This document shows positions 1-36,242 of a DNA stretch of 36,242 bases, piece by piece. Source of the stretch: Microbacteriaceae bacterium. GTDB taxonomy: Bacteria > Actinomycetota > Actinomycetes > Actinomycetales > Microbacteriaceae. The position numbers and the translations under genes are program-made. The stretch covers positions 1-36,242 of the forward strand of contig CANEXL010000007.1 of NCBI GenBank assembly GCA_947443745.1, given 5' to 3'. Below the pieces are notes generated by a model. The model saw nothing but the letters and a program-made list of their open reading frames with translations, did no database searches and was not told where the DNA came from. Positions within the stretch are counted from its first letter, which is position 1. Each line of letters starts with the position of its first letter.

Positions 1-15
1 GAACGAAGCTTTTTC

Positions 16-39
16 ATCAAGCGTGTATCGGCGCTTGAT
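16..39. repeat. Perfect 8-bp inverted repeat
   Basis: ATCAAGCG at 16-23 is mirrored by CGCTTGAT at 32-39, with 8 bases between them. A short T run precedes it on the plus strand, but no T run follows the stem on either strand, so it does not look like an ordinary intrinsic terminator. It may be an operator or a weak hairpin. Confidence 0.4.
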
Positions 40-64
40 CCGAGGTAGATCGGTTAAATGAGAC

Positions 65-109
65 ACGGTCGTTGCAACTCCCAGAATTACTGAGTGTTGC
101 AACGACCGT
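65..109. repeat. Perfect 14-bp inverted repeat with nested palindromes
   Basis: ACGGTCGTTGCAAC at 65-78 is exactly mirrored by GTTGCAACGACCGT at 96-109, with a 17-base spacer. Each arm contains the self-complementary octamer GTTGCAAC (71-78 and 96-103), so the element is also a pair of identical palindromes 25 bases apart. No T run follows on either strand. Two palindromic boxes about 2.5 helical turns apart suggest a regulator operator at least as well as a transcription stop. The rest of 1-189 shows no gene I can support. Confidence 0.6.
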
Positions 110-189
110 TAGAACCCAAGCTTTGGGTGGGGAGCATTTCTCGTTGGGGGACGAGTTTGTTTGGCGTTGCGGTGACGGGAGCGTTGGAA

Positions 190-480
190 CTAGGGGCGGA
201 ACATCCGCATGTTGGCTGCCTCAATTTCGACATACTGATTCGCTGCCACGGTGAGGGCTTGGTTTATGGCGGCCAGACTCTCTTCCACACGGCGGGCAGT
301 GAGGTGCCACTGGCCTACAACGCCCTGAAACGCATCAGAAGCCGTTCCCTGCCACGATGACTGCAAATTGGTTAGTTGGGCGTGCAAACCCGCAACCTCG
401 CCCTGGATGCGCCCTATGGACGCCTGCACTGCCTGCGTCGTCGACGCCACAGCGTCGCTATCTACCCGAAAAATTGCCAT
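190..480 (-). CDS. WXG100 family (ESAT-6-like) protein
   Basis: A 96-residue, mostly alpha-helical protein with a central W-x-G turn (WQG, about residues 43-45) between two amphipathic helices, which is the size and layout of WXG100 proteins. Members of this family are usually exported as helical-hairpin dimers by type VII (Esx) secretion and lack a classical signal peptide; none is seen here. The ATG is preceded by a strong GAGGAG ribosome-binding site. No EccC/EssC ATPase or second WXG gene lies within the window, so it is an orphan as far as can be seen. The family call is good; the export route and partner are inferred. Confidence 0.85.
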   Translation of the reverse strand: MAIFRVDSDAVASTTQAVQASIGRIQGEVAGLHAQLTNLQSSWQGTASDAFQGVVGQWHLTARRVEESLAAINQALTVAANQYVEIEAANMRMFRP

Positions 481-616
481 GGAGTTCTCCTCGTTGTTGG
501 AGTTGAACTCTAGGGTTGGCGATCTTCGCGGTTTGGGCGGCGGGGATTGCGGGGGAAACGCGGTTTACTGTGCCGGCTGTGGAGGAGAAGCGGACAGGCA
601 AAGGCTGGGAGCGCTC

Positions 617-2167
617 TTACGAGGACTCAGGCCGCCGCCTGACGATCCGAGGGAGTCGCGGACTGACCAAGGGGCCCTTGATTCGTTTGGGGCTGTCTTG
701 GGTCGGGATGGACTGAGTGTTCGTGTCTTCTTCTTCGGGGAGCGCGGGAAGCCGCACCTGGAATGTTGCGCCGCCTCCGGGGGTTTCCAGCACATCGACC
801 GATCCCTGATGGGCGGTAATAATCGACGCCACAATCGCAAGGCCGAGGCCGCTGCCTCCCGTCTCGCGGGTGCGCGAGTTGTCGGCTCGCCAGAAGCGTT
901 CAAAAATTTTGTCGCGGATTTGTGGAGGGATTCCCTCGCCGTGGTCCACGATTTCGATGATGGCCTCGTGCTTTTCGAGATCCTCGCTCACGTTGAGCTC
1001 GAGCGGGGAACCCGCATCCGTGAAGCGCATGGCGTTACCCATCAGGTTGGTGATGACCTGGCGAATCTTGTTCTCTTCACCGGAGACCAGCACGGATTCT
1101 CCCGTGACAGTCACGATGCGTTCTGCGTCGATAGCCTGGGCGTCGAGAGCGGCATCGCCGGCGATGTCGTGCAGGTCAAAAACGTTCAGTTCCAAGGGGC
1201 GGGTCTCATCTTGCCGCGCGAGTTCGAGAAGGTCCTCGACGAGTCCGCCCATGCGGATGGCCTCTTTTTCGATGCGCTCCATTGCCTGACCAATATCTTC
1301 TGGGGTCTGCAAGGCGCCCATGCGGTAAAGCTCGGCGTAGCCGCGAACGGAAACCAAGGGCGTGCGCAACTCGTGGCTGGCATCGCCGACGAAGCGACGC
1401 ATTTGGTCGATTGTGCGGGCGCGGTCGGTGAAGGCGCGGTCAATGCGCCCCAGCATCGTGTTCAGCGAACGATTGAGTCGTCCCACCTCCGTGTTGACGG
1501 GGGTCGAACTCGGCAGACGCTGGCTGAAATCACCACCTGCAATGGCGGCGGCCGTTTGTTCCACCTCGCGCAATGGTTCGAAAGCGCTGGTGACCAGGAA
1601 ACGCGTCAGGAGGGCGCCCACGATGACCACACCGATTCCGAAGCCAAGAAAGATGGACAGGTAGGTGGTCATCAGTCGGTCGACATTGCCCGTCGAGAGA
1701 GCGACGACAACGGTGCCCATGGTTCCCATGGAATCCTGAAAAGTGACCGGAACGGCGATGGCATGGAACAACGTGCGATCATTGCCGGATCGCAGATTGA
1801 AGATGGAGCCGCCCAAAGAAAGCGCCTGATTGAGCGTGAGCCCCTCGACAGCAACCGGCCGAATGGTGTCAGCCTTGTCGGTCCAGTTGTGTTGGAGAAG
1901 TTTTCCTTCGGCGCTGTACACGGCGTAATAAAAGTCCGTCGGCGCGCTTTGCAGCGTGTTAGTTCCGCTGACATCCAGAACACTCGTGAGGTCTTGCTGA
2001 ACCGACTGAAGCTCGCTATCGAGCTGCCCGATGAGGGCCGGCTTGAGCATTGCCATCGTGCCGATACCGGAGACCAACAGGCCAATGGTCAGCAACAACA
2101 CCGTTACCCCCGTCACTTTGGTGCGCAGTGAGATGGAGTTCCAGCGTTCGGAGAGGGTCTCGGTCAT
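617..2167 (-). CDS. Two-component sensor histidine kinase
   Basis: A 516-residue membrane sensor kinase. A first membrane helix (about residues 18-42) and a second (about 168-190) flank an extracytoplasmic sensor region of about 125 residues. A HAMP linker follows, then the H box with the phospho-accepting His265 in DASHELRTP. The ATPase domain shows the N box (NLMGNAMRF), the G1 box (DHGEGIPP), the F box (FERFWRAD) and the G2 box (GGSGLGLAIV), so catalysis should be intact. The C-terminal tail after the ATPase domain is Ser/Pro/Arg-rich. It lies 31 bases downstream of the response regulator gene and is probably co-transcribed. I see no clear ribosome-binding site before the ATG. The signal sensed cannot be read from the sequence. 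Confidence 0.93.
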   Translation of the reverse strand: MTETLSERWNSISLRTKVTGVTVLLLTIGLLVSGIGTMAMLKPALIGQLDSELQSVQQDLTSVLDVSGTNTLQSAPTDFYYAVYSAEGKLLQHNWTDKADTIRPVAVEGLTLNQALSLGGSIFNLRSGNDRTLFHAIAVPVTFQDSMGTMGTVVVALSTGNVDRLMTTYLSIFLGFGIGVVIVGALLTRFLVTSAFEPLREVEQTAAAIAGGDFSQRLPSSTPVNTEVGRLNRSLNTMLGRIDRAFTDRARTIDQMRRFVGDASHELRTPLVSVRGYAELYRMGALQTPEDIGQAMERIEKEAIRMGGLVEDLLELARQDETRPLELNVFDLHDIAGDAALDAQAIDAERIVTVTGESVLVSGEENKIRQVITNLMGNAMRFTDAGSPLELNVSEDLEKHEAIIEIVDHGEGIPPQIRDKIFERFWRADNSRTRETGGSGLGLAIVASIITAHQGSVDVLETPGGGATFQVRLPALPEEEDTNTQSIPTQDSPKRIKGPLVSPRLPRIVRRRPESS

Positions 2168-2198
2168 GAGGGCAATCGGTCAGGGAAAAAAGAACTAA

Positions 2199-2885
2199 CT
2201 ACTTGGAAACCTTCAGCATGTAGCCGAAGCCGCGCTTGGTCTGAATCAGCGGCTCCGTGGAGAACTGATCGAGTTTGCGACGTAGGTAGGAAACGTAGGA
2301 CTCTACGATTCCGGCATCTCCGTTGAAGTCATATTCCCACACGTGGTCGAGAATTTGCGCTTTGCTGAGAACGCGATTGGGGTTCAGCATGAGGTAGCGC
2401 AATAGTTTGAACTCGGTGGGGCTGAGATCAATGGTGGTGTCGCCGACGAGAACCTCGTGCGTGTCTTGATCCATCGAGATTTCACCGGCACGGATGAGGG
2501 CCTCTTCTTCGGCGGCCATCGTGCGACGCAGAATGGCTTTGATGCGAGCCACGATTTCATCGAGGCTAAAGGGCTTCGTCACGTAGTCATCACCACCGAC
2601 GGTGAGGCCGGTGATCTTGTCTTGCGTGTCATCTTTTGCCGTGAGGAAAAGGATGGGGGCAGTGTAGCCAGCGGTGCGCAAGCGCTTGGTAACGCTGAAG
2701 CCGTTCATATCGGGGAGCATCACATCGAGAACGATGAGGTCGGGCTCTTCTGCCAAAACGGCAGAAATCGCGGCGGCGCCGTTTCCGACGGCCTGAACGA
2801 CAAAACCGGCGAAGCGCAGGCTGGTCGTGAGAAGGTCACGGATGTTCGGTTCGTCATCAACAATGAGTATGCGTGGGCTGTCCAT
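2199..2885 (-). CDS. OmpR/PhoB-family response regulator
   Basis: A 228-residue regulator with an N-terminal receiver domain: acidic pair Asp10-Asp11, phospho-accepting Asp54 in VLDVMLPD, Thr82 and Lys104 in TKPF. The C-terminal winged-helix DNA-binding domain ends in the typical RRKLD....TKRGFGYML pattern. I chose the ATG at 2885 (MDSPRILIVDDEP) because the receiver fold begins there and GGAG lies just upstream. An in-frame ATG at 2939 would add 18 residues that do not resemble the family. It is the cognate partner of the adjacent kinase. The pair resembles actinobacterial TrcRS/MprAB-type systems, but I cannot assign a specific regulon. Confidence 0.95.
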   Translation of the reverse strand: MDSPRILIVDDEPNIRDLLTTSLRFAGFVVQAVGNGAAAISAVLAEEPDLIVLDVMLPDMNGFSVTKRLRTAGYTAPILFLTAKDDTQDKITGLTVGGDDYVTKPFSLDEIVARIKAILRRTMAAEEEALIRAGEISMDQDTHEVLVGDTTIDLSPTEFKLLRYLMLNPNRVLSKAQILDHVWEYDFNGDAGIVESYVSYLRRKLDQFSTEPLIQTKRGFGYMLKVSK

Positions 2886-2954
2886 GACTCCATTATCTGC
2901 GTGTTTGCTGGGAGCTAGCTGGGAGATTGCTCGGTGCAAAAGCCACGGCGCTCA

Positions 2955-3032
2955 GAGGAACGCAGTGCCTCAGGGGAGTCCATGAGACCGGAGGAACGCA
3001 GTGCATCAGGGGAGCGCGTTGCATTAGGGGAG
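2955..3032. repeat. Imperfect tandem repeats, 36-base period
   Basis: A 24-base unit starting GAGGAACGCAGTGC and ending TCAGGGGAG occurs at 2955-2978 and again at 2991-3014 with one mismatch. A third, decayed copy follows to about 3032. The repeats fill the gap between the XPB stop (3037) and the response regulator start (2885). The core GAACGCAGTG also appears at 13304-13313, after another gene end, so this may be a dispersed intergenic element. Confidence 0.6.
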
Positions 3033-3036
3033 TGCG

Positions 3037-4674
3037 TTAGACCAGAGTGTGCGCGTCGACGATTTCATAGGCGTAGCCCTGCTCAGCCAAAAAGCGCTGA
3101 CGGTTCTGGGCAAAATCTTGATCTACCGTGTCGCGGGCAACGAGCGTGTAGAACGTTGCCGTGAAGCCTGAGGTCTTGGGGCGAAGGAGGCGACCAAGGC
3201 GCTGGGCTTCCTCCTGGCGCGAGCCGAACGCTCCCGACACCTGGATGGCCACGCTGGCTTCGGGCAAGTCGACCGAGAAGTTCGCGACCTTGCTGACCAC
3301 GATGACAGGCTCGCTGCCGTCTCGGAAGGCCTGGAAGAGCCGCTCACGCTCGTCGATGGGCGTGGCCCCTGTAATCTCGGGCACGCCCAGAGCGGCGCCG
3401 AGCACGGCCAGCTGATCGAGATACTGGCCGATCACGAGAATGCGCTCGCCGGGATGATGGGCGATCAACTTTTTGACCACGGCAAGCTTGCTGGGGCTGG
3501 TGGCCGCCAAGCGATATCGTTCTGCATCGCTGGAGGCCGCATAGGTCATGCGCTCGTCGGGCTCGAGATCGATGCGGATCTCTTTGCACTCGGCAGGGGA
3601 GATGAACCCCTCCTGCTCGATTTCTTTCCAGGGAGCGTCGAAGCGCTTCGGGCCGATGAGGGAGAAGACATCCGATTCGCGGCCATCTTCGCGAACGAGG
3701 GTTGCGGTCAAACCGAGGCGACGACGTGCCTGCAACTCGGCGGTGAGCTTGAAAACTGGGGCGGGCAGCAGGTGCACCTCGTCGTAAATTACCAGTCCCC
3801 AGTCGAGGGCATCGAGCAACGCAAGGTGAGCAAACTCGCCACTGCGCTTGGCTGTCAGAATTTGATAGGTCGCAATCGTTACGGGTCGAATTTCTTTATT
3901 CTGCCCCGAGTATTCGCCAATTTCTTCGGCGGTGAGCGAGGTGCGCTTCAGCAACTCATCACGCCACTGCCGGGCCGAGACCGTGTTGGTAACCAAGATG
4001 AGAGTGTTGGTCTTGGTTGCCGCCATCGCACCGGCACCCACCAGAGTCTTGCCAGCACCACAGGGGAGGACGACCACACCGGATCCGCCGTCAAGAAAGT
4101 TATTGATCGCTTTCTCTTGGTAGTGGCGAAGGTTCCACTTCTCGGTGTTGAGCGTGATTTCGTGCGGAGCGCCAGGCTTGTAGCCGGCGTTGTCTTCTGC
4201 GGGCCAGCCGAGCTTCAAGAGTTCTTGCTTGAGTTGCCCGCGAGCCCACGCGGCGACCTCGTAGGTGCCGTCTTCACGAAGCCCCACCAAAAGTGAAGAA
4301 ACTTTCTTTGACCGGGAGACCTCGGTGAGCACATTCTTGTCGGTGCCGCGCACGATGAGCACGCCGTCGGCATCGCGCTCAATGGTAAGGCGGCCATAAC
4401 GCGCGATCGTTTCGGAGATGTCGATGGAGACGCTGGCAGGAACGGCGTACTTGGAATATGTCTCCAGCGTTCCAAGAATTTCGTCGGCGGTGTGCCCGGC
4501 GGCGCGGGCATTCCACAGGCCTAAACGCGTGATGCGATAGGTGTGAATGTGCTCGGGAGCGCGCTCGAGTTCTGCGAACACGGCCAAGTCGTGGCGTGCA
4601 TCTGCAGCTTGCGGATGCGCGACCTCCAACAAGACAGAGCGGTCGCTTTGGACAATCAGGGGGCCGTCGGACAT
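3037..4674 (-). CDS. XPB-type (Rad25/Ssl2) DNA repair helicase
   Basis: A 545-residue superfamily 2 helicase. The first 170 or so residues form the accessory/damage-recognition part. The helicase core shows Walker A GAGKT (206-210), the XPB-type DEVH box (298-301), motif III LTATL, the XPB signature RED (328-330) and motif VI QRLGRLLRP. All motifs needed for ATP-driven DNA opening are present. Bacterial XPB helicases occur in many actinobacteria and are linked to DNA repair or transcription-related strand opening; the exact role is less settled than for the eukaryotic homologue. The start codon lies 10 bases after the upstream helicase-associated gene, and a TAAATT hexamer overlapping that gene's stop sits 6 bases before the ATG, suggesting an additional leaderless promoter. 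Confidence 0.95.
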   Translation of the reverse strand: MSDGPLIVQSDRSVLLEVAHPQAADARHDLAVFAELERAPEHIHTYRITRLGLWNARAAGHTADEILGTLETYSKYAVPASVSIDISETIARYGRLTIERDADGVLIVRGTDKNVLTEVSRSKKVSSLLVGLREDGTYEVAAWARGQLKQELLKLGWPAEDNAGYKPGAPHEITLNTEKWNLRHYQEKAINNFLDGGSGVVVLPCGAGKTLVGAGAMAATKTNTLILVTNTVSARQWRDELLKRTSLTAEEIGEYSGQNKEIRPVTIATYQILTAKRSGEFAHLALLDALDWGLVIYDEVHLLPAPVFKLTAELQARRRLGLTATLVREDGRESDVFSLIGPKRFDAPWKEIEQEGFISPAECKEIRIDLEPDERMTYAASSDAERYRLAATSPSKLAVVKKLIAHHPGERILVIGQYLDQLAVLGAALGVPEITGATPIDERERLFQAFRDGSEPVIVVSKVANFSVDLPEASVAIQVSGAFGSRQEEAQRLGRLLRPKTSGFTATFYTLVARDTVDQDFAQNRQRFLAEQGYAYEIVDAHTLV

Positions 4675-4680
4675 CTGACT

Positions 4681-4686
4681 AATTTA
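4681..4686 (-). promoter_or_regulatory. Leaderless-type -10 hexamer for the XPB helicase
   Basis: TAAATT on the minus strand ends exactly 6 bases before the ATG at 4674 and overlaps the TAA stop of the preceding gene. No ribosome-binding site is present in the 10-base gap. Confidence 0.5.
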
Positions 4687-6435
4687 CTCCGCTTGTCGCA
4701 GCGCCGTGATGCTTCCCACGGGAAGCGTGCGCTCGACTTCGGTTGCCCGGTCGAGTGCGCGCAAGCGCCCGTTAGAGAGTCCCCGAGGCTCAATGGTGAA
4801 ATCACGAGAGGAGCCGTCTGGCAGCCCCACCGTGACGATGATGATGGACCGGTCGCGAACGGCCAGGTCAAGTTGGCGTGCGATCCACTGGGCAGCGTCG
4901 TTACCGGTCTCTTCGCGTGCGCCGCGCAGACGGTCGATGACAGCGATGTGTGGATTCGTGTGCTCGGCACGCATGTCGATGGAACGCGTGCGCTTGGGCA
5001 CCGACACAATGGCACCGGAAGCGTTGATCAAGACCGCGGGATAGCGGGCGTCGACCAGAGCGCCGACGACCGAAGCGGGATCGCGGCGGGAATGCAGAAC
5101 GCCCTCCGCGTCGCGCAGCAAGGTCAGCGCCGTGAGCGACTGATCGGCCGCGAGGGTGCGCAAGACCATGGGATCGTCGCAGTTGATAATAGATTCGGCC
5201 TCGTGGGCACGAACCCGGATGGAGCCAAATCGGTCAGCGACATCTCCGATGAGATACGTCACAGGCTGCGGAAGTTCCACGGCTGAGAGCTCGGTCAACA
5301 GAGTCAGGATGCTGGTGGCGGTGCCACCGGCTTCGAGCGCCGCCGTGATACCCGCCGCCGTCAGTCGATAAGTCGAAGCGACGCCACGAGATTCGACGAT
5401 GCAGAGCTGGCGCAGGGCCGATTCTGCCGAGGGGCGAAGGGGGCCGGGGGCAACGATGGTGAGATCGTGTTGAACGTAGACGAGGTCGGCGTAAGGTGGC
5501 ACTGCTTCGAGGGCCAATGATTCGGCTTGTTCCCATTCGCCAGCGAGCACGAGCGCTCCCAAGGCGGTGCGGTGGCCATCGGCACTGAGCCCGAGCAACT
5601 CGGCGAGACGAATGCTTTCGGCGATGGAAGCTTCGAGCCACGTGGAACTGATGGGGTATGCCCATTCGACAAAACCGGTGAGAGACGTTCCCCAATCGGA
5701 ACGTTCCGCGAGGACCCAACGCTCAGCAGGGCTCAGCGAGTCAACCCAGGCGTGGGTCAAGGCGAGCCAGCGGCCGGCAGCTTCTTCGGCAATCCAGGCA
5801 GAGATCGTATCGGCAGCAAGCCACCATCCCCCACGTCGTTCGACGAGGGAGGCACGGGCGGCCAAGCTGAGAAGTTCTTTGGGAACCATGTCTCCGGAGG
5901 GCATCCGTTCGGCGAGACGCGTTGCATCGGCGGCGCTGAGGCCTCCGCGGGCAAGCTCACGCAGAGGATCTTCGCTCACAGCGCGGGCGAGCTCTTCAAG
6001 AGCAATAGAGGTGCCGAGGCCGCGTTCGAGGGCGACGCGTTCACGAAGGGACCGCTCCGGTGACGACGCGAGGATCGCCTCAACAAGAGGGATGGCCGCG
6101 AAGTCGATGTCGACACCCTGGTGGGTCACGCGGGCAAGAACCTCAGGAAAAATCTCAATGCCCTGCGGCGTCTCCAGCGCGAGGAGTTGCTCCACGGCAA
6201 ATGCTTTCGCCTCCGCACTGGGGTGGGCAGACGTGAGGGAAGCCAGGAGGGGGCGTGGCATGCGCGCCACAGCAGCGTCAATGGCGATGGGGGCGAGCAG
6301 GGCATCCGCTAAATCAAAGAAATCACGGATACCGGTGGCCGACACAATTCGTTCGGCGAGGACCACCTGCAAGCGCTCATCAGAGAGTTCACGAAGGTGC
6401 TTGGAAAGAGCGAGAGAAGATGACACAGTCCGCAA
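4684..6435 (-). CDS. Helicase-associated protein (XPB partner, Helicase_C_3-like)
   Basis: A 583-residue soluble, mainly helical protein without Walker motifs, located directly upstream of the XPB gene. The C-terminal third, including SIRVRAHEAESIINCDDP and the following winged-helix-like stretch, resembles the helicase-associated Helicase_C_3 domain that accompanies bacterial XPB. The rest is a helical repeat-like region that I do not recognise in detail. A scaffold or DNA-guiding subunit for XPB is the natural inference from the conserved pairing. The start is uncertain: a TTG at 6435 gives the longest product and a GTG at 6426 would remove three residues; neither has a clear ribosome-binding site. 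Confidence 0.82.
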   Translation of the reverse strand: MRTVSSSLALSKHLRELSDERLQVVLAERIVSATGIRDFFDLADALLAPIAIDAAVARMPRPLLASLTSAHPSAEAKAFAVEQLLALETPQGIEIFPEVLARVTHQGVDIDFAAIPLVEAILASSPERSLRERVALERGLGTSIALEELARAVSEDPLRELARGGLSAADATRLAERMPSGDMVPKELLSLAARASLVERRGGWWLAADTISAWIAEEAAGRWLALTHAWVDSLSPAERWVLAERSDWGTSLTGFVEWAYPISSTWLEASIAESIRLAELLGLSADGHRTALGALVLAGEWEQAESLALEAVPPYADLVYVQHDLTIVAPGPLRPSAESALRQLCIVESRGVASTYRLTAAGITAALEAGGTATSILTLLTELSAVELPQPVTYLIGDVADRFGSIRVRAHEAESIINCDDPMVLRTLAADQSLTALTLLRDAEGVLHSRRDPASVVGALVDARYPAVLINASGAIVSVPKRTRSIDMRAEHTNPHIAVIDRLRGAREETGNDAAQWIARQLDLAVRDRSIIIVTVGLPDGSSRDFTIEPRGLSNGRLRALDRATEVERTLPVGSITALRQAE

Positions 6436-6455
6436 ATCAGGCGAGAAACGCCGAG

Positions 6456-6719
6456 TTAGCTAGCTTCCGTGGGCGAGCTGCGCTTGCGACGAAGACCGTT
6501 CACGATAAGCAGGCTGAGGAGAAGGAGGAACCCGATGGGAAGGCCGACCAATGGGAAAGCTACAACGAAATTACCGAATGGCGAAGTGAGGCTGTAGCCA
6601 ATGGGACCGGCCAACATGACCGCAAAAAAGCTCAGGACGGAGAGTCCTACGGTGACTGCAACCATGGTTGCAAGAATGCGTTCTGGTCGGGACGCTTCCG
6701 GGGTTTCTTCGTTGGCCAT
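6456..6719 (-). CDS. Small membrane protein with two helices
   Basis: An 87-residue protein with a short charged N-terminus, two predicted membrane helices (about residues 17-40 and 50-74) and a basic tail (RRKRSS), so both ends probably face the cytoplasm. It has no recognisable catalytic motif. It lies 20 bases upstream of the helicase-associated gene on the same strand and is divergent from the cold-shock gene. Its ATG has a TATCCT hexamer 7 bases upstream, consistent with a leaderless transcript. Function unknown. Confidence 0.75.
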   Translation of the reverse strand: MANEETPEASRPERILATMVAVTVGLSVLSFFAVMLAGPIGYSLTSPFGNFVVAFPLVGLPIGFLLLLSLLIVNGLRRKRSSPTEAS

Positions 6720-6726
6720 ACTCTTT

Positions 6727-6732
6727 AGGATA
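6727..6732 (-). promoter_or_regulatory. Leaderless-type -10 hexamer for the small membrane protein
   Basis: TATCCT on the minus strand is separated by 7 bases from the ATG at 6719. Confidence 0.5.
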
Positions 6733-6754
6733 CGCGTGTCTGGTTACGTCCCGG

Positions 6755-6760
6755 TAAACT
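6755..6760 (+). promoter_or_regulatory. Candidate -10 element of the cold-shock gene
   Basis: TAAACT lies 30 bases before the cold-shock ATG, which would give a leader of about 24 bases containing the strong ribosome-binding site AGGAGG at 6781-6786. I see no convincing -35 element. Confidence 0.4.
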
Positions 6761-6790
6761 GGCACTTGGTTCGGAACATCAGGAGGAAAA

Positions 6791-7154
6791 ATGCCAACCG
6801 GCAAAGTCAAGTTTTACGATGACGACAAAGGCTTCGGCTTCATCTCAACCGATGATGGCCAGGAAGTCTTCCTGCATGCCTCCGCGCTGCCTGATGGTGT
6901 CAAAGTTCGCCCCGGCTCGCGCCTCGAATTTGGTGTTGCTGAAGGAAAGCGTGGCGCTCAGGCAATGTCCGTGCGCGTTCTCGACGAGCCCACCAGCATG
7001 GCCAAACTCAACCGCAAGCCGGCCGATGACATGGCCATCATTGTCGAAGATCTCGTGAGCCTGCTCGATGGCATTGGTGAATCGCTCAAGCGCGGCCATT
7101 ACCCCGATTCGGCTCATAGCCGCAAGGTAGCGGCGGTTTTGCGCCGCGTAGCCG

Positions 7155-7171
<17 letters not shown>
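6791..7171 (+). CDS. Cold-shock domain protein with C-terminal extension
   Basis: A 126-residue protein. Residues 1-66 form a complete cold-shock domain with RNP1 (KGFGFI) and RNP2 (VFLHAS), which bind single-stranded RNA or DNA and act as an RNA chaperone. The last 60 residues form a helical extension not found in the roughly 67-residue stand-alone cold-shock proteins; such extended forms are known in actinobacteria. It has the best ribosome-binding site seen in the window, AGGAGG 5 bases before the ATG, suggesting high translation. Its stop codon lies inside the start region of the following DUF3027 gene, so the two are probably translationally coupled. Confidence 0.93.
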
Positions 7172-7838
<667 letters not shown>

Positions 7839-7888
7839 AGTCCAGCCCTTGCGGGGGTCGTTCTCTTGAGGCTCCGTATCGTCAGGAA

Positions 7889-9013
<1,125 letters not shown>

Positions 9014-9091
9014 GGGTCGCCGCATCCCTTCAAATTGCGGGGTCTCCCGGCGCTAAGCTTGCGCTACGGCCAACCAACAGGGAATAACGAC

Positions 9092-9790
9092 ATGGCAGAC
9101 CTGATCGACACCACGGAGATGTACCTCCGCACGATCTTGGAACTTGAGGAAGAGAACATCGTTCCTCTCCGAGCTCGTATTTCTGAGCGCCTCGGGCAGT
9201 CTGGACCGACTGTTTCGCAAACCGTCGGCCGCATGGAACGCGACGGCTTGGTCTTGGTTTCGGGCGATCGCCATCTGGAGCTAACGGAAGATGGTCGAAC
9301 GAAGGCCGTGCACGTTATGCGTAAGCACCGCCTCGCTGAACGGCTCCTGAGCGACATCATCGGCCTGGAGTGGGAATTCGTTCACGACGAAGCCTGCCGC
9401 TGGGAGCACGTCATGAGCGAGCAAGTCGAACGTCGTATTCTTTTTCTTCTGGGCAACCCCACTGAATCTCCATACGGCAACCCCATTCCGGGTCTCGATG
9501 AGTTGGGCTTACCCGCGGCAGAGTCGTTTATGGCCGGCGTCTCGGCTGCCACTGATCTTGTCGCCGAGTCCGGCGCGACGGCGGCGGGAATCATTCGCCG
9601 TCTGGGGGAACCCGTGCAATATGACCCAGAGCTTCTCGCAAACTTCCGGTCAGCGGGGGTCTTGCCCGGCGTGTCGGTCACACTTTCCCGCACCGTGGAT
9701 AGGGTGCTCGTTTCGGTTGTTGAATCGACGGAAACCCTTGATTTACCACTAGATGTAGCGGTTCACATCTTCGTCGAGCCCAAGCTGTAG
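9092..9790 (+). CDS. DtxR/IdeR-family metal-dependent regulator
   Basis: A 232-residue regulator with an N-terminal winged helix, a dimerisation domain and a C-terminal SH3-like domain. Starting at the ATG at 9092, the known DtxR metal ligands fall at exactly the family numbering: Met10, His79, Glu83, His98, Cys102, Glu105 and His106. This strongly supports that start, and GGGA just upstream fits a ribosome-binding site. In-frame codons back to 9035 add only unrelated residues. Proteins of this family repress iron uptake or manganese transport genes when loaded with Fe(II) or Mn(II). I see no clear IdeR-type operator next to the gene, so its targets are unknown. Confidence 0.95.
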
Positions 9791-9803
9791 TAAATGTCGC
9801 GTT

Positions 9804-9824
9804 ACCTTTTCGTGATAAAAAGGT
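9804..9824 (+). terminator. Weak hairpin after the DtxR-family gene
   Basis: ACCTTTT (9804-9810) pairs with AAAAGGT (9818-9824) around a 7-base loop, 13 bases after the stop codon. The stem is AT-rich and no T run follows, so it is a poor intrinsic terminator. The gap 9791-10006 otherwise shows no gene or riboswitch that I can support. Confidence 0.25.
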
Positions 9825-10006
9825 GCGGCGAATATGACTTTCACAGGTTTGTCGCGTATGGTCGAAAGCGCTGATAAACCACATAACGGTTTGTCGGACT
9901 CCCGCCCAGACGTCTCAACCCCCACCTCTTGGCGAGAGAAACGAAGCGGATTCCGCATCGTGGTGGGGCAGCTACCTAGCTTGTTGAGGCGCCGGAGGTT
10001 CAAGCT

Positions 10007-10882
10007 TTGGCCGAAATAGGTAACGAGACTTCACCAGAAGTTTCTTCACAAAATAGTTCTGATGCGATTCACTACGGTTCCCGTGCTGAGCGTAAAAAGG
10101 CCGAACGTTCATCGTTTGGCAAGTCGGCTCGCGCCGCATTCACTTCTTCTCGCGCCGAAAAAGCGAGCGTCGCCCGCGTGTCAACGGCCGTGGCCGTGAG
10201 CCGCCCCAGCGTCACCAAGAACGAAGCCCCCCAAGCGGCTCCCCGTAATGCTTCTCGCGTGGTGAACGCTAAGCGCGTTGAACGTCGTCGTCGGGCCTCG
10301 GGAGCTGTCGTCATGACGGTTGCCGTGGGAATCATCGGCACGTTTGCACTCCCCGCTTATGCGTTCAACCCCGCTGATGGCGCCGTGGACCACACCACCT
10401 TCGTTGCTCCCAAGGGAACCACGCAGAGCCTGTACGTGGCGGCCGGTACCGAAGCATCGACGGCTCGGGACTCGTTCTCTGCAACCGCAGCCGCTCCGGT
10501 TGCTGTCGACAATGGTTACGGAGCGCCGACAGCGCGCGGAGCAAGTGTTGACGTTTCGGGCATCGCCTCAAACTCGGCTCTCCTCTCGGCGGCCCTTTCC
10601 CTCGTGGGGATGTCTGGTGACTGCACCATGCTCGTAGAGTCCGCCTTGCGCCTTCTCGGGTATCAGGTCGGCGACCTGGGCCCCATGGGCTTCGGCGGCT
10701 ACGGAACGACGTTCTACGACCCCAGCCAGGTTCAGCCCGGCGACATCATGATGCGCGGCGGTCACGTTGCTATCTATGCTGCCCCCGGCCTCGCCGTTCA
10801 AGGTGGCATCGGGTACATGTCGTACCTCACCTCGGTGGCGTCCAACCCAGCCGAATACCAAGCCTTCGTTCGCGTCGGCTAA
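10007..10882 (+). CDS. NlpC/P60-like exported peptidase or amidase
   Basis: A 291-residue protein. The first 92 residues are basic and low-complexity, followed by a membrane/export segment (about 93-122, after an RRRR cluster) ending in PAYA, a plausible signal peptidase site. The C-terminal 100 or so residues resemble an NlpC/P60 fold: Cys206 in GDCTMLVESAL is the likely nucleophile and His253 in RGGHVAIY the likely second catalytic residue, after GDIMM. Such enzymes cleave peptides in peptidoglycan. The domain is shorter and more divergent than typical, so activity is not certain. I chose the TTG at 10007 because GGAGG lies 8-12 bases upstream. Confidence 0.75.
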   Translation: MAEIGNETSPEVSSQNSSDAIHYGSRAERKKAERSSFGKSARAAFTSSRAEKASVARVSTAVAVSRPSVTKNEAPQAAPRNASRVVNAKRVERRRRASGAVVMTVAVGIIGTFALPAYAFNPADGAVDHTTFVAPKGTTQSLYVAAGTEASTARDSFSATAAAPVAVDNGYGAPTARGASVDVSGIASNSALLSAALSLVGMSGDCTMLVESALRLLGYQVGDLGPMGFGGYGTTFYDPSQVQPGDIMMRGGHVAIYAAPGLAVQGGIGYMSYLTSVASNPAEYQAFVRVG

Positions 10883-10902
10883 CACTCTTTGCGCGATCGT
10901 CT

Positions 10903-10940
10903 GAACCCGTTCTCCTCCGTTTCGTGAGGGTAGCGGGTTC
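10903..10940 (+). terminator. Interrupted hairpin after the NlpC/P60-like gene
   Basis: GAACCCG (10903-10909) pairs with CGGGTTC (10934-10940), with an inner CCTC/GAGG pairing (10914-10917 with 10926-10929). There is no clear T run, so this may be a weak terminator or simply structured RNA. Confidence 0.3.
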
Positions 10941-10979
10941 GTTCGTTGCGGGCCGCGGGTTCGTTCGTTGCGGGCCGCG
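10936..10979 (+). repeat. Perfect 22-bp tandem duplication
   Basis: Two identical, directly adjacent 22-base units (10936-10957 and 10958-10979) start GGTTCGTTCGTTGC and end GGCCGCG. The beginning of a third unit is hinted at by GTTTGG. They lie in the 234-base gap between the NlpC/P60-like gene and the HNH gene. Confidence 0.85.
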
Positions 10980-11116
10980 GTTTGGCGTGCCGTTACCAAC
11001 CGTTCACAAACTGGGGCTAGCCTGATACACAAGCATCGTGAGAAATCACGCGTTGCGACCATTCGACACCGTTCCCTGCGCGCCACGTAGGACAAATCGA
11101 AGGGGGCTTTTGGCCC

Positions 11117-11614
11117 GTGCGAACACTCGTACTCAACGCAGGTTTTGAACCACTAGCAGTGGTGTCATTCCGCCGAGCTCTCATGCTCGTCATGAACAAC
11201 AAGGCCACCGTGATCAAGGCCGACTCTGAGCATCCGATTGAAGCGACAACGGGGCACTACGATCGCCCCACGGTCATCGTGCTCACCCGTTATGTGCGGA
11301 TTCCGTTTGCGCGTCGCGTGCCGCTCACCCGACGCGGCGTTTTGCGGCGGGATTCACAGCATTGCGCGTACTGCGCAAAGCCGGCCAACACCATTGACCA
11401 TGTCACGCCAAAATCTCGTGGTGGCGCCGAATCGTGGGAAAACCTCGTGGCCTGCTGTTTCAGGTGTAACAACATTAAGGGTGACCGCACGCCGGGTGAA
11501 ATGGGCTGGCGTTTGCTCGTCACGCCGCGCATGCCCTCGGGCCCATCATGGTTCGCCGTGGGCATTGAGCGCCGCGACGAGGCTTGGGAAGCGTTCCTCG
11601 CCCCCGCCGCGTAA
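11117..11614 (+). CDS. HNH endonuclease family protein
   Basis: A 165-residue protein with a zinc-ribbon HNH nuclease domain: Cys83-x2-Cys86, His95 in IDHVTPKSRGG, Asn109 in WENLV and Cys114-x2-Cys117 followed by NNIKGDR. The catalytic His and the metal-binding Asn are in place. The N-terminal 75 residues (LVLNAGFEPLAVVSFRRAL) belong to a common actinobacterial HNH family of unknown physiological role; there is no intron, phage or restriction context here. The start is GTG at 11117 with a GGGGG stretch about 11 bases upstream. tRNA-Arg follows 17 bases after the stop. Confidence 0.9.
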   Translation: MRTLVLNAGFEPLAVVSFRRALMLVMNNKATVIKADSEHPIEATTGHYDRPTVIVLTRYVRIPFARRVPLTRRGVLRRDSQHCAYCAKPANTIDHVTPKSRGGAESWENLVACCFRCNNIKGDRTPGEMGWRLLVTPRMPSGPSWFAVGIERRDEAWEAFLAPAA

Positions 11615-11631
11615 GTAGACTTTGACCGTAC

Positions 11632-11706
11632 GCCTTTGTAGCTCAATGGAAGAGCAGTTCCGTCCTAAGGAAACGGTTGGGGGTTCGAATCCCTCCAAGG
11701 GCACCA
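11632..11706 (+). tRNA. tRNA-Arg (anticodon CCT)
   Basis: A full cloverleaf can be drawn: a 7-bp acceptor stem GCCTTTG/CAAGGGC (one T-G pair), D stem GCTC/GAGC, and T arm GGGGG-TTCGAAT-CCCTC with a G-C-rich stem. The anticodon loop GTCCTAA has T33, anticodon CCT at 34-36 and A37. The anticodon stem is GTTCC/GGAAA, with its outermost pair mismatched (G-A). CCA is encoded at 11704-11706. It reads AGG arginine codons. Confidence 0.92.
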
Positions 11707-11713
11707 ATGCGTC

Positions 11714-13297
11714 ATGAATGAAAGAAGTATGCGCGTGCCCGCTCACCGTTCATTCAGCTTGACTGTATCCGGGCTAGCTCACCGGGTTGCTCACCGTGTT
11801 GGGGCGGGATGGGCATCCGTTATTTTGGGCGTTCTCGCCATGGTTGTCGCAGCATCCGGATCGGGCATTGCCTCACTGTGGGGTGACGAAGCGGCCAGCG
11901 TGATGTCAGCTGAACGCCCCCTGGCGACACTATGGCCCATGTTGGCCCGCGTGGACGCCGTGCATGGCGTCTATTACGTGTTACTTCACTTTTGGATTGA
12001 GCTCTTCGGTTCCTCCGCATTTTCGGTGAGGTTCCCGAGCGCCGTGGCTGTGGGGCTCGCGACAGCCGGACTCGTCTTGCTGTCCAATCGTCTCGGTGGG
12101 TTGCGACTGGGTGTTGTGGCCGGTTTGCTCTTCATGATCATTCCGCGCACGACCTACATGGGCACCGAGGCGCGGTCCTACGCGCTTTCCGCCGCCATTG
12201 CTGTCTGGCTTACTCTGCTTCTGGTCATTCTGATTCGACGCGCCCAACCACACCACGGTCGGCGGGACCGTGTTCTGACCAACTTCGGCTGGGCTCTCTA
12301 CGCTCTGGGGCTCGCCTTCGGCATCAGTCTCTTCTTGTACCTGGCGTTTCTCGCCGTGGCCCACATGATCATGGTGTTGCTGCTGCGAAGCTCGCGTTCC
12401 ACGCTTCGAGCGTGGGTTGTCGCCGGCACCGCCGCATTGCTTGTGATTGCACCGTTTGTGCTGGAGGTCATCGGCCAACGCCAGCAGGTGGCATTTTTGG
12501 CCACGCGCCCTCGGGTCGGTGTGTGGCAGATTCTCGTCGACCAGTGGATGGGCAACCTCGGTTTTGCCATCATTGCGTGGGGCATCATCGCGTTCGGCAT
12601 CTTCTGGGCGCTGCGCGACAAAGATCGCGGTCGTCACCGGGATGTTCGCTCTTTGCCCCCCATCGTGCTGGTGGGCCTCAGCTGGCTGCTCATTCCGCAG
12701 ATCCTCATGTTGTTGCTGACCATTGTCACCCCGCTGTACGCCCTGCGGTACCTTTCATTTGTCACGCCAGCGTTGGCCTTGCTGCTGAGTTTTGCGGTGG
12801 TGAGCCTGACACGCATCCGGTATCGACCGCGGCTTGCTGTGACCGTTGCGGTCACCCTCGTCGTGGCCCTCGTCGCGGCATCCGTGATGACTTACATTGG
12901 CCAGCGCACTCCGTACGCCAAAAATAACGGCACCGATTTTGCGGAGGTGTCCACGACGATCGGCATGGTGAGCCAGCCGGGGGACGCCGTCATGTTCGAT
13001 CCCACCGTTCGCCCGTCGAGGCTTCCGCGGCTGGCGCTTCACGTGTACCCTGACGGTTTTACCAATGTCACGGATGTTCTCCTCAGCAAGCCCTACGCGA
13101 CCACGTCGTGGCTGTGGGATACCCAGCACCCAATCAAAGATGCCGCCCAATACATCGACGGTGTCAACCGTATTTGGGTGATCGAGGCCGATCACAGCTC
13201 GCGGTGGGCGCTTTCAGAGCTCGAAGCTCTCGGGTTTCGAGTGGTGCAGGTGATTGCCGAGAATACCTGCGCGATCTACGAACTGCAGCGCGGCTGA
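11714..13297 (+). CDS. GT39-type polytopic membrane glycosyltransferase
   Basis: A 527-residue protein with about ten or more hydrophobic helices and an extracytoplasmic loop after the first helix carrying WGDEAAS (Asp58-Glu59), the acidic motif of GT-C glycosyltransferases of the dolichyl-phosphate-mannose type (GT39). The second extracytoplasmic loop contains TYMGTEARSYAL, also typical. The C-terminal soluble part (from about residue 400) is extracytoplasmic. It probably moves a sugar from a polyprenyl-phosphate carrier to a wall polymer or protein; the acceptor is unknown. The ATG at 11714 lies only 8 bases after the tRNA and lacks a clear ribosome-binding site; ATG 11729 and GTG 11735 are alternatives. 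Confidence 0.82.
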   Translation: MNERSMRVPAHRSFSLTVSGLAHRVAHRVGAGWASVILGVLAMVVAASGSGIASLWGDEAASVMSAERPLATLWPMLARVDAVHGVYYVLLHFWIELFGSSAFSVRFPSAVAVGLATAGLVLLSNRLGGLRLGVVAGLLFMIIPRTTYMGTEARSYALSAAIAVWLTLLLVILIRRAQPHHGRRDRVLTNFGWALYALGLAFGISLFLYLAFLAVAHMIMVLLLRSSRSTLRAWVVAGTAALLVIAPFVLEVIGQRQQVAFLATRPRVGVWQILVDQWMGNLGFAIIAWGIIAFGIFWALRDKDRGRHRDVRSLPPIVLVGLSWLLIPQILMLLLTIVTPLYALRYLSFVTPALALLLSFAVVSLTRIRYRPRLAVTVAVTLVVALVAASVMTYIGQRTPYAKNNGTDFAEVSTTIGMVSQPGDAVMFDPTVRPSRLPRLALHVYPDGFTNVTDVLLSKPYATTSWLWDTQHPIKDAAQYIDGVNRIWVIEADHSSRWALSELEALGFRVVQVIAENTCAIYELQRG

Positions 13298-13413
13298 GGG
13301 GAAGAACGCAGTGGTCTCATCGGCGGCGGCGGCTTCCGCGGGCCGGAGGTTTGAGGTTGAAGAGAATCTGCTGGTTCCCCGCGTCAATCCGGGCAATCGG
13401 TGCCGACGGAGCA

Positions 13414-13419
13414 TAGAGT
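13414..13419 (+). promoter_or_regulatory. Leaderless-type -10 hexamer of the large helicase-like gene
   Basis: TAGAGT is followed by six T and then GTG at 13426. No ribosome-binding site precedes the GTG, supporting a leaderless start there. The gap 13298-13425 shows no other gene. Confidence 0.55.
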
Positions 13420-13425
13420 TTTTTT

Positions 13426-16400
13426 GTGTGGCGTCTTGATCAAAACTCCGACGACGAAAACTCGTCGGCCGAAACTGGCGGCTCGTCTTCCGAAGACGAG
13501 ATGGCCAGAATGAACGACGACCCCATCCGCCTCGACTCGGGGCCAACAGAACGGGTCACCACGGTGTCTATCACTTCCGCAACCTTCGCCGCTGGTTCTG
13601 CCGGTGGTTCCGCCGCTGGTTCTGCCGCGGGCGCTGCCTCTGGGTCACCGTCGGCAGCGTTTACCGGCATGAACGTCGCCGCCCCGACCTGGCAGCAGTG
13701 GCGCGATGAGCTCGCGCTGGTGGGCGGGACGTCGCCGCTCATCCAATTTGTCGACACGCCGCGCACCCGCATTGACCTCACCGCCATGCATCCTGGTGGC
13801 CTTCCTCAGTTCATCTCGGGCCAGTCCACGTTGCTGTCCAACCTCATCCGTGAAGATTTTGCACTTCGTAATGCCCGGCTCGCGGCTACGGCCATTGCGG
13901 CCAAAAGCGTCGAACTCCGGTCGATGCGCGGCATTGAATCGGTGTACCTCGCTATTGGTCTCGCGACGTGGGAGTTTGGCGGCCTCCGTTATTGTGGTCC
14001 CGTGTTGCTCCGCCCAATGTCGCTGCGCCGCTACGGCAAAGATTTTGAGGTCAAGCTCAACGGCCGCCCGTTCGTAAACCCGCAGCTCGTTCGGGCTCTC
14101 GAAAGCCAATTTCAGATTTCGCTGGACACGGATGCGTTCGTTGCCTTGGCGAACGATAACGGCACGTTCAAACCTCAGCCGGTCATTGATCGTCTCCTCG
14201 GCCTCACTCAGCACGTTTCGGGTTTTGGCGTGGAACCGCGACTCGTGGTGTCGACCTTCGCCGACGTGTCGGCGAGCATGGTGGCGGATGTGCGCCAGCT
14301 CGAGCACACGGTGCTCGATGCTTTGGCGGGTAATATTTCGGCGCGCTCCACCCTGAATAACGGTTTCATCGATGTGATTGCGACGGGGCAAGACGAGCGC
14401 CCTCCCGCGACCGATACCTTGCTGCTCGATGCGGATGCCGAGCAGGAACAAGTCGTCGCCGAAATTCTGGCCGGCAACAGCATGGTCGTGAAGACACTGC
14501 CGGGAACAGGGGGAACGCAGACCATCGTGAACGCGCTCGGCGCTCTCACAGCTCAGCACAAGCGCGTGCTCATTGTCGGCGCCCGCCGCTCGAGCCTGGA
14601 TTCCATTCTGCAGCGTCTCGAACAGGTGGGGCTCGACGGCCTGACTGTGTCTCCGCGCACGCTGCGCAAGGACTTGATCAGCGCGATCTTGCGCAACGAG
14701 AAGGCTACGCGCCCCAACGTGACCGACGTCGATGACGCTCTCATGCGCTTGCGCAAGGTGCTGGTGGATTACCGCGGCGCTCTGAGTCGTCGAGACGACG
14801 TTCTTGGCGTGACGGCTCTTGAGGCGCTCGAGGAGTTGTCACGGTTGAGCTTGCTGTCTACGGCTCCCTCCACAACGGCCCGGCTTCCGCGCCGCGCCAT
14901 CGAGGGACTGGCCGGTGGCCGCACGGAGGCTGCCCAGAGTTTGATTCACGCGGCGGCGCTCGGAGAGTTCCGCTACGGCCCCGATGATTCCCCTTGGTAC
15001 GGCGTGAACTTTTCCACGACGGAGGAGGCAACGGCCACCCACGAGCTGGCCAAGCGCATGCACCAGTCCGAATTGCCGCGCCTGCTCGAACGCGCTGACG
15101 AAGTCTTTGGCCGCACCCGGATGCGTCCGTTTGAGAACATGATCGAGCTGGGAATCTACATCCGGTTGCTGGTCGACATTCGCGAAACGCTCGACAAGTT
15201 CTTGCCCGCGGTATATGACCGTCCACTCACGGAGCTCATTACGGCGACGGCCGGGCGACGGGGAAGCGATATGTCGGGACCCAACCGACGCCGCCTACGC
15301 AAGTTGGCCGAGGAATATGTACGTCCCGGGGCGAATGTTTCGGACATGAATGAGTCGCTCACGCGTATTCAGCAGCAACGCGTGATGTGGCAGCGGTATG
15401 TTGTCGCCGGCGCGGTGCCCGAGGTGCCCGTGGGTGTGGGCGATTTGCAGACCGCGTACCAGCGCGTGATGAGCGATTTGACCCAGCTCGATATGCCGCT
15501 GGGGACCACCGGCTCGCGAGACTCGCTCGTGCAACTCGACATCGTGTCGCTGGCGAATAAGATCGCCTCCCTCGCCGCTGAGTCTGAGGTTTTGGCCAAC
15601 TTGCAGGAGCGCACGACGCTTCTGGCGTACCTTCGTGAGCTCGATTTGGACGTGCTGCTCGCGGACCTCTCGGCGCGTCACATACCCGAGGCGAACGTTG
15701 CCAACGAGCTCGAGCTCGCCTGGTGGCAGTCGGTGCTCGAGGGCATGCTGGTCGAGGACAAAGCGCTTCTGAGCGCTAACACCGCCATCTTGGATCGCTT
15801 GGAGTCAGACTTCCGCATGGTCGATGAGGCGCACGCCTCGGCTAACGGCCAGCTGCTGGCCGCGCGTCTGGCCGAGCTGTGGAAAATTGGACTGGTCGAC
15901 TGGCCCGATGAAGCCGACCGCTTGCGCCGCGCCCTTCGTGAGGACCAGATCACTCCCGCCGAGTTGTTCAGAATTGCCCCGAGACTCTCGCGTGCCATCT
16001 CGCCGATTTGGGCATGCTCGCCGTACGAGACCCACCTCATCCCCAAGGATGTCTCCTTCGATGCCGTCTTCCTGTTGGATGCTGGCGCCACCACCATCGC
16101 CGAGAACGCGGGCTCGATTCGTCGAGGTTCGGCCATCGTCGTGTTCGGGGATCCGGTAACCCAAACGCCGTCACGCTTCGAGACGGGTCTGGGCGAAGAC
16201 AGTAACGGCATGCTGCGCGCTCCCGTGGCGGATGCGGACGCGTGGCATTCCCGCTCGGCCCTCGCCAAGCTCTCCGAGGTCTTGACCGTGCGCACTCTCA
16301 CGCAGAGCTACCGCGCCGGTGGCGAAGATCTCGCCGATGTCGTGAACCGTCGTTTCTATGGCGGAAAGATTACGTCGCTGCCGTGGGCGGGCACCTTCCT

Positions 16401-17313
16401 TGGACACTCGAGTCTGCGCCTGCGCTACATCGCCGACGGCACCGGAATGCCGGATCCCGTGTCGGGCGCCATTGAAAGCGTGGATGCCGAGGTGGCGAAG
16501 GTTGTCGAGCTCGTGCTCGCCCACGCTGCCGAGCGTCCCACCGAATCGCTCATGGTCATCACCGCCAGCCCCAAGCACGCTGTTCGGGTGGAGCAGTCGG
16601 TGTTGTCGGCGTTTGCCCGCCGCAGCGATCTCGCCGAGTTCATTCTGGCCGAGCGCGCCGAACCGTTTGCCGTGATGACACTCGAGCAGGCCGTGGCGCA
16701 AAGCCGTGACCGGGTCATCTTCTCAATCGGGTACGGTCGCACGCCACATGGTCGCCTGCTCTCTGACTTTGGGGCGCTCGCCAAGCCCGGCGGCGATCGC
16801 CTGTTGGCGGTGGGCATGACGCGCGCGCGTCGCTCCATGGAAATCGTGTCCTGCTTCCGCCCCGGCGATATCGAAGAGAGTCGTCTGAGCGGTGGCATGC
16901 GAGCCCTAGCCGAGGTTCTTTCGGAGACAGACCGCGAGCTGTCGGTGGTGCGCGATGACACCGACGCTGAGCCCATGCTGATTGACCTTGCCGAGCGTCT
17001 GACGGCGCGCGGGATGACCGTCTCGCTCAACCACGGCGGAGAAATTGCCCTGGCCGCCTCGTTTAAGGGCCGTGCCGTAGCGGTCGAAACTGATGCCCTG
17101 CTGGCGCGGGGAAGCCTGCGCGAGTCACTGCGTTTGCGCCCCGAAATGCTGCGCCGCCTGGGCTGGCACTACCTGCGCGTGCACAGCTTCGAGCTGTTTG
17201 CCGACCCCGAGGCCGTTGCGGGTCGCATTGCGAGCCTGATCGGTGCCTCAACCGAAGACGACGTGTCGACCGGCCCGATTGTGCTGCCCATGCGCGCCGC
17301 CGCTCATGCCTAA
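13426..17313 (+). CDS. SF1 helicase-like protein with degenerate ATPase and nuclease-like C-terminus
   Basis: A 1295-residue protein with the plan of large SF1 (UPF1/RecD-like) helicases. The first 70 or so residues are low-complexity Ser/Gly/Ala. A DUF4011-like region precedes the ATPase. The Walker A position reads PGTGGTQT (359-366), where PGTGKTQT is expected, so the ATP-binding Lys is Gly363. The Walker B position reads LLDAGAT, with Asp885-Ala886 in place of Asp-Glu. Later motifs survive: GDP (908-910) and MTRAR (1131-1135). The last 100 residues resemble the MTES_1575-type restriction-endonuclease fold (LRRLGWHYLRVHS), with an acidic position apparently replaced (IALAA for IDLAV). The frame is intact over 3.9 kb with normal codon use, so it is a maintained protein, perhaps a non-hydrolysing DNA-binding factor. 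The GTG at 13426 is chosen from the leaderless promoter; an ATG at 13501 is the alternative. Confidence 0.85.
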   Translation: MWRLDQNSDDENSSAETGGSSSEDEMARMNDDPIRLDSGPTERVTTVSITSATFAAGSAGGSAAGSAAGAASGSPSAAFTGMNVAAPTWQQWRDELALVGGTSPLIQFVDTPRTRIDLTAMHPGGLPQFISGQSTLLSNLIREDFALRNARLAATAIAAKSVELRSMRGIESVYLAIGLATWEFGGLRYCGPVLLRPMSLRRYGKDFEVKLNGRPFVNPQLVRALESQFQISLDTDAFVALANDNGTFKPQPVIDRLLGLTQHVSGFGVEPRLVVSTFADVSASMVADVRQLEHTVLDALAGNISARSTLNNGFIDVIATGQDERPPATDTLLLDADAEQEQVVAEILAGNSMVVKTLPGTGGTQTIVNALGALTAQHKRVLIVGARRSSLDSILQRLEQVGLDGLTVSPRTLRKDLISAILRNEKATRPNVTDVDDALMRLRKVLVDYRGALSRRDDVLGVTALEALEELSRLSLLSTAPSTTARLPRRAIEGLAGGRTEAAQSLIHAAALGEFRYGPDDSPWYGVNFSTTEEATATHELAKRMHQSELPRLLERADEVFGRTRMRPFENMIELGIYIRLLVDIRETLDKFLPAVYDRPLTELITATAGRRGSDMSGPNRRRLRKLAEEYVRPGANVSDMNESLTRIQQQRVMWQRYVVAGAVPEVPVGVGDLQTAYQRVMSDLTQLDMPLGTTGSRDSLVQLDIVSLANKIASLAAESEVLANLQERTTLLAYLRELDLDVLLADLSARHIPEANVANELELAWWQSVLEGMLVEDKALLSANTAILDRLESDFRMVDEAHASANGQLLAARLAELWKIGLVDWPDEADRLRRALREDQITPAELFRIAPRLSRAISPIWACSPYETHLIPKDVSFDAVFLLDAGATTIAENAGSIRRGSAIVVFGDPVTQTPSRFETGLGEDSNGMLRAPVADADAWHSRSALAKLSEVLTVRTLTQSYRAGGEDLADVVNRRFYGGKITSLPWAGTFLGHSSLRLRYIADGTGMPDPVSGAIESVDAEVAKVVELVLAHAAERPTESLMVITASPKHAVRVEQSVLSAFARRSDLAEFILAERAEPFAVMTLEQAVAQSRDRVIFSIGYGRTPHGRLLSDFGALAKPGGDRLLAVGMTRARRSMEIVSCFRPGDIEESRLSGGMRALAEVLSETDRELSVVRDDTDAEPMLIDLAERLTARGMTVSLNHGGEIALAASFKGRAVAVETDALLARGSLRESLRLRPEMLRRLGWHYLRVHSFELFADPEAVAGRIASLIGASTEDDVSTGPIVLPMRAAAHA

Positions 17314-17551
17314 GGACACGACTCCCGAGCCAATGCCCTTTTCTGGGGTGAAAAAGAAGTCTCGCGTTTCGCGGCGGGTGCAGTGGACGCAGCCGGGCTC
17401 AACGGAGAACCCCGCAAGCTCCGACACGGAGGTTCCGGAGCGTGATCGGCCTGAGAATTGGGGCGAGCGCACATCCGACAAGAACTCGGGGAGCGGATCT
17501 AACAGTAACGACGAACAGCTCAAGCGCGACAAGCCGCCTCACTGGGGCTAG
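17306..17551 (+). CDS. Small hydrophilic protein, unknown function
   Basis: An 81-residue protein whose ATG overlaps the last 8 bases of the large helicase-like gene (ATGCCTAA), which points to translational coupling. It is basic at the N-terminus (VKKKSRVSRRVQW), low-complexity and probably disordered in the middle, and contains two related motifs, RPENWG and KPPHWG, the second at the very C-terminus. No membrane segment, signal peptide or known domain is visible. Placement suggests a co-expressed accessory of the helicase-like protein. Function not recognised. Confidence 0.6.
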   Translation: MPKDTTPEPMPFSGVKKKSRVSRRVQWTQPGSTENPASSDTEVPERDRPENWGERTSDKNSGSGSNSNDEQLKRDKPPHWG

Positions 17552-17573
17552 GGCCGTGATGCCGGGAGCCGCT

Positions 17574-17897
17574 TTAGCTGGAGCTGGCGGAACCTGAGGA
17601 ACTCGACGATGTTGACGGTGCCGATGTGGTCGACGAAGCCGAGCTTGGGCTGCTCGAGGAAGTAGACGAGCTGGAGCTCGACTTTGCAGGCTTCGTCGGC
17701 TTGCCTGACGAGCCTGATTCCGAGCGGGAGTCGGTGCGGTAGAAACCCGATCCGTTGAATGTCACGCCGACCATGGCGAAAATCTTGCGAAGCTTGCCAC
17801 TGCACACGGGGCACACGGTGAGGGAGTCTTCGCTCAGTGCCTGCTGGATGTCGAACGCATTGTCACATTCGGTGCAGCGGTAGGAATAGGTTGGCAC
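17574..17897 (-). CDS. FmdB-type zinc-ribbon protein
   Basis: A 107-residue protein. Residues 1-50 form an FmdB (CxxC...CxxC) zinc ribbon with Cys8, Cys11, Cys29 and Cys32 and the typical opening MPTYSYRCTEC. The remaining half is almost entirely Ser with some Thr, Ala and Pro and is probably disordered. FmdB-domain proteins are widespread small zinc proteins, named from a putative formamidase regulator; their real role is unclear. The start is GTG at 17897 with CGGAG about 8-12 bases upstream. It lies 50 bases downstream of the 5-formyl-THF cyclo-ligase gene on the same strand and is probably co-transcribed. Confidence 0.9.
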   Translation of the reverse strand: MPTYSYRCTECDNAFDIQQALSEDSLTVCPVCSGKLRKIFAMVGVTFNGSGFYRTDSRSESGSSGKPTKPAKSSSSSSTSSSSPSSASSTTSAPSTSSSSSGSASSS

Positions 17898-17947
17898 GGT
17901 AAATCTCCGGACGTTTGTTGAGGAAGGTGCGAGTTCTGCAGGAAAAA

Positions 17948-18529
17948 CTAGAAGGTGATGAGGGCCGACGGGGTGATGACACCATCGACGGGCTGGTCGT
18001 GAATTTCGCGAGGGAGCTCGTCCACCAGCTCGTCGTCAAAAATGACGGCATAGACGGGTGGGCGCTTATCCATGGAGCCGAGGGTCTTGTCGAAGTAACC
18101 GCGACCCCAGCCCATGCGGGTGCCCTCTTTATCAACGGAGGAGGCGGGAGTAATGATGAGGTCGACATCGTTGATGGCTATCGGGCCCAGAAGCTCACCG
18201 GTGGGCTCGGGCAGGCCGTGGAGACCTTCGATTTCTTCGTCGGTGTCGTTGGCCACGGCCCAATCCAGCAGGCCGTCATCGCGGGAAACCGGCAACAGAA
18301 TGCGGATTCCCTGCTCGATCGCCCAGGTCATGAACGGGCGGGTCTCGGGCTCGGTGGGGCCGGCCAGATAACAGGAGAGGCTCTTGATTCCTCGGGCGGC
18401 AACGAGGTTCTTCAGGTGCTCCGTGATGAGTGCCGTGGTTTCATCCCGCACGAGCTGGGGCATTGCCCGGCGGCGCTCACGAATTTCGGCCCGGAGGGCT
18501 CTCTTTACGTCCACCACGTCTTCAGGCAT
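17948..18529 (-). CDS. 5-formyltetrahydrofolate cyclo-ligase
   Basis: A 193-residue enzyme of the MTHFS family, which uses ATP to convert 5-formyl-THF (folinate) to 5,10-methenyl-THF and so returns a storage or inhibitory folate to one-carbon metabolism. The family signature GWGRGYFDKTLG is at residues 140-151, and the N-terminal KRALRAEIRERRR is the usual basic helix. The length is normal. The ATG at 18529 is preceded by GGAG and, at 6 bases, by TAGACT, so both leadered and leaderless initiation are possible. The gene is divergent from galU with 70 bases between the two start codons. Confidence 0.94.
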   Translation of the reverse strand: MPEDVVDVKRALRAEIRERRRAMPQLVRDETTALITEHLKNLVAARGIKSLSCYLAGPTEPETRPFMTWAIEQGIRILLPVSRDDGLLDWAVANDTDEEIEGLHGLPEPTGELLGPIAINDVDLIITPASSVDKEGTRMGWGRGYFDKTLGSMDKRPPVYAVIFDDELVDELPREIHDQPVDGVITPSALITF

Positions 18530-18535
18530 AACTCC

Positions 18536-18541
18536 AGTCTA
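18536..18541 (-). promoter_or_regulatory. Leaderless-type -10 hexamer of the cyclo-ligase gene
   Basis: TAGACT on the minus strand sits 6 bases before the ATG at 18529. The same hexamer with the same spacing serves the divergent galU gene. Confidence 0.5.
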
Positions 18542-18587
18542 ATTGCCCGCGCGTCTCGCACTTTCTGAAACCCTGAGGTTGGTTGGC

Positions 18588-18593
18588 TAGACT
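18588..18593 (+). promoter_or_regulatory. Leaderless-type -10 hexamer of galU
   Basis: TAGACT is followed by 6 bases (CCGAGC) and the galU ATG at 18600. No ribosome-binding site is present. Confidence 0.6.
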
Positions 18594-18599
18594 CCGAGC

Positions 18600-19544
18600 A
18601 TGGTTCACCCACTGACAAAAGCCGTTATTCCCGCCGCTGGTCTTGGAACGAGGTTCTTGCCGGCCACAAAGGCGCTCCCTAAGGAGATGCTACCGGTGGT
18701 CGATAAGCCGGCCATCCAGTATGTAGTGGAAGAGGCCGTCAAGGCGGGTCTCGTCGACATTTTGATGATCACCGGGCGCAACAAGAACGCGCTTGAGAAC
18801 CACTTTGACCGGGCTTTTGAGCTGGAAGCAACGCTGCGACGCAAGGGTGACGCCTCACGCCTCACCAAGGTGACGCACTCCACTGATCTGGCCGACATTC
18901 ACTACGTGCGTCAGGGCGACCCTCTGGGTCTCGGCCATGCGGTGTCAAAGGCCGCGATGCACGTGGGGCGCGAGTCATTCGCTCTGCTGCTGGGTGACGA
19001 CATCATTGATGAGGAATTTGACCTTCTCTCTCAGATGATCGTCGAGCACCAAGAGCGCGGTGCCACCATTGTCGCCCTCATGGAGGTGCCCGATGAGCTT
19101 GTCTCCAGTTATGGTGTCGCTTCAATCGAAGCCACCGAAAAAGAGGGTGTCGTGCGCATCACGGGTCTGGTCGAGAAGCCCGATCTGGGCGACCAGCCCT
19201 CCAACTACGCCATTATCGGGCGCTACATTTTGCAACCTGAAGTCTTTGATATTTTGGCGACGACCGAGCCCGGGCGCGGTGGTGAGATTCAACTGACGGA
19301 TGCGTTGACCGTTCTGGCTGAGAATCCCAACATCGCGGGTGGCGTCTATGGAATCGTCTTCACGGGGCGTCGCTATGACACCGGTGACCGCCTGTCCTAC
19401 CTACAGGCCGTCGTGCAGATTGCGTCTCATCGTAAAGACCTCGGCCCCGACTTCTCGGCCTGGCTCATCGACTACGCGGCCTCGCTTGAATCGGCCTCAA
19501 TAGCGTCGCCAGCGTCGGCGGGAAAATCCGCCTCAGACAAGTAG
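18600..19544 (+). CDS. galU: UTP-glucose-1-phosphate uridylyltransferase
   Basis: A 314-residue nucleotidyltransferase that makes UDP-glucose from UTP and glucose-1-phosphate, the precursor for wall polysaccharides and glycolipids. The N-terminal nucleotide-binding signature IPAAGLGTRFLPATKALPKE and the following MLPVVDKPAIQYVVEEA are clear, as are LLLGDDIIDEE (metal and UDP site) and VEKPDLGDQPSNYAIIGRY. The length is normal for bacterial GalU. In many actinobacteria it begins a conserved block galU - moeA/glp - rimJ - sepX/glpR; here the acetyltransferase follows after 10 bases with no moeA/glp gene between. Confidence 0.96.
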   Translation: MVHPLTKAVIPAAGLGTRFLPATKALPKEMLPVVDKPAIQYVVEEAVKAGLVDILMITGRNKNALENHFDRAFELEATLRRKGDASRLTKVTHSTDLADIHYVRQGDPLGLGHAVSKAAMHVGRESFALLLGDDIIDEEFDLLSQMIVEHQERGATIVALMEVPDELVSSYGVASIEATEKEGVVRITGLVEKPDLGDQPSNYAIIGRYILQPEVFDILATTEPGRGGEIQLTDALTVLAENPNIAGGVYGIVFTGRRYDTGDRLSYLQAVVQIASHRKDLGPDFSAWLIDYAASLESASIASPASAGKSASDK

Positions 19545-19547
19545 CCT
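19542..19547 (+). promoter_or_regulatory. Leaderless-type -10 hexamer of the acetyltransferase gene
   Basis: TAGCCT overlaps the galU stop codon and lies 7 bases before the GTG at 19555. No ribosome-binding site is present in the short gap. Confidence 0.45.
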
Positions 19548-19554
19548 TATTACT

Positions 19555-20208
19555 GTGACCGCGAATATTCCCGATCTGGCCAGTGGCCGCGTCTCGATTC
19601 GGGCTATCCGCCCCCGCGATGCCAAGCAGCTTGAACGTGAGCTCATGTTCAATCGGGCGTGGCTGCGCAAGTGGGAGGCGACTACTCCGCAAAGTTTTAT
19701 CTCCTTTGATACGAAGGCGAGCATCCGATCGTTATTGAACGCCGCTCGTTTTGGGGGAGCGCTTCCTTTTGCTGTTGAGTTTGATGGCGAATTCGTGGGA
19801 CAGCTCAATGTGTCGAGCATTGTGATGGGGTCGCTGTCGTCGGCGCAGCTGGGGTACTGGGTTTCTGAGCGCGCTGCGGGCCATGGGGTCACGCCCACCG
19901 CAGTGGCGCTGGCCACCGACTACTGTTTTCGCCGGTTGAATTTGCACCGCATGGAGATCTGCATCCGCCCCGAAAACGCTGCATCGCTGCGCGTGGTGGA
20001 GAAATTGGGATTTCGGTATGAAGGCTTGCGTCGCCGCTACATTCATATCAATGGCGACTGGCGCGACCACTTTGCGTTTGCACTGACGCGGGAGGATGTT
20101 CCCGAGGGAATCCTTGAGCGCTGGCTGAGCGGCTCCGTTCCAGCGGGGGCAACGCGCATTCCGGCGGCTGACATTGTGGCCGCAACCGTGGGTCTCGACA
20201 TTCGCTAG
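19555..20208 (+). CDS. GNAT N-acetyltransferase (RimJ/RimL-like)
   Basis: A 217-residue GNAT-fold acetyltransferase using acetyl-CoA. The pattern FDGEFVGQLNVSSI, then LGYWVSERAAGHGVTPTAVALATDYCF with the acetyl-CoA pyrophosphate-binding turn, then NLHRMEICIRPENAASLRVVEKLGFRYEG and DWRDHFAFALTRED, is characteristic of RimJ/RimL enzymes that acetylate protein N-termini. The real substrate cannot be read from the sequence. It starts with GTG 10 bases after galU, and the conserved position between galU and the SepX/GlpR-like gene supports the RimJ-type assignment. Confidence 0.92.
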   Translation: MTANIPDLASGRVSIRAIRPRDAKQLERELMFNRAWLRKWEATTPQSFISFDTKASIRSLLNAARFGGALPFAVEFDGEFVGQLNVSSIVMGSLSSAQLGYWVSERAAGHGVTPTAVALATDYCFRRLNLHRMEICIRPENAASLRVVEKLGFRYEGLRRRYIHINGDWRDHFAFALTREDVPEGILERWLSGSVPAGATRIPAADIVAATVGLDIR

Positions 20209-20277
20209 GTTTTTCCTTCGATTCAGGATCGAGTCAACACACCCGCAGGCTTAAAGCGCATTGGGGGACAACTCTCG

Positions 20278-20283
20278 TACCTT
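20278..20283 (+). promoter_or_regulatory. Leaderless-type -10 hexamer of the SepX/GlpR-like gene
   Basis: TACCTT is followed by 6 bases and the ATG at 20290; no ribosome-binding site is seen. Confidence 0.5.
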
Positions 20284-20289
20284 TGAGAC

Positions 20290-21261
20290 ATGAGTGGTGA
20301 CTTTCTTGGCGGCGGACTGGTTTTTGCCATTGCCGCAGCGCTGTGGATTGTCTACCTGATTCCCACCTGGCTGCGTCGTCACACTTTTGACGCCACGGAA
20401 CGCAACGCCGTTCGCATGCAGCAAACGATTCGGGCGCTCGCCGAGACCAGTGAACTTCCCTCGGAGATGCGCGTTGAGGCATCTGCTCGCGCCGTCGCTG
20501 AGCAGAAGCGTCTTCTGCGCGATGCCGAGAACCACGCGCGCGTTCAGCTGCGTGCCGCGACAGCCAAGGCCATTGGGTATGACGATTCCGGTGTTCGCGC
20601 CAAGGCCCGTCGTCGAGGTCAGCGACTGGTGGCGAGTGCTGTGTTGTTGGCATCCGTTATCGGAATCGCGACCGGCACCTCATTCATGCTCACCAATCAG
20701 GGTTGGCAGCTCCTGGCCGTTTCGTGTGTTGCTTTTGCCGTCGCCATCATTGTTCAAAACGAGCTGTCGGGAGCAGTGAGCGCCGGGGCGCGTCAGGCCA
20801 GCGCCCAAGGATTCGTCAGCCAAGCTTTTGCTGATCATGCTCCCATTTCCGCCACCGTTGATTCGCGCAGCTGGACTCCGACGGCATTGCCTCGACCCAT
20901 GCACCTCTCGCAGGGATCCATCGCTGCGGCGGTTATTGCCTCGCAGGCTGCCGCCGAACGCTTGCGTCTATCTGGTGCCGAAGAGGCTCTTATCGAGCGC
21001 CTCCGAACAGCCGGGGGTGTCAGTACGTCGATTCGCGTGTCGGAACCCGCCGCTCGCGTGGGCATGAGCGATATTCGGGCCCAGCTTCCGGCAGCGCGAC
21101 AAGCCGTTCCCGCCACTGTGGTGCCTGCGGCCATCGTTCCCGCAGTGGCACAAACACCCAGCCGTTTCGCCAGCATGGGGCTCGTTGACGCCGGCAGCCA
21201 AGACCAGACCGGCCAGCTCGACCTCGATGCCGTCTTGCGCCGCCGCCGCGCTGCCGGCTAG
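20290..21261 (+). CDS. SepX/GlpR-like membrane protein (cell division)
   Basis: A 323-residue protein with an N-terminal membrane helix (about residues 5-24) followed by YLIPTWLRRHTFDATERNAVRM. It then has a cytoplasmic coiled-coil-like helix and two more membrane helices (about 115-135 and 138-158), and a long Ala-rich, probably disordered tail. The N-terminal helix, the WLRR motif and the position after galU and a rimJ-type gene match the actinobacterial family that includes Streptomyces SepX and Corynebacterium GlpR, membrane proteins that help organise FtsZ-based division. Sequence support is modest and synteny carries much of the call. Confidence 0.65.
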   Translation: MSGDFLGGGLVFAIAAALWIVYLIPTWLRRHTFDATERNAVRMQQTIRALAETSELPSEMRVEASARAVAEQKRLLRDAENHARVQLRAATAKAIGYDDSGVRAKARRRGQRLVASAVLLASVIGIATGTSFMLTNQGWQLLAVSCVAFAVAIIVQNELSGAVSAGARQASAQGFVSQAFADHAPISATVDSRSWTPTALPRPMHLSQGSIAAAVIASQAAAERLRLSGAEEALIERLRTAGGVSTSIRVSEPAARVGMSDIRAQLPAARQAVPATVVPAAIVPAVAQTPSRFASMGLVDAGSQDQTGQLDLDAVLRRRRAAG

Positions 21262-21362
21262 CTACAGGCCACTAGCCAATCATCTCTCGGCCATTAATTC
21301 ACCTGCAGTTAGGGTTTTAGTACACCTGCCGTCTAGCTGGGCGTCAACTCCCGGTCATCCGC

Positions 21363-22172
21363 GTGCTTCAGAGTCACAGAGTGAACACTCATACCCTCGC
21401 GCGCCTCGGACTCTGGGCCATGCTGGCCGTGTTCTTCGGCTGCGCAATCTGGGTGTTCGTGGGATTTTTCGCCGCCCATGAGCCCGATGCCCGCAACGGC
21501 ACCTTTTCGCAGTCGAGAATCACTGGTTCGCCCGTGGTCCTCTCCCCCAATTTTGCGCCAGCCGTCGATGGTGCTCCCTCGGCCGAACTTGCCGCTTTAC
21601 CTGGCGGCAACGCGCAAAAGGTCTCGCCCGAGTGGGCTGCGACCGCGTCGGCCGCCTCGGGCATTCCCCTGCGCGCTCTCATCGGATATGCCGGAGCGAC
21701 GGTGGCGGTGAACGCCGAGCAGGCATCCTGTCATCTCAACTGGACGACTCTTGCGGCCATTGGCAACGTGGAATCTGGTCACGGCACGCATGCCGGCTCC
21801 TCCATCACCGCCAACGGAGTCACAACACCGCCCATCTATGGGCCGCTACTGGATGGCACGACCTACGCCACCGTCACCGACACCGATGGTGGTCAGTACG
21901 ACGGCAACAATCTTTTTGACCGCGCGGTCGGGCCTCTGCAATTCATTCCCTCGACGTGGGAGCGGTGGGGGGCCGATGGTAACGCGGACGGGATCAACGA
22001 TCCGCAGCAAATCGACGATGCCGCCCTGAGCACCGCCCGTTATCTGTGTCATTACGGTGACCTGTCGGGGCTTGAGGGCTGGCGTACCGCAATCTTTGCC
22101 TACAACCACGTTGACTCGTATGTCGACGGAGTTCTGAACATGGCCAATACATATAGCGAGCGGGTGGGATAA
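21363..22172 (+). CDS. Lytic murein transglycosylase
   Basis: A 269-residue protein with an N-terminal signal/anchor helix (about residues 12-38) and a C-terminal lysozyme-like domain of the MltB/SLT type. Glu137 in AIGNVESGHG is the expected catalytic acid; the downstream RAVGPLQFIPSTWERWGADGN and FAYNHVDSYVDGVL complete the family pattern. Two Cys may form a disulfide. It cleaves the MurNAc-GlcNAc bond of peptidoglycan with anhydro-ring formation. The GTG at 21363 is used; a GTG at 21381 (VNTHTLARLG) is an equally good start and neither has a strong ribosome-binding site. The stop TAA is immediately followed by the GTG of the PASTA kinase. Confidence 0.9.
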   Translation: MLQSHRVNTHTLARLGLWAMLAVFFGCAIWVFVGFFAAHEPDARNGTFSQSRITGSPVVLSPNFAPAVDGAPSAELAALPGGNAQKVSPEWAATASAASGIPLRALIGYAGATVAVNAEQASCHLNWTTLAAIGNVESGHGTHAGSSITANGVTTPPIYGPLLDGTTYATVTDTDGGQYDGNNLFDRAVGPLQFIPSTWERWGADGNADGINDPQQIDDAALSTARYLCHYGDLSGLEGWRTAIFAYNHVDSYVDGVLNMANTYSERVG

Positions 22173-23945
22173 GTGGGGAAAAACTCCGAAGGATTGATTT
22201 CGGATCGTTACAGGCTGGGGGGCCTACTCGGAAGCGGTGCATCCGCATCGGTGTATGCTGCGACGGATGTCACCACGGGCGTGGGGGTCGCGCTGAAGAT
22301 CTTGCACCCACAGTTCTCGCAGACAGCGGCTCTTCGGGCTGCCTTTCTCGAAGAGGCGCGCATTACTGCTGGCGTCACGCACCCCAACCTTTCGGGAGTG
22401 CTCGAATTCGGCATTCACGACCCTCGCAAGCAGAACCGGGCGTGGATCGCCATGGAGTTTGCGCCCGGCATGAGTTTGGCTGAGTTTGTCGAAACCGTCA
22501 GTCTTCCCTCTCCGGCCGAGGCCCTAGAGGTCGCTGACGGTGTTTTGGCGGCACTGTCGGCCATTCACGATGCGGGCCTGGTGCACCGCGATGTGACGCC
22601 CAATAACATCATGGTCGAGGCGGATGCTCGGGGATTCCTCACCGCCGCCGGGGTGCGTCTCATCGATTTTGGTCTCGTCGGTGAAGCGGGAGAATCCGCC
22701 CTCGGTACGCATGTCTTGAAGGGTGCTGCTTCGGGAGTTCCGGGGGAGAAGCCCGGTGTCATTGGCAGCGCCAACTACATTTCGCCCGAACAAGCTCGTG
22801 GTAACGGGGTCGACTCGCGTGGCGATTTCTACCAGGTCGGATGCGTTCTCTACTTTGCGCTCACCGGGCAACCACCATTCCCTGCGCACACGCATGAGGA
22901 AACATTGCATTCGCACGCGGTCTTGCCTCCACCCGTACCCTCGGTGGTTCGGCCAGAGGTGTCGGGGGCCATCGACCGCATCGTGGTGCGGGCCATGCTC
23001 AAGGCACCCGTCAGCCGGTATGGAACGGCCGCCGAGTTTCGCACCTCCATTCAGGCGGCTGCGATTGCGCTTCAACGCTCCGCCGAGATCACGGCAGACA
23101 TTGGTATTGCGGGGCTCGAACTAGAGGGGGCGAGCAACGACGGCCGCACCCGCGTGCTGCCCCGCACGAGTGTCTCTGAAGATGGCAACCGTACGGCGCT
23201 CCTCTCACCAGGTTCCTCATTTGGTGTTGACTCCCGGCACATGGCAGGCGGAGCCGCCATCAATTCCGGGCGAATCTCCGCTGCAGCATCCGGCCGCCGC
23301 CGTTCCTCACGCTCGTTCTGGCTTGTGGTTGTTCCGACCGTGCTCGCCGCCATCGTGGGTGTGAGCGTCATGACGGCGGGGGCCAGTACATCGGCCGTTC
23401 CTGTCGGCGACACGGGAACCCCCGCTCCGCCAGCTTCCCCCTCCCAGACTCCGTCATTTGATGGCCCCGGCATGGTGAACATGCCTGTTCTTGAGGGATC
23501 CCAGGTTGCGGCTGCTCGCATTCTCATTGCCCGCGCGGGGCTCACCATCGCCGAAGAACGCGTTGCTGACTCTGTGCTGGCGGCAGATACGGTGATTGCC
23601 ATCACGCCCGGCGCCGGTGAACTCGTTCGACAGGGATCCGGCGTGAGCCTCACGATCGCCTCCGGACTGAACCGGGTGCCCACCCTCATTGGGTTCACTC
23701 AAGCCGAAGCGATCAGCCTCTTGCACGCCGCAGGGTTCACGGTCGTCATCACAACAAACTCTGGGCAAGGCCCCCAGCCGGGCCGGGTTATGGAGTCTTC
23801 CCCCAGCGCGGGGGCATCGCTTCTGCTGGGAGGCTCGGTGACGGTCGTCATGGCACCGCCAGGTTCGCCCTCCGCAACAGCATCCCCGAGTCCGAGCGTC
23901 GCACCAACGCCGGTGACCTCGACGACGCCTCCGCCTGCTCCCTGA
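22173..23945 (+). CDS. PASTA-domain Ser/Thr protein kinase (PknB-like)
   Basis: A 590-residue kinase. The N-terminal kinase domain has the Gly loop GSGASASVY (20-28), Lys42 in VALKIL, HRD (138-140), DFG (165-167) and GSANYISPEQARG in the activation segment. The catalytic loop reads HRDVTPNN (138-145), with Thr142 where Ser/Thr kinases almost always have Lys. One membrane helix lies around residues 379-399. Outside the cell are two PASTA repeats (about 427-560), which usually bind muropeptides or lipid II, then a Pro/Thr/Ser-rich tail. The GTG start abuts the stop of the transglycosylase gene, so the two are coupled, and GGTGGGA upstream serves as ribosome-binding site. It probably tunes wall growth; the altered loop questions full activity. 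Confidence 0.93.
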   Translation: MGKNSEGLISDRYRLGGLLGSGASASVYAATDVTTGVGVALKILHPQFSQTAALRAAFLEEARITAGVTHPNLSGVLEFGIHDPRKQNRAWIAMEFAPGMSLAEFVETVSLPSPAEALEVADGVLAALSAIHDAGLVHRDVTPNNIMVEADARGFLTAAGVRLIDFGLVGEAGESALGTHVLKGAASGVPGEKPGVIGSANYISPEQARGNGVDSRGDFYQVGCVLYFALTGQPPFPAHTHEETLHSHAVLPPPVPSVVRPEVSGAIDRIVVRAMLKAPVSRYGTAAEFRTSIQAAAIALQRSAEITADIGIAGLELEGASNDGRTRVLPRTSVSEDGNRTALLSPGSSFGVDSRHMAGGAAINSGRISAAASGRRRSSRSFWLVVVPTVLAAIVGVSVMTAGASTSAVPVGDTGTPAPPASPSQTPSFDGPGMVNMPVLEGSQVAAARILIARAGLTIAEERVADSVLAADTVIAITPGAGELVRQGSGVSLTIASGLNRVPTLIGFTQAEAISLLHAAGFTVVITTNSGQGPQPGRVMESSPSAGASLLLGGSVTVVMAPPGSPSATASPSPSVAPTPVTSTTPPPAP

Positions 23946-23989
23946 CAAACTAAAAGCACAATCGACAATCCATCTCTCATCAATGCGCA

Positions 23990-24011
23990 CGCTACCTCTC
24001 GTTCACTTTGA
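23990..24011 (+). promoter_or_regulatory. Possible PHO-box-like element upstream of pstC
   Basis: GTTCACTTTGA (24001-24011) matches six of seven bases of the GTTCACC core of actinobacterial PhoP direct-repeat units; the preceding 11 bases CGCTACCTCTC (23990-24000) match only partly. It lies 35-56 bases before the pstC start. Confidence 0.3.
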
Positions 24012-24045
24012 GCTAGCACAATATTGAGTTGAGCAAGGGAAAAAT

Positions 24046-25128
24046 TTGTCCGAAGAAAGCCGTTTTCAGTCGATTGAGGATACCCTCATGGCGAATTCGC
24101 GTACCCCTGTGCTCGAGGCCGAAAGAGGCTCTGAGAAGCAGGAGAGCCACGAACCCGTTGCGGGTCGGCGCAGCTTGGTTTCCAAGCCGTCGCGCTCTGA
24201 CTCGGTTTTTCGCAATGTCTCGTACGGTGCCGGCATGGCCACGGTGGGCATCATGCTCGCCGTCGGAATCTTTCTTACCCTGCGAGCAACGGATGCGCTC
24301 GGCGTTGCTGGATTCTCCTTTCTGACGGAGCAAGAGTGGTCGCCAGAAACTCAGAAATTCGGAATCGCCGCGGTTCTCTTCGGCACAATCACCATCGCCA
24401 TCATTGCCTTGTGCGTCTCCGTGCCGCTCTCCCTCGGAGCAGCGCTCCTTATCTCTGAAATTGTCACGCCCAAGGTCAAAACGGCGCTCATCACGCTGGT
24501 TGACCTGATGGCGGCTGTGCCCAGCGTCATTTTTGGTTTGTGGGGTGTCTTTTATCTTCAAGCCAACGTCATTCCGGTTTCGCAGTGGATCTCGACCAAC
24601 TTCGGCTGGATTCCTATTTTTCGCGTCACCAACGCGGCCGGTGAACTGGCGACGGAGGCCAGTGCCTTCACCTCATCCGCTTTCATTGCCGGCATCGTTG
24701 TCGGCCTGATGGTCGTGCCTACCCAGACTTCTGTGATGCGCGAGGCTTTCTCGCAGACACCTATGGGGGAGCGCGAAGGTGCCCTCGCTCTGGGGTCGAC
24801 TCGCTGGGGAATGATTCAGACTGTCGTGTTGCCCTTTGGTAAGGGTGGCATCATCGGTGGCGTCATGCTCGGCCTGGGCCGCGCGCTGGGTGAGACCATC
24901 GCGGTGTACATGATTATTTCGCCCATCTTCGTGATCAACTGGGAGCTGCTGAAGACCGGTACCAACTCGGTTTCCTCTCTGATCGCTCTGCGTTATGGCG
25001 AGTCGAGTCAGTTCGGCCTCTCGGCCCTCATGGCTGCTGGCCTCGTTCTCTTCCTTATTACGCTGGCGATTAACTTCACGGCGTCTTCCATCGTGGCGCG
25101 TTCGCGCTCCGGAGCGGAGAGCGGCTAA
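24046..25128 (+). CDS. pstC: Phosphate ABC transporter permease PstC
   Basis: A 360-residue inner-membrane permease of the high-affinity Pst phosphate transporter. After a hydrophilic N-terminus of about 55 residues come six or more helices. The cytoplasmic ATPase-coupling EAA loop reads EREGALALGSTRWGMIQTVV, followed by LGRALGETIAVYMI, typical of PstC. I used the TTG at 24046 because AAGGGA lies at the right distance upstream; an ATG at 24090 would shorten the N-terminus by 14 residues. pstA follows after two bases. The hydrophilic N-terminus is longer than in E. coli PstC but common in actinobacteria. Confidence 0.95.
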   Translation: MSEESRFQSIEDTLMANSRTPVLEAERGSEKQESHEPVAGRRSLVSKPSRSDSVFRNVSYGAGMATVGIMLAVGIFLTLRATDALGVAGFSFLTEQEWSPETQKFGIAAVLFGTITIAIIALCVSVPLSLGAALLISEIVTPKVKTALITLVDLMAAVPSVIFGLWGVFYLQANVIPVSQWISTNFGWIPIFRVTNAAGELATEASAFTSSAFIAGIVVGLMVVPTQTSVMREAFSQTPMGEREGALALGSTRWGMIQTVVLPFGKGGIIGGVMLGLGRALGETIAVYMIISPIFVINWELLKTGTNSVSSLIALRYGESSQFGLSALMAAGLVLFLITLAINFTASSIVARSRSGAESG

Positions 25129-25130
25129 CC

Positions 25131-26543
25131 ATGACCCTCATTCCTGAAGCGGCAATCCCTGGAACCCCGGGAACTCCCGATGCCCAAACGTCGTCGTTGG
25201 CCGCGCCCACGGCGAACCCCATCGTGGTGCCCTTGACCATCGACCCGCTTGCCCCACCAGCAACCGCCTTTGTGGAGAGCCTGCGCGATGACGGCACCGT
25301 CAACTTGCGTGCCCGAACCTTCATTCCCAATTCAGAGGGCGTCGAAACGGCTGCTCGCCGCCACATTCATGGCACTCCCCTTGAGGAACGTTTCAACGTC
25401 TTCGGTGCTGCGGCCGCGGGCATCTCCGTCGCCATCCTGCTGTTCGGCTGGTTCGCTCCGTTGACGGGGCAAGTCGGCTGGGCGGTCATCGCTTTCATCG
25501 GGTTCCTTGGCTTTTACGCCGTTCTCGTCTCGCTCAAGGCCGACGGCCAAGAGGTTAAAGACCGCATCATGATTTCGCTGCTTTACTCCGCGGCGGTCAT
25601 TCTGATTGGCGCACTACTCTTCGTGGTCATTTACACGCTCATTCGAGGTCAAGAAGCCCTCCCTCACGCGAACTTCTTCTTCGACACCATGCAGCTGGCG
25701 GGCCCTCTCGATCCGCTCACGGTCGGTGGTATTTCGCATGCCATTATGGGAACGCTCATGCAGATCGGCATGGCACTCTCGCTGGCTGTTCCCCTGGGCA
25801 TCACGACGGCCGTCTTCCTCAACGAAATCGGTGGCAAGTTCGCCCGATTCGTGCGCACCATCTCCGACGCGATGACGGCGCTGCCCTCCATCGTCGCCGG
25901 CCTCTTTGTCTACGCCGCGATCATTACCCTCATCACGCACCAACGCTCCGGGTTTGCCGCCGCCATGGCCATCATGGTGATGATGCTCCCCATCATCATT
26001 CGGGCATCGGATGTCGTGCTGCGCCTCGTCGCCGGCAACCTGCGTGAGGCTTCTTACGCCCTTGGTTCCACCAAGTGGCGCACGGTGTGGCACGTGGTTC
26101 TGCCCACCGCCCGTTCGGGCCTCGTCACTGCGGTCATTCTCGGTACAGCCCGCGGCATTGGCGAAACCTCGCCTGTTCTTCTCACCTCGGGTGTAACCGC
26201 CGTCATGAACCTGAACCCGTTCGACGGCCCCATGATTTCCCTTCCCCTTCAGGTCTTCGCCTTCGTGCGTTCGCCTGAACCCAACATGATTGCCCGCGGG
26301 TTCGGCACCGCTGCCGTCCTTCTGCTGCTCGTGCTGACCCTGTTCGCGCTCGCGCGCGTCTTCGGCGGCCGTGGCCCCGGCCAGCTGTCCGTTCGTCAGC
26401 AACGAGCTGTCGTCGCCCGTTCGGGGCGCGACGCAGTGCGTCTCACCATTTCTGCAGCCCGTCGGGAGCGTGCTCTCGAGCTTGCCCAGGCCACCGCAGG
26501 CTCCGCTTCTTCCACCACTGCCCCCAAGGAGACACTCTCGTGA
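25131..26543 (+). CDS. pstA: Phosphate ABC transporter permease PstA, N-terminally extended
   Basis: A 470-residue permease, partner of PstC. The C-terminal 300 residues are the usual PstA core with the EAA loop LREASYALGSTKWRTVWHVV and the following TARGIGETSPVLLTSG. Ahead of it are about 85 hydrophilic residues rich in Pro, Ala and Thr and two additional membrane helices (about 100-120 and 122-142), making the protein well over 150 residues longer than E. coli PstA. The C-terminal cytoplasmic tail is also long and basic. It starts 2 bases after pstC, and its last codon and stop overlap the GTG of pstS (GTGA), so the three form one operon. Confidence 0.93.
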   Translation: MTLIPEAAIPGTPGTPDAQTSSLAAPTANPIVVPLTIDPLAPPATAFVESLRDDGTVNLRARTFIPNSEGVETAARRHIHGTPLEERFNVFGAAAAGISVAILLFGWFAPLTGQVGWAVIAFIGFLGFYAVLVSLKADGQEVKDRIMISLLYSAAVILIGALLFVVIYTLIRGQEALPHANFFFDTMQLAGPLDPLTVGGISHAIMGTLMQIGMALSLAVPLGITTAVFLNEIGGKFARFVRTISDAMTALPSIVAGLFVYAAIITLITHQRSGFAAAMAIMVMMLPIIIRASDVVLRLVAGNLREASYALGSTKWRTVWHVVLPTARSGLVTAVILGTARGIGETSPVLLTSGVTAVMNLNPFDGPMISLPLQVFAFVRSPEPNMIARGFGTAAVLLLLVLTLFALARVFGGRGPGQLSVRQQRAVVARSGRDAVRLTISAARRERALELAQATAGSASSTTAPKETLS

Positions 26544-28126
26544 GTTCGCCACGCTCGTTTTCGTTGATTCCCCGCGGCCGTCGATTGGTGAGCCTGACCT
26601 TGGGAGTATTTCTCGCCGGCGCCATGGCATTCTCTGGTGCCACCGCCGCTCAGGCCGAGACGTACGACCCCATCACCGGTACCGGTTCGACCTGGTCACA
26701 GAACGCTCTTGACCAGTGGCGCAAGAACGTTGCCTCCAACTACGGCATGACCGTTAACTACTCCGGTACGGGTTCATCCGCCGGTCGTCGCGACTACATC
26801 GCCGGCACCGTTGACTACGCCGTCAGTGAGATTCCATTTCAGGCCAACCCCGAAGATGGTTCACCTCCCGAAGTGCCACCCCGCGGTTACGCGTACATGC
26901 CCATCGTTGCCGGTGGAACCTCTCTCATGTACAACCTCAAAATCGGTGGCCAGCAGGTCTCCAACCTTCGTCTCAGTGGCGACACCATCGCCAAGATTTT
27001 CAAGGGCACAATCACGAACTGGAACGATGCGGCCATTGCTGCCGATAACCCCGGTCTTGCCATGCCCGACAAGGGAATCACACCCGTTGTGCGTTCCGAT
27101 GGCTCAGGTTCAACCGCTCAGTTCACCCTGTGGATGTCGAAGCAGTACCCCTCCATTTGGACGACCGGCATGACGTCGCAGTACCCAACGCTGCCCAACT
27201 TTAAGTACCAGAGCGGCTCCTCGGGCGTCGCCGGTTATGTTAGCCAGAACTATGGCGAGGGTGCCATCACCTACGTCGAGTACTCCTACGCTATGCAGGC
27301 CGGTTTTCCTGTTGTCAAGGTTTTGAACGCCGCCGGCTACTACGTTGAGCCGACCTCCAACTCGGTTGCGGTGGCCCTCTTGAAGGCCCAGATTGCACCC
27401 GACCTGACCCAGATTCTGGATGGCGTCTACAACAACGCCGACCCCCGCACGTATCCCATGTCGAGCTACTCGTACATGATCATTCCCACAGCTGTCGGTG
27501 GTGTCTTCACCACAGGTAAGGGCAAGACCCTCTCTACCTTCGCGAAGTACATGTTGTGTGAAGGTCAGCAGCAGGCCTCCGATCTTGGGTATTCTCCGCT
27601 GCCCATGAACTTGGTGATCGCCGGTTTTGCCCAGGTAGCTCGTATCCCGGGCACGGTAGTACCGGCTTTTGATCCCACAAGTTGTAACAACCCGACATTC
27701 AAACCGGGCGAAGACCCCAACAATAACCTCCTGGCCCAGACTGCTGCTCAGCCCGCGGAATGTGACAAAAAGGGGCCGAACCAGTGCACCACCGGTACCG
27801 GCGGCGCGGCGGGAACAGAAACGGCCGTGTCAGGCTCGGGTAATGGTGGCAGTGCGTCCGGCGGATCGGGAAGTGGCACCGGCGGGGGAACATCTGGTTC
27901 TTCGAGCGCCGCAGGAGGTGCCGTTGACGAGTACGGTAACCCCGTTTCTGGCGGCACGAGCGGCGGCGGCGCGGTCTCGGCCTCACCCTTTACGCTTGCT
28001 CAAGATTCATGGGGTGCCCCCCAGAATATTATGCTCGCAGCAGGGCTTTTCGTCGTTCTCGCTGCAATCGTGCCGCCCTTTGTGGCACCGCAAATGCAAC
28101 GTGTTCTCGGCAAAAAGAAGCCCTAA
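26540..28126 (+). CDS. pstS: PstS-type phosphate-binding protein with C-terminal membrane anchor
   Basis: A 528-residue binding protein. A signal peptide ends near residue 38 (TAAQA|ETY); there is no lipobox Cys. The binding-protein domain (about 40-390) has the phosphate-loop residues GTGSTWSQNA, SGTGSSAGRRD and RSDGSGSTAQF. It is followed by a linker of about 90 residues made mainly of Gly and Ser, then a hydrophobic helix (about 495-515) and a basic end (GKKKP). So the protein appears tethered by its C-terminus rather than by a lipid, unlike the typical lipoprotein PstS of Gram-positives. Four Cys in the late part may form disulfides. GTG start, overlapping pstA. Confidence 0.9.
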   Translation: MSSPRSFSLIPRGRRLVSLTLGVFLAGAMAFSGATAAQAETYDPITGTGSTWSQNALDQWRKNVASNYGMTVNYSGTGSSAGRRDYIAGTVDYAVSEIPFQANPEDGSPPEVPPRGYAYMPIVAGGTSLMYNLKIGGQQVSNLRLSGDTIAKIFKGTITNWNDAAIAADNPGLAMPDKGITPVVRSDGSGSTAQFTLWMSKQYPSIWTTGMTSQYPTLPNFKYQSGSSGVAGYVSQNYGEGAITYVEYSYAMQAGFPVVKVLNAAGYYVEPTSNSVAVALLKAQIAPDLTQILDGVYNNADPRTYPMSSYSYMIIPTAVGGVFTTGKGKTLSTFAKYMLCEGQQQASDLGYSPLPMNLVIAGFAQVARIPGTVVPAFDPTSCNNPTFKPGEDPNNNLLAQTAAQPAECDKKGPNQCTTGTGGAAGTETAVSGSGNGGSASGGSGSGTGGGTSGSSSAAGGAVDEYGNPVSGGTSGGGAVSASPFTLAQDSWGAPQNIMLAAGLFVVLAAIVPPFVAPQMQRVLGKKKP

Positions 28127-28165
28127 AACCGTAATCTCTAAAACGACATTTTGAATGCCTAAACC

Positions 28166-28198
28166 ATTCTCCTTTCGTTCATCTAGCAGACACCCAGC
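28166..28198 (+). promoter_or_regulatory. Possible PHO-box-like triple repeat before the 923-residue gene
   Basis: Three successive 11-base units can be read: ATTCTCCTTTC (28166-28176), GTTCATCTAGC (28177-28187) and AGACACCCAGC (28188-28198). Against the GTTCACC core of PhoP direct repeats they match 5, 6 and 4 of 7 bases. The phase and the context beside pst genes make this a reasonable PhoP-site candidate. Confidence 0.35.
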
Positions 28199-28218
28199 AC
28201 TTTTATTCTCAGAACATG

Positions 28219-28234
28219 CCCACTAAGAAGTGGG
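28219..28234 (+). terminator. Short hairpin between pstS and the 923-residue gene
   Basis: CCCACT (28219-28224) pairs perfectly with AGTGGG (28229-28234) around an AAGA loop and is followed by GATTTT. It lies directly before the GAGAGG ribosome-binding site (28243-28248) of the next gene, so it may limit read-through or fold in the leader. Confidence 0.4.
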
Positions 28235-28253
28235 GATTTTCTGAGAGGCTGCT

Positions 28254-31025
28254 GTGCTGCTACGTCGTCGTCATCGTCAAAACCCACTGATCCTCAGTGC
28301 GAGTGCAACCGGCATCATTGTCGGTCTTCTCGTGAGCGTCACCACCGGTTTAGCGGTATCGATGGCCACCACGTCCTCCGCTCAGGCGGTCGACTCCAGT
28401 AGCGTGACACTCACCGCCGCCGCGAATGACATGAACGGTGGCGCGGACGCCCCACTGCCAGATCTCGCCGTGACGGTTTCACAGACCCAGGGTTTGCTGT
28501 CGCAAGCGATTCAGGTCAGTTGGACCGGCGGCAAGGCGTCATCAACACCCTCTTCGAGCACTGGGGGTGCAAACTTCTTGCAAATCGCCCAGTGCTGGGG
28601 TGAGGACCCGCTGAACCCAGGTCACCCCGATCGCACAACGTGCCAGTATGGCGGTTTTGGTTCCAGCGTTGGTGCGACTCGTAGTGGTGCGGTCGAGTGC
28701 CCTCTGGGCGAAGTGGACGGCGACACGGTGCGCCTCAACCCTGTAGTGGATCCCCACGACTACCCGAACACAACCGGCGTCGATGCTGACTATTCCAAGC
28801 CGTGCGAGCGTGGCCTCTCTCCCGTCACCGGCATTCCGTTTCGAGCTGCCGCTAATGCAGGCACGGTTGCCTCGGTCCTCCCTGACCCCGCTGTAGACGG
28901 TGGAATAGGCGTGCGCAACGCGTACGAGGAGTATTCGGCGCCGGGCACCCCGCTAGACGCCACCATTCAGCAATCTGGCAAGACACCGGTCCTGGGTGGG
29001 GCCTTGACGGTGCCGACCACAGCCAATGTTGGCGGAGAGAGTCAGAGCCTCGTCGGAGTGAACCTCTCGTCGAATCAGTTCTTCACGAAATACACGACGA
29101 ACGAAATTCCGTGGGCCGGCACCGGGGCCGACGGAAATGGTGCCACTAAGTTCGAAATTCAAACAGCGTCTCAGTCCCCAGGTTTGGGGTGTGGTGCTCT
29201 CGTTACGGATGCGGGGAGCGGATTATCGGTGCCCCAACCCTGTTGGCTTGTCATCATTCCGCGAGGCACCCATGACTCGGGGTCTGCAGAAATTACGAAA
29301 TCCGGGCTCTGGTGGGACGCGTGGAAGCACAACATTGCGTTCAAACTTGATTTCAAACCGACGGCTCAGCGGTGTGCCATTGGGGGAACCGAAAAGCAGC
29401 TCTCGGGCAGCGCGCTCATCGAAGGTGCTATTGCGTCATGGCAACCGAACCTGTGCTTGGGGACCACCGGCTCGACATTTGTGGTTAGCACGGGAAATGA
29501 GGCCGCCGCTCTCACGAAGGCAAGTGGCACTGTTCCGTCTCCCCTCGCTCTGACGAGTCGCCCACTTCAGACATCCGGAAAAGATCCGGTTCAGTACGCG
29601 CCCGTGGCGCTCTCGGGCCTCGCAATTTCGTTTTCGATCGATCGCTATGCGGTGCCCGACATCTACACCGGTCATCCGACACCTGCGGGTTACATTGCCA
29701 AGAACACCACTGCATTTACCTCCATGAATCTCACCCCGCGACTCATTGCCAAACTGCTCACGAACTCCTATTGGCTGTCCCTCCCAGCGGGGGCAAGCAG
29801 GACTCACATTGGCTACGTGGATCCGGCGGACCCAGGGAAGAACGCGCAATCTTTGATGAAGGATCCTGATTTCCTCTCCATACAGTCGAGTGACGAATGG
29901 AACTATCAGTACTTGGCGTCTATTTCCTTGGCCGACCTTCTCGTGCCCAACGGTCAATCTGATGAGGCTTTCCAATTGTGGAAATATGCCCTCTCGGACC
30001 AAGAAGGCCGAGACTTTCTCGCAGGAAAGCCTGACGAATGGGGCATGACGGTCAATCCATTCTTCGCCACGGTCGACAGCTCATGGTCGCCGGCTTTGAC
30101 ACTTCCGACCGTTACGTTCCCTAAGGCAGATCCCATCACTACGGCAAACTCCTTGCCGGCGGATCTGAGCCAGGGCAACGACTCAATCAACCTGCTGACA
30201 TATCGCCCCTACACTCCGAGCTTTGCAACCGGAGCCTACGACGCTCTGCGTGGAGACGGGCAGGTGCTGGGAACGTGGAACACCGTCAAGAAGACATATG
30301 ACAAAACAGTTCGCAATTTGGTCGGCACTCAGAAGGTTCTTGCGGTCACCACAACGGAGGCTGCTGCGCGTTACAGCAACGTCACCGCGTCACTTCGCAA
30401 TCCCGCGGGCAATTTCGTAGCACCCACGGCGACGACAATGACAGCGGCGGCGGTAGCAATGACGCCAACGACCGGCAGTGCCGCGGTATTTGGTTTCGAC
30501 TTCGCGAGCGCTCCTGCAGCCGCGGCGTCGAATGCGTACCCGTTGACCATGCCGGTCTTTGCGGCGGTCAATCCGCTTCAAACGGATGCCACGCTTCGGG
30601 CGACATACGCGAACTTCATTCGTTACGCCGTGCAGGCGGGTCAAGTTCCCGGAGTTGGAACGGGGCAGCTCCCCGACGGGTTTGCGTCGATCCCGCAAAC
30701 CTGGGTTGACCAAGCCATGGTTTCCGCCAATGCGATTGAACAGGGCGTCAGCCCTCTTAGCTTGGTCGCGGGAACCACCGTCATTGCCGGCGCTTCAAAT
30801 GGTTTCGTGACGCCACGCTCCTCGACGATGACATCTGAGGATGTGAACGCGCCGAACCCCAACCCGACGGCGACGGGGGCGGCCGCGGGGGCCCTTGCGG
30901 GCAAACCGACGCCCGCCGATCCGATCCTCGGTCCGGTTTCGGCTGCCGTTCCAGCCGGACTGCTATCAGGCTTTGCGGCCGCCGGCGCAGTGCCCCTCTA
31001 CGGCCGTTTCCGGCGTCGAACATGA
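28254..31025 (+). CDS. Large anchored surface protein with binding-protein-like region
   Basis: A 923-residue exported protein. The basic start RRRHRQ and a hydrophobic stretch to about residue 43 (SSAQA) form a signal peptide. The N-terminal half carries many Cys (WGEDP...TTCQYGGFG, PCERG) and is not a domain I recognise. The second half has PstS-like features: NLTPRLIAKLLTNSYW, and near the end YPLTMPVFAAVNPLQ..LRATYANFIRYAVQAGQ, which recalls the closing strand-helix part of phosphate-binding proteins. A low-complexity linker follows (about 860-890), then a C-terminal membrane helix and RFRRRT, so it is anchored like the preceding PstS. GTG start with GAGAGG upstream. Role inferred: accessory substrate capture or surface scaffold linked to the pst genes. 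Confidence 0.7.
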   Translation: MLLRRRHRQNPLILSASATGIIVGLLVSVTTGLAVSMATTSSAQAVDSSSVTLTAAANDMNGGADAPLPDLAVTVSQTQGLLSQAIQVSWTGGKASSTPSSSTGGANFLQIAQCWGEDPLNPGHPDRTTCQYGGFGSSVGATRSGAVECPLGEVDGDTVRLNPVVDPHDYPNTTGVDADYSKPCERGLSPVTGIPFRAAANAGTVASVLPDPAVDGGIGVRNAYEEYSAPGTPLDATIQQSGKTPVLGGALTVPTTANVGGESQSLVGVNLSSNQFFTKYTTNEIPWAGTGADGNGATKFEIQTASQSPGLGCGALVTDAGSGLSVPQPCWLVIIPRGTHDSGSAEITKSGLWWDAWKHNIAFKLDFKPTAQRCAIGGTEKQLSGSALIEGAIASWQPNLCLGTTGSTFVVSTGNEAAALTKASGTVPSPLALTSRPLQTSGKDPVQYAPVALSGLAISFSIDRYAVPDIYTGHPTPAGYIAKNTTAFTSMNLTPRLIAKLLTNSYWLSLPAGASRTHIGYVDPADPGKNAQSLMKDPDFLSIQSSDEWNYQYLASISLADLLVPNGQSDEAFQLWKYALSDQEGRDFLAGKPDEWGMTVNPFFATVDSSWSPALTLPTVTFPKADPITTANSLPADLSQGNDSINLLTYRPYTPSFATGAYDALRGDGQVLGTWNTVKKTYDKTVRNLVGTQKVLAVTTTEAAARYSNVTASLRNPAGNFVAPTATTMTAAAVAMTPTTGSAAVFGFDFASAPAAAASNAYPLTMPVFAAVNPLQTDATLRATYANFIRYAVQAGQVPGVGTGQLPDGFASIPQTWVDQAMVSANAIEQGVSPLSLVAGTTVIAGASNGFVTPRSSTMTSEDVNAPNPNPTATGAAAGALAGKPTPADPILGPVSAAVPAGLLSGFAAAGAVPLYGRFRRRT

Positions 31026-31052
31026 TGCCCCCAACAGTTTGGAAGACGCACA

Positions 31053-31070
31053 CACGAACGCGAGTTCGTG
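31053..31070 (+). terminator. Perfect 7-bp hairpin with GCGA tetraloop
   Basis: CACGAAC (31053-31059) pairs with GTTCGTG (31064-31070) around a GNRA-type GCGA loop; GCTTCTTT follows. It is 28 bases after the stop of the 923-residue gene and may stop transcription or stabilise the next transcript. Confidence 0.5.
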
Positions 31071-31088
31071 GCTTCTTTCCAGAAAAAC

Positions 31089-31105
31089 CACTTCCGCCGG
31101 AAGTG
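31089..31105 (+). promoter_or_regulatory. Perfect 7-bp leader hairpin
   Basis: CACTTCC (31089-31095) pairs with GGAAGTG (31099-31105) with a 3-base loop, just ahead of the GAAAGG ribosome-binding site (31123-31128) of the next gene. Together with the preceding hairpin it gives a strongly structured leader, possibly for mRNA stability. Confidence 0.4.
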
Positions 31106-31135
31106 TTCAACAAACAAAAATCGAAAGGTAACACC

Positions 31136-32299
31136 GTGATCTCCAAGAAAGTCATTGCGCTATGTGCAACCGTGGGCGTAGCCATTTCTGGCTTCGCTCT
31201 TGCCGTACCTGCTCACGCTGACCCCGTTGCTGAGTCCTACGCCATCGTAGGATCGGACACCCTCGAGGACGTCGTTGGCGCCCTCATCCAGGGAACGTCC
31301 ATCACCGGCTCTCCCGTTCGTTCGTTGGTCAACAACGCCGCTTCGGGTTCGTTCGATGCTTCCGGAACTCCTTACATCATTACCAAGACCTCGGGCATCC
31401 GCTTCGGTCGCCCCAATGGTTCTGGCGATGGACGCAAGGCCATGCTCGCTTCGATCGACGGAACGACAAACTTCCAGGCTTCCGCCCAGCTGTACCCCAA
31501 CGGCACCGGTGGAACCACGGCTTACCCCAAGCTTCCTACGGGCACCATTGCGGGAACCGTTGACCTTTCTCGCGCCTCCAGCTCGGGAACCGTTGACGCT
31601 GCTGGTGTTCTCGTTCAAATTCCCTTCGGTCGCGACGCGATCTCCTACGTCTACGACTCGGGTTCGGCTGCCGGCCTCGGTGACTTGACGGTTGCTCAGC
31701 TGAAGCAGATCTTTGAGGGTGTAACTCCTGTCTATGCAACAGACGGAATTACTCGCATCAAGGCCCTCACGCCTCAGGTTGGCTCTGGTACGGGTAAGGA
31801 CTGGGCTGGAATGATCGGTGCCAGCACGGCAACCATTATCACGGCCGCCACCGCTGGTACCTACGTTTCCTACGGTCAGGAGCACGACGCGTCGACTCTT
31901 CCCATCAACACCATCATGCCCATGTCTGCTTCGCGTTGGATCGCAATGCACAACGGCGGCAGCTACGCCAAGTACCAGGCCACCACGGTCATGGGTTCCA
32001 TCGAAACTGTCCCTGCCGTAACCGGTTCCGGCGCTTCGATGGCTCCTAACGCCACCTTCTACAACACCACGACGAACGGCGTCAACTTCGGTCGCGACAC
32101 CTACATCGTTGCTCAGTACCTGCGCATCACGTCCGGTAACGGCGCGTACGACGCAAACCTCGCTGACCTCGTTGACCCCACCAAGAGCACCAGCCTGACA
32201 AACACCTCGACGTCATCGGCTGCAAAGGCCGGCTCCGTGAAGCTCAAGTACGGCTTCCTGCCTCCTCTGTCGACGACATCAGTTCGCATCTCCGGCTAA
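31136..32299 (+). CDS. Secreted PstS-like substrate-binding protein
   Basis: A 387-residue secreted protein. The GTG at 31136 is preceded by GAAAGG and begins MISKKVIALC with a signal peptide ending PAHA|DPVAES. In-frame codons from 31022 would put 38 odd residues in front of this signal, so I reject that start. The mature part resembles phosphate-type binding proteins: YAIVGSDTLEDVVGALIQG, GRDAISYVYD, DLTVAQLKQIFEGVTPVY and QVGSGTGKDWAGMIG. No lipobox or C-terminal anchor is seen, so it is either free or held by other surface proteins. Codon choice is strongly biased (AAG, AAC and TAC preferred), suggesting high expression. Phosphate as ligand is inferred from the fold and neighbours only. 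Confidence 0.8.
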   Translation: MISKKVIALCATVGVAISGFALAVPAHADPVAESYAIVGSDTLEDVVGALIQGTSITGSPVRSLVNNAASGSFDASGTPYIITKTSGIRFGRPNGSGDGRKAMLASIDGTTNFQASAQLYPNGTGGTTAYPKLPTGTIAGTVDLSRASSSGTVDAAGVLVQIPFGRDAISYVYDSGSAAGLGDLTVAQLKQIFEGVTPVYATDGITRIKALTPQVGSGTGKDWAGMIGASTATIITAATAGTYVSYGQEHDASTLPINTIMPMSASRWIAMHNGGSYAKYQATTVMGSIETVPAVTGSGASMAPNATFYNTTTNGVNFGRDTYIVAQYLRITSGNGAYDANLADLVDPTKSTSLTNTSTSSAAKAGSVKLKYGFLPPLSTTSVRISG

Positions 32300-32357
32300 T
32301 TCCAGCCACCCTTTTTCACATTTTTGTAATTTCCTCATTCGAAAGGTTTCATAAGAA

Positions 32358-33677
32358 ATGATTTCCAAGAAAAAGATGCGCGCTGCTGCCATTGGTGCTG
32401 TCACCATTGCCACAGTTCTCGTCGCCGCGGGGGCAGCTTCGGCTGTCACCCAGGGCAACGGCTCCGCTGGTGCGGTCTACGTCTACGACACCAACGGTGC
32501 CGCTACGACAAACAGCACCTCCTTCGGCTGGAGCGATGACGCCATCGCTTCGTCTTCTGCTGCGAACCAGAACGGTGTGTTCACGTGTAACGCGAACTCG
32601 ACCGGCTCGTACGCCTTCATTACACTCGCCTCGAAGTCAAACGCTGCAACGACGCCGAGCACGTGGGATGCATCCAAGAGTCTGGGTAGCCGTGTTGCTT
32701 CCAAGGACCTGCTCAACGTCAACTTGGCACCTTCGTCCTTCAACCTCGGCGCTCCTGCCGGTGTGAAGAACGCCGGTGGTAGCTACTACCTCGGTCTGGC
32801 CTGCACCAGCAACAACGGTCTGACCGTTGAGGCTGCGTACTACCGCACCGTCACAGTCACGGCTACATCGGGTGCCTACTCGACGACGGACACCGTCTTG
32901 ACCAACCAGTTCCGCGTCACGACTCAGCCTCAGTCGCAGACTGTTGCTGGCGGTTCAGATGTTACGTTCACGGCTGCTTTTGGGGGAACGGATCCTGCTG
33001 CAGGAACCAACATCAAGTGGCAGAAGGCCGAGTCCACGGCTACCTCCACGTGGGCTGACGTTCCCTCCGCAACAACGGGAACCCTCGTTGTAACGGGCGT
33101 GACAATTGACGCTGACAACGGTGACCTCTACCGTGCCGCTGTCTCCAACGACAACGGATCCAGCTTCATTTACTCTGACGCAGCAACCCTCACGGTCTCT
33201 GCAACAACGGGATCTGTCGGAATGAACGCCACTGTCGTCAACGCTGTTGATGGAACGCTGAGCCTTGCGGTTCCTGCCAACGCGTCGGTTACCTTCGGTG
33301 CCGCTACATTGGTGAGCAACTTCTCGACCTCGACGGGTGTACTGCCCAACATCACGGTCAACGATGCACGCGTTCACTCGCGTCCGGGATGGAACCTGAC
33401 CGCTTCGGTCAGCGACTTCTCGTTCTCGACGAACACGATCAGCAAGAGCCAGCTTGGTCTCGTTCCTGCTGTCGTGAGTGCAACGGCTGCCGGAACCTCG
33501 GCCGGCTCAACGCTGACCGCAGGCACCGCTGTGTACCCAGCGGTTATCGCAACCGGACTGGCAGCAAACACCGTTGGTAACACCGTTCTCAACGGTGCAC
33601 TGACGTTCGTTGCTCCTCAGGACAAGCCCGCTGGAACCTACACCTCGACGATGACGCTCACGCTCACCTCGAAGTAG
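32358..33677 (+). CDS. Secreted Ig-like and WxL-like surface protein
   Basis: A 439-residue secreted protein beginning MISKKKMRAA, much like the preceding gene, with a signal peptide to about residue 28. Three parts follow: (1) about 36-170, a domain also found in the gene at 33770; (2) about 188-278, an Ig-like domain (TTQPQSQTVAGGSDVTF...KWQKAE...YRAAVSNDNG); (3) about 285-439, a WxL-like domain with VNDARVHSRPGWNLTASVSDF, where W345-N346-L347 is the motif. The second WxL site of Firmicutes is LTL here (AGTYTSTMTLTLTSK at the end). WxL domains bind peptidoglycan and the DUF916 partner, and such a partner is encoded at 34412. Codon bias suggests high expression; a strong terminator follows. 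Confidence 0.8.
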   Translation: MISKKKMRAAAIGAVTIATVLVAAGAASAVTQGNGSAGAVYVYDTNGAATTNSTSFGWSDDAIASSSAANQNGVFTCNANSTGSYAFITLASKSNAATTPSTWDASKSLGSRVASKDLLNVNLAPSSFNLGAPAGVKNAGGSYYLGLACTSNNGLTVEAAYYRTVTVTATSGAYSTTDTVLTNQFRVTTQPQSQTVAGGSDVTFTAAFGGTDPAAGTNIKWQKAESTATSTWADVPSATTGTLVVTGVTIDADNGDLYRAAVSNDNGSSFIYSDAATLTVSATTGSVGMNATVVNAVDGTLSLAVPANASVTFGAATLVSNFSTSTGVLPNITVNDARVHSRPGWNLTASVSDFSFSTNTISKSQLGLVPAVVSATAAGTSAGSTLTAGTAVYPAVIATGLAANTVGNTVLNGALTFVAPQDKPAGTYTSTMTLTLTSK

Positions 33678-33697
33678 AACCCCGCACAATGCACCAG

Positions 33698-33725
33698 AGG
33701 GGGACGGCATTCGTGCCGTCCCCCT
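33698..33725 (+). terminator. Strong intrinsic terminator (12-bp stem, TTCG loop)
   Basis: A perfect 12-bp stem (33698-33709 with 33714-33725; left arm AGGGGGACGGCA) is closed by a TTCG tetraloop and followed by ATTCTTGATT. It starts 21 bases after the stop of the WxL-like gene and separates it from the downstream surface genes. Confidence 0.9.
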
Positions 33726-33769
33726 ATTCTTGATTCACCTCTAGAACACAGAATGAGAAAGTCGTCACA

Positions 33770-34309
33770 ATGACTCGTCGGAACATTTTTCTCCTCGCGA
33801 TTGCCGGCCTAGTTCTGGTTGCGGTAGCTGTCGGCGGAACAATCGCAGCAATGACGTTTGCCAACCAAAAGCCCAATGTGCCTTCGGATGCGTCGCTGTT
33901 CGTCTTCGACACGAACACCGTGCTGGCGGAGGATGGACACGAGTGGGCATGGAATGACGATGCCAGCGCATCTCTGAGCAAGACGAATGGAGAGGCGCTT
34001 ATTCAGTGTCCCGCCGGCTCGACGAACGTGGCGTCCTTTGTGGCCACGGCCGGGAACGAGCGCACTCCCGCGGCGTGGACAATGTGGGAGTTTCTTGGGT
34101 ATGGTGCCGACCAGATGAGTGTGCTGTTGGCGCCGTTGACTCCCGATCGCATGGGATCGGGGGCTGGCCAGGCCGTTCACAAGACCGGCGGAACGTTTAG
34201 CCTTGGGGTCGCCTGCACGACGAATAACAACCTTGATGTGACGGCGGCGTACTACCGGGCAATGACGGTTCAACCCGGTGGGACCTGGACGCTCGAGCCG
34301 CTGAAGTAG
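33770..34309 (+). CDS. Membrane-anchored protein sharing the WxL-like protein's N-terminal domain
   Basis: A 179-residue protein with a short basic start (MTRRN), an N-terminal signal or anchor helix (about residues 6-29) and an extracytoplasmic domain of about 140 residues. That domain aligns with residues 36-170 of the WxL-like protein at 32358: LFVFDTN with VYVYDTN, AWNDDA with GWSDDA, LGVACTTNNNL with LGLACTSNNGL, and AAYYRAMTV with AAYYRTVTV. It has no Ig-like or WxL part. The pair of Cys in each protein is at the same place. Absence of a clean cleavage site suggests it stays membrane-anchored. I do not know this domain. The ATG at 33770 has only a weak GAGAAAG upstream. Confidence 0.8.
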   Translation: MTRRNIFLLAIAGLVLVAVAVGGTIAAMTFANQKPNVPSDASLFVFDTNTVLAEDGHEWAWNDDASASLSKTNGEALIQCPAGSTNVASFVATAGNERTPAAWTMWEFLGYGADQMSVLLAPLTPDRMGSGAGQAVHKTGGTFSLGVACTTNNNLDVTAAYYRAMTVQPGGTWTLEPLK

Positions 34310-34400
34310 TCCCCATCTCGAGGGCCTTTGAATTTGCAATTTAACCCGTGATTTACCCTGCGTTCAGATTCGCGACCACTCTCAGCCATATCAATTTGAG

Positions 34401-34406
34401 TAAATT
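34401..34406 (+). promoter_or_regulatory. Leaderless-type -10 hexamer of the DUF916 gene
   Basis: TAAATT is followed by 5 bases and the ATG at 34412, slightly closer than the other cases in the window; no ribosome-binding site is seen. Confidence 0.35.
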
Positions 34407-34411
34407 TAGTC

Positions 34412-35491
34412 ATGCTTCTTGTTCCCTCCAGAACCCGTTCCTTCCGTCACCTTTTTTCTCGGCTTGTGGCCGTGTTCGTCGTGACGGCGATGGCCTCCGT
34501 TCTCTTGGCAACGTTGTCACCGGGCCTCGCCCACGCGGATGACTCTCAAAGTTTTTCAGGTGCTCCGGCAGACGGCGATCACTCGGATTCGACCCGAACA
34601 CGATTCACCTTCGGCGGAGATCCCGGTCAGTCAATTACAGACTCGTATTACATCGAAAACACAGGAACTTTGCCCCAGGATGTTACGGTCTACGCCACGG
34701 ACGCATATAACGCGGATGACGGAACGTTTTCGCTCCTCGACGGAAACGTTGCCCCTACAGGCGTCGGTACCTGGATTTCTCTGGATGGTGCTCCGCGCCA
34801 AGTCATCACGTTGGCACCGCAGAGCTCGAAAGTAATTCCTCTTACCTTGACTATCCCCGCTGATGCACGACCGGGCGATCACGTGGGTGGAATCATCGCT
34901 TCTGTCGTGAGCCCGGATGGCCAAGTCAAGCTTGAACGTCGGGTGGCCTCCAGACTGTATGTCCGAGTGTCGGGGGAGCTCCAGCCCGCACTCACGGTTG
35001 GCGGTCTCTCCGCGACCTACCAGCCGGATCTGAACCCGTTCAACGGGCAGGTCATTTTGACGTACACCGTTAAGAACACGGGAAACGTAGCGCTCAGTGC
35101 GAATACGGTGTCTTCCGTCACGGGCCTCTTCGGCATGCCACTCTCGGGCGTCACCACGTCAACGATGCCCGAAATCCTCCCCGATGGCTCACACGTGATC
35201 ACGGTGGCCGTTCCCGGAGTGTGGCAATGGATCTGGATGAACGCCTCAATTTCCCTCGCCGGCACAATTGATAAAAATGCCCCAAGTCCGGGCGCCATGC
35301 CCACCGCGACCCGCGAGGCATCAACATGGGCAATGCCGTGGGCGTTGCTGATTCTTCTCGTTGCCGCAGGATTCGTGCACTTCTACATTCGTTACTCGCG
35401 TGCCAACAACGAGCGACGCTCTCAGCAGTGGTTGGAATACACCGAAGCTGAGGCGCGCCTTCGCGCTCGAGAGGAAACACCCGAATCGTGA
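34412..35491 (+). CDS. DUF916/DUF3324 WxL-interacting membrane protein
   Basis: A 359-residue protein. A signal peptide of about 43 residues ends near LAHA|DDSQ. A beta-rich DUF916-type domain follows (about 60-180: FTFGGDPGQSITDSYYIENTG, VIPLTLTIPADARPGDHVGGIIAS), then a DUF3324-type domain (about 185-290: ILTYTVKNTGNVALSANTV). A C-terminal membrane helix (about 305-325) and a charged cytoplasmic tail follow. In Firmicutes this architecture is the WxL-interacting protein, which binds peptidoglycan and WxL partners at the cell surface. The WxL-like protein at 32358 is the natural partner. The stop overlaps the next gene's GTG (GTGA), showing coupling. Confidence 0.9.
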   Translation: MLLVPSRTRSFRHLFSRLVAVFVVTAMASVLLATLSPGLAHADDSQSFSGAPADGDHSDSTRTRFTFGGDPGQSITDSYYIENTGTLPQDVTVYATDAYNADDGTFSLLDGNVAPTGVGTWISLDGAPRQVITLAPQSSKVIPLTLTIPADARPGDHVGGIIASVVSPDGQVKLERRVASRLYVRVSGELQPALTVGGLSATYQPDLNPFNGQVILTYTVKNTGNVALSANTVSSVTGLFGMPLSGVTTSTMPEILPDGSHVITVAVPGVWQWIWMNASISLAGTIDKNAPSPGAMPTATREASTWAMPWALLILLVAAGFVHFYIRYSRANNERRSQQWLEYTEAEARLRAREETPES

Positions 35492-36242
35492 CGAAGATGC
35501 GCCGTCCTTTTGTGACGTTCGGTGCCTCGTCAATCATGATGGGCGCGGGCGTTGTTCTCGCCATTGCCCTCGGGAGTTTTCTGAGCCCACAGTCGTCACG
35601 GGCGGTTGAAGTTACTCCGACGCCAGTAGGTATCGATGTCATCGTGCCGGTAATCGTCGTGCCGCCTGAGCCAACGGTCGGCGCCATCATCCCCGTGGGA
35701 GCTGCCGCTGATGCGGCCCAAGTCGAGGTCGTCGTCTCGGGGCTTCAGCCGTACTCGTATTTCGAGCTCTATCTGCGTTCCACGCCAGTGCTCGTAGCGA
35801 GCGGTTTTGCCGACGGTACGGGTACTTTCAAGGTCACCATTACATTGCCGACCACCCTCGACGCGGGAACGCATTCCCTTGAAGTCAAGGCAACAGACGC
35901 GGCGGGACAGCCCTACACAAAGACTGTCAGTCAGTTTGCGATCACGGCGGATCGCCGCCTTGCCGGAGCCGGTCCGGGTTCGTCTCTCATCTCCTCTACG
36001 GTGACCTCTGGCGCGACGGGTAACGGCGACGGCGCTGTCTCGTCTTCGACGCAGACGACACAAACCGATGACGCTGCCGCGGCTGCGGCGCTCGGCCCCG
36101 ACCCCTTCAATTTGGGCGGCGTTCTCTACATCGGCGGTGTGAATGTGTCGACGGTGCCCACACCCTCACCCCGCGGTGGCACTCTCGTTCTCGAGATGAC
36201 GATCAAGAACGTGTCGCACCCCACCTTCGACTCGAGCATGGA
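35488..36242 (+). CDS. Large surface protein, 3' end beyond the window
   Basis: An open frame starting at GTG 35488 (MTKMRRPFVTFG) runs without a stop to the last base, giving at least 251 residues. A signal or anchor helix lies at about residues 12-37. Then follows a beta-sandwich-like domain (VEVVVSGLQPYSYFELYLRS...GTGTFKVTITLP...DAGTHSLEVKATDAAG) of the kind found in actinobacterial surface proteins. Next is a Ser/Thr/Gly/Ala-rich linker, then the start of another beta domain (LVLEMTIKNVSHP). It overlaps the DUF916 gene by 4 bases and so belongs to the same transcript, probably as a further component of the surface assembly. The C-terminus, including any anchor, cannot be seen. Confidence 0.75.
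   Translation, partial: MTKMRRPFVTFGASSIMMGAGVVLAIALGSFLSPQSSRAVEVTPTPVGIDVIVPVIVVPPEPTVGAIIPVGAAADAAQVEVVVSGLQPYSYFELYLRSTPVLVASGFADGTGTFKVTITLPTTLDAGTHSLEVKATDAAGQPYTKTVSQFAITADRRLAGAGPGSSLISSTVTSGATGNGDGAVSSSTQTTQTDDAAAAAALGPDPFNLGGVLYIGGVNVSTVPTPSPRGGTLVLEMTIKNVSHPTFDSSM

What the first reader, a model, noticed from the sequence alone, without database searches (positions are those of the whole stretch)
13426..17313. Giant helicase-like protein that has lost its ATPase signature residues
The SF1 Walker A lysine is Gly363 (PGTGGTQT), and the Walker B Asp-Glu appears as Asp885-Ala886. Motifs GDP and TRAR remain, and the C-terminal restriction-endonuclease-like domain also seems to lack an acidic residue. 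Yet the frame is intact for 1295 codons. This suggests a conserved pseudo-helicase with a structural or DNA-tethering role, possibly with the coupled 81-residue protein.
Basis: partly seen in the sequence, partly recalled or inferred. Interest (0 to 1): 0.65.

Follow-up and report, generated by a model that had tools for sequence, protein, structure and literature searches.

The report
Widespread dead helicase with tail partner
Nearly all sampled bacteria of one actinobacterial order carry a giant helicase-shaped protein that in most of the sampled families has lost its ATP-splitting residues, yet which, where this was measured, is kept as strictly as a housekeeping enzyme and is usually paired with or fused to a small tail protein, which suggests a dead enzyme with an important unknown job.

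Summary
The finding holds and is larger than stated. The 1295-aa ORF has a UPF1-type SF1 helicase fold (AlphaFold2, pLDDT 87.8; Ighmbp2 Z 20.4) followed by an MTES_1575-type nuclease-like domain. Position 363 is Lys in 0 of 107 Microbacteriaceae rows; 197 of 199 Microbacteriaceae and 243 of 248 order genomes have a match, mostly at one locus near fmdB-like and cyclo-ligase-like genes. Walker B needs re-registering: Leu884-Asp885, not Asp885-Ala886, replace Asp-Glu. In 124 aligned homologues, Walker A Lys and Walker B Asp-Glu are kept by exactly the same 12 rows (families f5, f18, f45); the two of these scanned match candidate-defence model PDC-S37 strongly. So a defence-type enzyme appears to have been silenced, at least twice, and kept: dN/dS 0.053 for one pair, equal to galU; present in 0.8-0.93-Mb genomes. 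The Lys-less P-loop is among the 0.3% most conserved windows in the family; nuclease acidic positions drift. The 81-aa gene overlaps the ORF by 8 nt; a C-terminal PPH[WY] tail follows or is fused in 102 of 108 loci (0 of 108 in controls). Likely role, inferred: a non-hydrolysing nucleic-acid scaffold with a docking tail. Biochemistry is untested.

The parts
13426..17313 (+). Pseudo-helicase ORF, 1295 codons (GTG start; true start possibly at Met26/Met29)
   Evidence: homologues; AlphaFold2 model of residues 80-1278, pLDDT 87.8
13678..14415 (+). N-terminal segment before RecA1 (DUF4011-like; aligned with the region before RecA1 in the UPF1/Ighmbp2 rows)
   Evidence: Pfam DUF4011 residues 146-224, E 0.031, below cut-off; the UPF1/Ighmbp2/Dna2 rows of VIA-align start at model residue 1-6
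14500..14523 (+). P-loop PGTGGTQT, Gly363 in place of Lys
   Evidence: 0 of 107 Microbacteriaceae rows have Lys; window at the 0.3 percentile of conservation; DNA pattern at 14500
16075..16083 (+). Degenerate Walker B: Leu884 (for Asp), Asp885 (for Glu), Ala886
   Evidence: ungapped register against intact orthologues
16147..16170 (+). Motif III GDPVTQTP, Thr912 in place of Gln
16297..16320 (+). Motif IV LTQSYRAG, Arg963 kept
   Evidence: conserved window percentile 1.5
16810..16833 (+). Motif VI VGMTRARR, Arg1133/Arg1135 kept
16990..17235 (+). MTES_1575-type nuclease-like domain, residues 1189-1270; Asp1208->Ala and Arg-Asp 1234-1235->Ser-Leu
   Evidence: Pfam PF18741 E 4.3e-05, below cut-off; 40 of 40 members of A3 match it at E<=0.01
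17306..17551 (+). Coupled small gene, 81 aa, C-terminal DKPPHWG; overlaps the big ORF by 8 nt
   Evidence: family alignment; fused homologues
17574..17897 (-). Context: FmdB-like zinc-ribbon gene, convergent neighbour (name is my reading of the sequence, no family search)
17948..18529 (-). Context: 5-formyltetrahydrofolate cyclo-ligase-like gene, conserved neighbour (name is my reading, no family search)

Best explanation
The ORF encodes a vertically inherited pseudo-helicase found across an order. Its ancestor was a compact UPF1-type SF1 helicase fused to an MTES_1575-type nuclease, of the kind found in candidate anti-phage systems. At one chromosomal locus the ATP-hydrolysis residues were lost while the fold was kept (shown). 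The protein is under purifying selection (shown for one pair) and is linked to a small, probably disordered GWG...PPHW protein that is encoded just downstream or fused to its C-terminus (association shown by genome layout; physical contact inferred). I infer that it binds nucleic acid, perhaps with a nucleotide held but not hydrolysed in the retained pocket, and holds partner proteins through the tail: a scaffold or clamp, in the manner of other dead helicases, rather than a motor. Shown: residue loss, co-loss, conservation, synteny, predicted fold, coupling/fusion. Inferred: no ATPase, nucleic-acid binding, tail docking, cellular role.
For: Presence: 197 of 199 Microbacteriaceae genomes, 243 of 248 order genomes, 18 of which are Microbacteriaceae. 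Lys at 363 in 0 of 107 family rows; a [G/A] P-loop DNA pattern in 157 of 199 genomes (at least one of these hits is not in this gene) against 18 of 199 for the Lys version, whose places lie away from this locus. Of 124 ingroup rows, Lys363 in 12, Asp884+Glu885 in the same 12; 12-residue signature by family. Same locus: fmdB-like and/or cyclo-ligase-like gene in the stretch beside it in 24 of 31 loci and 34 of 40 loci of other families, seven Lys-bearing f5/f18 loci among them. dN/dS 0.053 against galU 0.053 and cyclo-ligase 0.078. Present in genomes of 0.8-0.93 Mb. P-loop, motif IV, III and VI windows at the 0.3, 1.5, 1.9 and 4.0 percentiles of conservation. Two Lys-bearing relatives score 784 and 819 bits on PADLOC PDC-S37; the window 301. 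UPF1-type fold. Tail: 102 of 108 non-redundant loci with at least 1200 nt downstream, 13 of them fused; controls on the opposite strand and inside the gene 0 of 108 each.
Against: No biochemistry. The P-loop is so conserved that nucleotide binding, or even hydrolysis by an unusual route, is not excluded; by contrast the Walker B and motif V windows are only at the 20 and 25 percentiles. No DNA-binding test exists. The AlphaFold2 model of a fused homologue leaves the tail at pLDDT 40-57, so no docking site is seen. No tail was found beside the gene in the 0.93-Mb genome (L281), and the tail family also exists in class genomes for which one search lists no big-protein match, so neither strictly needs the other. 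Two Microbacteriaceae and five order genomes have no match. dN/dS was measured on one pair with dS near or above saturation (0.92-1.73).
Confidence: 0.6

Rival explanations
1. The pocket is still working: the protein binds (or slowly hydrolyses) a nucleotide with other residues replacing the Lys and Asp-Glu, and acts as a nucleotide-gated switch.
For: Lys-less P-loop at the 0.3 percentile of conservation, Arg of motifs IV and VI kept, Asp885 in 106 of 107 rows. Twelve positions gained a conserved Lys/Arg in Microbacteriaceae relative to Lys-bearing rows, among them 797, 899 and 1096.
Against: Residue 363 itself takes nine residue types; Asp at 884 is absent from all 107 family rows; in f3, f4, f9, f10, f14 and f20 the P-loop itself has drifted, so nucleotide use is not general.
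Confidence: 0.22
2. RecC-like subunit: a dead helicase-nuclease that pairs with an active motor or nuclease encoded elsewhere and guides DNA to it.
For: Fold kept with both active sites degenerate, as recalled for RecC; tail peptide available for docking.
Against: Among the window genes tested as neighbours the recurrent ones are fmdB-, cyclo-ligase- and galU-like; no motor gene was seen, but other neighbours were not searched systematically.
Confidence: 0.2
3. Still an anti-phage protein, now working as a sensor or blocker without catalysis.
For: Closest models are anti-phage ones: ProA 278.6 bits, Hhe 131.1 bits, PDC-S37 301 bits.
Against: ProA and Hhe scores are far below their curated cut-offs; the gene is near-universal, at one locus, slow-evolving in the pair measured and present in 0.8-0.93-Mb genomes; the Lys-type P-loop pattern is patchy (18 of 199).
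Confidence: 0.12
4. Decaying pseudogene or sequencing artefact.
For: Catalytic residues missing in the window.
Against: dN/dS 0.053; no Lys in 107 of 107 family rows; open frame of 1295 codons.
Confidence: 0.01

Closest known systems
Hhe / ProA / PADLOC PDC-S37 type large helicase-nucleases
   Same: DUF4011-like, SF1 helicase and MTES_1575-like parts; two Lys-bearing orthologues (L092, L168) match PDC-S37 with 784 and 819 bits
   Different: Window: catalytic residues lost, 278.6 of 1500 and 131.1 of 2000 bits on the curated ProA and Hhe models, fixed locus, near-universal, extra coupled/fused PPHW tail
MTES_1575 of Microbacterium testaceum (Anantharaman et al. 2013, PMC3710099, passages seen)
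   Same: SF1 helicase plus Vsr-type REase; by its label the source of the Pfam domain name
   Different: MTES_1575 is a >2000-residue fusion with HEPN, transglutaminase and wHTH parts listed among conflict-system proteins; the window protein lacks that length and the catalytic residues
Large DUF4011 gene flanking P. aeruginosa core defence hotspot 1 (PMC10250203, passages seen)
   Same: A DUF4011 protein that is a core gene of a species (found in every isolate there)
   Different: Not compared by sequence here; marks a defence hotspot, which was not looked for at this locus
Deinococcus radiodurans PriA pseudohelicase (PMC4504706, abstract and outline seen)
   Same: Bacterial helicase that lost ATP hydrolysis yet is kept; binds DNA and, by the abstract, DnaB
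   Different: PriA, a replication-restart protein; here UPF1-type SF1 with a nuclease-like domain and no known role
RecC of RecBCD (recalled, no call)
   Same: Dead SF1 helicase fold with dead nuclease-like fold, exapted as a DNA-reading subunit
   Different: RecC is UvrD-like and works in a complex with active RecB/RecD; no such partner gene was seen here
UPF1 / Ighmbp2 / Dna2 / Senataxin helicases
   Same: Fold, tied top rows: Ighmbp2 4b3g_B Z 20.4 (506 aligned, rmsd 4.2), Dna2 5ean_A Z 20.0 (516, 4.3), Upf1 2xzp Z 19.7 (510, 5.1)
   Different: Those are ATP-hydrolysing enzymes (recalled); only 14-16% identity

Membership tests
SF1 (UPF1-type) helicase, active | Two RecA domains in the UPF1-type SF1 arrangement | tested here: met
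   AlphaFold2 model pLDDT 87.8; VIA-align Z 20.4 to Ighmbp2, 506 aligned, rmsd 4.2
SF1 (UPF1-type) helicase, active | Walker A Lys | tested here: not met
   Gly363; 0 of 107 family rows Lys
SF1 (UPF1-type) helicase, active | Walker B Asp-Glu | tested here: not met
   Leu884-Asp885
SF1 (UPF1-type) helicase, active | Motif III Gln and Arg of motifs IV and VI | tested here: inconclusive
   Gln lost (Thr912), Arg963, Arg1133 and Arg1135 kept
SF1 (UPF1-type) helicase, active | ATP hydrolysis and unwinding | not testable with these tools
   needs protein
Hhe / ProA anti-phage family | Curated score cut-off of the NCBIfam model | tested here: not met
   278.6 of 1500 (ProA), 131.1 of 2000 (Hhe) bits
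MTES_1575-type nuclease | Pfam PF18741 match | tested here: inconclusive
   24 bits, cut-off 38.2; 40 of 40 members of A3 match at E<=0.01
MTES_1575-type nuclease | Acidic and Arg-Asp positions as in intact orthologues | tested here: not met
   Ala1208, Ser1234-Leu1235; 12 of 12 Lys-bearing rows have Asp and Arg-Asp there
Pseudo-helicase (enzyme fold kept, catalytic residues lost, selection kept) | Loss fixed across a clade with purifying selection | tested here: met
   (one pair)
Pseudo-helicase (enzyme fold kept, catalytic residues lost, selection kept) | No measurable ATPase | not testable with these tools
   needs protein

The most novel reading that the evidence does not exclude
A defence-type helicase-nuclease was domesticated deep in the actinomycete tree, lost ATP hydrolysis (and later, in several families, its nuclease site) at least twice in parallel, and became a near-universal core protein of an order: a non-hydrolysing nucleic-acid scaffold whose working partner is the more widespread small protein with the GWG...PPHW tail, which sits next to it and was repeatedly fused to it. 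It would define an undescribed core protein-nucleic acid complex.
Probability: 0.5. Interest if true: 0.85.

Novelty: new variant of a known kind. Interest (0 to 1): 0.72.

Why it matters
A protein of some 1200-1500 residues with a match in 243 of 248 sampled genomes of an order, present even in 0.8-0.93-Mb genomes, has no Pfam or NCBIfam match above cut-off in the window and looks like a dead enzyme in 16 of the 18 order families sampled in the alignment, with a 17th mixed. Because Lys-bearing orthologues survive at the same locus in f5 and f18, the conversion of an enzyme into a scaffold can be studied step by step (in f6 the ATPase site is dead while most nuclease residues remain). The small PPHW tail family gives a concrete handle for finding what the complex holds.

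Tried and rejected
A docking site for the tail on the body: low confidence, nothing claimed. An upstream partner shared by the tail genes of genomes without the big protein: none seen by eye in 12 loci, except that two f45 loci share one ORF; of 16 such tail loci 8 have an fmdB-like gene in the same stretch, one of them not convergent. phmmer against PDB sequences gave one chance-level match, a nanobody at E 0.79. One search prints Walker B one column off; one search is the corrected table. My first tail count (105 of 120) was biased, because loci were also let in for being fused, and it labelled fused cases 'separate'; one search sorts 23 of the 105 as fused; one search repeats the count only on loci with enough downstream sequence, with controls, and is the one to use (102 of 108; the six misses are L136, L140, L149, L151, L176, L281). 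The C-terminal fragments L263 and L264 were dropped there. The tree (FastTree, 129 rows; seven truncated or disrupted rows and most Microbacteriaceae left out) may suffer long-branch attraction of the degenerate sequences, so only 'at least two losses' is stated, the one inside f18 resting on node supports 0.987 and 0.804. Families f13 and f17 of the order are not in the tree. The synteny of the f45 Lys-bearing row (L211) was not examined. Papers: the ten searches showed no description of this protein or the tail among the rows listed; that is all that is claimed. PMC7448276 was seen as a search listing only; PMC9122126, PMC10250203 and PMC3710099 as passages; PMC4504706 as abstract and outline. 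RecC is recalled.
Full report
Observation. The ORF 13426-17313(+) is open for 1295 codons from a GTG. Residues 359-366 read PGTGGTQT with Gly363 where a Walker A Lys is expected. A single match exists in the window's own genome, which is 88% complete. The nearest named relative is Alpinimonas psychrophila at 89% identity. Pfam finds only sub-threshold matches: MTES_1575 (residues 1189-1270), AAA_11, DUF4011, AAA_12 and three weaker ones; NCBIfam gives ProA 278.6 bits and Hhe 131.1 bits, far below their cut-offs of 1500 and 2000. phmmer against PDB sequences gave only a chance-level nanobody match, E 0.79.

Family-wide state. A match is present in 197 of 199 Microbacteriaceae genomes, in 85 of 85 genera (G094 and G183 have none, again). 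In the first alignment (61 rows with the window) residue 363 is G 55, A 3, S 1, R 1 (the R comes from L055, a disrupted row) and one gap. With further loci, fetched to reach genera missed by the DNA pattern below, 107 rows cover the P-loop and none has Lys: G 72, Y 8, L 7, A 6, S 5, V 5, I 2, R 1, T 1. Of 107 rows that cover Walker B, 885 is Asp in 106 and Gly in one; 884 is V 66, L 25, A 10, M 4, I 2 (some genomes occur twice). A degenerate DNA pattern for P-G-x-G-[G/A]-T-Q-T occurs in 157 of 199 genomes and a Lys version in 18 of 199. The 19 listed places of the Lys version lie away from the big gene's own place; the doubtful case, G173, has its Lys in a separate 2128-aa frame on another contig. 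One listed G/A match (G153) is not in this gene, whose P-loop there is PGCGYTQT.

Register of Walker B. Between FD and GD the window (FDAVFLLDAGATTIAENAGSIRRGSAIVVFGD) and intact orthologues (e.g. L093) are equally long, so Leu884 takes the place of the Mg-binding Asp, Asp885 that of the catalytic Glu, Ala886 that of the Ala in DEAS.

Order-wide state. 243 of 248 genomes of the order sample, over 20 family labels and including 18 Microbacteriaceae, have a match; some weak matches may be paralogues. Loci from 40 genomes of other families: an fmdB-like and/or cyclo-ligase-like gene lies in the same stretch (11-16 kb) in 34 of 40 (L151, L155, L157, L158, L159 and L165 lack both), and in 24 of 31 named loci (of the other seven L061 has full flanks, the rest are short or cut by contig ends). 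Seven Lys-bearing loci (L141, L142, L167, L168, L169, L171, L172) are among the 34. In the 129-row alignment (124 ingroup rows) Lys363 occurs in 12 rows, Asp884 with Glu885 in exactly the same 12; the motif III Gln is kept in 11 of these 12 and also in 7 Lys-less rows. The 12 belong to f5 (2), f18 (9) and f45 (1, outside the order). Of the 18 order families in this alignment, 16 have only Lys-less rows, f18 is mixed and f5 has only Lys-bearing rows; some families have a single row. The nuclease positions are intact in the 12 (Asp1208 12 of 12, Glu1221 11 of 12 with one Asp, Asp1223, Arg1234 and Asp1235 12 of 12). Elsewhere losses differ: at least 10 of 17 f6 rows keep Asp, Glu, Asp and Arg of the nuclease while the ATPase site is dead; Microbacteriaceae lose Asp1208 and Arg-Asp1234-1235; f3, f4, f9, f10, f14 and f20 have drifted P-loops. 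In f38, outside the order, Lys is Arg. Rooted on five large relatives of 1579-2355 aa (L237-L241; one lacks the P-loop stretch in the alignment, one is cut before the nuclease), the tree puts most Lys-less rows in one clade with support 1.0 and a second group among Lys-bearing rows of f18, so at least two losses; long-branch attraction may distort this.

Selection. Between the window and Alpinimonas dN/dS is 0.053 for the big ORF, against 0.053 galU-like, 0.078 cyclo-ligase-like, 0.063 and 0.056 for two other neighbours (Nei-Gojobori; dS 0.92-1.73, so ratios are rough; for the small gene pS was saturated and no ratio came out). Over 53 Microbacteriaceae rows (eight redundant or truncated rows of 61 left out) the Lys-less P-loop is at the 0.3 percentile of 8-residue windows, motif IV 1.5, motif III 1.9, motif VI 4.0; Walker B is at 20 and motif V at 25; the nuclease acidic stretches are at 55 and 70, but RESLRLRP is at 1.0. 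So the P-loop of the dead pocket is under extreme constraint, the nuclease acidic site is not, and part of the nuclease-like domain still matters. Reduced genomes carry the gene: G015 (927,303 bases, 44% identity), G249 and G372 (0.8-0.9 Mb, 25-33%).

Structure. AlphaFold2 with 46 rows: residues 80-1278, mean pLDDT 87.8, pTM 0.76. The tied top VIA-align rows are Ighmbp2 4b3g_B (Z 20.4, 506 aligned, rmsd 4.2), Dna2 5ean_A (20.0, 516, 4.3), Upf1 2xzp (19.7, 510, 5.1); Foldseek's best is Senataxin 8ftm (E 3.1e-14, but rmsd 38.9 over a 1108-column alignment, perhaps because domains are placed differently). This is the UPF1-type SF1 fold; the matches span model residues 3-1093, and the C-terminal nuclease-like part was not tested alone.

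The small gene. The 81-aa ORF (17306-17551) overlaps the big one by 8 nt. Its relatives downstream of other homologues have the form basic N-terminus, acidic D-D-T-D-x-G-W-G-E, then N-D-x-R-L and a C-terminal PPHW, PPHWG or PPHY. On 108 non-redundant loci with at least 1200 nt downstream, a frame ending in PPH[WY] on the same strand within 1500 nt is found in 89 and a fused tail in 13, none in 6; the same test gives 0 of 108 on the opposite strand and 0 of 108 inside the gene. In all 23 fused homologues were sorted out of 105 loci, in f1, f6, f10, f14, f16, f18 and f19. Start overlaps of 4 or 8 nt are common. Pfam and NCBIfam know none of four members (one query had a few wrongly typed residues). 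The tail is more widespread than the big gene: 114 of 197 class genomes carry it against 58 of 197 with any match to the big protein, among them genomes for which one search lists no big-protein match (e.g. G445, G449, G455); 8 of 16 such tail loci looked at have an fmdB-like gene in the same stretch (one of these 16, from G443, has its big gene on another contig). In the model of a fused homologue the tail is at pLDDT 40-57, so where it docks is open.

Interpretation. Two Lys-bearing orthologues score 784 and 819 bits on PADLOC's candidate defence model PDC-S37, the window 301. The simplest history is a defence-type helicase-nuclease that settled at a housekeeping locus next to the tail gene, lost ATP hydrolysis and was kept for its fold. 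What the fold does is inferred: nucleic-acid binding scaffold, perhaps nucleotide-bound, docking partners by the tail. Known analogues are D. radiodurans PriA, reported to have lost ATPase but to keep DNA and DnaB binding (PMC4504706, abstract), and RecC (recalled). MTES_1575 is a much larger fusion (PMC3710099, passages). Another DUF4011 gene is reported as a core gene beside a defence hotspot of P. aeruginosa (PMC10250203, passages); it was not compared. No paper on this protein was seen in the ten searches listed under Tried and rejected. The names fmdB, cyclo-ligase and galU for the neighbours are my reading of their sequences, not a family search.

Noticed in passing
window 17306-17551 and L177-L206, L265-L282: The GWG...PPHW small protein is an orphan family found in 114 of 197 class genomes, also where no big-protein match is listed; its own function is unknown.
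   Followed up: partly
window 17574-17897: FmdB-like zinc-ribbon protein with a Ser-rich tail, by eye similar in layout to M. tuberculosis Rv0991c, a redox-regulated chaperone (PMC7448276, search listing only; the likeness is recalled).
   Followed up: no
L119-L135 (f38): Outside the order, f38 homologues have Arg in place of the Walker A Lys (PGTGRTQT) and mostly Glu-Asp at Walker B; in several a PPHW frame starts some 85-630 bases downstream without overlap.
   Followed up: partly
L077-L088 (f6): ATPase residues lost but nuclease Asp/Glu/Asp mostly kept: a possible intermediate with a live nuclease on a dead helicase.
   Followed up: partly
18 of 199 Microbacteriaceae genomes, e.g. G173 C1:14365: Patchy Lys-type P-loop hits at other places; the one examined lies in a 2128-aa frame related to the window protein.
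   Followed up: partly
window 11117-11614: Small ORF that reads by eye like an HNH endonuclease (CxxC...CxxC; no family search); relatives lie near the locus in L031, L054, L056, L061, L151 and L152.
   Followed up: no
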